Source: Deltaproteobacteria bacterium (GTDB taxonomy: Bacteria; Desulfobacterota; Desulfobaccia; Desulfobaccales; Desulfobaccaceae). From it: a DNA stretch of 44,798 nt. This document shows, piece after piece, positions 1 through 44,798 of this stretch. The stretch is taken from NCBI GenBank assembly GCA_019309545.1, contig JAFDGA010000016.1, positions 1 to 44,798 of the forward strand. The letters are read 5' to 3'. The notes beneath the pieces are model-generated. The model was not told the origin of the DNA and did no database searches. It saw nothing but the letters and a program-made list of their open reading frames with translations. How positions within the stretch are numbered: position 1 is the stretch's first letter; each line of letters opens with the position of its first letter. The position numbers and the translations under genes are program-made.

Positions 1-23
1 AGCTAAGGAGGAACAAGGAAATA

Positions 24-2030
24 ATGGCAGAATTGACCATTTGTCTCGGAGGCAATCCCAACGCCGGGAAGACTACGGTATTCAACAAATTAATCGGCGC
101 GCATCAGAAAGTGGGCAACTGGCCAGGGGTAACGGTCGAAAAGAAGGAAGGAAATTATTCTTATCAGGGGAAAAGCATCCGGGTGGTGGATTTGCCAGGG
201 ACGTATAGTCTGACCGCTTATTCCCTGGATGAGCGCATTGCCAGTGATTTTCTCGTCAAAGAACAGCCGGATGTAAGCGTAGCCATTGTCGATGCCTCGA
301 ACCTGGAGCGCAACCTCTATCTTGTCGTAGAGTTGCTGGAACTAGGGGCCAACCTGGTGGTTGACCTGAACATGATGGACCTGGTGCGCCAAAAAAAGTG
401 GCGACTCGATGTTGAGCAACTTTCCAAATCCCTGGGCGTCCCCGTAGTCTCCACGGTAGCTAATCGCTGCGAGGGTCTGGAGGAATTGCAAGAGGCCATT
501 GCCGCTGCCGCAAAGTGCCAGGCACAGCCCTTAAAAATCGATTATGGTCCCGAGGTGGAAAATGCCCTAGGCCAATTGACCGAGGATATTCAGCGGGTTA
601 AAGACGCATCCATAAATACTCCCAGTCGCTGGTTAGCCCTCAAACTTTTGGAAAACAACTCTCAGGTGAAAGAATGGCTCCAGGGCTGGCCCCAGGGAGA
701 AAAAATCTTGCATAAAGCCGAGGTTCTGGCCGCCGATCTCGGCAAGCTCATCGCCGACGATCCAGAGACTTATCTGATTGAGAGACGTTATGGTTTCATC
801 AATGGGCTGATGAAAGAATGCCTGGCTAAACCTCTGGATCTGGCCGAGAGAATTTCTCTTTCGGATAAGATTGATAAAATTGTCCTCAATCGTTGGCTGG
901 GCATCCCGATCTTTTTGTTGTTCATGTGGCTGACCTTCAAACTGGTCTTTGACCTGGGTAGTCCTTTGGCCGATTATATTGATGGAGGCTTTGGCTGGCT
1001 CGCCGAGGCCACCAAAACCGGACTCGGCGAGAACTGGTGGGCTTCGCTTTTAGGTGACGGCATAATCGCCGGCGTCGGTTCAGTGCTGGTCTTTTTGCCC
1101 AATATTTTAATCCTGTTCTTAATGATTGGCATCCTCGAAGACAGCGGCTATATGGCCCGGGCCGCGTTTGTGATGGATAGATTTATGCATAGCCTGGGGC
1201 TGCACGGCAAATCTTTTATTCCCATGATTCTCGGTTTGGGCTGCAATATTCCCGGCATTATGGCTTGCCGGACGCTTGAATCTCGAAAAGACCGGCTGTT
1301 GACCATATTGATTAACCCGTTTATGTCTTGTTCGGCCCGCTTGCCGATCTATGTCTTGTTTGCCGGGGCCTTTTTTGCCCACCACGCCGGGGCAGTGATC
1401 TTTATCTTGTATGTGCTCGGCATCATAGTAGCCGTGTTGACCGCGCTGCTCTTTAAGTCTCTGTTCTTTAAAGGGCAGGTGGCGCCGCTGATTATGGAGC
1501 TGCCGCCCTACCGCATGCCGACGGTTAAATCCGTATTGCTGCAAATGTGGCAGCGGGCCAGTATGTTTGTCAAAAAGGCCGGAACCATTATCCTGGCCGG
1601 GGTAATCCTGATCTGGTTGCTGTCTTCGCTGCCGGTCGGGGTGGAGTATGCCAGTGAGCAGAGCTGGATCGGCCAGTTAGGCAAAGTCTTTGCGCCGCTC
1701 TTTGCGCCGGCCGGTTTCGGCTTCTGGCAAGCTGCGGTCGCTCTGGTCTTCGGCATCGTCGCCAAAGAAGTGGTAGTCGGCACCCTGGGTACCCTGTACG
1801 GCATGGAAGAAGAGGGCTTGGGTAAAGTGTTGCCCCAATATTTTACCGGGCTGTCCGCCTTCTCTTTTATGGTGATGTCGCTGCTTTACATTCCCTGCAT
1901 TGCTAGTATCGGGGTCATCAAAGCCGAGACCAACTCCTGGAAATGGACCGGTCTGGCCGTGGGCTGGAGTCTGTTGGTAGGCTGGGCCAGCGCCGTAGTA
2001 ATCTTTCAACTGGGGCAACTATTGATTTGA
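24..2030 (+). CDS. feoB: Ferrous iron transporter FeoB
   Basis: Imports Fe(II) across the inner membrane and is driven or gated by an N-terminal G protein domain. The 668-residue product has a P-loop GNPNAGKTT at residues 10-18, a G3 motif DLPGTYSL and a G4 motif NMMD. The membrane part carries the FeoB signatures [19 protein letters not shown] and [12 protein letters not shown], with many hydrophobic segments after residue about 290. AGGAGG 12 bases upstream supports the start. FeoA would be expected upstream, outside the window. The stop codon lies one base before the terminal inverted repeat of an IS256-like remnant, yet the C-terminus looks natural. Use of Fe(II) fits an anaerobic lifestyle. 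Confidence 0.96.
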
Positions 2031-2031
2031 T

Positions 2032-2058
2032 GGTAGTGTAAATTTGATTGTGTGAATT
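2032..2058 (+). repeat. Left terminal inverted repeat of the IS256-like remnant
   Basis: This 27-base repeat starts GGTAGTGT and ends TGTGTGAATT. It matches the reverse complement of 2558-2584 at about 23 positions. It begins two bases after the feoB stop codon. Confidence 0.85.
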
Positions 2059-2089
2059 TCTAAGGATTAGAAAAAAGGGTAGAAAAAAA

Positions 2090-2145
2090 GGCGTATCTCC
2101 CCTAGACTGGGTGGAACACAAACCTAACCAGAAAGGAGATACGCC
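2090..2145 (+). promoter_or_regulatory. Hairpin covering the transposase ribosome binding site
   Basis: GGCGTATCTCC (2090-2100) and GGAGATACGCC (2135-2145) are perfect 11-base inverted repeats. The right arm contains the Shine-Dalgarno and touches the ATG at 2146. In a read-through transcript this stem would hide the ribosome binding site, a known way for insertion sequences to stop outside promoters from activating their transposase. The role is inferred; the pairing is seen directly. Confidence 0.6.
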
Positions 2146-2577
2146 ATGCATGTTGAAATCAGCGTACCTGAAGTTGTGGAGCTTTTCAACGAAATTTGCC
2201 TGGCTCCAGAAAAGCTCTTTGAAATGATACGGTTGGATCTCCGTAAGGCCGCGGGGAAATATCTTGCCGCCCGGTTGGAGGAAGAATTGACCTTCTGCCG
2301 TGGCTTGTCTGGAGCGTTCCCTAAATCCTTGTTTGAGCTTCGTCCTGAAGAAGAGTGGCTCTCGCTGCGAACGACCAACATAATTGAAAGACTCAACAAG
2401 GATTTCAAAAGCCGAACCGAACCCATGGAAATAGTGGCGGGAGAATAAAGCTGTTATAGACTCCTGGCCTTTATTGCCTTGAAAATGGAATTGCATTGGC
2501 GGTCCAACCCGATCGGGAAGGTACACGATAATATGCCCTTTTTTAAAGAAATTAATCAATTCACACAAAAAACTTGA
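2146..2577 (+). pseudogene. IS256-family transposase, internally deleted and interrupted
   Basis: The first 50 or so codons match the start of IS256-type transposases (FEMIRLDLRKAAGKYLAARL). The next stretch matches the C-terminal region (LRTTNIIERLNKDFK). The catalytic DDE core between them is missing, so this is an internal deletion. An in-frame TAA at 2446-2448 interrupts the C-terminal part. Reading continues in the same frame as SCYRLLAFIALKMELHWRSN and ends TQKT at 2577, inside the right inverted repeat. The start codon directly follows a good Shine-Dalgarno buried in a hairpin (2090-2145). The product cannot be an active transposase. Confidence 0.88.
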
Positions 2578-2584
2578 CACTACC
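2558..2584 (-). repeat. Right terminal inverted repeat of the IS256-like remnant
   Basis: Reverse-complement partner of 2032-2058. It contains the last transposase codons and their TGA stop at 2575-2577, as is common for elements whose gene runs into the end repeat. Confidence 0.85.
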
Positions 2585-2623
2585 CTGGCAAATTCCACCA
2601 ATTTGTCAAGTTTAGCAAAGTTC

Positions 2624-3736
2624 TTATTTTGCTTGCAGATATCCTGAAATAAGCAGGTCGGGGCCCAGGCGGCGGATGGACAGATCATGGGCAGGGCGGG
2701 CGTCCCGAATATGGGCTGCTCCCTGGCCGCCCAGGACTCCGACGGCATGGCGGCCGCCGATAAATTTGGGAGCATAGAAAAAGTAGAACTTATCCACCAG
2801 GCCCTGGTCAAAGAACGCGCCGTGGACCTCAGCGCCGCCCTCCACTAACACGCTCTGGATCTGGCGCTGGCCCAGGATTTTTAGGAGGTTGGGTAAATCT
2901 ACCCGGGGGCCTTCTCCAGGCACCACCAAGACCTCTGCTCCGGTCTCCTGAACCGCCCGGATTTTTTCTGGAGGAGCGGCCGGAGTGCAGGCTATCCAGG
3001 TCGGGGCAATTGACTTCTGGGTCAAGACCTGGACATTGATACGAATCTTTAAGGTGCTGTCCAGAATCACCCGGATAGGATCCAGGCCTTTGCGGCGAGG
3101 TAACCGGGTAGTTAGTTGGGGATTATCGGCCCGCACAGTGCCGATGCCCACCAGGATGGCATCTACCTGGTGGCGCAGGCGGTGGACCTGGGCTCGGGCC
3201 TGGTCCCCTGTGATCCAGTGCGAATCGCCGGTATAGGTGGCGATTTTGCCATCCAGAGAACAGGCCGCCTTGGCAATCACCCAGGGGCGGCCGCTAGTCA
3301 CTGCCTTGAAATAGGCCTCGTTGAGCTGCCGGGCTTCGGTCTCCAGCAGGCCGGATTCAACCGTCAATCCCTGACTCTGCAAGAACTCGGCACCGCCGCC
3401 GGTTACCCGGGGATTGGGGTCAGGGGTGGCCATCACCACCCGGGTAACACCCGCTCCCAATATCGCCGCGGTGCAAGGCGGAGTGCGGCCCTGGTGATGG
3501 CAGGGTTCCAAAGTGACATAAAGAGTGGCGCCACGGGCCTGGGGGCCTGCCGCCTGCAGGGCTTCGACCTCGGCGTGGGCAGCCCCGACGCGGCGATGAT
3601 AACCCTGGCCAACTATCTGGCCTTCATTGACCACCACGGCCCCGACCATGGGGTTGGGCGAGGTATAGCCCGCGCCTTTGGCCGCCAGGCGCAGGGCCAG
3701 GGCCATATAGCGGCGATCTGCAGCGCTAAAGAACAT
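2624..3736 (-). CDS. ribD: Bifunctional riboflavin biosynthesis deaminase/reductase RibD
   Basis: Carries out two steps of riboflavin synthesis: deamination of the diaminopyrimidine-ribose-phosphate intermediate, then NADPH-dependent reduction of the sugar. The N-terminal cytidine-deaminase-like domain has zinc ligands in HAE (residues 54-56), C79 and C88 (PCHHQGRTPPC). The reductase domain starts near residue 148 (WVIAKAACSLDGKIA). At 370 residues the length is normal. The ATG overlaps the nrdR stop as TGATG, so translation is probably coupled. The usual following genes ribE, ribBA and ribH are missing; the IS256-like remnant and convergent feoB come next, so the operon may have been cut by rearrangement. 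Confidence 0.96.
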   Translation of the reverse strand: MFFSAADRRYMALALRLAAKGAGYTSPNPMVGAVVVNEGQIVGQGYHRRVGAAHAEVEALQAAGPQARGATLYVTLEPCHHQGRTPPCTAAILGAGVTRVVMATPDPNPRVTGGGAEFLQSQGLTVESGLLETEARQLNEAYFKAVTSGRPWVIAKAACSLDGKIATYTGDSHWITGDQARAQVHRLRHQVDAILVGIGTVRADNPQLTTRLPRRKGLDPIRVILDSTLKIRINVQVLTQKSIAPTWIACTPAAPPEKIRAVQETGAEVLVVPGEGPRVDLPNLLKILGQRQIQSVLVEGGAEVHGAFFDQGLVDKFYFFYAPKFIGGRHAVGVLGGQGAAHIRDARPAHDLSIRRLGPDLLISGYLQAK

Positions 3737-4215
3737 CAGGAGGAGTCGGTTGTCGAAGCGGTTTTGCTCTCAAGGAGCTGCTTCAGTTCGTCCATGAAAT
3801 CGGTAATATCGCTGAAATGACGGTAGACTGAGGCAAAACGCACATAAGCCACATCATCCCATTGACGCAGCTGCGCCATGACTTTTTCCCCGATCACGGT
3901 AGAAGGCACTTCTTTCTTGCCGCTTTCCTGGAGTTCCCGCTCCAGCCGATCAATAAAATGTTCGATAGCATCTATGCTGACCGGCCGTTTTTCGCAGGCC
4001 TTTTTAATGCCTTCGTAGATTTTGCTTCGGTTAAAGGCCTCACGCCGGCCATCCTTCTTGATTATCAACGGGGTGATGCCTTCGACTTTCTCATAAGTCG
4101 TGAAGCGCCGCTTACAATCCAGACACTCTCGCCGCCGTCTGATGGCGTTGGCCTCCCGGCTGATGCGGGAATCTAATACTCGGGTTTTACTGCTGCGGCA
4201 ATACGGGCAACGCAT
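3736..4215 (-). CDS. nrdR: Transcriptional repressor NrdR
   Basis: Zinc-finger and ATP-cone repressor of ribonucleotide reductase genes, sensing ATP/dATP. The 159-residue product opens MRCPYC and carries the second cysteine pair in CLDC (residues 31-34), forming the zinc ribbon. The ATP-cone follows from about residue 49 (PLIIKKDGRREAFNRSKI). Length and motifs are typical. It lies between glyA and ribD on the same strand; the nrdR-ribD pair is common in Proteobacteria. The stop overlaps the ribD start by one base. Confidence 0.97.
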   Translation of the reverse strand: MRCPYCRSSKTRVLDSRISREANAIRRRRECLDCKRRFTTYEKVEGITPLIIKKDGRREAFNRSKIYEGIKKACEKRPVSIDAIEHFIDRLERELQESGKKEVPSTVIGEKVMAQLRQWDDVAYVRFASVYRHFSDITDFMDELKQLLESKTASTTDSS

Positions 4216-4300
4216 GGCTAAAAATTTTAAACTTCCTTACCTGACAGGGCTGGCCAGGAGGAGGTAGGACCTAAGCCCGGTAATATCATGTAATATCTGC

Positions 4301-5551
4301 TTAACCTTCCCACTCCGGGGAAAATAATGGGTATTGGTGGCAAAATTCCCGGACCTGGGCCCGGATGCGTTGCAACCGGGAGCTGTCGGTGGGATCTGAC
4401 AGCACCTGATGGATCAGGTCCACTATTTGTCGCATCTCGGCTTCTTTCATTCCCCGGGTGGTTACGGCCGGAGTGCCGATGCGGATGCCGCTGGTCACTA
4501 TCGGGGGCCGGGGATCAAAGGGGACGGCATTTTTATTAACCGTAATGCCGGCCTGATCCAGCGCCTTTTCAGCCGTCTGGCCGGTCAGGTCGGTGGAACT
4601 CAGATCCAGCAGCAGCAGGTGGTTGTCAGTGCCACCTGATACCAGAGAATAGCCCCGCTGCTTGAATTCTGCTGCCATAGTCCGCGCGTTGGTGAGAATC
4701 TGTTGTTGATAGCTTTTGAACGACGGCCGTAAAGCCTCTTTAAAGGCCACGGCCTTAGCGGCAATGGTGTGCATTAAGGGCCCGCCCTGGATGCCCGGAA
4801 AGATCTGGCTATCCAGGATTTTGCCATATTTTCCCCGGGCCAGGATCAGGCCGCCGCGCGGCCCCCGTAAAGTTTTGTGAGTGGTCGAGGTGACAAAGTC
4901 GGCCTCCAATACCGGAGAAGGGTGCAGTCCGGCAGCAATAATGCCAGCGATATGAGCAATATCGGCCATCAGGTAGGCCCCGTATTCCCGAGCCAAGCGT
5001 CCGAAGCGCGCAAAATCAATAATCCGAGGATAGGCGCTGGCCCCGGCCACCAAAATCTTGGGCCGATGTTGCTGTAACAGCTCCTCCAGAGCGTCGAAAT
5101 CGATCTCCCCGGTGTCCCGCTTCAGGCCATAAGTTACGGAGCGGTAGAGTTGGCCGGAAAAATTCTTGATGGCCCCATGGGATAGATGTCCGCCGTGGGC
5201 CAGATCCATGCCCATGATCGTATCCCCTGGGGCCATAACCGCAAAATAGACCGCCATGTTGGCCTGAGTCCCGGAATGGGGCTGGACATTGGCATATTCC
5301 GCCTGGAATAGCTGTTTGACCCGGATCAGAGCCAGGTTTTCGGCCTGGTCGACGTATTCACACCCGCCATAATAGCGCCGCCCGGGATAGCCTTCGGCAT
5401 ACTTATGGGTCAGGATCGACCCTTGGGCTTCTAAAACTGCCTCGCTAACGAAATTTTCCGAGGCAATCAATTCTAGCTTGTGGGTCTGACGGTCGCGTTC
5501 TTGCTCAATGGCAGCAAAAATTTCGGGATCGGTTTGAGCCAGCGAGGTCAT
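4301..5551 (-). CDS. glyA: Serine hydroxymethyltransferase
   Basis: PLP enzyme interconverting serine and glycine with transfer of a one-carbon unit to tetrahydrofolate. The PLP lysine lies in [13 protein letters not shown] (K226 from the chosen start), and the N-terminal [10 protein letters not shown] and [13 protein letters not shown] motifs are present. A longer frame is open to 5587, but ATG at 5551 overlaps the rpiB stop as ATGA. It gives [15 protein letters not shown], the usual N-terminus, and 416 residues, the usual length. The rpiB-glyA-nrdR-ribD order is typical of this operon end. Confidence 0.97.
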
Positions 5552-6021
5552 GTCTCTGTACCTGGTTCCGGGCAGCTGGATTTGCAACCCAGGCGTTCAA
5601 TCAGGTCCAAACGCTCCTGGTGACGGCCGCCCTCAAAAGAGGTGGTCAGCCAGACCCGGACAATCTCCCGGGCCAGCCCCGATCCGATAACCCGCCCCCC
5701 CAGAACCAGCACATTGCTATCGTTATGCTGGCGGCTCATCATCGCTGCATAAATATTATAGCACAGGGCGGCCCGGATGCCGGGGTAACGATTAGCCATA
5801 ATCGACATCCCCAGGCCGGTGCCACAGATCAGAATGCCCCGACTGTCCGGATGGACCTGGACGGCCTGGATCGTTTTTTGGGCATAGAGTGGATAATCAA
5901 CCGGGTCCGGACTGTAACAACCAACATCCTGGATCTCCAGGTTAAGGCTGTTCAGCAGGGGTAGAATTTCCTGTTTCAGGCCATAGCCGGCGTGGTCGCA
6001 GCCGATAATTATCGTTTTCAT
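5548..6021 (-). CDS. rpiB: Ribose 5-phosphate isomerase B
   Basis: Interconverts ribose 5-phosphate and ribulose 5-phosphate in the pentose phosphate pathway. The 157-residue product has IIGCDHAG (D9, H10), the active-site cysteine in [10 protein letters not shown] (C66) and [14 protein letters not shown] (H99), all RpiB/LacAB family landmarks. A GTG at 6027 would add two residues but overlaps the fabF stop; ATG at 6021 gives the standard [12 protein letters not shown] start. The stop overlaps the glyA start by four bases. Confidence 0.95.
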
Positions 6022-6023
6022 AA

Positions 6024-7262
6024 TCACTCAAACCGTTTTAAAACGAGCACTGCATTGGTGCCGCCGAATCCAAAAGAGTTGGACATGGCGATCCGGACCG
6101 GCATTTCCCGGGGCTGATTGGGCACATAGTCGAGATCGCACTGGGGATCAGGATTTTCATAATTGATGGTTGGAGGCAAAATCCCTTGTTGCAGGCTGAG
6201 AACTGTAAAGACAGCCTCAATAGCCCCGGCCCCGCCTAACAGATGGCCGGTCATGGACTTGGTGGCACTGATCGGAATCTGGTAGGCCCGGGGACCAAAG
6301 ACCTTTTTCAGAGCTAAAGTTTCCGACAGGTCATTGAGCGGCGTGGAAGTACCGTGGGCGTTGATATAGTCCACTTCGTCGATGCTGATACGGGCATCCT
6401 CCAGAGCCTGCTCCACGCACAGCACCGCGCCGGCGCCATCCGGAGAAGGGGCGGTCATATGATAAGCATCCCCAGACATGCCATAGCCGATGATTTCGCC
6501 ATAAATCTTGGCCTCCCGCCGACGGGCAAATTCCAATTCTTCCAGAACTAAGATGCCCCCGCCTTCGCCGACCACAAAGCCATCCCGGTCCCGGTCAAAG
6601 GGCCGTGAGGCTCGCTGAGGCTCGTCATTACGGGTCGACAGGGCCTTCATGGCGTTGAATCCGGCGATCGCCAGCGGAGTAATCACCGCTTCGACGCCGC
6701 CCGTGATCATCACTTTGGCGCTTCCTCGTTGGATGATTTTGAAAGCATCGCCGATGGCATGTGCCCCTGAAGCACAAGCGGTCACCGTCGAGGTATTGGG
6801 ACCCCGGGCGCCGAAATGCATGGCCACCAACCCCGGGGCCATATTGGCAATCAACATCGGAATAAAAAACGGGCTGACCTTGCGGGGGCCTTTGTCCAAC
6901 AGAATGGTGTGGTACTTCTCAAGGGTATTTAGCCCCCCCAGACCACAGCCGACAATAGTCCCGACCTGGGGACTCAGTTCCGGAGTAATCTCCAACCCCG
7001 CGTCTTGCACGGCCAACACCGCCGCGGCCAGGGCAAACTGGCTGAACAGATCGGTCCGGCGGGCCAGCTTGGCCGGAATGAAATCTTCTGGCTTAAAACC
7101 TGGAACTTCTCCGGCGATAGTGGTGTCAAAGCCATCGCTCGGAAACCGGGTAATAGGCCCGATGCCCGATTTTCCGGCCAGCAGATTCTGCCAGGAAGGT
7201 TCCACCCCGATTCCTAAAGGGGTGATCAGGCCCAAGCCGGTGATTACTACCCGAGCACTCAT
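6024..7262 (-). CDS. fabF: Beta-ketoacyl-ACP synthase II (FabF)
   Basis: Condenses malonyl-ACP with acyl-ACP in fatty-acid elongation. The 412-residue protein has the Cys-His-His-Lys active site: C163 in TACASG, H303 in NAHGTSTPLND, K335 and H340 in ATKSMTGHLLGGAG. GAGGAGA upstream of the ATG supports the start. It follows acpP directly on the same strand, the conserved fabG-acpP-fabF order, and is followed by rpiB two bases after its stop. Confidence 0.97.
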   Translation of the reverse strand: MSARVVITGLGLITPLGIGVEPSWQNLLAGKSGIGPITRFPSDGFDTTIAGEVPGFKPEDFIPAKLARRTDLFSQFALAAAVLAVQDAGLEITPELSPQVGTIVGCGLGGLNTLEKYHTILLDKGPRKVSPFFIPMLIANMAPGLVAMHFGARGPNTSTVTACASGAHAIGDAFKIIQRGSAKVMITGGVEAVITPLAIAGFNAMKALSTRNDEPQRASRPFDRDRDGFVVGEGGGILVLEELEFARRREAKIYGEIIGYGMSGDAYHMTAPSPDGAGAVLCVEQALEDARISIDEVDYINAHGTSTPLNDLSETLALKKVFGPRAYQIPISATKSMTGHLLGGAGAIEAVFTVLSLQQGILPPTINYENPDPQCDLDYVPNQPREMPVRIAMSNSFGFGGTNAVLVLKRFE

Positions 7263-7331
7263 GCTTCCAGGTTCTCCTCAATAGTTATCCATAAGGCCAT
7301 TGTAAGGAAAAAAATCGCATGGGGCAACCGG

Positions 7332-7565
7332 TTACGCATGCGCCTTGATATAGTTAATGACATCCTGTACGGTCCGCAACTTTTCGGCCTCTTCATCAGC
7401 AATCTCGAGGTCGAACTCTTCTTCCATGGCCATGATTAATTCTACCAGATCTAAGGAATCGGCTCCCAGGTCATCCACGAAGGTCGCCTCGGGGACGACC
7501 TCAGATTTCTCCACTCCCAACCGATTAGTGATCAGCTCCACTACCCGTTCCTCAATGGACGCCAT
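7332..7565 (-). CDS. acpP: Acyl carrier protein
   Basis: Carries acyl chains on a 4'-phosphopantetheine arm during fatty-acid synthesis. The 77-residue acidic protein has the [17 protein letters not shown] signature; Ser37 in GADSL is the modification site. GGAGGT eight bases before the ATG is a strong ribosome binding site, expected for so abundant a protein. The 110-base gap to fabG upstream is the longest in the central part of this gene train and could hold an extra promoter, but I saw no clear one. Confidence 0.98.
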
Positions 7566-7675
7566 CGGTCCTTACCTCCTCAATATGAAAATGCTTGCAA
7601 GATGATCTTATCTGAATGATTAACTTATAGACTCTGTGGTTCGTGTCTTATCACTCTGTTAACGTTTAAACTGAT

Positions 7676-8422
<747 letters not shown>

Positions 8423-8431
8423 TGGCACTCC

Positions 8432-9622
8432 TTATCGGCTGCCCTTGATCTCCTGAATCAGGGCCGGGATGATTTCAAACAAATCTCCGACCAGGCCGAC
8501 ATCGGCGATCTGAAAGATCGGCGCCTTAGGATCAGAATTAATTGCCACAATGAAGTCAGACGACTGAATGCCGACCAGATGTTGGGCCGCGCCAGAGATA
8601 CCGCAGGCAACGTAAAGCTTGGGAGACACGGTCTTGCCGGTCTGGCCGATCTGATGAGGATAGGATATCCAGCCGGCATCGACTGCCCCCCGGGTGGCGC
8701 CGATGGCACCCCCCAGCAGTTCCGCCAGTTCTTCCAAGAGAGCAAAATGCTTGCCATCTTGCAAGCCCCGGCCCCCGGCCACGATCACCTCGGCTTCGCC
8801 TAACGGCACTGCTTCGGTCATTTCGGCTACGGTCTGCAGAAACCGGCTCTTACCCGGTTGGTCCAGGGCAGCCACCTGCACCGGCACCACCTGGCCGTTC
8901 CGCTCCGGCTGCGGCGTCAGGCGTTTCATCACCCGCGGCCGCACCGTGGCCATCTGTGGATAAGAGCGGGGGGTGATGATGGTGGCCATAATGTTGCCCC
9001 CAAAGGCCGGCCGGGTCTGGAGCAGCAGGCGTTTCTCCAGATCGATGTCAAAGGCGGTACAGTCGGCGGTCAGCCCGGTGTCCAGGGCCGCGGCTACCCG
9101 GGGGATAAAGGCTCGCCCTGGATGGGTGGCGCCGGCCAGAATTATTTCCGGCTGGTAACGGCGGGCCAGTTCGGTCAACGCCTGGGCATAAGGCTCCTCC
9201 AGAAATTCTGCCAGCCGCGGGTGATCCACTACATAAATTTTATCTGCACCCGCCGCGGTGAGCTCTGCGGCCAGGTTCTGAAGCTGATGTCCGAAAAGCA
9301 CGGCGCTCACTGACACTTTTAGGATTTCGGCCAACCGCCGCGCTTCCCCCAGCAGCTCCAGGACAACGGGGGCCAGCCGCCCGTGGCGCTGCTCGGCAAC
9401 CACCCAGATGCCGTCCGGCGGCACCTCCGGCCGCGGCCCTGGCCCTTCACCTTCGGGCAAGGCCAGTGCCCCTACCTCACAGACCTCCACACACGCGCCG
9501 CAGAGGTTGCAGCCTTCGTCAATAACCAGCCGATCATCCTCCAGATGCAACAACCCAAAGGGGCAGACCTCGATACACTGACCGCAGGCGGTGCATTTTT
9601 CTAGATCAATGATAATTGCCAT
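8432..9622 (-). CDS. etfA: Electron transfer flavoprotein alpha subunit with N-terminal ferredoxin domain
   Basis: Partner of EtfB; passes electrons between an acyl-CoA dehydrogenase and other carriers through FAD. Residues 1-55 are a two-cluster ferredoxin domain (C10, 13, 16, 20 and C38, 41, 44, 48). The EtfA body follows with GLTADCT and the C-terminal FAD motif YVACGISGAAQHLVGI. At 396 residues it is longer than plain EtfA by this domain. A similar fusion is known in CarE of the caffeyl-CoA reductase of Acetobacterium woodii, an electron-bifurcating complex. It lies between etfB and fabG on the same strand. Bifurcation here is inferred. Confidence 0.95.
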   Translation of the reverse strand: MAIIIDLEKCTACGQCIEVCPFGLLHLEDDRLVIDEGCNLCGACVEVCEVGALALPEGEGPGPRPEVPPDGIWVVAEQRHGRLAPVVLELLGEARRLAEILKVSVSAVLFGHQLQNLAAELTAAGADKIYVVDHPRLAEFLEEPYAQALTELARRYQPEIILAGATHPGRAFIPRVAAALDTGLTADCTAFDIDLEKRLLLQTRPAFGGNIMATIITPRSYPQMATVRPRVMKRLTPQPERNGQVVPVQVAALDQPGKSRFLQTVAEMTEAVPLGEAEVIVAGGRGLQDGKHFALLEELAELLGGAIGATRGAVDAGWISYPHQIGQTGKTVSPKLYVACGISGAAQHLVGIQSSDFIVAINSDPKAPIFQIADVGLVGDLFEIIPALIQEIKGSR

Positions 9623-9707
9623 TTAATCAGCAGGAATTCTAATCAAAGGGGAGAAAAAGCTCATTGTTTTGCCCCCCCCATGGTTAATTACATAAACTCT
9701 GCCATCC

Positions 9708-10493
9708 TTAACCCAGTTTCATTTCATATAAACGGGTCCACAGCCGGTTGGCCAGCTCAGTAGGGGATCCTTCCCATAGCTCCCGCTGGCCCCGGGCCGG
9801 GGGCGGGAAGACCTTCACTACCTGGGTAAAAGAGCCGGGCAGCCCGACCTGATGGGGATGCAAACCTAAATCCTGCAGGCCCAATACCGGAATTTTCTGT
9901 TTTTTGGCCCGTAGTTTGGCCTTAAAAGACGGCACTCGGGGTTCGTTGATCTCTTTAACCACGGTGATCAGCGCCGGCAGCCGCACTTCCACTCCGTCAT
10001 AGCCGTGATCTAACAGCCGTTCCACTTGCAGGACCTCAGGCTCCACAAAGGTCAACTGGCGGGCCCAGGCGACGTAGGGGATGTCCAGAAAAGCCGCCAA
10101 CTCCGGCCCTACCTGGGCAGTGTCGCCGTCAATGGCCTGTTTGCCACAGATAATCAGGTCAGCCCCGCCCAGCTTGGTGATGCCGCGGGCCAGGGTGTAG
10201 GCCGTGGCCCAGGTGTCGGCCCCGGCAAAGGCCCGGTCGGACAACAGCACCGCGCCATCCGCCCCGTAGGTCAGGGCTTCCCGCAGGGCGTCGGCGGCCT
10301 GGGGCGGGCCCATGCTGAGCACCGTCACCGACCCGCCTTGGCGCTCCCGGACACGCAGGCCCTCCTCCAGGGCATAGAGGTCAAACGGGTTGATGATGCT
10401 CTTTACCCCTTCCCGCTGCAGGGTATGAGTGACCGGATCCAGTCGGATTTCCTGGGTCTCGGGTACCTGTTTGATACAAACGATGATCTTCAT
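9708..10493 (-). CDS. etfB: Electron transfer flavoprotein beta subunit
   Basis: Small ETF subunit, 261 residues. It contains CGKQAIDGDTAQVGPELA (near residues 117-134). The IDGDTAQVGP form is typical of ETFs that bind NADH and take part in flavin-based electron bifurcation, whereas mitochondrial-type ETFs have AIDDD and no such motif. The N-terminus MKIIVCIKQVPET is standard. A TTG directly before ATG 10493 is the less likely start. The gene sits between the acyl-CoA dehydrogenase (37 bases upstream) and etfA (85 bases downstream). Confidence 0.94.
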   Translation of the reverse strand: MKIIVCIKQVPETQEIRLDPVTHTLQREGVKSIINPFDLYALEEGLRVRERQGGSVTVLSMGPPQAADALREALTYGADGAVLLSDRAFAGADTWATAYTLARGITKLGGADLIICGKQAIDGDTAQVGPELAAFLDIPYVAWARQLTFVEPEVLQVERLLDHGYDGVEVRLPALITVVKEINEPRVPSFKAKLRAKKQKIPVLGLQDLGLHPHQVGLPGSFTQVVKVFPPPARGQRELWEGSPTELANRLWTRLYEMKLG

Positions 10494-10529
10494 CAAGGGG
10501 ATTGGGGGTCGGGGTGGACGACTATTTAT

Positions 10530-11690
10530 TTATTTCCCTTTTTTGCTGAATTCCTTGTTTAACGCCTGGCCGATGATGTTGCGCTGAATCTGATTGGTGC
10601 CCTCAAAGATCTGCAAGATCTTGGCATCCCGCATCATCTTCTCCACCGGATACTCCCGCATATAGCCGTGTCCCGCCAAGATCTGGACCGCGTCGGTGGT
10701 CACCCGCATGGCCATATCGGTGGGGAAAAGCTTGGCCATCGCCGCTTGTTTGGCGAAGTCTTTGGGTTGACTATCAATATAACGGGCCACGGCATAGACC
10801 AGGGCGCGGGCCGCTTCCAGTTCGGTGGCCATATCCGCCAGCATATGCTGGATGGCCTGAAAGGAAATAATCGGCATGCCGAACTGATGGCGCTGGCGGG
10901 CGAAATGCACCGATTCCTCCAAAGCTCCCTGGGCCAGGCCCACGGCCAAGGCCCCGACCCCGGGCCGCGAATAATCCAGGGTCTTGAGGGCGATGATAAA
11001 CCCCAGGCCTTCTTTACCGAGCCGCCGGTCCGCCGGGATCCGGCAGTTTTGGAAGATGATCTCGCGGGTGGCCGAGCACCGGATGCCCATCTTTTTCTCT
11101 TTTTTCCCGAAGGAAACGCCGGGATCGCCGGCCTCGACAATAAAGGCGCTGGCCCCGCGAGCCCCTTTGGCCCGATCGGTCATGGCAATAACTGAGTAGG
11201 TCTCGGCTTCCCCAGCATTGGTGATCCATTGTTTGGTGCCGTTTAAGACGTACTGGTCGCCGTCTTTGACGGCCACGGTCTGAATGGCCCCGGCATCACT
11301 GCCGGCCTGGGATTCGGTCAGGGCAAAGGCGGCCAGTTTTTCGCCCCGGGCCAGTTCCGGCAGATAGCGGCTTTTGTGAGCTTCCGAGCCGAAAAGTAAG
11401 ATGGGATAAGCTCCCAAAAAACTGGCGGCATAGGTAGTGGCTACCCCTACGCAGGCGCTGCTTAAGGCTTCCAGGACCAGACAGTTTTCCAGACATCCCA
11501 GCCCCAGGCCGCCGTAAGCCTCTGGAATGATGACCCCGAACAGATCGGCTTGGGCCAGATCCTGGACGATCTCGGTAGGAAAGCGCTCCGCTTCATCCAG
11601 TTCGGCCCTTATCGGTTTGATGCGTTCCTCGGCGATTTGTTGGGCCAACTCCTGGAGCATTTTCTGCTCTTCGGTCAGCATATACTCCAT
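10530..11690 (-). CDS. Acyl-CoA dehydrogenase
   Basis: FAD enzyme introducing or reducing the alpha-beta double bond of an acyl thioester. The 386-residue length fits short/medium-chain family members (butyryl-CoA dehydrogenase type). Seen: family signature AFALTESQAGSDAGAIQT, WITNAGEAE, and the catalytic base E363 in QIFEGTNQIQRN. TGAGGAG six bases before the ATG fixes the start. It is 10 bases downstream of rpmF and followed by etfBA, so it probably works with this ETF. No FabI, FabK or FabV is visible in the window, so a role as an enoyl reductase for fatty-acid synthesis is possible but unproven. Confidence 0.95.
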   Translation of the reverse strand: MEYMLTEEQKMLQELAQQIAEERIKPIRAELDEAERFPTEIVQDLAQADLFGVIIPEAYGGLGLGCLENCLVLEALSSACVGVATTYAASFLGAYPILLFGSEAHKSRYLPELARGEKLAAFALTESQAGSDAGAIQTVAVKDGDQYVLNGTKQWITNAGEAETYSVIAMTDRAKGARGASAFIVEAGDPGVSFGKKEKKMGIRCSATREIIFQNCRIPADRRLGKEGLGFIIALKTLDYSRPGVGALAVGLAQGALEESVHFARQRHQFGMPIISFQAIQHMLADMATELEAARALVYAVARYIDSQPKDFAKQAAMAKLFPTDMAMRVTTDAVQILAGHGYMREYPVEKMMRDAKILQIFEGTNQIQRNIIGQALNKEFSKKGK

Positions 11691-11700
11691 CAGCGGCTCC

Positions 11701-11883
11701 TCACGACTCAGATTGAGGCATTACCCGCCGCCCTTTATAAAAACCGCAGTGCGGGCAGGCATGGTGCGGAAGCCGGTATTCGTTGCATTGCGGGCAGACC
11801 GCCAGATTCGGCAGGGTAAGACCCTGATGGGAGCGCCGCATATTACGTTTGGAAATGGATTTTTTGCGTTTGGGTAAGGCCAC
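11701..11883 (-). CDS. rpmF: Ribosomal protein bL32
   Basis: Large-subunit ribosomal protein of 60 residues. The start ALPKRKKSISKRNMRRSHQ is diagnostic. The zinc-binding cysteine pairs are CPQC and CPHC. The start codon is GTG at 11883 behind AAGGAG. It lies 11 bases downstream of the DUF177 gene, the usual pairing. The normal follower plsX is replaced here by an acyl-CoA dehydrogenase gene. Confidence 0.97.
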   Translation of the reverse strand: MALPKRKKSISKRNMRRSHQGLTLPNLAVCPQCNEYRLPHHACPHCGFYKGRRVMPQSES

Positions 11884-11894
11884 CTCAGAACTCC

Positions 11895-12452
11895 TTATTT
11901 GGAAGTTTTCTTCAGTTTATTCAGGACAGCAAAGGGTTGATTAAATCCGGTGCCACGGCAAGAGCAGGTTTCCTGATTGAGGTTGGCCCCACAATAAGGG
12001 CACAGCCCCAGGCAATCTTCCCGACACAAGGGCTTTACCGGCACGGCCAGCAAAATCTGTTCCTGAATTATCTGCTCTAAATCCAGTTCATCGCCTAAAT
12101 AATAGTCCTCTTCCAGTTCTTGGGCGGATAATTCCAGTTCTTCAGCTACGTCGACGGGAGGACCGGGCTTAAGCAACAGATCAAACCGGCACTCCAGGGG
12201 CTGAAGAAAACTTTCCAGGCAGCGGCTACAGTTAAGCCGCCACTCTCCCGTTAGCTCCCCCCGGATCAGCAGATATTCCCCGGGTTTCTCCAAACGGATG
12301 TAACCCTGCACCGGTGATTCCAGGTAAAACTCCAAATCCGGTTCTTGGTCCAGCCAGTGAAGGAACCACTCTGTTCCCAACCGGACTTGAATATCTATCC
12401 CTTCCTGGGGGATTTTCTCAATCGGAATCTTTAGTAGACTAGCTTTGGTCAT
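11895..12452 (-). CDS. DUF177 (YceD) family protein
   Basis: A 185-residue protein of the DUF177/YceD family, whose E. coli member is linked to 23S rRNA metabolism and whose plant members act in plastid 23S rRNA accumulation. Seen: LNCSRCLESFLQPL in the middle and the C-terminal cysteine cluster CREDCLGLCPYCGANLNQETCSC, which likely binds zinc. The acidic stretch ELSAQELEEDYYLGDELDLE is typical. It is the first gene of the long leftward unit, followed by rpmF. No strong Shine-Dalgarno is visible before the ATG. Confidence 0.93.
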   Translation of the reverse strand: MTKASLLKIPIEKIPQEGIDIQVRLGTEWFLHWLDQEPDLEFYLESPVQGYIRLEKPGEYLLIRGELTGEWRLNCSRCLESFLQPLECRFDLLLKPGPPVDVAEELELSAQELEEDYYLGDELDLEQIIQEQILLAVPVKPLCREDCLGLCPYCGANLNQETCSCRGTGFNQPFAVLNKLKKTSK

Positions 12453-12631
12453 AGCAAGTTAAACTTAGGCAGATTAACTGGCACCGGAAGCATTTAGAGG
12501 CTAATCGGAGGGAAGGACCGGGGGTCTGCGATCTCTGGCTCCCTCTCCCCAACGCCGTTTTTCTCTGCAGGCGATTCATCTATTTTCTGACCTAAGTGAA
12601 AAATATAATAGGGACAAAACATAAACAAGTA

Positions 12632-12659
12632 ATTATAAGGAAATAAATGTTCTTGTCAA
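12632..12659 (-). promoter_or_regulatory. Consensus sigma-70 promoter of the rpmF-fab-glyA-ribD unit
   Basis: On the minus strand TTGACA (12654-12659) and TATAAT (12632-12637) are separated by 16 bases; both boxes match the consensus fully. Transcription would start near 12625 and give a leader of about 170 bases before the DUF177 gene. No other strong promoter was noticed down to ribD. Confidence 0.8.
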
Positions 12660-12742
12660 GGTCTGCTTCCCAGATTAAGCGATCTTGTTTTGGCTTTTTT
12701 ACCTGCCGCTCAGCCGGACCTTAGCCGTCCCTCCGTCTGCCC

Positions 12743-13264
12743 TTAGACCACCTGCACGCCCAGGATCTTAGCCATTCTTTTTAAGGCCCATTCATGGTCT
12801 TGTGGGTTTAAATCGGCTACCCCTGGCCGATGAACTACCACCGGATAATCCCGATCCACCAGGTCTCTAGCCGTTTCCATGACGCAGATGGAGGTGCAGA
12901 CCCCGATCAGATGCACTTCCGTTATCTGTTCCCGTTTCAGGATCTCCTCCAACTCGGTGTTATAAAAGCCACTGAAGCGGGATTTCTCCACCCGATAATC
13001 TCCCGGTTGCGGGTTTAGTTGGGGGATGATTTCGGCTCCCGGGGTATGGCGCACACAGTGGGGCGGGAACCGGGCAAATTCGCGATCATCCGGGTCGTGC
13101 GAGTCGCATAAAAAAATGACCAGTGCCCCCTTAGCCCGCATTTCAGCGATTTTTTGGGCAACAAAGGGAATGATCTGCAATCCAGCTTCGCCGACAAACA
13201 GGGCACCGTCTGGATCCAGAAAATCCCGCAGCATATCAGTGACGATTAGGGCAGGTTTACCCAT
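12743..13264 (-). CDS. Cysteine hydrolase, nicotinamidase-like
   Basis: Isochorismatase-superfamily hydrolase of 173 residues. The catalytic triad is visible as D10 (VTDMLRDFL), K94 (EKSRFSGF) and C127 (CTSICVMETARD). D54, H56 and H69 in LCDSHD and PPHC match the metal-binding pattern of PncA-type nicotinamidases, and PPHCVRHTPGAE resembles their WPPHCVQGTPGA motif. Nicotinamide deamidation for NAD salvage is thus likely, though relatives act on other amides. A longer frame opens at 13300; AAGGAG before ATG 13264 decides the start. It diverges from the CXXC/polyferredoxin genes. Confidence 0.85.
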   Translation of the reverse strand: MGKPALIVTDMLRDFLDPDGALFVGEAGLQIIPFVAQKIAEMRAKGALVIFLCDSHDPDDREFARFPPHCVRHTPGAEIIPQLNPQPGDYRVEKSRFSGFYNTELEEILKREQITEVHLIGVCTSICVMETARDLVDRDYPVVVHRPGVADLNPQDHEWALKRMAKILGVQVV

Positions 13265-13497
13265 GCGGCTCTCCTTTACGGTCTGCACTGTTTTTAACAT
13301 AACACCGCGATGCCGTTGGTTTCAATTGTTTTGTTTAAGAAATAATCCGGCTTGGCGAAAAGGGCAGGGGAGGGGGGGGAGGCACCAAAATATAATAGGG
13401 GTGACTGGAGGGTAATCTTGTCCCTGAAGGTTCTTCTTTAATCATTAGAAAAATGCAGGATTTTTTCCATCCGTGGTCATTTTTTGGGTGTTTTTTT

Positions 13498-13525
13498 TTG
13501 CCTCTGCCTAGAAAAGGCATATAAT
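13498..13525 (+). promoter_or_regulatory. Promoter candidate for the CXXC peptide/polyferredoxin operon
   Basis: TTGCCT (13498-13503), a 16-base spacer and TATAAT (13520-13525) stand 33 bases before the ATG at 13558. The spacer contains TGCCT/AGGCA inverted arms around AGAAA, which could serve as an operator. The -10 box is perfect and the -35 box is 4 of 6. Confidence 0.55.
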
Positions 13526-13557
13526 GAAAGTGATCTCATGCACTCCGGGGAGGGCCT

Positions 13558-13692
13558 ATGCTACGTAATCCTGCGGTCTGGCTGCTGATTTTTTTTGCCT
13601 TATTATTCATTCTGGGACTCAATAGCGGTGAGGTGGAGATTCTGCTTAATACCGGGGTCACGATCTGCCTTTCTTGTATCGGGATCGGTTGA
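13558..13692 (+). CDS. CD1871A-like CXXC-containing membrane microprotein
   Basis: A 44-residue protein: one hydrophobic helix (about residues 7-20), then EVEILLNTGVTICLSCIGIG with the CXXC motif four residues from the end. The pattern of one membrane helix plus a terminal ICLxCIGIG matches what I recall of the CD1871A family of CXXC peptides, which sit beside 4Fe-4S proteins. The start ATG follows GGGGAGGG. Its TGA overlaps the ATG of the polyferredoxin gene as TGATG, so the two are translationally coupled. A thiol/redox or metal-handling helper role for the polyferredoxin is inferred; no function is established. Confidence 0.75.
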   Translation: MLRNPAVWLLIFFALLFILGLNSGEVEILLNTGVTICLSCIGIG

Positions 13693-14576
13693 TGAACCGT
13701 TTACGTCGCCTCATCCAGGTGCTGTTTACCCTGCTGACCAACGCCTACCTGTTGTTCCCCTGGGGGCCGGTGATTTATCAGGGGCCTCTCAAAGGTATTT
13801 GCCATCCCGGGCTGAACTGCTATTCATGTCCCGCGGCTCTGTTCGGCTGTCCGGTTGGCGCTTTCCAGAACTTTATGGCCAATATTCGCCTCTCCCTGGC
13901 TACCGGGGTTCCCCAAATGGGGACTATAGTCGTGGGATACTTAGGTTTTATCGGTTCTTTGGTGGGGCGCTTCCCCTGCGCCTGGCTCTGTCCTTTTGGC
14001 CTTATTCAAGATCTGCTCTATAAAATCCCCGGTCCTAAACTCAATATTCCAGGACCCTTAAAGTACGTTAAATATGTAATCTTAGTGCTTCTGGTGGTGA
14101 TTTTGCCGCTTTTCTGGGTTGATCCTACCGGCCTGGGGACCCCCTGGTTCTGTAAATTAATCTGTCCGGCCGGGACCTTACTGGGAGCTTTTCCACTCCT
14201 GGTGGTCAAACCCAGTCTGTGGCAGGCGTTAAGCTTCTACTTTTGGAATAAGGTCATCTTACTGGTATTATTTATTGGGTGGAGTATCGTCAGCAGCCGG
14301 GCCTTCTGCCGGGTATTGTGCCCTTTGGGGGCTTTTTATGGGTTATTTAACAGATACAGCCTGTTCCGCCTCAACTATGATGAGGATAAATGTGTCCATT
14401 GCCTTGCCTGTTATCGCCAATGTCCGATGGGGGTGCGGCCTTATCAATATGCCGATGATACCAACTGTATCCGCTGCCTGAAATGTGTCCAGGCCTGCCG
14501 TTTTGGGGCCTTGTCTTTTAATTTGCGAAAGTTACCGGCGGCCCCGGCTAGGGCCATCCAGCAGAGGGAAACATGA
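13692..14576 (+). CDS. NapH/YccM-like membrane polyferredoxin (4Fe-4S protein)
   Basis: Integral membrane iron-sulfur protein of 294 residues. The N-terminal part has several hydrophobic helices with cysteine motifs between them (CPAALFGCPVG, CAWLCPFG, CKLICPAG, CRVLCPLG), the NapH/RdxA-type pattern. The C-terminal part has two 4Fe-4S motifs: CVHCLACYRQCPMG and CIRCLKCVQACRFG. Such proteins pass electrons between quinones and periplasmic or cytoplasmic partners. An in-frame upstream codon at 13674 exists, but ATG 13692 overlaps the preceding stop and is preferred. It overlaps the following HDAC-like gene by ATGA. The physiological partner is not visible in the window. Confidence 0.88.
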   Translation: MNRLRRLIQVLFTLLTNAYLLFPWGPVIYQGPLKGICHPGLNCYSCPAALFGCPVGAFQNFMANIRLSLATGVPQMGTIVVGYLGFIGSLVGRFPCAWLCPFGLIQDLLYKIPGPKLNIPGPLKYVKYVILVLLVVILPLFWVDPTGLGTPWFCKLICPAGTLLGAFPLLVVKPSLWQALSFYFWNKVILLVLFIGWSIVSSRAFCRVLCPLGAFYGLFNRYSLFRLNYDEDKCVHCLACYRQCPMGVRPYQYADDTNCIRCLKCVQACRFGALSFNLRKLPAAPARAIQQRET

Positions 14577-15325
14577 AGCTGATCTATCATAGGAAATATC
14601 TGACTGATTACCCTACCGCCAGTGTGGAGCAGCCGGCACGGGTAAAGACCATATACGAGACCCTGTCCCGCCATTACTCGGTGCTGACTCCAGAACCGGC
14701 TACGGAAGCCGAGCTGTTATTGGTGCATAATCCTGAGCTTATCGACCGGGTCAAAAACAATGGCGGGCTTTATGAAGTGGCCTGCCTGGCAGCCGGCGGT
14801 GCCATCTTAGCCGCAGAGCTGGCCTGCCAGGGTGAGCCGGCTTTTGCGGCTATCCGGCCTCCTGGACACCACGCCAGTCCTTGCAGCCACTGGGGTTTCT
14901 GCTTCTTCAACAATCTGGCTGTTGCTATCGAACATCAGCGTAATAAAAAGGTGATCGAGCGCGCCCTGATTTTGGATATCGATCTGCATTTTGGAGATGG
15001 CACTGTCAATGTTTTTAGAGGGCGGCCGGGGGTCACGGTAATCAATATTGCCGAGAAAAACCGGGATAAGTATCTCCAGGAGGTCGAGGTTATCTTATCC
15101 GATGTGCACGCGTTTGATCTTTTAGGGGTGTCCGCCGGCTTTGATACATACCAGAAAGATTGGGGTGGCCTTCTGCTTACCGAAGACTATTTTCAAATCG
15201 GGCGGTGGATTAAAGATGCGGCCCGGGTCGTTTGCCAGGGGCGTCGTTTTGCCGTCTTGGAAGGGGGATATTACCTCCCTGATCTGGGCAAAAACGCCCT
15301 GGCCTTTGTCCAAGGCCTGGAATAA
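14573..15325 (+). CDS. Histone-deacetylase-like (AcuC-type) hydrolase
   Basis: Zinc-dependent deacetylase superfamily member of 250 residues. Seen: RPPGHHAS (general-base histidines), DIDLHFGDGT (zinc Asp and His), SAGFDTYQKDWGG (second zinc Asp) and LEGGYYL (transition-state Tyr). It is shorter than typical family members of 300 or more; the segment between the DLH motif and SAGFD is compact. Substrates may be acetylated proteins such as acetyl-CoA synthetase, polyamines or other amides; the sequence does not decide. The ATG overlaps the polyferredoxin stop by ATGA. Confidence 0.88.
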   Translation: MKLIYHRKYLTDYPTASVEQPARVKTIYETLSRHYSVLTPEPATEAELLLVHNPELIDRVKNNGGLYEVACLAAGGAILAAELACQGEPAFAAIRPPGHHASPCSHWGFCFFNNLAVAIEHQRNKKVIERALILDIDLHFGDGTVNVFRGRPGVTVINIAEKNRDKYLQEVEVILSDVHAFDLLGVSAGFDTYQKDWGGLLLTEDYFQIGRWIKDAARVVCQGRRFAVLEGGYYLPDLGKNALAFVQGLE

Positions 15326-15466
15326 ATCCGGTTGGAGCAAAGCCTGCCCTAGTGGTATGGGGACCGGAAATATGCCTTGCTCAAGATTATCCGCCGCTTT
15401 GACCTCCCTGGCTAGTTGACCCTGGAATCCGACTTTTTTTACCCTAACCTTCGAGAAAGATTGGAG

Positions 15467-15495
15467 TTGACTTCTATACCGATTATCTTTACAAT
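15467..15495 (+). promoter_or_regulatory. Promoter of tRNA-Gly and probably the rimP operon
   Basis: TTGACT (15467-15472), 17-base spacer, TACAAT (15490-15495). A start near 15502 is six bases before the tRNA 5' end. Confidence 0.7.
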
Positions 15496-15507
15496 ATAAT
15501 CATTAGA

Positions 15508-15583
15508 GCGGGCATAGCTCAGTTGGTAGAGTACAAGCTTCCCAAGCTTGGTGTCGCGGGTTCGAATCCCGTTGCCCGCTCCA
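15508..15583 (+). tRNA. tRNA-Gly (anticodon CCC)
   Basis: The 76-base cloverleaf has acceptor arms GCGGGCA/TGCCCGC, D-stem GCTC/GAGT, anticodon stem CAAGC/GCTTG around loop TTCCCAA, T-stem GCGGG/CCCGT with loop TTCGAAT, and an encoded CCA. The loop gives anticodon CCC, reading GGG glycine codons. In E. coli a tRNA gene (metY) also leads the rimP-nusA-infB operon; here glycine tRNA holds that position. Confidence 0.95.
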
Positions 15584-15736
15584 AATTTCGATGAGTGCTG
15601 AAGCATTTATCGAAGACCCGCTTCCCCTTTCGAGGATTCTTGAAGCCAGCAATGCCTGGGGGCAAGGTTCTTTGAGTGGTGGATGGATGCGCGGCTGACG
15701 CGCCCCGAGATATGGAAAAATCTTGGATTTTCGCGG

Positions 15737-15762
15737 AAGTGGGCTAAGCCCACTTTTTTTTT
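15737..15762 (+). terminator. Intrinsic terminator/attenuator between tRNA-Gly and rimP
   Basis: AAGTGGGC/GCCCACTT form a perfect 8-base-pair stem with loop TAA, followed directly by a run of T. It lies 36 bases before the rimP ATG. It may end the tRNA transcript and, as in the E. coli nusA operon leader, let only part of transcription pass into rimP-nusA-infB. Confidence 0.85.
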
Positions 15763-15798
15763 AACTACACGGGTCTAAAGGCCCGCTGACTTAACCGG

Positions 15799-16263
15799 AT
15801 GGATAAATCTGCAGAAATCGTCGCCCAGGTTACCGCCCTGGTGGAGCCTGTCCTTCAGGCCCAGGAAGTCGAACTGGTGGATACCGAAATGATTAGGGCC
15901 GGAAAACGCTGGCTCCTGCGCTTATATATTGACAAGCCAGGGGGGATTACCCTGGATGAATGTGCTCAGGTAAGTCATCTGGTAGGTGAGTTACTCGATG
16001 TTCATGATCTGATTGAGCAGGCCTATACCCTGGAAATCTCTTCCCCTGGCCTTACCCGGGCGCTGAAGAAACCGGCTGATTATCGGCGCTATATCGGACG
16101 CCTGGCTCGGATTACTATCCGGGCCGGAGCGGGAGAACGCCATACTTTTCGAGGAGAGCTGCTGGGCCTGGAGGACGACCGGGTGAAAATCAAAGAAGGT
16201 GAGGAGATTCATCAGATTCCCCTGAGTAACATTGCCCGGGCCAGGCTAGATTTTGAGTTGTAA
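15799..16263 (+). CDS. rimP: Ribosome maturation factor RimP
   Basis: Assists 30S subunit assembly. The 154-residue product has the family marks LRLYIDKPGGITLDECAQVSHLVGELLDV and LEISSPGLTRALKKPADYRRYIGR, with the SH3-like C-terminal half ending in PLSNIARARLDFEL. It is first in the operon after the terminator hairpin, with nusA next after 180 bases. No strong Shine-Dalgarno is visible before ATG 15799. Confidence 0.96.
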   Translation: MDKSAEIVAQVTALVEPVLQAQEVELVDTEMIRAGKRWLLRLYIDKPGGITLDECAQVSHLVGELLDVHDLIEQAYTLEISSPGLTRALKKPADYRRYIGRLARITIRAGAGERHTFRGELLGLEDDRVKIKEGEEIHQIPLSNIARARLDFEL

Positions 16264-16328
16264 GGGCTCAGCTATGAGTCATCAGTTATTAACAGCCTAA
16301 ACCACTATAAGTGGCTGCCGCTAAGGCA

Positions 16329-16357
16329 TTGCTTAAGCGTTACTGAAAAGTTATAAT
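16329..16357 (+). promoter_or_regulatory. Internal promoter candidate before nusA
   Basis: TTGCTT (16329-16334), 17-base spacer, TATAAT (16352-16357). Two direct copies of an 11-base repeat follow at 16360-16370 and 16379-16389. The start would lie about 80 bases before nusA, giving nusA-infB transcription independent of the attenuator. Confidence 0.5.
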
Positions 16358-16443
16358 ATAATTGGTAACTATAATAGCAATTGGTAACTGAACTCTGAGT
16401 TTGACTGTTAGGTTGCCAGTGCTACAGGAGAGCAGAAATTCTC

Positions 16444-17775
16444 ATGACCGGAGAATTGAAACGTATCATCGACCAGGTTTGCCGAGATAAGGGGATCGAC
16501 AAGGAGCTGTTGATTACCACCATTGAGGAAGCGGTACGTTCGGCGGCCAAGAAAAAATACGATCCCAAACTGGATATAGAAGTCAATTTTACCGAGGATA
16601 CCGGAGAAATCGAGATCTTCCAATTCAAAGAGGTGGTCGAAGAAGTAACCGATCCCGATACCCAGCTCTCCCTGGAAGAAGGCCGCCAGTTGGACGCTGA
16701 GTGTGAGTTGGGCGATGTTTTGGGCATTAAATTGGATGCCAGCAGCTTTGGCCGGATTGCAGCCCAATCCGCTAAACAAGTGATCATCCAGGGGATGCGA
16801 GAAGCCGAACGGGATGTGGTCTACGAGGAGTACAAAGATCGTCAGGGGGAAATCATCAGTGGCATTGTGCAGCGCCAGGACAAGGCCGGGATTATCGTTA
16901 ATTTGGGACGGACCGAGGCCATATTACCCCCGGAAGAGCAAGTACCACGGGAAAGTTATCGCCAGGGGGATCGCCTCCGGGCCTATGTGTTGGAGGTAAA
17001 ACGCCATTCTAGAGGGCCACAGATAATTTTATCCCGGGTGCGGCCCGAATTCTTAATCTCCCTGTTTGAAAACGAGGTTCCGGAAATCTCCGAAGGAATT
17101 GTCCAGATCCTGTCCTGTGTGCGCGAGCCCGGCAGTCGGGCCAAGATAGCCGTTACCTCAAGGGACTCAGATGTGGATCCGGTCGGGGCTTGTGTGGGTA
17201 TGAAAGGCTCCCGGGTGCAGAATGTCGTCCAGGAACTGCGTGGTGAAAAGATCGACATCATCCCCTGGAATCCTGATCCGGCCAAATTCGTTACTCAGGC
17301 TCTGGCTCCGGCGGAAGTCAGCCGCATCATCTTGGACGAAGTCAATCAGGCCATGGAAGTCATTGTGCCTGATGACCAGTTGTCCCTGGCCATTGGCAAG
17401 CGGGGGCAAAACGTCCGTCTGGCTTCCAAGCTGACCGGCTGGAAGATTGACGTTAAGAGTGAAACCAAGTATTCCAAATCCCTGAAGGAGAGCTATCTTT
17501 CCTTACTGCAAATCCCTGGGGTGGGAGAAATGACTGCCAGTGCCCTTTATGAAGGTGGATTTACCTCAGCCCGGGAGGTTGCCGAAAGCAGTTTGGAAGA
17601 TTTGCTGCAGGTCCCGGGGTTGAATGAGAGAAAAGCGGCCAATATCATTGCCGCCGCCAAAGAGATGCTGGCGGGCCCGAAAGAGAAGCCAGCCACCGCA
17701 GAGACCGCTGAGGCTCTGTTTACTGCTGAGGGGAAAACCGAGCTACCCGCCGAAGAAGAGGATCTGGGAGTCTGA
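16444..17775 (+). CDS. nusA: Transcription termination/antitermination factor NusA
   Basis: Binds RNA polymerase and nascent RNA to control pausing, termination and antitermination. The 443-residue product has an N-terminal polymerase-binding domain (1-130), an S1 domain ([21 protein letters not shown], about 137-200), two KH domains ([38 protein letters not shown]) and a C-terminal helix-hairpin-helix unit ([17 protein letters not shown]...[13 protein letters not shown]). The ylxR gene, often next to nusA, is absent and infB follows after 86 bases. Confidence 0.97.
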
Positions 17776-17861
17776 CCCCCCGGATCCGGCTAGAGTTAGG
17801 TGCCGGGAATAAATAAGCTTTTATTTAAATAAGAAATTTTGTTACGGGGATAGAAAGATTT

Positions 17862-20723
17862 ATGGCAAAAACTAGAGTATCACATCTGGCCCGAGAATTT
17901 AAAATAGGTGTCAAAGACCTCCTACAGCGTCTCAAAGAGATGAATTTAGAGGTCGAAAATTACCTTAGTTCCATAGATGAGCCTGATTTAGAGCGGGTCA
18001 GAAGTGTGTTGTCAAAAACAGCACCTCAGGTCGAGGAGCGTCGATTGGAGAGCGGCGTTAAGCGCCGTCGCCGATTAACCTCGGCAGGATTGCCAGCCCC
18101 CTCTGCGGAGGCTGCTCCAGAAGCAGAAGTCAGTGAGGAAACCGCCAAGCCCGCCGCAGTATCGACCGACGTCTCGGTATCGGATGAAGCCCAGGGAATT
18201 GCTGCCGCAGAAGGTGAGAAAACCGAACCCCACGCAACAAAGGAAGCCACACCTAAAACTCGAGATCGCAAAAAACCGACCAAAACTACAGCCCGGATTA
18301 TTGTCTGGTCCGAAGCGGAAAAGCCGGCCCCAACCCCGGAGGTCTCGGAAGTTAAAGCCGAGCCGGAACCGGCCGAACCGTCGCCACCTGAACCAGAGAC
18401 TGCGGTCGCATCATCGGCCCCAGAAATACCTTCCGCTTCGGAGGCGTCTCCGAAGACTGCCCCGGCGGAAGCGGTGGAGGAAAAAAAGGTGACGGCGGAT
18501 AAAGGGGCGGAGGCCAAGACAACGGATGCTTCGGCGGCCCTACGGCGGCAAAAAGCCAAAAAAGCCAAAAAAGAGGCACCGGCACGAATTATCAGCCTGC
18601 CCCCGGCCGAGGAAATCGAGCCCCAATCTGTATCCGAATCTGAGGTTGCTCCCAAGCCGTCTTATCGGCCTAAAATTGTTGAAGTGGCCAAACAGCGGGA
18701 AAAGGTCTCCGTAACCGCCGAGAGAGAAGAAAAGAAACCTAAAGCCAAAAAGAAACGGGGTAAGCGGGGGATAGAAACGGTTAGCGATGAAGCAACCCGG
18801 AAAAAGGCTCTCCGCAAAAAGGAAATCCGAGAAGGGGCGGAATTATATGAAGGGGTAGAGGGCGACTCCCGTTTTGTTTCCAAGAAAAAAGGCGTCAAAA
18901 AAGCCATCAGGACGGTTTCCAAGACTGCGCTGACCGTACCCAAAGCCATTAAACGTCGCATCAAAGTGGGAGACTCGATCACCGTCGGTGAACTGGCCAA
19001 GCGGATGGGTATCAAGTCGAGCGAGATAATCAAAAAGCTCATGGGCCTAGGCGTCATGGCCAACATTAATCAGCCCATTGATTATGATTCCTCGGTGCTG
19101 GTGGCCAGTGAGTTCGGTTATGAGGTGGAACGAGCCTTTCCCCATGAAGAAGATATCATGGAATTGAGGCCTCAGGGAGAGGGCAATCTGGTCCCCCGGC
19201 CCCCGGTCATCACCATCATGGGCCATGTCGATCACGGTAAAACCTCTCTGTTGGATGCCATTCGCCAGAGCCGGTTAATCGAGTCCGAGGCTGGCGGCAT
19301 TACCCAGCATATTGGGGCTTACCAGGTGTCATTGCCGCATGGTGAGGTAGTTTTTCTTGATACTCCAGGCCATGAGGCCTTTACTGCCATGCGGGCCCGC
19401 GGGGCCCAGGTGACTGACCTGGTGGTCCTGATCGTGGCCGCAGATGACGGCGTTATGCCCCAGACCCTGGAAGCCATCAACCACGCCAAGGCGGCGGGGG
19501 TGCCCCTGGTCGTGGCGATCAATAAGATTGACAAAGCCAATGCCAATCCGGAACGGGTTAAACGGGAACTAGCGGAACAGGGCATTGTCCCCGAAGACTG
19601 GGGTGGAGATGTACAATTTGCTGAAATCTCGGCCAAGAAACAATTGGGCATTGACGAGCTTTTGGAGAAGATCCTCCTGCAAGCCGAGCTTTTGGAACTC
19701 AAGGCCAGTACCGACAGCCTAGCTCGGGGTCGGATTATCGAAGCCAAACTGGATAAAGGCCGGGGGCCGGTTGGCACCGTCCTTATCCAAGAGGGAACTC
19801 TAAAAACGGGCGATGTCTTTGTCTGCGGTTTACAGTATGGCCGGGTCCGGGCCATGTTCGACGATAAGGGAGCGCGGGTGGAGGAGGCTACCCCGGCCAT
19901 TCCCGTAGAAGTCCAGGGCTTCAGTGGGGTGCCTAATGCTGGGGATGAATTTATGGTCCTCGAAAATGAGCGGGTCGCTAAACAGGTAGCGCAGTTAAGG
20001 CAGCAGAAACAACGCGAGGCGGCCCTGGCCCGAATAAGCAAGGTCACCCTGGAAAAGCTTTACGAACGCTTCCAGGAGGGCATGGTCAAAGAACTGAACC
20101 TGATCCTCAAGGCCGATGTCCAGGGGTCCATCGAGGCCTTGACTCAAGCCCTGTCGGAACTGGGCACAGAAGAAATTAAGGTCAACGTCATCCATGCCGG
20201 GACCGGTGATATTGTGGAAAGCGATATCATGTTGGCTTCGGCATCCAATGCCATTGTCATCGGCTTTAATGTGCGCATTAATCCCAAGGCCCAAGCCCTG
20301 GCGGAACAAGAAGATGTTGATGTCCGGTTCTACGACGTTATTTACCATCTGAGCAGCGATATTCATTCCGCCCTGGAAGGCATGCTGGAGCCGACTTACG
20401 AAGAACGGCCTTTAGGCCAAGCCGAGGTGCGGCAGACCTTTTCTATCACCAAAGTCGGGACCATTGCCGGTTGCTATGTAACCGAAGGTAAGTTTGAACG
20501 CAACGCCTTAATACGGGTGCGGCGTGACCATGAAACGATCTTTGAAGGCAAGATCAGCTCCTTAAAACGGTTCAAGGATGATGTCAAAGAAGTGGCGGCC
20601 GGCTATGAATGTGGCATCGGCATCGATAAATTTGATGACATTCAGGTAGGTGATATTCTTGAGGCCTATCGCCTGGAAGAAGTTAAGGCGCATTTAGAGC
20701 CTATGCCTGGCAGACAAGGTTGA
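17862..20723 (+). CDS. infB: Translation initiation factor IF-2
   Basis: GTPase that brings initiator tRNA to the ribosome. The 953-residue protein starts with an IF2N domain ([28 protein letters not shown]), followed by a long Ala/Glu/Pro/Lys-rich linker (about 60-340) and a second IF2N domain ([23 protein letters not shown]). The GTPase domain has [15 protein letters not shown] near residue 455, [15 protein letters not shown] and [10 protein letters not shown]. Domains II-IV reach the end. The linker is long and low in complexity but reads cleanly. Operon position after nusA is conserved. Confidence 0.98.
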
Positions 20724-20801
20724 GGCTACCGCCGATGATTAATTAGTGCTCAGCAAGAGCTTATTTGTGTTTACTGATAACCCAAGACCGACATACAACT
20801 C

Positions 20802-21098
20802 ATGGTCGTGACCATAGCCCAAATTACCCTCCGCATACCGGAGAATCATTCTCTCAAGGGCAAGCGGAAGGTGGTTAAGAGTCTGATTGAAAAGGTCAGG
20901 CATCGGTTCCTGGTGGCTATTGCCGAAGTTGATGACCATGATCTATGGCAACAGGCCAAGTTGGGTCTGGCGCTGATCGGTAACGATTCACAAATCTTGG
21001 ATGCCAGCCTGAACAAGATCATGAATTATATGGAAGCCCAACATCCGGCCCAGATAATTGATTCCAAAATCGAAGTCTGGCATTTAAACGATAGATAA
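20802..21098 (+). CDS. DUF503 (YlxP-like) protein
   Basis: A 98-residue protein of the DUF503 family, seen in nusA-infB-rbfA operons of many bacteria (B. subtilis ylxP). Typical residues: ITLRIPENHSLKGKRKVVKSLIEKVRHRFLVAIAEV and WQQAKLGLALIGND. It may have a ribosome- or RNA-linked role, but the biochemical function is not settled. It lies between infB and rbfA, 10 bases before rbfA. Confidence 0.92.
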   Translation: MVVTIAQITLRIPENHSLKGKRKVVKSLIEKVRHRFLVAIAEVDDHDLWQQAKLGLALIGNDSQILDASLNKIMNYMEAQHPAQIIDSKIEVWHLNDR

Positions 21099-21108
21099 TC
21101 AACCACGG

Positions 21109-21498
21109 ATGCAAGCCATTAGCCGAACCAAAGCACGGACTGCCCGGGTCAGTGAACTGTTACGGGAAAAAATCGCGTTAATTTTGCTGCACAAAAGTCG
21201 TGACCCCCGGCTCCGCACTCTGACCGTCACTGAAGTGGCGATAAGCAAAGATTTACGCCGGGCCAGGGTTTTCTACCAACCCCGCTGCGAGGAGGAATTG
21301 CCCCACATTCAGGCCGCTCTGGAGCGGGCCAGTGGGTTTATCAAGCAAGAGCTCGGCCGGGAACAGATCCTCCGGGTAATGCCGGAAATAACCTTCTTAC
21401 ACGATGAATCCTGGCAACGCGGCGCCCGGATCGAGAAGCTCTTGTGTCAATTACAGAAGGAAACCCCGGAAAGCGACGGGTCCGAGGACTCCTCATGA
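21109..21498 (+). CDS. rbfA: Ribosome-binding factor A
   Basis: Late 30S assembly factor with a KH-like fold. The 129 residues show the family pattern RTARVSELLREKIALILLHKSRDPRL, VTEVAISKDLRRARVFY and EITFLHDESWQRGARIEKLL. Its TGA overlaps the truB ATG by ATGA. No clear Shine-Dalgarno precedes ATG 21109. Confidence 0.96.
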   Translation: MQAISRTKARTARVSELLREKIALILLHKSRDPRLRTLTVTEVAISKDLRRARVFYQPRCEEELPHIQAALERASGFIKQELGREQILRVMPEITFLHDESWQRGARIEKLLCQLQKETPESDGSEDSS

Positions 21499-22430
21499 AA
21501 CCACACTTGCACGGGGTGGTGGTGATTGACAAACCGGCCGGGCTCTCTTCCTTCGGAGTAGTAAAAGCTGTTCGCCGGATTTTAAAAGTCAAAAAGATCG
21601 GGCACCTGGGGACGCTGGACCCTTTTGCTACCGGGGTTTTACCTCTCTGTCTCAATGAAGCCACCAAACTTGTGCCTTTTTTAATTGAGGAGTCCAAGAC
21701 TTATCGGGCAGTCCTGCACCTTGGGGTAGAAACCGACACCCAGGACGTTAACGGCACGGTGGTGGGTCAATGCAGCGACTTGCCCCGGTCGGAAGAGATT
21801 GTCCGGGTGATGGCGAGCTTTGTGGGAGAGCAATTCCAGGCCCCGCCGATGTATTCCGCGCTCCGCTACCAGGGACAACGGCTCTATCATCTGGCTCGCC
21901 AGGGCCTGACCCTGGAGGTTAATCCGCGTCGGATAAAGGTATATAGTCTGGCATTGGAAGAAATTTCTCTGCCAGAGGTAACTTTTGTGGTCACCTGCTC
22001 CAAGGGCACCTATATCCGCACGCTGGCCGCCGATATGGGCCGCTGCCTGGGGTGCGGGGCGCATCTTAAGGCCCTGAGGCGTCTGGCGGTCGGACCGTTC
22101 TCGATGTCCAGGGCAGTATCTCTCCCTGGCTGGGATGATCCTCAGGCCCAGGAGAAATTGCGGTCGCACCTCATTCCTTTAGTCCATTGCTTGCCGGACT
22201 GGCCAACCGTGTCGGTATCCAACCATGAGGCCCAGCGGCTGCGGCAGGGTCAAATCCTGCGGCAGTGGTCTAGCCAGGCTGAATATCAGGGGCGGCAGCC
22301 GGGAGAACGGGTTCGGATCCTACAGGGTCAAGAATTGGTAGCTGTGGCAGAACTGTCGGGAATCTCCCCACGGTTCGCCTTAAAACCGATTCGGGGATTC
22401 GCGGCTGGTCAGGTTGTTACTCAGGGCTAG
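21495..22430 (+). CDS. truB: tRNA pseudouridine-55 synthase TruB
   Basis: Makes pseudouridine 55 in the tRNA T-loop. The catalytic Asp lies in GHLGTLDPFATGVLPLC. Other marks are GVVVIDKPAGLSSFGVV and KGTYIRTLAADMGRCLGCGAHLKALRR. A longer frame begins at 21444 inside rbfA, but ATG 21495 overlaps the rbfA stop by four bases and gives the usual N-terminus and 311 residues. A C-terminal PUA-like region follows residue about 235. Confidence 0.96.
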   Translation: MKPHLHGVVVIDKPAGLSSFGVVKAVRRILKVKKIGHLGTLDPFATGVLPLCLNEATKLVPFLIEESKTYRAVLHLGVETDTQDVNGTVVGQCSDLPRSEEIVRVMASFVGEQFQAPPMYSALRYQGQRLYHLARQGLTLEVNPRRIKVYSLALEEISLPEVTFVVTCSKGTYIRTLAADMGRCLGCGAHLKALRRLAVGPFSMSRAVSLPGWDDPQAQEKLRSHLIPLVHCLPDWPTVSVSNHEAQRLRQGQILRQWSSQAEYQGRQPGERVRILQGQELVAVAELSGISPRFALKPIRGFAAGQVVTQG

Positions 22431-22459
22431 TAGTGAACGCCATAGAAGATGCGACATCT

Positions 22460-22487
22460 TTGACATATCTGAATTTTTTACAAGAAT
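22460..22487 (+). promoter_or_regulatory. Promoter candidate before rpsO
   Basis: TTGACA (22460-22465), 16 bases, AAGAAT (22482-22487). The -35 box is perfect, the -10 box 4 of 6. A start near 22494 would leave a 50-base AT-rich leader before rpsO. A separate rpsO-pnp promoter is known in E. coli. Confidence 0.45.
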
Positions 22488-22543
22488 TGGCCTTCTCTAT
22501 TAAGAAGATCAATTAAATCTTATAATTATATAAGGAGGTAGTC

Positions 22544-22813
22544 GTGGGGCTGACAACCGAAAGGAAACGGGAATTAATCGACCGCTTCCGTCATCATGAG
22601 AAGGACACCGGCTCGCCGGAAGTCCAGGTAGCTATTCTCAGTGAGCGGATCAACTATCTGACCGATCATTTTAAGGTGCATGCCAAAGATCACCATTCCC
22701 GTCGAGGTCTGATCAAATTGGTCGGCCAGCGGCGACGGTTGCTCAACTATCTGAAGAAGAAAAATGTGGATCGTTATCGATCTCTGATCGACCAATTAGG
22801 ACTACGCCGCTAA
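22544..22813 (+). CDS. rpsO: Ribosomal protein uS15
   Basis: Small-subunit protein of 89 residues binding 16S rRNA. It has the standard core [51 protein letters not shown]. Translation starts at GTG 22544 behind AAGGAGGT. It stands 33 bases before the pnp ATG, the conserved rpsO-pnp pair. Autoregulation through its leader is common, but the leader form cannot be decided here. Confidence 0.98.
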
Positions 22814-22846
22814 GAATTTATTTAAGTGGGAGGCACTTATAAGAAT

Positions 22847-24949
22847 ATGCTTAAGACATTTGAAGTAGAGATCGGGGGACGTACCCTGGTCTTTGAAACT
22901 GGCAAGATGGCGCAACAGGCCAATGGCGCGGTTTTTGTCCGTTACGAGGAAACCGGCGTCTTGGTAACCGCGGTGGCCTCAGATCATCTTAGAGAGGGCA
23001 TCGATTTCTTGCCTCTCACAGTTGATTATTTAGAAATGGCCTATGCTGCCGGTCGGATTCCAGGGGGATTCTTCCGCCGTGAGATTGGCCGGCCCAGCGA
23101 GAAAGAGACCTTGACCTCAAGGTTAATCGACCGTCCCATCCGACCATTATTTCCCAAGGGGTTTTTTAACGAATTACAGATCATTGCCACGGTATTGTCG
23201 GTGGATCAGGAAAATGATCCGGATATCATTGCCTTGAATGGAGCCTCGGCGGCTCTGGAAATTTCCGATATCCCGTTTCAAGGGCCGATTGCTGCGGTCC
23301 GGGTGGGCAAGATCGATGGCCAACTGATTGTCAATCCTACCAACACCGAACTGAAAGACAGCACGCTTAATCTGATCGTCGCCGGGACGGCTAAAGAACT
23401 GGTAATGGTGGAGGGCGGCGCGGCCATGGCTTCGGAAGAAGAGATGCTGGAGGCGCTTTTCTTTGCCCATGAACAGATGCAACCCATTCTGGCCTTGCAG
23501 AATCGGATGCGGGCGGAAATCGGCCTGCCCAAGCGTCCCAGTCCGGAAATTACCCCGGATACGGGGTTGATCCAGAAAGTGGCGGGATTGGCGCAGGATC
23601 GTATCCTATCAGCGGTCAGCATCAAGGAAAAGCAGGACCGTCGGAAGGCCCTGGAGAATCTACTGGAAGAGGTTATCAGTACCCTAGGGCCGGAATATGA
23701 AGGACGGGAACGCGAAATCGCCAGGGTATTCCATGATCTGGAAAAAACTGTGGTGCGCGATCTGGTCTTGCGTGAGCAATGCCGGGTGGATGGCCGTAAG
23801 TATAATGAAATCCGGCCCATCTGCTGCGAGGTCGGTTTGCTGAGCCGGACCCATGGCTCGGCCCTGTTTACCCGGGGAGAAACCCAGGCCCTGGCGGTCA
23901 CTACCCTGGGAACGGTCTCCGATGAGCAACGTATTGAATCCCTGACCGGCAATACCTTCAAGGCCTTCATGCTGCATTACAACTTTCCGCCTTATTGCGT
24001 CGGTGAGACCCGCATGCTGCGAGGGCCGGGGCGGCGGGAAATTGGCCATGGGGCTTTGGCCGAGCGGGCTATCAGCCGGGTATTGCCCCAGGCCGATGAC
24101 TTTCCCTATACTATCCGCGTAGTTTCGGAGATCCTGTCATCCAATGGGTCCTCGTCCATGGCTACCGTATGTGGGGCCTCCATGTCCCTGATGGACGCCG
24201 GGGTGCCGATAACCGCCCCGGTCGCCGGAGTGGCTATGGGGCTGATTAAAGACAACGACCAGGTGGCCATTCTTTCCGATATTCTGGGAGATGAGGATCA
24301 CCTGGGAGATATGGATTTTAAGGTGGCCGGCACCGAACAGGGCATTACCGCCTTACAGATGGATATCAAGATTTCCGGCCTGACGCGGGAGATCATGGCT
24401 CAGGCCCTGCACCAGGCTCGGGAGGCACGTCTCCATATTCTGGATAAGATGAAAGAAACCATTGCCCGGCCCCACGCTACCTTGAAAGAGCATGCTCCCA
24501 AGATCGTCATCATGAATATCAGTCCCGAAAAGATCAGAGACGTCATCGGCCCGGGGGGCAAAACCGTGAAAAACATTGTGGCGGTCACCGGTGCCAAGAT
24601 CGATATCGAGGATGACGGCCGGGTGCATATTGCCTCGCCCAATGCCACGGCGGCAGATCAGGCCATTCGCATGATCCGCGAACTTATCCAGGAAGCCGAG
24701 GTGGGCCAGCTCTACCATGGCAAGGTCAAAAAGATCGTTGATTTTGGAGCTTTCGTGGAAATTCTGCCCGGCACCGATGGGTTGGTGCACATTTCTGAAT
24801 TGGACCGCCAACGGGTTAAAAAGGTGACTGATGTCTTAAAGGAAGGCGACGAAGTCCTGGTAAAGGTCCTGGAAATCGACAAACAGGGAAAGATCCGCTT
24901 GTCCCGGAAGGCAGCATTAGTAGAAAACCCGGAAGAAGTTCATCGCTAG
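22847..24949 (+). CDS. pnp: Polyribonucleotide nucleotidyltransferase (PNPase)
   Basis: Phosphorolytic 3'-5' exoribonuclease of the RNA degradosome. The 700-residue product has two RNase PH domains ([15 protein letters not shown]-like segment near 73; second domain with [17 protein letters not shown]), an alpha-helical linker, a KH domain ([29 protein letters not shown]) and an S1 domain ([28 protein letters not shown]). A GTG frame opens at 22826, but ATG 22847 gives the normal [14 protein letters not shown] start. The M16 peptidase gene follows 13 bases later. Confidence 0.97.
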
Positions 24950-24962
24950 AGGTAAAGCAGCA

Positions 24963-26210
24963 GTGTATAAGAAGACTGTCCTGCCCGGGAAGGTCCTGGT
25001 GATTACCGAGGAAATCCCTCATTCGCAATCGGTATCGGTGGGACTTTGGGTTAAAACCGGGTCTCGCGATGAAACTAGCGAGGAAAATGGTATAGCCCAT
25101 TTCCTGGAACACATGGCCTTTAAAGGCACCACGCGCCGCGGGGCCCTCGAACTGGCCCGGGAAATCGATCAGTTGGGAGGCAGTTCCAATGGCTTTACTA
25201 CTAAGGAAAATACCTGTTTCCATGGCAAGGTCCTGGCCGACCAACTTCCCCAGCTGATCGATCTGTTAAGCGATATCTTGTTGCATCCTACCTATCAGCC
25301 TGAGGAACTTGAAAAGGAACGCCGAGTCATCCTGCAGGAAATTCATACCCAGGAAGATTCTCCAGAGGAGTACATCCATGAGCTTTTCAGCCGCCAATTC
25401 TGGGGAGAAAATGCCTTTGGCCGACCAATTACCGGCTCGGTGGAGACGGTCAGCCAACTGACTCGGACGTCACTAATCAATTATCGACAAGATACCTATC
25501 GCCCTGAACAGTTGGTGATTGCTGCGGCTGGAAGTCTCCACCACCAGGAGCTGGTAGATCTGATCGGACCCTACTTTGAGGATTTCCACAATGGGCGGCC
25601 AATACGGCAGCGCACGGCCGTTGTTACCCACCCCGGAGTGCACTGCTGCCCTCGTGATCTGGAGCAGGTCCATGTCTGTATGGGAACGCCGGCGCCCGCC
25701 GCGGGGGATCGCGAGCGGTATGTCGCTGTTCTCCTCAACCTGATCCTCGGCGGGAACATGAGTTCCCGACTTTTCCAGGAAGTTCGAGAAAAGCGCGGCT
25801 TGTGCTATGCCATCTATTCCTTTCTTACTTCCTATAGCGACACCGGTTTGCTGGCGGTTACGGCTGCGGTGAGCCCGGAAAATCTTGCCGCCCTGTTAAA
25901 GACCGTAAAGCTTGAATTAAACCGACTGGCCGACCAGGAAGTCAACAGCCTGGAATTGCAGGCCGCCCAGGAATATTTCCGCCGAGCCCTCTTCCTGAGT
26001 TCGGAAGATAATGATAATCGCATGATCCGGCTGGCGAAAAATGAAATCAACCTGGGCTGTTTTATCCCTTATGAGGAAATAATTGCCAATCTGCAAGCCG
26101 TGACCGCGGCCCAGATTCAGCAATTGGCCCATAAATTATTTCACCTGCCAAACTGGACTCTGGTATTTTTAGGGCCGGTGGCAGAAATCGATGTCCCTTG
26201 GGAGTTTTAA
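24963..26210 (+). CDS. M16 family zinc peptidase
   Basis: Pitrilysin/processing-peptidase-type metalloprotease of 415 residues. The inverted zinc motif HxxEH is H46-F-L-E49-H50 in NGIAHFLEHMAFKGT, with the downstream glutamate region RRVILQEIHTQED. The C-terminal half has the second M16 fold (RLFQEVREKRGLCYAIYSF). There is no signal peptide, so it is probably cytoplasmic. The start is GTG 24963. The pnp-M16 neighbourhood (mlpA/YmxG) is widespread. Confidence 0.93.
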   Translation: MYKKTVLPGKVLVITEEIPHSQSVSVGLWVKTGSRDETSEENGIAHFLEHMAFKGTTRRGALELAREIDQLGGSSNGFTTKENTCFHGKVLADQLPQLIDLLSDILLHPTYQPEELEKERRVILQEIHTQEDSPEEYIHELFSRQFWGENAFGRPITGSVETVSQLTRTSLINYRQDTYRPEQLVIAAAGSLHHQELVDLIGPYFEDFHNGRPIRQRTAVVTHPGVHCCPRDLEQVHVCMGTPAPAAGDRERYVAVLLNLILGGNMSSRLFQEVREKRGLCYAIYSFLTSYSDTGLLAVTAAVSPENLAALLKTVKLELNRLADQEVNSLELQAAQEYFRRALFLSSEDNDNRMIRLAKNEINLGCFIPYEEIIANLQAVTAAQIQQLAHKLFHLPNWTLVFLGPVAEIDVPWEF

Positions 26211-26280
26211 TCATTCCGGTCATAAGATTAAAAATTTACTTCGGGAACGCGTACCGGGACCCGCAAGCGGTCCTTGATTA

Positions 26281-27420
26281 ATGGAAAAGCCCATGGGCAA
26301 TTTTAGGTTTAACCGGCTGGGCAGGTTCCTCTTCACCCTGGTGGTGGCGTCGCTGCTAGGCGGATGTGAATCGCAGACAGAATCAATAAGCCAGCAGGTC
26401 CAAAAGCAGCCTCCCACCACCATTGCCCAGATCGTGGCCATGGTGATCCCGGCTGTTGTTCATATCCAGGCGATCCAGGGGTCGGCGTCCTCGGAGCACC
26501 CCTCTTCTTGGTCCAAATTATTCGGCTTTTCCAAGCCTTTTGAGGATTTCGGCAGTTCGCCTGCTTTCCCTCAGCGGACCCAAGGCTCGGGTTTTCTGAT
26601 TGATTCGGAAGGACACGTGGTTACTAACCACCATCTAGTGCATCAAGCCCAGGACCTGGTAGTGACCAGTTGGCAGGGTAGGCAGGTCAAGGCCCGGCTA
26701 ATCGGAGGCGATGCCCCGACCGATCTATCTTTGCTTAAGCTGACCGAACTTCTGCCCGAAGTTTCCTATCTTGATTGGGGTGATTCGGATCAAGTGCAGG
26801 TCGGCGACCGGGTCTTGGCTCTGGGCAACCCTTTCGGGCTGGAAAATACCGTCACCATAGGTATTATCAGTGCCAAAGGACGCATCATTGGCGTCAGCCC
26901 TTATGATGATTTTCTTCAGACTGATGCCGCCATTAATCCGGGCAATTCCGGGGGGCCGTTGGTCAATCTAAGGGGCGAAGCAGTAGGCATCAGTAATACT
27001 ATTTATGGCCGGGGGCAGGGAATCGGTTTCGCTATTCCCAGCAGCCTGGCACGTCACATCGTGGACCAATTAAAAGTGCAAGGCCGGGTGGTGCGCGGCT
27101 TTCTGGGAGTCATTGTTCAGGAGGTGACCCCTGAATTAGCCGCTTCTTTTGGCTTAAAGGAGCCAAGCGGGGCCTTGGTGGGAGAAGTCATCCCGGAGAC
27201 GGCCGCGGCCCGCGGTGGTGTCCGGCGCGGGGACATCATTCTGGAATTTGATGGGCACCAGATTCAGAAGATGAATGAATTACCACGCCGGACTGCCCTG
27301 ACTCCGATCGGCAAGCAGGTTAAGCTTAAGGTTTTCCGGAATGGTCAACTCCTGGCCCTGAGCCTTCGGGTTGGGGAAATGCCCCAAATGGTGGCGGATA
27401 AAACCCTGCCTGAGGACTGA
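26281..27420 (+). CDS. HtrA/DegP-like serine protease, lipoprotein
   Basis: Envelope quality-control protease of 379 residues. An N-terminal signal with lipobox SLLGGC (C29) points to a lipid anchor. The trypsin-like domain has H118 (TNHHLV), D148 (TDLSLLK) and S223 (INPGNSGGPL), and one PDZ domain follows (about 280-375). DegP has two PDZ domains, so this is closer to DegS/HtrA in layout. A Ser/Pro/Phe-rich insert sits at about 66-100 before the protease core. It ends 18 bases from a convergent gene with no terminator seen. Confidence 0.93.
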   Translation: MEKPMGNFRFNRLGRFLFTLVVASLLGGCESQTESISQQVQKQPPTTIAQIVAMVIPAVVHIQAIQGSASSEHPSSWSKLFGFSKPFEDFGSSPAFPQRTQGSGFLIDSEGHVVTNHHLVHQAQDLVVTSWQGRQVKARLIGGDAPTDLSLLKLTELLPEVSYLDWGDSDQVQVGDRVLALGNPFGLENTVTIGIISAKGRIIGVSPYDDFLQTDAAINPGNSGGPLVNLRGEAVGISNTIYGRGQGIGFAIPSSLARHIVDQLKVQGRVVRGFLGVIVQEVTPELAASFGLKEPSGALVGEVIPETAAARGGVRRGDIILEFDGHQIQKMNELPRRTALTPIGKQVKLKVFRNGQLLALSLRVGEMPQMVADKTLPED

Positions 27421-27438
27421 GGACCAATATCAGGCTGA

Positions 27439-27639
27439 TCACAGATCGACAATCATTTCGGCTTCATTGCCACACTTGCTACAAACTACGGTCCGCTTAA
27501 CCTTTTGCGGCTGGGGTTCTGAGGTCGGCGGCGCTTCCGGGGGCACGACTTCCTCGCATTTAATGGTCATCTCGCCTTCACTCCCGCAGTTTTCGCACAT
27601 GCATACCATGGTTTTCTTGGGTTCCAATTTGGCCTCCAT
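27439..27639 (-). CDS. Small double zinc-ribbon protein
   Basis: A 66-residue protein of two related halves: CENCGSEGEM (from C15) and CSKCGNEAEM (from C53), each a Cys-x2-Cys knuckle followed by Glu-x-Glu-Met, joined by a Pro/Glu-rich linker. The four cysteines could bind one metal ion. I do not recognise a family. It starts 25 bases downstream of the EncFtn-like gene on the same strand, so the two are probably co-transcribed; an iron- or redox-linked role is inferred from that only. The initiation codon could also be the internal Met11. Confidence 0.7.
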   Translation of the reverse strand: MEAKLEPKKTMVCMCENCGSEGEMTIKCEEVVPPEAPPTSEPQPQKVKRTVVCSKCGNEAEMIVDL

Positions 27640-27664
27640 TAGTTAAGATTATGGTGGGTTATGA

Positions 27665-27961
27665 CTAATCTTCTTCGATCTCGGTAATGTCTTTTTCCGT
27701 AAACAGATAGGTTTTTAGTTCATGGGCAAACCGGTCGTCATGACGACGGATCCATTCCAGGATCATGGCCGCATGTTCCTTTTCCTCATCCCGATTATGA
27801 GCCAGAATTTTCCGCAGCGCCTCATCCTCGGTAGCGTCAACCCGTTCCTGGTACAACTCTACCGCTTCCAGTTCTTCCATCAGCGATAAGATCGCCCGAC
27901 GCAGGTCTCTGGTCTTGGGGGTCAGCTTCTCAAAAGGTTCACCATGTCCCTCGTAGGCCAT
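27665..27961 (-). CDS. Encapsulated-ferritin-like (EncFtn) protein
   Basis: A 98-residue two-helix ferritin-like protein. The core SLMEELEAVELYQERVDATEDEALRKILAHNRDEEKEHAAMILEWIRR closely follows the encapsulated ferritin of Rhodospirillum rubrum, whose ferroxidase ligands (E32, E62, H65) map to the ELEA glutamate and the DEEKEH glutamate and histidine. Such proteins oxidise Fe(II) as ring-shaped decamers. Known members carry a C-terminal peptide that loads them into an encapsulin shell; this one ends at ITEIEED with no such tail, and no encapsulin gene is adjacent. GGAGG before ATG 27961 supports the start. Confidence 0.88.
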   Translation of the reverse strand: MAYEGHGEPFEKLTPKTRDLRRAILSLMEELEAVELYQERVDATEDEALRKILAHNRDEEKEHAAMILEWIRRHDDRFAHELKTYLFTEKDITEIEED

Positions 27962-28264
27962 TATTCTTCCTCCATATTTAAAAGTTCAGATCTGAAAAGT
28001 TTTTTACTCCAAGCTCTAAGCCGATGCAGTTCGGTAAAGTCCTTGTTAAAATAAACATTGATTATGGAATGTCAACCGGTCAAGCGGATCTGGAGGCGCT
28101 GATTTTTAAAGATTTCCGAATCACATAATGTTATATTCAATTGCTAAAATCTTGGACAACTTTCTGATTAAGGATTCAGGAGTAAAATTACCGGGTCATC
28201 AAGAATCTTGCCTGGAGTGGGATAATCGCCCCAAAAGCCTAAGCACCTCTGAGGAGGGGAAAAA
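27962..28264. other. Divergent intergenic region, EncFtn-like to nitroreductase
   Basis: About 300 bases without a credible gene. It holds the minus-strand promoter (28048-28075) and the palindrome at 27985-27996. A 74-codon open frame at 28128-28352 overlaps the nitroreductase start, has no ribosome binding site and no recognisable content, so it is not called. A clear promoter for the nitroreductase was not found. Confidence 0.5.
28048..28075 (-). promoter_or_regulatory. Promoter of the EncFtn-like/zinc-ribbon operon
   Basis: Minus strand TTGACA (28070-28075), 16 bases, TATTTT (28048-28053), giving a leader of about 80 bases. A perfect 12-base palindrome TTCAGATCTGAA (27985-27996) lies within that leader, a possible regulator site. 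Confidence 0.6.
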
Positions 28265-28834
28265 ATGGAACTATACGAGGCCATTAAAAATCGCCGCAGC
28301 CATCGGCTCTATAAGCCGGACGCTATTCCCCGGGAAGTCTTGGACCGGGTGATTGAAGCGGGGTTATGGGCCCCTTCGGGAACTAATTTACAGCCGTGGG
28401 AAATAACGGTAATGGCTGGCGCTATTCGGGATCAGTTTGTGTTGCTGTGCGCCAAGTCGATTGATCATGTTATGCCCTTGCTCAAAAAGCTGTTTACCGA
28501 AAAGCAGCAAAAATTCACGGCCCAGTTTTTTAAGAATCTGGGCGGGGCGCCGGTGGTGATTGCGGTCACCGTGTGGCGGGAAGAAGACCCCATGCATCGT
28601 ATGGCCATCATCCAGAGTGGCGCGGCCCTGATGCAGAATCTGCTGTTGGCGGCCGAGGCCGAGGGTCTGGGGACCTGCTGGATGACCGGGGTGCTGTATG
28701 TCGAGAATGAGTTGCTGTCTTTTTTGGGAAAAGAAGATCGCCAATTGCTGGCCATCACTCCGATCGGCTATCCGGCCAAATCGCCCCCAGTGCCGCCCCG
28801 CAAAGACCGGGAAGTACGCTGGCTAGGATTTTAG
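28265..28834 (+). CDS. Nitroreductase-family FMN oxidoreductase
   Basis: NAD(P)H-dependent FMN enzyme of 189 residues. Seen: the N-terminal MELYEAIKNRRSHRLYKPDAIPREVLDRVIEAGLWAPSGTNLQPWEITV, which binds the FMN phosphate and ribityl chain, and the C-terminal AEAEGLGTCWMTGVLYVENELLSFLG. Substrates vary widely in this family (nitro compounds, quinones, flavins), so no exact reaction is claimed. GAGGAGGGG before the ATG is a good ribosome binding site. It diverges from the EncFtn-like operon. Confidence 0.92.
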   Translation: MELYEAIKNRRSHRLYKPDAIPREVLDRVIEAGLWAPSGTNLQPWEITVMAGAIRDQFVLLCAKSIDHVMPLLKKLFTEKQQKFTAQFFKNLGGAPVVIAVTVWREEDPMHRMAIIQSGAALMQNLLLAAEAEGLGTCWMTGVLYVENELLSFLGKEDRQLLAITPIGYPAKSPPVPPRKDREVRWLGF

Positions 28835-28945
28835 TAACGGCCATAGCTTTTATTGTGGATCGTTGGGAAGATTATTTCAAAGAGAGGGCGGGGCGGCCCC
28901 TGGCCCCAAGTGATTTATTTTGTCCGTTGTAATAAAAAGGCAATG

Positions 28946-29998
28946 ATGACTGATAAAGGCAAACGGCCTCTGCTAGAACAGGTGCGGGCGGCGGGCTGAG
29001 CTGCCAAGGTTCCTCCCGGGGAATTGGAGGAAATCTTGAAAAGCTTGCCCCTGCAGGCCCATCCGGATCTGTTGGTAGGTCTGGAATGGGCCGATGATGC
29101 CGGCGTCCTCCGGTTGACGCCGGAGCTCGCCCTGATCCAGACGGTGGATTTTTTTACGCCGATCGTCAATGATCCTTATACTTTTGGCCAGATTGCGGCG
29201 GCCAATGCCCTGAGCGATATTTATGCCATGGGAGGGCGGCCGATCACCGCCCTGAACATTGTCTGTTACCCGCGGCAGACAGTGCCCCCCGGGGACCTTC
29301 AGGCCATCCTGGCCGGGGGGCTGGATAAAATCCATGAGGCCGGAGCGCTGCTGCTCGGCGGCCACAGTGTCGAAGACCCGGAACTCAAATATGGCTTGGC
29401 GGCCACCGGGGTGGTGCATCCGGACCGGGTGTTGACTAACGCCGGAGCACGCCCCGGGGATCAATTAATCCTGACCAAACCGTTGGGTACCGGCATCATC
29501 TCCACTGCTCTGAAGGGGCGGCTGGCCTCTCCGGAGGCGGAAGCCGCCATGATTGAGGTCATGTTGGCCCTCAACAAAACGGCGGCGGAATGTCTGGAGG
29601 GCCTGGCGGTCCACGCCCTCACCGATATCACCGGCTTCGGCTTGCTCGGGCATGGCCTGGAGATGGCAGTGGCTAGCCGGGTGGAGCTGACGTTTTATGC
29701 CGCCCAGGTGCCGATTCTGGCCCCGGCCCTGGAATATGCCGCACTCGGGCTGGTACCTGCCGGCAGCCATGCCAATCGCCGTTTCTGTGAATCGTGCCTA
29801 GAGATCGCCCCAGGGATCGACCCCCTGCTGGTGGACATCTTAAGTGACGCCCAGACCAACGGCGGCCTAATGATTGCCGTGGCCCCCGATCAGGCTGATA
29901 TTCTCCTAGAGCGCTTAAAACAGGCGGGGGTAACGGCGGCGGCCTGGGTCGGGGAAGTAACCGCACATGGAAAGGGCAAATTACGACTTCAGGGCTAA
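28946..29998 (+). CDS. selD: Selenide, water dikinase SelD, selenocysteine-containing
   Basis: Makes selenophosphate from selenide and ATP, the selenium donor for Sec-tRNA and 2-selenouridine. Translating in frame from ATG 28946, codon 18 is TGA (28997-28999) in [19 protein letters not shown], exactly where SelD has its Cys/Sec followed by the essential Lys. Reading through gives 350 residues, the normal SelD length; a conventional caller would begin at TTG 29024 and lose the active site. The rest has DDAGV, the nucleotide-binding SDIYAMGG and [19 protein letters not shown]-like hairpin lies 6 bases after the UGA. ATG 28943 is an equal start option. Sec decoding needs selA, selB and selC elsewhere in the genome. 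Confidence 0.92.
29006..29037 (+). promoter_or_regulatory. Putative bacterial SECIS hairpin in selD
   Basis: TTCCTCC (29010-29016) pairs with GGAGGAA (29026-29032) around the loop CGGGGAATT. An outer AAG/CTT (29006-29008 with 29035-29037) extends the stem past a small internal mismatch. The hairpin starts 6 bases after the UGA and its apical loop carries Gs near the start, as SelB-recognised bacterial SECIS elements do. Confidence 0.7.
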
Positions 29999-30059
29999 AC
30001 CTGAAATTGATATGCTATCGCTTTTACTAAATTGTAACCATAAGGAGTGCACGACTCAG

Positions 30060-31277
30060 ATGACAGTGGCAGAACAACTGGCCCTGATCCGGCGGGGAAC
30101 TCAGGAGATCTTGCGGGAAGAGGAGCTGGAAAGCAAGTTAGCCCGATCCTTAACCAGTGGACAACCTTTGCGGGTCAAGGCCGGGTTTGATCCGACCGCC
30201 CCCGATTTACATCTGGGACACACGGTGCTGATTCAAAAGCTCAAACATTTTCAAGACTTGGGACATCGGGTGATCTTCCTCATCGGCGATTTTACCGGCA
30301 TGATCGGCGATCCCTCCGGCAAGAGCGAGACCCGTCCTCCCCTCACTGAAGTCGAGGTCAGGGAAAACGCTTTGACCTATGAGCGCCAGATTTTTAAAAT
30401 CCTGGACCCGGAAAAGACCACTATCGACTTTAACAGCCGCTGGATGCAGCATATGTCGGCCCAGGAGTTGATCTTCCTGGCCGGCAAACACACCGTCGCC
30501 CGGATGCTGGAGCGGGATGATTTTCACCAGCGCTTTATTAATCATATTCCCATCGGCATTCACGAATTTCTCTATCCTCTGATCCAGGGTTACGATTCTG
30601 TGGCCCTGCAGGCGGATGTGGAATTAGGCGGCACCGATCAGAAGTTTAATCTTTTGGTGGGCCGTGAGTTGCAGCGGGAATATGGTCAGGAACCGCAGGT
30701 GATTATTACCCTGCCGCTGTTGGAGGGTCTGGACGGGGTCAACAAAATGAGCAAATCGCTCCATAATTACGTGGGTATTGACGAGCCACCGCAGGAGATA
30801 TTCGGCAAACTGATGTCCATCTCCGATACCCTGATGCTGCGTTATTATGAACTTTTGAGCGATCGCTCCCAATTAGAACTGGACGCCATGCGGCAGGCTC
30901 TGGAGAAGGGCAATCTGCACCCCCGCCAGGCCAAAGAAGAGCTGGCCAAAGAAATCGTCGCCCGTTTTCACGGACAGGCCGCGGCCGATCACGCCGCCAA
31001 GGAATTTGCCGCCATTTTCCGCGAAAAAAAGCTCCCCGAAAAGATTGAAGAGATTACCATGCCTTTAGCTGAGCCGACTCTTTGGCTGCCCCGGTTGCTT
31101 CAACAGGCCGGTCTGGCCAGCAGCACTTCTGAAGGCCGCCGCCTGGTGCTCCAGGGAGGGGTCCAGGTGAACGGCGAAAAAATCACCGATGACAATGTGG
31201 AATTACCGATCGGACAGACTTACCTGGTGCAGGTCGGCAAGCGACGGTTCAAAAGGGTGATCTTGAAAGCAGTCTGA
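30060..31277 (+). CDS. tyrS: Tyrosyl-tRNA synthetase
   Basis: Charges tRNA-Tyr. The 405-residue protein has the class I HIGH-like motif DLHLGH, the tyrosine-binding [17 protein letters not shown], the KMSKS motif in NKMSKSLHN and a C-terminal S4 RNA-binding domain ([23 protein letters not shown]). The frame opens at 29967 inside selD, but AAGGAG at 30042-30047 with ATG 30060 gives the expected start ([13 protein letters not shown]). It follows selD by about 60 bases. Confidence 0.96.
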
Positions 31278-31319
31278 CGATTTTGCCGACCAATCAAGAA
31301 TTTTGCTTAAAGAATTGGG

Positions 31320-31365
31320 GTCAGATTCCGATAAGGGTTTTAGAGAATAAACCCATATATCTGAC
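31320..31365. repeat. Nested inverted repeat between tyrS and the Tim44-like gene
   Basis: GTCAGAT (31320-31326) pairs with ATCTGAC (31359-31365); inside, GGGTTT (31335-31340) pairs with AAACCC (31349-31354). The arrangement suggests a REP-like element or a weak terminator; no T-run follows. The left edge reads TTGGGGTCAGA, a word I associate with REP-type repeats in proteobacteria, which is only an impression. Confidence 0.5.
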
Positions 31366-31426
31366 TATAACATTAAAAGAAGGGCATGAATAAAAACAAA
31401 ACTCTATTGGTCTTAGCCGGTTTGCT

Positions 31427-32371
31427 GTGGGACTGCTGTGGTTCTCTATGTTAAGCATTGATCTGGGCCAGGCCCAATCTGGCAGAGGCCGTTCTAGGAA
31501 CTTCCGGGGTTCCCGTAGTTATTCACCCCCACGTTCTACCATAAGTTCCGCCTCTACAAAGAGATCCCAAACGAAGCAATCATCTTATCAAACTAACAGG
31601 GTTCAAGGCGAGTCGAAAGGAGCCGGTCCAGCCTCTGGCAGTTTGGGGCGAGGCCTGGCCGGAGGTCTGTTAGGAGGATTTTTGGGTTCCTTGCTGTTTG
31701 GCGGCTTTAGCCATGCCAGCAGCGCAGTGCTTGAAGACGGATCATCCATCGGATTTTTGGATATCTCTCTGATCGGCGGGTTGCTCTACATGGGATATCG
31801 GCTGCTTATACGAAGATGGCAGAAAGGTTTGCAAAATGAGGCAACAGACGGCCAGGCTCTAGTTCCTGATCCGACGTCTTGTGGATCGGCCGACAACGCG
31901 GCCGAACAAGAGGAGAACGAAACCGAGGCCGCCCCGGCGGCGAGTCAGGATCAGGAGGACCAGTTAGACCCGGAGGCTGTCAAAGGGATGGCCCAAGATA
32001 TTTTCTTTAAGGTGCAGGGGGCCTGGATGCAGCAAGATTTATCTTCGATGCAACCTCTGATTGACGAATATCTGTTCATGGTTCTAAATCATGATCTGGA
32101 GATCATGAAGGCCAGAGGCCAGATTAATCGCCTGGAAAATATCACCCTGCACCAAGTGGAAATTCAAAAGGTCTGGCAGGAGCATGAGCTGGAATATGTC
32201 ACTATCAGGTTCCTGGCCAATCTGTTAGACTATGTTGTAGATACCAAAACTTCCCAAGTGATTGCCGGCAGTGACTCGGAACCGGTGAAATTCGACGAAT
32301 CCTGGACTTTTGTCCGACCGAGTGGCAATTGTCACCAATCCTGGAAACTGACTAAGATCCGGCAGGCTTAA
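31427..32371 (+). CDS. Tim44-like domain protein with glycine-rich membrane segment
   Basis: A 314-residue protein as readable from GTG 31427. It has an N-terminal hydrophobic stretch, a Ser/Arg-rich segment (about 17-60), a glycine-rich region GRGLAGGLLGGFLGSLLFGG (74-93), a second hydrophobic stretch near 107-120 followed by RRW, an acidic linker (about 145-180) and a C-terminal Tim44-like domain (AQDIFFKVQGAWMQQDLSSMQPLIDEYLF ... WTFVRPSG). Bacterial Tim44-like proteins are membrane-linked and poorly understood. A better signal peptide begins at ATG 31386 but in another frame (see findings), so the true start is uncertain. Confidence 0.75.
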   Translation: MGLLWFSMLSIDLGQAQSGRGRSRNFRGSRSYSPPRSTISSASTKRSQTKQSSYQTNRVQGESKGAGPASGSLGRGLAGGLLGGFLGSLLFGGFSHASSAVLEDGSSIGFLDISLIGGLLYMGYRLLIRRWQKGLQNEATDGQALVPDPTSCGSADNAAEQEENETEAAPAASQDQEDQLDPEAVKGMAQDIFFKVQGAWMQQDLSSMQPLIDEYLFMVLNHDLEIMKARGQINRLENITLHQVEIQKVWQEHELEYVTIRFLANLLDYVVDTKTSQVIAGSDSEPVKFDESWTFVRPSGNCHQSWKLTKIRQA

Positions 32372-32551
32372 GCCGTCTTGATTAATTTCTAGATTCATTT
32401 TTCCTAACTTATCATGTTACTTTAGGGCGATCAGTCGGCGGGTCCTAATTCAGAGGCGGAATATAGGTCTGTCCCGGCAAAAGAAGATTTTTAAGGAAAG
32501 ATGTAAAATTTGTCCTGAAAAAGATGGGGAGGGTAGGAGGACAGAGGTCTT

Positions 32552-34549
32552 TTATTTACTGTCCAGAACAAAAACTCCCTGCCAGTCCGGGGGCGGGGGC
32601 AGGTGCTGATATTGCTGGCAGCGCTCTAAATAAACCATGGTGGGCGAATCTGTTGGTTTGAGGCGGAGCACTTCCTGAAAGCACTTTTGCGCCAAAGCCC
32701 ACTGGCCATGGCGATAGGCAGCCCGGCCGGAAGCAAAAATCAACAGCCACTCCGGTTCCTCCTCAGCGCGGTAATCCAGTAGTTCGTAGATGGCCGTGGG
32801 GTGGCTTCGACCTTTGACCAGGATCAGATCCACTTCCCGGATCAGGAAGCGGTGGGCTACCTGCCGATATGTGGCTTCGCTCAACAGAATTTCAGTTCCA
32901 TATACCTTATTTACCCCTTCCAGTCTGGAAGCCAAATTAACGGTGTCCCCCATAACTGTATAGTTGAAACGTCTCCGGGAACCGACATTACCTGCAATCA
33001 CCAGTCCAGAGTGCAGTCCCATCCGGCAACTCAACCGGGGCAGGCCGCGGGATTCCCAGACCTCCTGAAGCTTTTGCATCGCCCGGTGCATTTCCAAAGC
33101 TGCCTCACAGGCAAGGCTGGCGTGGTTGGGGATCGGTAGGGGTGCGCCCCAGAGGGCCATAATAGCATCACCAATATATTTATCCAGGGTCCCATGATGA
33201 GTTAAAATGATCTCGGTCATGGTGGAAAAGTGTTCGTTTAATAACTCAATCAAGGCACTGGGGGGCATTCCTTCCGAGATGCTGGTGAATCCGGCCAGGT
33301 CAGAGAACAATACTGTAACCTCAACCTCCTCTCCGCCTAAACGCAAGCGGTCGGGGTGAGAGCTGATCACTTCTATAAGGGAATCAGATAAATAACGGGA
33401 AAATGCTTGTCGCAACCAGCGTTTTTCTTTAGCTACCACCAGATAATGGCACAGGGCATTAGCGGTATAAATAATCGCTGCCCCGAAAGTTAAGAGCAGG
33501 GGTGGAACAAAGTAGGTCTGGTATAAAAATAGATAGATTGAACCGCCCAGGATCAAAGCGCAGAGCGCGATTAAGACCCCTAATCCGGCCAGCGGAGGGA
33601 ATCGCGCCAACAGATAGGCGGAAATTAACAAAATTACCAGATAGAACCATACCCGGCCGGAGGCCGACAACTCCCGCCCCCACTGGCCGCTCAGGAGGGT
33701 ATGGATGATCTGTCCATGGATTTCCACTCCGGACATCAGTTGGCCGGTAAGTGAAAAATAAGGTGTATAAAAGGCATCGGCCTGAGCCTGCGGGGTGACC
33801 GAGGCCTCCAGCATCCGGCCGACCAAGACGATGCGGCCCCGGATTCGCTCCGCGGGCAAGGGATGATCGGGGTCCAACACCTGATAAAAAGACACTGTAT
33901 CAAGGCTACGGGGAGGGCCGACATAATTAATCAGCCCGGTAAGCTCCGGGGACAGGGACCGTTGGGGTTGATAAGATTGAGTTGCCACCGCTGACAAAGT
34001 TTTCCGGTTTCCTATCCGGAGCTGAAAATGGCGTACCACTCCGTCAGGGTCTGGAGTAATCATCTCCAATCCCACTCCGGTGGCGGCCCGGCGAAAAGGC
34101 TCCAGAGGCTGTACCATAATCCGGCGATTAAAACGGGGGTCGCGGGTGACCTCGATGGTTTCTCCCAGGACTACATTGCCGGCCTGGCGGATGGCCGCAG
34201 CTAGCAATTGGTCATCTTCTGGAGTGGTGGGGTCAGCAAAGAGGATATCAAAGACGATCAGGCCAGCCCCGGCCGCGTTTAGCCGTTGAATCAGCGTGGC
34301 ATGGAGGCGCCGAGGCCAAGGCCAGGACTGCCCTAACTCCTGGAAGGAGGCCTCATCAATGCCAACAACGAGAAGGTTCGAGGGTGGAGGTAAAGGGGAA
34401 CGCCACTGGTAACAGAAGTCCAGGATCAAATTTTCTAAAAACTGTCCCCAGGGCAGAAAGCTCAGGGGCGCGATCAAAAAAAAGGTCAGGAGACCCAACC
34501 CGAGAGTTCGCCCAGTAGCCCCCCGAAGCCATTTAGAAATAGAGGGCAA
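32552..34549 (-). CDS. CHASE2-domain class III adenylate cyclase
   Basis: Membrane sensor that makes cAMP. The 665-residue protein has an N-terminal helix, a large extracytoplasmic CHASE2 domain (about 35-295, starting LLVVGIDEASFQELG), three hydrophobic helices (about 300-370) and a cyclase domain (about 405-590). Metal aspartates are in LFSDLAGF (D417) and KYIGDAIM (D461); substrate residues K457 and D535 (YTVMGDTVNLASR) fit ATP rather than GTP. N538 and R542 are present, so it should be active as a homodimer. A TPR-like tail follows (ALAQKCFQEVLRLKPTD). The start codon is TTG behind AAGGAGG with a long spacer. Confidence 0.93.
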   Translation of the reverse strand: MPSISKWLRGATGRTLGLGLLTFFLIAPLSFLPWGQFLENLILDFCYQWRSPLPPPSNLLVVGIDEASFQELGQSWPWPRRLHATLIQRLNAAGAGLIVFDILFADPTTPEDDQLLAAAIRQAGNVVLGETIEVTRDPRFNRRIMVQPLEPFRRAATGVGLEMITPDPDGVVRHFQLRIGNRKTLSAVATQSYQPQRSLSPELTGLINYVGPPRSLDTVSFYQVLDPDHPLPAERIRGRIVLVGRMLEASVTPQAQADAFYTPYFSLTGQLMSGVEIHGQIIHTLLSGQWGRELSASGRVWFYLVILLISAYLLARFPPLAGLGVLIALCALILGGSIYLFLYQTYFVPPLLLTFGAAIIYTANALCHYLVVAKEKRWLRQAFSRYLSDSLIEVISSHPDRLRLGGEEVEVTVLFSDLAGFTSISEGMPPSALIELLNEHFSTMTEIILTHHGTLDKYIGDAIMALWGAPLPIPNHASLACEAALEMHRAMQKLQEVWESRGLPRLSCRMGLHSGLVIAGNVGSRRRFNYTVMGDTVNLASRLEGVNKVYGTEILLSEATYRQVAHRFLIREVDLILVKGRSHPTAIYELLDYRAEEEPEWLLIFASGRAAYRHGQWALAQKCFQEVLRLKPTDSPTMVYLERCQQYQHLPPPPDWQGVFVLDSK

Positions 34550-34770
34550 GTCTAAATATCAACCTCCTCCTTGGATAAAATTCTCCTGACAATTGATTTT
34601 GAGACTCTGCCGCGGTAAATACCATTGCCAATATCAGGTTGTCAAGTTAAACTAGGCTTGATGTGGCATAGTTGGAGAATGTGTCGGCTTGTTCTGCCCA
34701 AACCATGCTTTCGAAGCTAGTGAATTTAATGCCAAGCTGCTGACCACATTATTTAGCAGTTGGAGATAAA

Positions 34771-35079
34771 ATGCCGAGTCAAGGAGAGCTTAAACAGGTG
34801 GAAAAAGAAATACCGGTCCGTGATTGCCTGGCAGTGGAACGCACAGTGCTGGCCAATGAGCGGACTTTCCTTTCCTTCCTGCGGACGGCGCTGACCCTAT
34901 TCGCTGCGGGGGTGACGTTCATTCAGTTTTTTAATTCCGTCTGGCTGGAATGGTTGGGCTGGATTTTTATCCCGATCAGCATAATCTTGGTTCTCTTGGG
35001 TTGTTTGAGCTATAAGAAGATGAAGGGGGCAATTAGCGGCTTAGAAAGTCATTGTCCTTTGAATATTAAGAAAGAATAA
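34771..35079 (+). CDS. DUF202 membrane protein
   Basis: A 102-residue protein with the DUF202 pattern LAVERTVLANERTFLSFLRTALTLFAAGV and two hydrophobic helices (about 37-60 and 66-85). Relatives are small membrane proteins such as YidH; function is unknown. It precedes the DUF389 gene by 16 bases, so the two may be co-transcribed. Confidence 0.9.
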   Translation: MPSQGELKQVEKEIPVRDCLAVERTVLANERTFLSFLRTALTLFAAGVTFIQFFNSVWLEWLGWIFIPISIILVLLGCLSYKKMKGAISGLESHCPLNIKKE

Positions 35080-35095
35080 ATTTCGAGTTACTGCA

Positions 35096-36106
35096 ATGCC
35101 CCTGCGTCTGATAGAAATGGTGTTACCTGCTGAGCACCTGGAAGAAGCCGAGGAGTTACTCGCCGAGTATAGTGTAATCGATGTCTGGCATGATACCATC
35201 TCCGCCAATCAGGCATATTTTAAAATTCTGGCGCAAGTTGAAGATACCGAAGCCTTAATTGACCGGTTGGAAAAGTATTATGGCATGTTGGATGGCTTCC
35301 GGATCGTACTCCTCCCGGTAACGGCTGCCATTCCAAGGATTGAAACCACTGAAGAATTTATAGCTAAAAAAGAGTCCGTCACCCCGGGCCAGAACCGAAC
35401 CGGGCGGGTCAGCCGGGAGGAATTGTATGTCCAGATCAGCCATAGCGTAAAACTAACCAGGGTATACCTGGTGATGGTAACCTTATCGGCCATCGTCGCG
35501 GCCATCGGTATTCTGAACAACAATGTGGCGGTAGTCATCGGCGCAATGGTGATCGCTCCCTTACTTGGTCCCAACGTCTCCTTATCCCTGGCTACCACTC
35601 TGGGAGACACTAATCTGGCCCAGACCTCTATCAAGGCAAATGTAATCGGCTTGCTCACCCCACTGTTGCTGTCGATGCTGCTCGGACTGATATTACAGGT
35701 TAACCCGAATATTCCCGAAATTGCTTCCCGGACTTATATCGGTTTGGGAGATATGGCCCTGGCGTTAGCCTCTGGCAGCGCCGGCGCACTGGCCTTTACC
35801 ACCGGGGTTCCGACTATCCTGATCGGGGTAATGGTGGCGGTGGCTCTACTGCCGCCGGTGGTGACTCTGGGGCTGTTGATCGGCTCCGGACATTTTCAAT
35901 TAGCCCTAGGGGCGATGCTGTTGCTCTTGACCAACATCATCTGTGTTAACCTGGCCGGGGTAGTAACCTTTTTGGCTCAGGGGATCCGTCCGCTATCCTG
36001 GTGGGAGGTGGGGATCGCCCAGCGGACCACTCGCTGGGCCATTATTATCTGGGCTACCCTGCTGGTGATCCTGGTGCTGGCCATTTATCTATCCCGGTAT
36101 ATCTGA
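35096..36106 (+). CDS. DUF389 (TIGR00341) family membrane protein
   Basis: A 336-residue protein with a soluble N-terminal domain (1-105) and about six transmembrane helices. The signature LNNNVAVVIGAMVIAPLLGPNVSLSLATTLGD, followed by LALASGSAGALAFTTGVPTILIGVMVAVALLPPVVTLGLLIG, marks the DUF389/YfiR-like membrane family. Function is not established; a transporter-like fold is suggested by the hydrophobic pattern. It is paired with the DUF202 gene. Confidence 0.9.
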   Translation: MPLRLIEMVLPAEHLEEAEELLAEYSVIDVWHDTISANQAYFKILAQVEDTEALIDRLEKYYGMLDGFRIVLLPVTAAIPRIETTEEFIAKKESVTPGQNRTGRVSREELYVQISHSVKLTRVYLVMVTLSAIVAAIGILNNNVAVVIGAMVIAPLLGPNVSLSLATTLGDTNLAQTSIKANVIGLLTPLLLSMLLGLILQVNPNIPEIASRTYIGLGDMALALASGSAGALAFTTGVPTILIGVMVAVALLPPVVTLGLLIGSGHFQLALGAMLLLLTNIICVNLAGVVTFLAQGIRPLSWWEVGIAQRTTRWAIIIWATLLVILVLAIYLSRYI

Positions 36107-36199
36107 TTTTTTTCGGACCCAAGTAATAAATGGCCTTAGCAGTTATATCTAATTGAGAATTCAACAGATTCTGCTGATCACAAAAATCGCCGCCGTTGG

Positions 36200-36222
36200 T
36201 TTAAGAAATAATTTTTCTTAAA
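36200..36222. repeat. AT-rich perfect hairpin downstream of the DUF389 gene
   Basis: TTTAAGAAA (36200-36208) and TTTCTTAAA (36214-36222) are perfect 9-base arms around TAATT. It may end DUF389 transcription or be part of a small dispersed repeat, since most of its left side recurs near 13312-13346. Confidence 0.5.
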
Positions 36223-36329
36223 ATCCTTTAACTCGTTAGAGGATTGGGGTAAACTTTTCAACACTTGAAAACGCCACTGGACCAATGGCGTCAAGGTTAC
36301 AGGTCCATAAACGGTCTGGGGGGTAAAAA

Positions 36330-36626
36330 ATGGGAGATTTGGCCTCAAGGGTTATCCAGCACCTAGGGGCCAAGTCTGAGGTCAATAAGGAGGTTTCAGG
36401 GTTGACTGAATCTCTGAGTAAAATTATTTTGTTGATTTTTGGAGCGCTGATTCTTATCTACCGTCCTTTCAAGCGGGTTGCCGATATTGCTATAGCGGGC
36501 TTTGAGGGTAAGGTTATGCAGATCGATTTCCGTTATACTACTCTCCAATTCGAAAATAATATAATCCTTATTCCCAATTCCACTCTGTTTACCAATGCCG
36601 TCAAGATCTCAAAGTTAACGCTATGA
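36330..36626 (+). pseudogene. MscS-family mechanosensitive channel remnant
   Basis: The 98-residue reading frame keeps a hydrophobic helix (about 30-45), then jumps to the MscS beta domain: RPFKRVADIAIAGFEGKVMQIDFRYTTLQFENNIILIPNSTLFTNAVK. The pore helix (TM3) with its Gly/Ala-rich motif, normally between these parts, is missing, and the C-terminal domain is absent. An internal deletion plus truncation is the simplest reading. A GGGGGGT run precedes the ATG, so it may still be translated. Confidence 0.75.
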
Positions 36627-36682
36627 TTTTTTCTGTTAACTAATAACCTATTCTTAAGTTGTCTGGATGCTTATTTACTTCA

Positions 36683-36712
36683 TTGTTATGGTGACTAAGC
36701 TGAGATTATAAA
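36683..36712 (+). promoter_or_regulatory. Promoter candidate before the LapA-like gene
   Basis: TTGTTA (36683-36688), 18 bases, TATAAA (36707-36712), 24 bases before the ATG. Both boxes are partial matches. Confidence 0.4.
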
Positions 36713-36736
36713 TAATAACTAAACAGAGGTGATACT

Positions 36737-36979
36737 ATGAAATACAAAACCATTGCCATTTTAGTTGCGATATTGTTGGGCTTGATAATTTTGTTTCAGA
36801 ATACCCAGGTAGTAACACTAAAAGTGCTACTTTGGGAAATCACTATGTCCCAAATAATTCTTACAATTACGACCATGGTAATAGGTTTTGTGGTTGGCTT
36901 CATAGTCACCAGACTGCTCACCAAGCCCCATAGCCCTATATCGACTGAAAAAGTGACCACATCTAACGCTCAAAAGTAG
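36737..36979 (+). CDS. LapA-like (DUF1049) membrane protein
   Basis: An 80-residue protein with two hydrophobic helices (about 5-20 and 40-63). The motif LFQNTQVVTLKVLLWEITMSQIIL is typical of LapA/DUF1049, an inner-membrane family linked in E. coli to lipopolysaccharide assembly. GAGGTGAT before the ATG is a good ribosome binding site. It is not in an evident operon. Confidence 0.88.
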   Translation: MKYKTIAILVAILLGLIILFQNTQVVTLKVLLWEITMSQIILTITTMVIGFVVGFIVTRLLTKPHSPISTEKVTTSNAQK

Positions 36980-37127
36980 CGTTGATTGCGCCCAACCACT
37001 CAGAATTGCTGTTAATGCCAAAGCTTTTGGGAACGGCTGATAATGTATTTTTACGGGGCCAAGGCAAAGGTAAAATCTGCTGATGACTGTTTGAATTGAT
37101 CCTCAGGTCTGCCCAGCCCTTCATGCC

Positions 37128-37155
37128 TTGACAATGCCTGACGATGGGCTATGAT
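37128..37155 (+). promoter_or_regulatory. Promoter of the GNAT acetyltransferase gene
   Basis: TTGACA (37128-37133), 16 bases, TATGAT (37150-37155), about 37 bases before the ATG. The -35 box is perfect, the -10 box 5 of 6. Confidence 0.65.
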
Positions 37156-37192
37156 TAGGAAATAGCAAAATTCCTTTCTTGAAGAGGCCAGG

Positions 37193-37762
37193 ATGATCAA
37201 TTACAACACTTACCGGAAGTTTGTCACCCTGCAAAACGGGCAACGGGTGATGCTAAGGTTTTTGAACCAGCAGGATCGAGAAAATCTTATCCGGCTGTTT
37301 CAGGAAGCGCCGGAGGAGGACACCCGCTTTTTGAAACAGGATGTTAAGGACCTGAAGCTGATCAATTATTGGATAGATCACATCAATTATCGGAAGGTCC
37401 TGCCCTTGGTGGCCGTAAATTTGGAAGGGGATCAGCTGGTTGCCGATGCTACCCTGCATCGGGGCAAACACGCCGCCAAACACATCGGCGAAATTCGCAT
37501 CTTTGTGTCGCGGCCTTATCGAAATCTGGGTCTGGGGTCGTTGATGCTGGATGAATTGATTAACCTGGCCGGGAAATTAAATCTACATCTCCTTAAAGCG
37601 GAGATCATTACCGACCATAAAAAGGTGGTAAAGGCCTTCCGGGCCAAGGATTTTGAGATCAAGTGCACTCTGGATGACTATTTTATCCGCAAAGATGGCA
37701 TGACCCACGATGTGGTGTTAATGGTACGCCCGGTGGTGAAAAAAGAGCAGATGGAGTTCTAA
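37193..37762 (+). CDS. GNAT-family N-acetyltransferase
   Basis: A 189-residue acetyltransferase-fold protein. The acetyl-CoA pyrophosphate loop is RNLGLGSLMLDELINLA, preceded by the beta strand KHIGEIRIFVSRPY. The C-terminus DYFIRKDGMTHDVVLMV is typical of the fold. The substrate cannot be told. It has its own promoter and is 34 bases upstream of the DUF1343 gene. Confidence 0.88.
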   Translation: MINYNTYRKFVTLQNGQRVMLRFLNQQDRENLIRLFQEAPEEDTRFLKQDVKDLKLINYWIDHINYRKVLPLVAVNLEGDQLVADATLHRGKHAAKHIGEIRIFVSRPYRNLGLGSLMLDELINLAGKLNLHLLKAEIITDHKKVVKAFRAKDFEIKCTLDDYFIRKDGMTHDVVLMVRPVVKKEQMEF

Positions 37763-37796
37763 TTGGATAGCTCTGGTTGGATCACTCTACTGAGCA

Positions 37797-38972
37797 ATGC
37801 GCGTTAAAACCGGCCTGGAGGTGTTGCTAGACCAACCCCCGGCCTGGCTGGCCCAAAGTCGCTTGGGGTTGCTGGGCAACCAGGCCACCGTCGGCCCTGT
37901 CTATCAACCCGCCTCCGATCTGATTGCCGAGCGATTTCCTGGCCAACTCACCGCCCTGTTTGGCCCCCAACATGGCTTTGGGGGTGAAAAGCAGGATAAC
38001 ATGGTAGCCTCGGCGGATTTTATCGAGCCTCGGCAGGGCCTTCCGGTTTTCAGCCTTTACGGCGAGCGGCTGGCCCCGGCTCCGGGGATGCTGGAGTTGA
38101 TCGATGTCCTGCTCATCGATCTCCCCGACGTTGGCACCCGGGTGTATACCTTTGCCACCACCATGGTCTATGCCATGCAGGCAGCCGCCCAACAAGGCAA
38201 GCAAGTAATCATCCTGGACCGTCCCAACCCGATCGGCGGCCATCAGGTCGAAGGCAATCTACTTAAACCGGAAATGGCGTCATTGGTCGGGCCTTATCCG
38301 CTGCCCATGCGCCATGGGCTGACCCTGGGAGAACTGGCCGGTTATTATAACCAGACTCAGCAGCTTGGTTGTGACCTGACTATTATCCCGACCCAGGGCT
38401 GGAGCCGGGCCCAGTATTTTGATGCTACCGGCCTGCCCTGGGTACTTCCTTCCCCCAATCTGCCTAGCTTGGATACGGCCCTGGTTTACCCCGGCCAAGT
38501 GCTGCTGGAGGGCACCAATCTCTCTGAAGGCCGCGGCACCACTCGGCCTTTTGAGCTATTCGGGGCTCCCTTTATTGACCCGACAGAGGTCTCCGCCCGG
38601 CTGGCAGGATCGCCCCTGCCCGGGGTGGTGCTTAGAGCCGCCTGTTTTCAGCCTACTTTCCACAAGTGGGCCGGAGCAGTCTGCCACGGTTTTCAGCTCC
38701 ATGTCACCGATCGGCAGAGCTTTAAGCCATATTATACTACCCTGACCCTGCTTGCAGCAATCCGGGAATTGTATCCGGAACAGTTTGCCTGGCGCCCGCC
38801 GCCCTACGAGTATGAGTATGACCGTCGGCCTTTTGATCTACTGACCGGCGATCCGGCGATCCGGGAGGGGCTGGAGGAGGGCAGGGCGGTCTCCGACCTG
38901 GAAAGCAGCTGGCAGGCAGAGTTACAAGAATATCTAAATCTGCGACAGCAATATCTGCTTTACCCGGCTTGA
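37797..38972 (+). CDS. DUF1343/NamZ-type exo-beta-N-acetylmuramidase
   Basis: A 391-residue protein of the DUF1343 family; the B. subtilis member NamZ removes MurNAc from the ends of peptidoglycan fragments. Marks: LGLLGNQATVG, FGPQHGFGG, DVLLIDLPDVGTRVYTFATTM, LDRPNPIGG, and VEGNLLKPEMASLVGPYPLPMRHGLTLGELA. No signal peptide is seen, unlike secreted members, so it may be cytoplasmic and work in muropeptide recycling. Its 3' end overlaps the convergent radA gene by 13 bases. Confidence 0.9.
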   Translation: MRVKTGLEVLLDQPPAWLAQSRLGLLGNQATVGPVYQPASDLIAERFPGQLTALFGPQHGFGGEKQDNMVASADFIEPRQGLPVFSLYGERLAPAPGMLELIDVLLIDLPDVGTRVYTFATTMVYAMQAAAQQGKQVIILDRPNPIGGHQVEGNLLKPEMASLVGPYPLPMRHGLTLGELAGYYNQTQQLGCDLTIIPTQGWSRAQYFDATGLPWVLPSPNLPSLDTALVYPGQVLLEGTNLSEGRGTTRPFELFGAPFIDPTEVSARLAGSPLPGVVLRAACFQPTFHKWAGAVCHGFQLHVTDRQSFKPYYTTLTLLAAIRELYPEQFAWRPPPYEYEYDRRPFDLLTGDPAIREGLEEGRAVSDLESSWQAELQEYLNLRQQYLLYPA

Positions 38973-40354
38973 GGGCGTGGGGTAGAGGGAAACAGGGTCC
39001 GCAAGGCTTGGGCGACATCGGCGACTTCCAGCAATTGCAGACCAGGTAAGGCAGGCAGCCGGGCTTGGTGCCCCCGGGCCAACACGACGCGGCGAAACCC
39101 TAATTTATTGCCTTCCTTAAGGCGCAGCTCGGCCTGGCCGACGGTCCGCACCTCGCCGGTCAGCCCGACTTCTCCAAAGACCAGGGTATCAGCCGGTAGC
39201 GGCCGGTCCAGAAAAGAAGAGGCCAGAGCGGCGATGATGCCCAGATCTACAGCTGGCTCAGTCAGCCGTACCCCGCCGGCGGCATTGACAAATAGATCCT
39301 GGCCGCCCAAGGCCAGTCCCACCCGCTTTTCCAGAACCGCCACCAGTAGCGACACCCGGCCCGGATCCACGCCCATGGCCTGACGGCGGGGCAGGGCCAG
39401 GCTGGAGGGGGTGACCAGGGCCTGCAGTTCTACAAGGATGGGCCGGGAACCTTCTACGCAGGGCACCACCACCGAACCTGGGGTTTCCAGGGAGCGCTCC
39501 GAGAGAAAAAGTTCAGAAGGGTTGGTCACTTCCGACAGCCCGGATTCCCGCATCTCAAAAACCCCCAATTCTTGAGTAGGTCCGAAGCGATTTTTAACGG
39601 TGCGCAAAAGGCGAAAGGCATGGCCCCGGTCCCCTTCAAAGTAGAGCACTGTATCCACCATATGCTCCAGCAGTTTAGGCCCGGCAATGGCCCCTTCCTT
39701 GGTAACATGGCCGATCAGGAAGATCGGGCGGCCACTGCTTTTGGCCAGTTGTACCAAGCGGAAAGCAGTCTCCCGAACCTGGCTGATGGAGCCAGGGGCC
39801 GCGGGCAGGGTGGCAGTGTAAAGGGTTTGAATGGAGTCCAAGACCAGATAATCCGGGTTGACTGCCTCTACCATCTTATAAATATTCTCCAGGCAGGTCT
39901 CGGTGGCGACCAGCAGTCCGGGCGCAGTGATCCCCAGCCGATCGGCCCGGAGCTTGAGTTGAGCGCTGGATTCCTCCCCGGAGACGTATAAACCCCGACC
40001 TTGAGAACCACAAAGGCTATCCAGCACCTGGAGCATCAGGGTGGATTTGCCAATGCCGGGATCGCCGCCCAGGAGTGTCACCGAGCCGGGTACTACGCCG
40101 CCCCCTAAAGCCCGATCAAACTCTGCCACCCCACAGAGTTGGCGGTCTTCGGCAGTACTGGTCAGGCTGACCAGCGGCACCGGGCTGCTCTCGGGTCCCA
40201 ACGATGATAAATCTCCTGCGCCGGCGGCAGGAATCAGTAATTCTTCGACCAGGGAATTCCAGGCCCCGCAGTCAGGGCATTTGCCCAGCCATTTCGGGGC
40301 CTTATAACCGCAGCTCTGACAGACAAAGATGGTCCGGGGTGGTTTTTCGGCCAT
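38960..40354 (-). CDS. radA: DNA repair ATPase RadA
   Basis: RecA-like branch-migration helicase. The 464-residue protein has the N-terminal zinc finger (C12, C15, C26, C29 in CQSCGYKAPKWLGKCPDC), Walker A GGDPGIGKST, the RadA-specific KNRFG motif (VKNRFGPTQELGVFEM) and a C-terminal Lon-protease-like domain (FVNAAGGVRLTEPAVDLGIIAAL). A longer frame opens at 40423; Met at 40354 (MAEKPPRTIFVCQSCG) gives the standard N-terminus. No neighbouring repair gene is seen. Confidence 0.95.
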   Translation of the reverse strand: MAEKPPRTIFVCQSCGYKAPKWLGKCPDCGAWNSLVEELLIPAAGAGDLSSLGPESSPVPLVSLTSTAEDRQLCGVAEFDRALGGGVVPGSVTLLGGDPGIGKSTLMLQVLDSLCGSQGRGLYVSGEESSAQLKLRADRLGITAPGLLVATETCLENIYKMVEAVNPDYLVLDSIQTLYTATLPAAPGSISQVRETAFRLVQLAKSSGRPIFLIGHVTKEGAIAGPKLLEHMVDTVLYFEGDRGHAFRLLRTVKNRFGPTQELGVFEMRESGLSEVTNPSELFLSERSLETPGSVVVPCVEGSRPILVELQALVTPSSLALPRRQAMGVDPGRVSLLVAVLEKRVGLALGGQDLFVNAAGGVRLTEPAVDLGIIAALASSFLDRPLPADTLVFGEVGLTGEVRTVGQAELRLKEGNKLGFRRVVLARGHQARLPALPGLQLLEVADVAQALRTLFPSTPRPQAG

Positions 40355-40449
40355 AAAACTTGTTTTGCTAGGTTGCCAAGTTAATGGACAGCAAGGCTGT
40401 CTATGGTTGGGCTCGAGTCTCACTCCAATTATACCCTAAAGCTTCGATT

Positions 40450-40478
40450 TTGCCGAGTCCAGGTAAATGATTTATACT
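40450..40478 (+). promoter_or_regulatory. Promoter of the tRNA nucleotidyltransferase gene
   Basis: TTGCCG (40450-40455), 17 bases, TATACT (40473-40478). A start near 40485 lies past ATG 40481, which favours ATG 40529 as the translation start. Confidence 0.55.
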
Positions 40479-40528
40479 AAATGTTGATTTCTGGTGACAT
40501 TTGCATCCAGCGAGGGCATTATATCAAC

Positions 40529-41992
40529 ATGCAAGCACAATTGCCGCCACCGGCGGAAGTTCATCGGGTTATTAGAAAATTACAACAGCATACCGGTTTG
40601 CAAGTTCTGGCCCACCTAGCCGAAGCCTGGCAACTGGAAGTTTACCTGGTCGGGGGCACGGTGCGGGAGCTGGCCCGAGGCCGGGAGGCCCCGGATCTGG
40701 ACCTGGCGGTCAATCGCCAGGTTCTGGAACTGGCCGCGGCTCTGGCTGATAGGCTGGGGGGCACTTTTGTCAGGCTCGACTCCAAGGAACGCACCGCCCG
40801 GGTAGTCTATCAGAGCCAGGACCTTGATTTTGCCGAATTCCGGGCCCCGGACCTGGTGGCCGACCTGCATAAACGGGATTTTACCATCAATGCCATGGCC
40901 ATTGCGTTAATTCCTCTGATGCGTGAAGGCCAGCTGGAGTGGCTGGACCCCTGGGGCGGAAGGGAGGATCTAAGAGTCGGGCGCTTGCAGATTTTGGCGG
41001 CAGAAAACTTCCACGATGACCCGCTGCGAATGTTGCGGGCGTTTCGTTTTGCTGCTACCCATGGCTTAGCTCTGACTCCTGAGACCTGGGCGGCGATACG
41101 CCGTTACCGGGAAGAATTTCGCCGGGTGGCCGGAGAACGCATCCACCAGGAGCTCTTTCAGCTATTGGCTGTAAAGCGGGCCTTTCCTACTCTGGAAGGG
41201 ATGAATCAGGCCGGGTTGCTATCCCAGATTTTCCCAGAACTGGAGGACATGAAAGGGGTAGAGCAAAACGGCTACCATCACCTGGATGTCTTCCAGCACT
41301 CGATGCTGACGGTAGATTTTATGGAACAGGTGCTCCTGGATCCCCAAAATTGGTTTCCTGACCTGGCACAGGTAATTACTGACTACGCCAGCCAGGATAA
41401 GAAGGCAGTGCTGCTCAAGTTGGCCGCGCTGTTCCATGATCTGGGCAAACCTCAGACCCGGGAACGCCGGGACAATCCGGAACGCTTTACTTTTTATCAC
41501 CATGAACGGGTAGGGGCCGAAATATTTACCCAGATCGCCCTCAGGTTGCGCTTCAGTCAGGAGGAATTGCGTACCGTGGTGCGGCTCATCGAACTGCACA
41601 TGCGGCCTTTTCTCCTATTGCCGATATTTCGAGAAGGAGGGTTGACCTGGCGGGCCTTGGGGCGGTTGGTGAAGGCGGCCCGGCCCGATCTGCCTGGCCT
41701 CTTTGCCCTGGCCATGGCCGACAGTCTGGCCGGTCAGGGACCGCTCAAACCGCCGGATGCCGAATCTTTCCTGGCCGACTTTTGCATCTCGGCCTACCAG
41801 TTTCTGAAAGAACGCCTGGAGCCGCTGGAACATCGGCCCCGATTGATTAACGGGAATGACCTGATCCGAAAATTTCATCTGACCCCGGGACCACAATTCC
41901 GCCTACTGCTCGAGGCCGTGGAAGAGGCCTGTTTGGAGGGTCGGATTCATACCCGCCAGGAGGCGCTGGACCTGGTTCAAAAAATGCTTTGA
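40529..41992 (+). CDS. CCA-adding/PcnB-family tRNA nucleotidyltransferase with HD domain
   Basis: Polymerase-beta-fold nucleotidyltransferase of 487 residues. Seen: VYLVGGTVRELARG (GG motif, 42-43), the catalytic DLDLAV (D56, D58), RRxFTINAMA-type KRDFTINAMA and DPLRMLRAFRFAA, then an HD phosphohydrolase domain (LKLAALFHDLGKPQTRE, IELHM). It most likely adds or repairs the CCA end of tRNA; A-adding and CC-adding forms cannot be separated by eye. The tRNA in this window has CCA encoded. The frame also opens at 40481; the promoter position argues for 40529. Confidence 0.88.
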   Translation: MQAQLPPPAEVHRVIRKLQQHTGLQVLAHLAEAWQLEVYLVGGTVRELARGREAPDLDLAVNRQVLELAAALADRLGGTFVRLDSKERTARVVYQSQDLDFAEFRAPDLVADLHKRDFTINAMAIALIPLMREGQLEWLDPWGGREDLRVGRLQILAAENFHDDPLRMLRAFRFAATHGLALTPETWAAIRRYREEFRRVAGERIHQELFQLLAVKRAFPTLEGMNQAGLLSQIFPELEDMKGVEQNGYHHLDVFQHSMLTVDFMEQVLLDPQNWFPDLAQVITDYASQDKKAVLLKLAALFHDLGKPQTRERRDNPERFTFYHHERVGAEIFTQIALRLRFSQEELRTVVRLIELHMRPFLLLPIFREGGLTWRALGRLVKAARPDLPGLFALAMADSLAGQGPLKPPDAESFLADFCISAYQFLKERLEPLEHRPRLINGNDLIRKFHLTPGPQFRLLLEAVEEACLEGRIHTRQEALDLVQKML

Positions 41993-42026
41993 CCTGAGGG
42001 TCAAGAGAGAAGGGTAGGGGAGCGAA

Positions 42027-42701
42027 TTGCTAGAACGTGAGACACAATTAAAACAGGAAATGGTGCGCATCTGCCATCTCATGCACCGCAAGAATTTGGT
42101 GGCGGCCACCGATGGCAACATCAGTGCGCGGCTTTCAGACGATCGGTTGCTTATTACAGCCAGCGGCCGCAACAAAGGCTTTATCCAGGCGGGCGAGATA
42201 TTGACCATTGATCGGACTGGCAAGGTTATACAGGGAAAGGGCCAACCCACTTCGGAAATTCAGATGCATCTGACTGCCTACCGCCTGCGGCCGGATATCG
42301 CCGCGGTCGTCCATGCTCACCCGCCCCTGGCCACGGCCTGTTCCATTGCTGGGGTTTCCCTAGATGTGGGAGTGCTCCCCGAGGTAATCATTACCTTAGG
42401 GGCCATTCCCACCGCGGCCTATGCCACTCCCGGGACTATGGCGGTCTCCCAATCCATTGAGGAACTGATTCGCAGCTATGATGCCATGGTGCTGGCTCAT
42501 CATGGCGGCCTGACTGTGGGCCGCAGCCTGATGGAGGCCTATAATCGGATGGAAAAGCTGGAACATGCTGCTTTAATCATGGTTACTGCCCGTCAGTTAG
42601 GCAAGGTGCAACCTCTGCCTGCGGCGGAGGTGGAGAAACTCACCCGCTTCGGGGTGGAACAGGGGTATCGCCCTCCAGGGGCCCGGAACCTGCTTAAATA
42701 A
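42027..42701 (+). CDS. Class II aldolase/adducin family protein
   Basis: Zinc-dependent aldolase fold of 224 residues. Metal ligands are seen in VVHAHPPLATA and the later LAHHGG; the N-terminal DGNISARL and ITASGRNKGFI bind the phosphate. Members include L-fuculose-1-phosphate aldolase and methylthioribulose-1-phosphate dehydratase; the exact substrate is undecided. The start is TTG 42027 behind GGGGAG. It lies 34 bases downstream of the tRNA nucleotidyltransferase gene and may share its transcript. Confidence 0.88.
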   Translation: MLERETQLKQEMVRICHLMHRKNLVAATDGNISARLSDDRLLITASGRNKGFIQAGEILTIDRTGKVIQGKGQPTSEIQMHLTAYRLRPDIAAVVHAHPPLATACSIAGVSLDVGVLPEVIITLGAIPTAAYATPGTMAVSQSIEELIRSYDAMVLAHHGGLTVGRSLMEAYNRMEKLEHAALIMVTARQLGKVQPLPAAEVEKLTRFGVEQGYRPPGARNLLK

Positions 42702-42737
42702 AAGAAAATTTATCTTAACTCAAAACGGATAAAAAGC

Positions 42738-42766
42738 TTGACAGGAATTTTTATTTTAACAATAAT
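42738..42766 (+). promoter_or_regulatory. Promoter of the IHF/HU gene
   Basis: TTGACA (42738-42743), 17 bases, AATAAT (42761-42766), about 60 bases before the start codon. The spacer is AT-rich. Confidence 0.7.
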
Positions 42767-42833
42767 AACTTGCGAGATACGCCACTGTAATCCAAGCCGC
42801 TGACCGGCTGAGCCTAACAGAGGAGGAATGAGC

Positions 42834-43118
42834 ATGGCCTTGACCAAGGAGAAGATTATCAATAATGTCCACAACCAGATAGGGCTCAGTAAACAGGAAG
42901 CCCGGGCCGCGGTAGAGCGGGTGCTGGAGATCATGAAAGAGACCCTGGCCCGGGAAGAGGACCTGCTGATCAGTGGCTTCGGTAAGTTCTCGGTGCGGCG
43001 CAAGAACGCCCGCCGGGGACGTAACCCCCAGACCAGACAGGACCTGATGTTGCGCGCCCGCAACGTCGTGGTCTTTAAAACCTCTGGGGTGCTGCGCAAC
43101 CGCATTAATGGCACCTGA
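42834..43118 (+). CDS. Nucleoid protein, integration host factor/HU family
   Basis: DNA-bending protein of 94 residues with IHF-alpha-like marks: MALTKEKIINNVHNQIGLSKQEARAAVERVLEIMKETL and the DNA-binding ISGFGKFSVRRKNARRGRNPQT. AGGAGG is eight bases before ATG 42834, whereas ATG 42828 would be too close. GGCACC/GGTGCC (43110-43128) straddles the stop codon but lacks a T-run. Confidence 0.93.
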   Translation: MALTKEKIINNVHNQIGLSKQEARAAVERVLEIMKETLAREEDLLISGFGKFSVRRKNARRGRNPQTRQDLMLRARNVVVFKTSGVLRNRINGT

Positions 43119-43444
43119 AATCGGTGCCCTCCCTCAAGTCTTGTGTTAATCTTTCTAAATCTTATCCTTTGAGACCTGGTCAGGGCTATGAACGGCCTAA
43201 TCTCCTCTCCGGTCTGGCTTGCTCCGCTGGTAGGTTGGTGGTCATCCTTCCATTACCGCTATCACCCTCTACGAACCTCCCATAACATAATCAAGCGATC
43301 ACTATAATTTCGATGGAGCTTCCCCTGGGGGAACCCTTAAGGGGTGGAAAATTATGGTAAAGCCAGAAGATAAATGTTACAATTTTTTTAATGCCAATTT
43401 CTTCACCGGGTTTGCCCCTTTTAACTCGAAATCTGGAATTAAGC
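43119..43444. other. Intergenic region before the radical SAM gene
   Basis: About 325 bases without a gene. It contains a TATAAT (43303-43308) lacking a convincing -35 box and, after it, two adjacent palindromes: TTCCCC/GGGGAA (43320-43333) and CCCTTAAGGG (43334-43343). They may form a structured leader or an operator for the next gene. Nothing else was recognised. Confidence 0.45.
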
Positions 43445-44623
43445 ATGGAAAAATGGCCTAGCGAGTGGAGTACCTGGAACTGCAGCCGCCGCCAATTTAT
43501 CAGGGCCGGGGCTCTGGGCCTGGTGGCCCTGGCGCTTCCGGTGCTGTCCGTACCGGCAATTGGTCAGCAGGTCCGTTATGGGTTTATCCGCCCCCGGCCA
43601 GCCTCCTATTTCACCCCCTTGCCGGATGGCATGGTGCGCTGCGAGCTTTGCCCCCATAATTGCGAAGTGCTGGACGGCGAACGGGGCGAATGCGGGGTGC
43701 GGGAGAATCGGGGCGGCCGGTACTATACCTTGGCCTATGGAAACCCCTGCGCCGTGCATATCGACCCTATCGAGAAAAAACCTCTGTTTCACATCCTGCC
43801 TGGCAGCGCCTCCTACTCCATTGCTACCGCGGGCTGCAACCTGCATTGCAAGTTCTGCCAGAATTGGGAAATCTCTCAAGTACGTCCGGAGGATACTTAT
43901 AATTTCGACTTCCCCCCCGAGGCAATCGTTAAGGCGGCGCAAGAGACCAACTGCCCCTCCATTGCCCATACCTATGTGGAGCCGATCATTTTTTATGAAT
44001 ACATGCTGGAGGTGGGACGCCTGGCCCGCCAGGTCGGTATTCTCAATGTCTGCCATTCGGCGGGCTACATCAACCCCAAGCCCCTGGAAGCCCTCTGCGA
44101 GTACCTGGATGCGGCCTGCATCGACCTCAAGGCCTTCACCGATGACTTTTACCGCAATTTAGTGGGCGGCAGTTTGGCCCCGGTGTTGGCTAGCTTAAAG
44201 ACTTTGCGCCGCCGTCAGGTTCATCTGGAGCTAGTCAATCTGATCATTCCCCAGTTTAATGATGACCCCAAGGATTTAAAAAAGATGTGCATCTGGATTC
44301 GGGACGAACTGGGGCCGCTCACCCCCCTGCATTTTTCCCGCTTTTATCCTTTATATAAGATGCGCAACCATTTCCCGACGCCGGTGGCCACCTTGGAACG
44401 GGCCCGGCAAACGGCCCTGGAAGCGGGTCTGAAATACGTCTATATCGGCAACGTCCGGGAAAACCCGGCGGAGAATACCTACTGCCATAACTGCGGCAAA
44501 CTGATCATCCCTCGCCGGGGCTATATGATCGGCGAGGTCAAGATGAAAGACGGGGCCTGCGCCTTCTGCGGCACTAAAATTCCGGGTATCTGGCTCGGCC
44601 CTTCCCTCAAATTAACCCTTTAA
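43445..44623 (+). CDS. amrS: AmmeMemoRadiSam-type radical SAM protein with Tat signal
   Basis: The 392-residue protein begins with a twin-arginine signal (SRRQFIR at 14-20, then a hydrophobic run to about residue 38). The body matches the radical SAM member (AmrS) of the AmmeMemoRadiSam system: MVRCELCPHNCEVLDGERGECGVREN, the cluster motif CNLHCKFC (C131, C135, C138), LKAFTDDFYR and LHFSRFYPLYKM, plus two C-terminal knuckles (CHNCG, CAFCG). The AMMECR1- and Memo-like partners are not in the window. The frame opens at 43391; ATG 43445 is preferred since it places the Tat motif near the start. Its reaction is unknown. Confidence 0.88.
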   Translation: MEKWPSEWSTWNCSRRQFIRAGALGLVALALPVLSVPAIGQQVRYGFIRPRPASYFTPLPDGMVRCELCPHNCEVLDGERGECGVRENRGGRYYTLAYGNPCAVHIDPIEKKPLFHILPGSASYSIATAGCNLHCKFCQNWEISQVRPEDTYNFDFPPEAIVKAAQETNCPSIAHTYVEPIIFYEYMLEVGRLARQVGILNVCHSAGYINPKPLEALCEYLDAACIDLKAFTDDFYRNLVGGSLAPVLASLKTLRRRQVHLELVNLIIPQFNDDPKDLKKMCIWIRDELGPLTPLHFSRFYPLYKMRNHFPTPVATLERARQTALEAGLKYVYIGNVRENPAENTYCHNCGKLIIPRRGYMIGEVKMKDGACAFCGTKIPGIWLGPSLKLTL

Positions 44624-44660
44624 ATGCTTCTAATAATTAAAAAAATAGGGAGAATAAATC

Positions 44661-44798
44661 TTGGGGTTTAGCTGCGGCATTGTCGGGCTGCCCAATGTCG
44701 GCAAGTCCACTATCTTCAATGCCCTTACTGCAGGGCAGGCTGTGGTCGCAAGTTATCCATTTACCACTGTTAGCCCAAATATCGGGGTGGTCCCCGTG
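44661..44798 (+). CDS. ychF: Obg-like GTP/ATP-binding protein YchF, 5' part
   Basis: The first 46 codons run off the window. [43 protein letters not shown] is the P-loop and switch region of YchF/OLA1, a ribosome-linked ATPase. The start is TTG 44661 behind GGGAGA. Confidence 0.92.

Follow-up and report, generated by a model that had tools for sequence, protein, structure and literature searches.

The encapsulin-type ferritin (EncFtn) of R. rubrum (Rru_A0973; PDB 5da5) is known to oxidise iron, and without an enclosed compartment it accrues no mineral alone (PMC5012862). Among encapsulin-type ferritins, a short class that is known but has received little study is the s-FLP, in which a 2024 review (PMC11202242) placed Nitrosomonas europaea NE0167 as a class of its own, short and without targeting peptide. 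The s-FLP were first classed as non-encapsulated, NE0167 was solved as a decamer, and the review left the question of encapsulation open. The structure of NE0167 (PDB 3k6c) is unpublished and represents a tail-less decamer. Also known is an operon of rubrerythrin, RFO (Fe-S oxidoreductase) and DUF3501 that has been linked to oxidative stress (PMC5114695); a search of that paper for the term 'encapsul' found no occurrence.

The locus described here lies in a stretch of 44,798 nucleotides, which as a whole is called the window, and consists of two minus-strand genes situated between htrA and a nitroreductase gene (Table 1). The locus itself is ordinary, with a new s-FLP member beside a small protein that is most likely unrelated to it.

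A tail-less encapsulin-type ferritin

The 98-aa product of the first gene scored well above the cut-off of PF22277 (127.8 bits, E=1.4e-37; cut-off 27) and just above that of TIGR04535 (127.7 bits; cut-off 125), and is by its sequence a true EncFtn. Using an alignment to the R. rubrum EncFtn with an offset of two residues, the ferroxidase centre was assigned to E30, Y37, E60 and H63 (R. rubrum E32, Y39, E62 and H65) and the entry site to E29 and E32 (R. rubrum E31 and E34), all of which are kept, and the first-pass annotation was hence right in reading a preserved EncFtn core with its ferroxidase residues. The protein ends in ...DITEIEED and the targeting peptide is absent. A search of PDB sequences identified NE0167 as the closest solved protein. 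Since PMC11202242 names the s-FLP class for NE0167, the tail-less form counts as already described, and the window EncFtn is a new member of this class.

Across three congeneric genomes the EncFtn gene is under strong purifying selection (dN about 0.03-0.06 vs. dS about 0.45-0.8). Taken together, the EncFtn gene and its small neighbor gave dN values of 0.03-0.10 vs. dS values of 0.45-0.86 in the same three congeners, and both genes are real. The EncFtn family tree was built from 96 columns only, leaves many forks unresolved and contains one row (L139) with a runaway branch; the three rows of the genus cluster in it, and a wider grouping with rows from Aminicenantota and Bacillota was not firmly supported.

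Table 1. Positions of the genes and sequence elements of the window that are discussed in the text.
Feature	Position	Strand	Remarks
htrA	26281-27420	+	Flanking gene
Six-cysteine zinc-ribbon-like microprotein, 62 aa (probable start)	27439-27627	-	Start via alignment with congeners; separate family
Mechanical ORF of the microprotein, 66 aa	27439-27639	-	
s-FLP (tail-less EncFtn), 98 aa, probable ferroxidase	27665-27961	-	PF22277 and TIGR04535; nearest solved relative 3k6c (NE0167)
Promoter-like TTGACA-N16-TATTTT	28048-28075	-	Upstream of the EncFtn gene; consensus scan
Nitroreductase	28265-28834	+	Flanking gene
selD, listed ORF	29024-29998	+	
CHASE2-adenylate/guanylate cyclase protein	32552-34549	-	

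Terminator and promoter scans of the locus remained at chance level. The promoter-like element upstream of the EncFtn gene is weak alone because the consensus scan gave one match vs. 1.3 expected by chance; it falls within an upstream stretch conserved in the three congeneric genomes, in which AATCAATGTTTAT and most of TTGACATT are kept.

Two further observations were made in the window. The listed start of the selD ORF is probably wrong, since the frame continues upstream through a TGA at 28997-28999; this TGA lies in a stretch with the SelD motif, a stable hairpin (-20.1 kcal/mol) comes after it, and the window selD appears to encode a selenoprotein. A CHASE2-adenylate/guanylate cyclase protein is encoded further downstream.

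Shell genes and the distribution of the tail-less form

The genome of the window (99% complete) was searched for encapsulin genes elsewhere, as the first-pass annotation had advised. No match was obtained for family-1 encapsulins (PF04454), nor for family-2 encapsulins (PF19307), the latter search having matched no control genome, though it did give a match in one genome among the 27 that were covered. The same two models identified no encapsulin in two congeners. The earlier description of the EncFtn as lacking both a cargo tail and a shell gene was therefore borne out.

Among the 80 best relatives of the EncFtn in GTDB genomes, read to their stop codons, 78 are tail-less with lengths of 94-101 aa; these are the closest relatives, selected by similarity to a tail-less query, and this number therefore does not tell how frequent tail-less forms are among EncFtns in general. 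The two exceptions are one tailed protein (L033) and one that is masked at its C terminus (L025). Of 83 genomes encoding a tail-less EncFtn (76 from the GTDB loci and seven from the phylum of the window, many of them incomplete bins), 78 lack family-1 encapsulin and five have it, so that the majority of the s-FLP genomes examined offer no family-1 shell into which the s-FLP could be loaded. This comparison is modestly useful because the 2024 review left the encapsulation of s-FLP open.

A shell gene directly adjoins the tailed EncFtn in all three genomes in which a tailed EncFtn was readable: in two of these genomes (G110 and G145) the shell gene immediately follows the EncFtn gene, the product of which ends in ...GSLGIGSLK..., and in L033 a shell gene is likewise adjacent. 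One Thiohalocapsa bin (G467) carries both forms, a tailed EncFtn adjoining an encapsulin (L139) and a separate tail-less EncFtn gene (L069).

Two alternative explanations can be weighed against these distributions. The window EncFtn could be loaded into an encapsulin via an unrecognised short C-terminal signal, and encapsulation of s-FLP is called theoretically possible in PMC11202242; we consider this very improbable given that neither encapsulin family was matched in the nearly complete genome or the two congeners, and that family-1 encapsulin is missing from the great majority of the tail-less genomes. Alternatively, the gene could encode a degenerate EncFtn, now decaying after the loss of tail and shell, as might be expected in a genome without a shell gene, but the strong purifying selection, the intact ferroxidase residues and the short form being the common form among relatives leave this with hardly any probability. 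The free-standing EncFtn ring proposed by the first-pass annotation is, in view of the missing tail and the missing shell gene, the probable form of this protein.

The six-cysteine microprotein and its genomic context

The second gene had been annotated as encoding a 66-residue zinc-ribbon protein with two Cys-x2-Cys-G knuckles. The gene as such stands, and the protein is probably 62 aa long with six conserved cysteines. A TTG start at 27627 is favoured because it aligns with the ATG of both congeners and is preceded by GGAGG, as in all three genomes, and because the earlier ATG chosen in the first-pass annotation overlaps the GGAGG. The dN/dS ratio among the three congeners was about 0.08-0.12. 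In 14 aligned members C9, C11, C14, C24, C49 and C52 are invariant, following the pattern C-x-C-x2-C-G...C...C-x2-C-G, and G15, E17, G53, E55 and D61 are also shared; the protein has two similar halves. The structure model contains four strands, as a zinc ribbon would be expected to, at low confidence (mean pLDDT 58). The likeliest reading is that the cysteines bind metal.

Searches against Pfam, NCBIfam and PDB sequences gave nothing at cut-off and only sub-threshold matches to assorted CxxC proteins, and naming the microprotein by means of these databases was dropped. The small CxxC zinc-ribbon families TIGR04272 and TIGR02605 (FmdB-type) resemble it in being short proteins with paired CxxC motifs, but they scored below threshold and the six-cysteine pattern is the microprotein's own. 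The family to which it belongs is a separate and wider one. Members of about 58-66 aa occur across the phylum, presumably Desulfobacterota (L096-L105 and L123-L134).

The first-pass annotation had suggested the zinc-ribbon protein as a possible partner or redox sensor of the EncFtn, the two forming an undescribed iron unit. In the form of a genus-specific two-gene unit, in which the microprotein would bind zinc or iron and serve the EncFtn ring as redox partner, metallochaperone or regulator, this is consistent with the two genes being on the same strand and adjacent in all three genus genomes and with both being under purifying selection. However, the block from pnp to tyrS, which includes the pair, is syntenic in these three genomes (G000-G002), so that the adjacency amounts to one observation and not three, and the intergenic gap varies widely, from 37 nt in the window to about 150 in G001 and 110 nt in G002, the microprotein gene always being downstream.

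The distribution of the two genes also argues against a unit. When 59 relatives were searched, members of the sister genus g2 (G003-G005) and of another family of the order, f2 (G008, G009, G013 and G022), were found to encode the microprotein, which there has other neighbors (e.g., phosphoglycerate mutase, CbiM, peptide deformylase, and amino-acid permease), whereas close EncFtn relatives were restricted to the three genus genomes. Among 395 genomes sampled from the phylum, the microprotein is encoded in 31, a close EncFtn relative in eight, and both in only two (G000 and G001). A profile search for the microprotein yielded no matches in 40 GTDB s-FLP genomes and in four further s-FLP genomes of the phylum (G222, G234, G345 and G374). 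Given the microprotein without EncFtn and s-FLP genomes without the microprotein, the pair is a feature of one genus (g1), and the two-gene unit appears very unlikely. The absence of the pair outside the genus is the outcome that the first-pass annotation had itself named as contradicting its proposal, and its claim of an undescribed system fails also on the s-FLP having been named in PMC11202242. Most likely the microprotein is an unrelated neighbor and the pair is not a new two-gene system; it would be a member of an unrelated Desulfobacterota family that came to lie downstream by chance in the genus.

Putative function and comparison with known systems

We consider it likely that the short tail-less EncFtn assembles with metal into a ferroxidase ring that stands free and renders Fe2+ and peroxide harmless, with the microprotein as an unrelated neighbor. 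The two-helix subunits would most likely assemble into a ring-shaped decamer upon Fe2+ binding, with ferroxidase centers formed between subunits by the residues assigned above and with the two entry-site glutamates. Free in the cytoplasm and without an encapsulin shell, the ring would oxidise Fe2+ using O2 or peroxide. Detoxification rather than bulk iron storage is the putative role, because the open ring has no storage cavity. The genome of the window gave no match over cut-off to the Ferritin family and three matches over cut-off to rubrerythrin, and contains no clear classical ferritin, bacterioferritin or Dps.

The genomic context of the 80 relatives was consistent with such a role. In 14 loci (L020, L021, L024, L026, L027, L048, L055, L067, L073, L075, L076, L077, L082 and L093) the s-FLP gene is flanked by RFO and DUF3501, with a rubrerythrin gene seen upstream in 13 of them, and in one other locus (L043) the s-FLP gene directly follows rubrerythrin. 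This context supports a putative role of s-FLP in detoxifying iron and peroxide without a shell. With about a sixth of the s-FLP genes in a known peroxide-defence operon, the function becomes testable. Tentatively, s-FLPs as a class might be shell-free ferroxidase rings of peroxide defence that act together with rubrerythrin-type partners (RFO and DUF3501) if in the same operon and alone in organisms such as that of the window, a generalization that we regard as possible but somewhat doubtful.

The aerobic-type rubrerythrin-RFO-DUF3501 operon (PMC5114695) is related to the present case in that some s-FLP relatives lie inside it, but this arrangement was found in other phyla and is not the context of the window EncFtn. 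With R. rubrum Rru_A0973 the window EncFtn has the EncFtn core and the ferroxidase residues in common, but it has neither the C-terminal targeting peptide nor an encapsulin gene. The most similar known protein is NE0167, which was the best PDB match (93 residues, 117.7 bits), is likewise tail-less (95 aa vs. 98 aa) and has identical ferroxidase residues; it differs in belonging to another phylum, in lacking the three extra C-terminal residues of the window EncFtn, and in the microprotein neighbor, which is exclusive to the genus of the window.

Follow-up and report, generated by a model that had tools for sequence, protein, structure and literature searches.

Conservation of Memo and AMMECR1 extends from archaea to humans, and their function is unsettled; a 2019 paper by Burroughs in JBC is said to be a study of Memo. 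Both proteins belong to the AmmeMemoRadiSam system, which is recognised by the models TIGR04337 (the radical SAM enzyme, rS), TIGR04336 (Memo) and TIGR04335 (AMMECR1). The genome studied here, represented by a window of 44,798 nucleotides (the whole stretch of DNA analysed), shares with this system the score of its rS, one Memo, one AMMECR1 and identical catalytic and accessory cysteines, but differs in a Tat signal on the enzyme, a deep clade of its own, a signal-like N-terminus on AMMECR1 and the lack of a single operon. The protein families are known, and the putatively exported branch is a variant that we have not found described in the literature searched. Term searches retrieved no paper on an exported AmmeMemoRadiSam, most subscription journals being outside their coverage, and within the main text of PMC8238504 and PMC11334425 a term search found no link between a NosR/NapH-type protein and a radical SAM enzyme. 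PMC7159879 cites the paper by Burroughs.

The enzyme in the window has the following features.

43445..44623, + strand: AmmeMemoRadiSam-type radical SAM enzyme (rS) of the putatively exported clade, from TIGR04337 (385 bits), the search of its own genome and the tree
43484..43501, + strand: twin-arginine motif SRRQFI, residues 14-19, from the sequence and RR conservation, Pfam TAT_signal being sub-threshold
43505..43570, + strand: hydrophobic core and small-x-small site (A-I-G before QQ), residues 21-42, from the sequence, the class of site being conserved
43640..43693, + strand: N-terminal Cys4 set C66, C69, C73 and C83, invariant
43835..43858, + strand: radical SAM cluster motif CNLHCKFC (C131, C135 and C138), invariant
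44483..44569, + strand: C-terminal Cys4 set C347, C350, C372 and C375, from residue conservation

A sequence-only reading of this DNA had described an AmmeMemoRadiSam radical SAM protein with a Tat export signal, and its ORF, frame, coordinates and SRRQFIR-type motif were reproduced on checking the sequence. The ORF encodes 392 aa from the ATG at 43445 (opening sequence MEKWPSEWSTWNCSRRQFIRAGALGLVALALPVLSVPAIGQQ), and its N-terminus, ...NCSRRQFIRAGALGLVALALPVLSVPAIGQQ, displays a twin arginine, then a hydrophobic run and then a small-x-small site. The twin arginine is retained in 22/22 Desulfobaccales-type rS enzymes compared, above chance, and the small-x-small site is present in most Desulfobaccales rS, two of which (L031 and L033) have no obvious cleavage site. 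A helix at residues 15-34 in the AF2 model overlaps the region of the signal segment, and the genome encodes TatC (163 bits, cut-off 133). Signal calls throughout are heuristic, and Pfam TAT_signal matches in the right place with only 15.5 bits, under its cut-off of 22.7, although the Tat-type segment itself was confirmed from the sequence and its relatives. A contig-specific oddity was rejected, as the same N-terminus is found in relatives from many phyla.

Translation might instead begin downstream of the Tat motif, giving an ordinary cytoplasmic enzyme and refuting the sequence-only reading; an in-frame ATG does lie just before the core (MVRCELC), and the sub-threshold Pfam score would fit. 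To judge from substitutions between congeners, however, the first 52 codons are evolving as coding sequence, with 12, 10 and 24 changes at positions 1, 2 and 3 against G002 and 14, 9 and 21 against G001. This pattern and the twin arginine kept across the clade contradict a downstream start, and proteins of the signal-less clade C (see below) begin some 14 residues ahead of the core, and the internal ATG would therefore cut the usual family N-terminus; we regard such a start as very improbable. A further in-frame ATG is located upstream at 43391; the congeners G001 and G002 begin at the residue equivalent to 43445 (MDNWF...).

Enzymes from 80 named loci and 59 genomes, including the genome of the window, were compared; 185 were classified, and 176 distinct cores were kept for the tree after removal of duplicates and of cores below 290 aa or 330 bits. 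FastTree analysis of the 176 cores gave two groups with support of 99 each, clade E (n = 114), which includes the window enzyme, and clade C (n = 50), which includes a second copy from the same genome, L002. Export signals were called in 100/114 rows of clade E (82 Tat, 13 Sec and 5 lipobox-like, including four Tat corrections made by eye in L251, L100, L069 and L074), compared to 0/50 rows of clade C. The 14 signal-less rows of clade E consist of one 11-row subclade plus L101, L271_40 and L073_14; in the subclade several Memo/AMMECR1 partners still have TM or lipobox segments while the enzyme has no signal, implying that the enzyme and its partner may sit in different compartments. Tandem pairs of clade-E rS genes, one of which can be without a signal, were observed in L070, L073 and L271. 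According to the record labels, clade E comprises Desulfobaccales and other deltaproteobacteria, Omnitrophota, Elusimicrobiota, WOR-3/Stahlbacteria, KSB1, Caldithrix, Acidobacteriota, Aminicenantes, Bacteroidales, Planctomycetota, Poribacteria, Spirochaetes, Armatimonadetes, Hydrothermota and one Woesearchaeota MAG; most members are MAGs, so that single taxon placements may be contamination. Classical cleavable signals are seen in many of the Sec-type members, and the switching between Tat and Sec within the clade suggests that the outside location, rather than the export route, has been kept. In the members with Sec signals the cluster could not cross pre-folded.

The AmmeMemoRadiSam identity proposed from the sequence alone is well supported, as TIGR04337 matches residues 54-383 with 385.3 bits, far over its cut-off of 220. 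Among the signal-bearing members of clade E, conservation reaches 97-100%, as in clade C, for DLK, E179, E262, D273 and H296 as well as for the radical SAM cysteines and the N-terminal Cys4 set, and the C-terminal set is retained at 100% (C347 and C375), 99% (C372) and 97% (C350). A degenerate enzyme was rejected on this conservation of catalytic and SAM-site residues. The best sequence match is the PFL-activating enzyme, a cytoplasmic protein that is not known to carry the two additional Cys4 sets. Its structures (PDB 3C8F and 3CB8) also represent the closest solved fold to the AF2 model of the window enzyme (pLDDT 94, pTM 0.88), with TM-scores by target of 0.79-0.82. Models of glycyl radical enzyme activases fail on the window enzyme, TIGR02494 (PFLA) giving 51.6 bits with a cut-off of 174.

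Three proteins in the genome of the window exceed the TIGR04337 cut-off: the window enzyme, the standard clade-C enzyme L002 without a signal and a divergent enzyme, L003, also without a signal. The partners were correctly described as non-adjacent, being single copies on other contigs; rS, Memo and AMMECR1 are spread over contigs C16, C25 and C49. The one Memo (L006) has no signal, and the single AMMECR1 (L007) carries a hydrophobic, signal-like N-terminal segment ending PAAAKEKD. No exported Memo was found in this genome on probing with a 549-aa lipoprotein that bears a divergent Memo domain, strong matches to which (at least 139 bits) were confined to genomes of the Desulfobaccales family f2 and G033, with 0/7 in family f1, the genome of the window included. 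This lipoprotein, with its divergent Memo-like domain, was observed in L296-L304 and L306, from f2 genera and G033. The exported set in the genome of the window may consist of the enzyme and AMMECR1 only.

Three further genes in the window are relevant to the surroundings of the enzyme.

42828..43118, + strand: HU/IHF-like protein, from a profile match, the order HU-rS-YchF being kept in Desulfobaccales
44662..44798, + strand: start of a YchF-like GTPase, downstream neighbour of rS, from the sequence and YchF domains among the neighbours in relatives; the contig ends at 44798
13692..14576, + strand: NapH-type membrane ferredoxin, candidate electron carrier, from 60% identity and 391 bits to a linked NapH

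In family f2 the gene order is NapH-HU-rS-YchF. Genus g4 (G008, G009 and G013, 95-100% complete) possesses NapH, HU and YchF, with rS absent between HU and YchF, and in all three genomes AMMECR1 lacks a signal, its only possible start being near the usual cytoplasmic one. These genomes form one lineage, so the concerted loss of rS and of the AMMECR1 signal counts as a single event. The hydrophobic signal segment is present in 25/28 Desulfobaccales AMMECR1 genes (20/25 called by script), g4 providing the exceptions. All 28 genes also have a start codon (27 ATG and 1 GTG) at one column just before the domain, adjoining columns being variable, and in 20/28 this column has a Shine-Dalgarno-like stretch of 4 or more bases ahead of it, compared to 3/60 of the remaining ATGs inside these genes. 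The AMMECR1 of the window's genome (L007:1498-2148) is one of the 28 with the conserved internal start behind a signal-like N-terminus. From this pattern it is inferred that one Desulfobaccales AMMECR1 gene yields both an exported and a cytoplasmic form. Use of the internal start alone is the alternative view. It is weakened by the retention of the hydrophobic segment in 25 genomes and its loss only in g4, but in the codon test on the AMMECR1 N-termini a weak third-position excess was the only trend, by itself no proof that the signal is translated.

The sequence-only reading had proposed a search for AMMECR1/Memo partners with matching signals, and such partners were found, both in the signal-like AMMECR1 of the same genome and in Memo-AMMECR1 proteins of other phyla with Sec or lipobox signals. 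A Memo or Memo-AMMECR1 gene occurs in the clade-E rS locus in 35/80 named loci, and a Sec, lipobox or other signal was called by script on 32/35 of these proteins, the exceptions being L063, L090 and L116; other clade-E loci, G036 and G057 among them, have the genes for rS, Memo and AMMECR1 grouped together. Two KSB1 loci (L079 and L097) encode an exported enzyme and an exported Memo-AMMECR1 followed by a second AMMECR1 without a signal. Whole-genome searches of the 28 clade-E genomes without a linked Memo gave, by eye, 21 with an exported Memo or Memo-AMMECR1 (24 evaluable). The remaining seven comprise two with only signal-less Memo, of which not every copy was read, and one ambiguous (G059, G083 and G076, tallied as not found or ambiguous), two with no Memo (G074 and G077) and two truncated (G071 and G084). 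Many of the 28 also carry a separate signal-less Memo, and two systems seem to coexist in many such genomes.

At the level of genomes, 29/30 of those with a clade-E enzyme had, by eye, an AMMECR1 or Memo predicted to be exported (26/30 by script), compared to 1/16 of those without one (Fisher test, 5e-10 by eye and 1e-7 by script). Outside Desulfobaccales the corresponding counts were 9/10 and 1/13 (p = 1.1e-4). Only those of the 59 genomes that are at least 90% complete were tabulated, G045 and G046 were omitted for lack of an evaluable AMMECR1/Memo, and AMMECR1 signals recognised by eye were added for G003, G017 and G018; the genomes share ancestry, so that these p-values overstate independence. 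The two exceptions are G043, with a clade-E enzyme and no exported partner, and G049, with a lipoprotein Memo-AMMECR1 and no clade-E enzyme. The exported forms keep the Memo metal ligands and the AMMECR1 LRGCIG motif.

The NapH-type gene in the window lies 29 kb upstream of rS on the same contig and is the orthologue of the gene found just upstream of HU-rS in relatives; the orthologue L041 matches Fer4_5 with 63 bits (cut-off 22), and the window copy was matched to L041 without itself being scanned with Pfam. NapH-type genes lie within 1 kb of 17/95 clade-E and 1/45 clade-C enzymes, the 17 coming from two lineages, and NapH persists in g4 without rS. Some linked NapH-type proteins (L012 and L092, for example) also carry an FMN-binding domain and an SGAT-type motif, as in NosR. 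The arrangement resembles NosR/NapH-type extracytoplasmic electron transfer in that a Fer4_5 protein, with FMN_bind in some loci, stands beside what would likewise be an extracytoplasmic redox enzyme, and differs in that L041 scores only 81 bits on the NapH model (cut-off 213). The gene after Memo-AMMECR1 in Omnitrophota encodes a DsbD_2 protein. Pfam analysis of 183 of the 210 clade-E neighbour proteins gave Fer4_5 (13), DUF362 (14), Spermine_synth (12), DsbD_2 (11) and FMN_bind (5), none of which recurs in the list of 25 families from the 58 clade-C neighbours scanned out of 64 (size limits applied, and short or doubtful ORFs were excluded). Within 1 kb the clades did not differ in DsbD (1/95 in clade E, 0/45 in clade C) or TatC (2/95 and 1/45), which are clear in particular lineages. 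The reductant that the sequence-only reading left unknown thus has candidates in the genetically linked NapH/NosR-type Fe-S membrane proteins, electron flow from them being only inferred.

Other neighbours were also observed. A membrane spermidine-synthase-like protein (NF037959/PF01564; e.g. L077:388-2256) lies within 1 kb of 22/95 clade-E and 0/45 clade-C enzymes; it is possibly SAM-related, a mere lead with its role unexplained. DUF362 proteins (11/95 and 0/45 within 1 kb; e.g. L080:7403-8398), several with Tat-like N-termini, stand beside clade-E rS in Acidobacteriota, KSB1, WOR-3 and others, their role likewise unexplained. The window also contains a tRNA-Gly (ccc) at 15508-15583.

Another possibility is that the enzyme is exported but has lost radical SAM chemistry, its clusters and the metal site of Memo being used jointly for electron transfer or metal handling. 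The linked membrane electron carriers and the Memo metal ligands conserved in the exported proteins are compatible with such a role, and we know of no source of SAM outside the cytoplasm. Relaxation of the SAM site would then be expected, whereas clade-E members with a signal keep its residues, and not the cysteines alone, at 97-100%, and we consider this explanation improbable.

Somewhat less improbable, though still unlikely, is that the N-terminal segment is a membrane tether only and catalysis takes place on the cytoplasmic side, for instance by modification of AMMECR1 or Memo-AMMECR1 before export. SAM and strong reductants are cytoplasmic, L031 and L033 lack an obvious cleavage site, and the subclade that lost its signal has partners that retain TM or lipobox segments. 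Against a cytoplasmic orientation, positive residues before the hydrophobic run predict an N-in/C-out topology, most Desulfobaccales members have the small-x-small site, cleavable signals of the classical kind occur on many Sec-type members, and the NapH/NosR, DsbD and Tat-signal DUF362 neighbours suggest an outside location. With positive charges in front of the run, the catalytic domain would lie outside whether soluble or anchored. Between the two alternatives raised from the sequence alone, an enzyme working outside or a membrane anchor, soluble and anchored forms cannot be separated by the comparative evidence, which does favour export over a spurious start.

We estimate a probability of about 60% that the window enzyme represents an ancient extracytoplasmic branch of AmmeMemoRadiSam with exported AMMECR1 and membrane electron carriers, export being inferred and not measured. 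Tat would move the enzyme across the cytoplasmic membrane in folded form, probably with its Fe-S clusters in place, and on the outer face it would be freed by signal peptidase or remain tethered. Its partners would be the exported AMMECR1 or, in most other phyla, a secreted or lipoprotein Memo-AMMECR1 fusion, with electrons supplied by NapH/NosR-type (Fer4_5, sometimes FMN-binding) carriers or by DsbD-like ones in Omnitrophota. The separate copy L002 would serve the ordinary cytoplasmic system, and the single two-start AMMECR1 gene would probably supply both compartments. SAM is the chief problem for this account: the enzyme may take it up before being exported by Tat, or an unknown transporter may provide it. 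At the level of sequence, the signals, the clade, the catalytic conservation, the linkage and the concerted loss are established, whereas actual export, electron flow, the partnership and the two AMMECR1 forms remain inferences, and the SAM source and the substrate are missing. The 14/114 signal-less clade-E enzymes, the signal-less Memo of the window's genome, the NapH kept in g4 and linked in two lineages only, G043 and G049, the Sec-type signals of some members, the heuristic signal calls with a sub-threshold Pfam TAT_signal score and the lack of a known SAM source outside the cytoplasm count against this account.

The signals on the enzyme and its partners in many phyla suggest a second, outside-membrane version of a widespread system. 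Its fuller form is put forward only tentatively: an ancient second AmmeMemoRadiSam system would lie outside the cytoplasmic membrane of a dozen or more phyla, perform radical SAM chemistry with delivered or pre-loaded SAM, be fed by NapH/NosR or DsbD proteins and act on or with an exported Memo-AMMECR1, one two-start AMMECR1 gene supplying both compartments in Desulfobaccales. If the enzyme is active outside, this would be, as far as we know, the first radical SAM chemistry beyond the cytoplasm, raising the question of SAM supply. A parallel system outside the cytoplasm would limit the possible substrates, excluding RNA and cytoplasmic metabolites, and the paired signals, the electron carriers encoded nearby and the clean losses would provide a genetic handle on AmmeMemoRadiSam.
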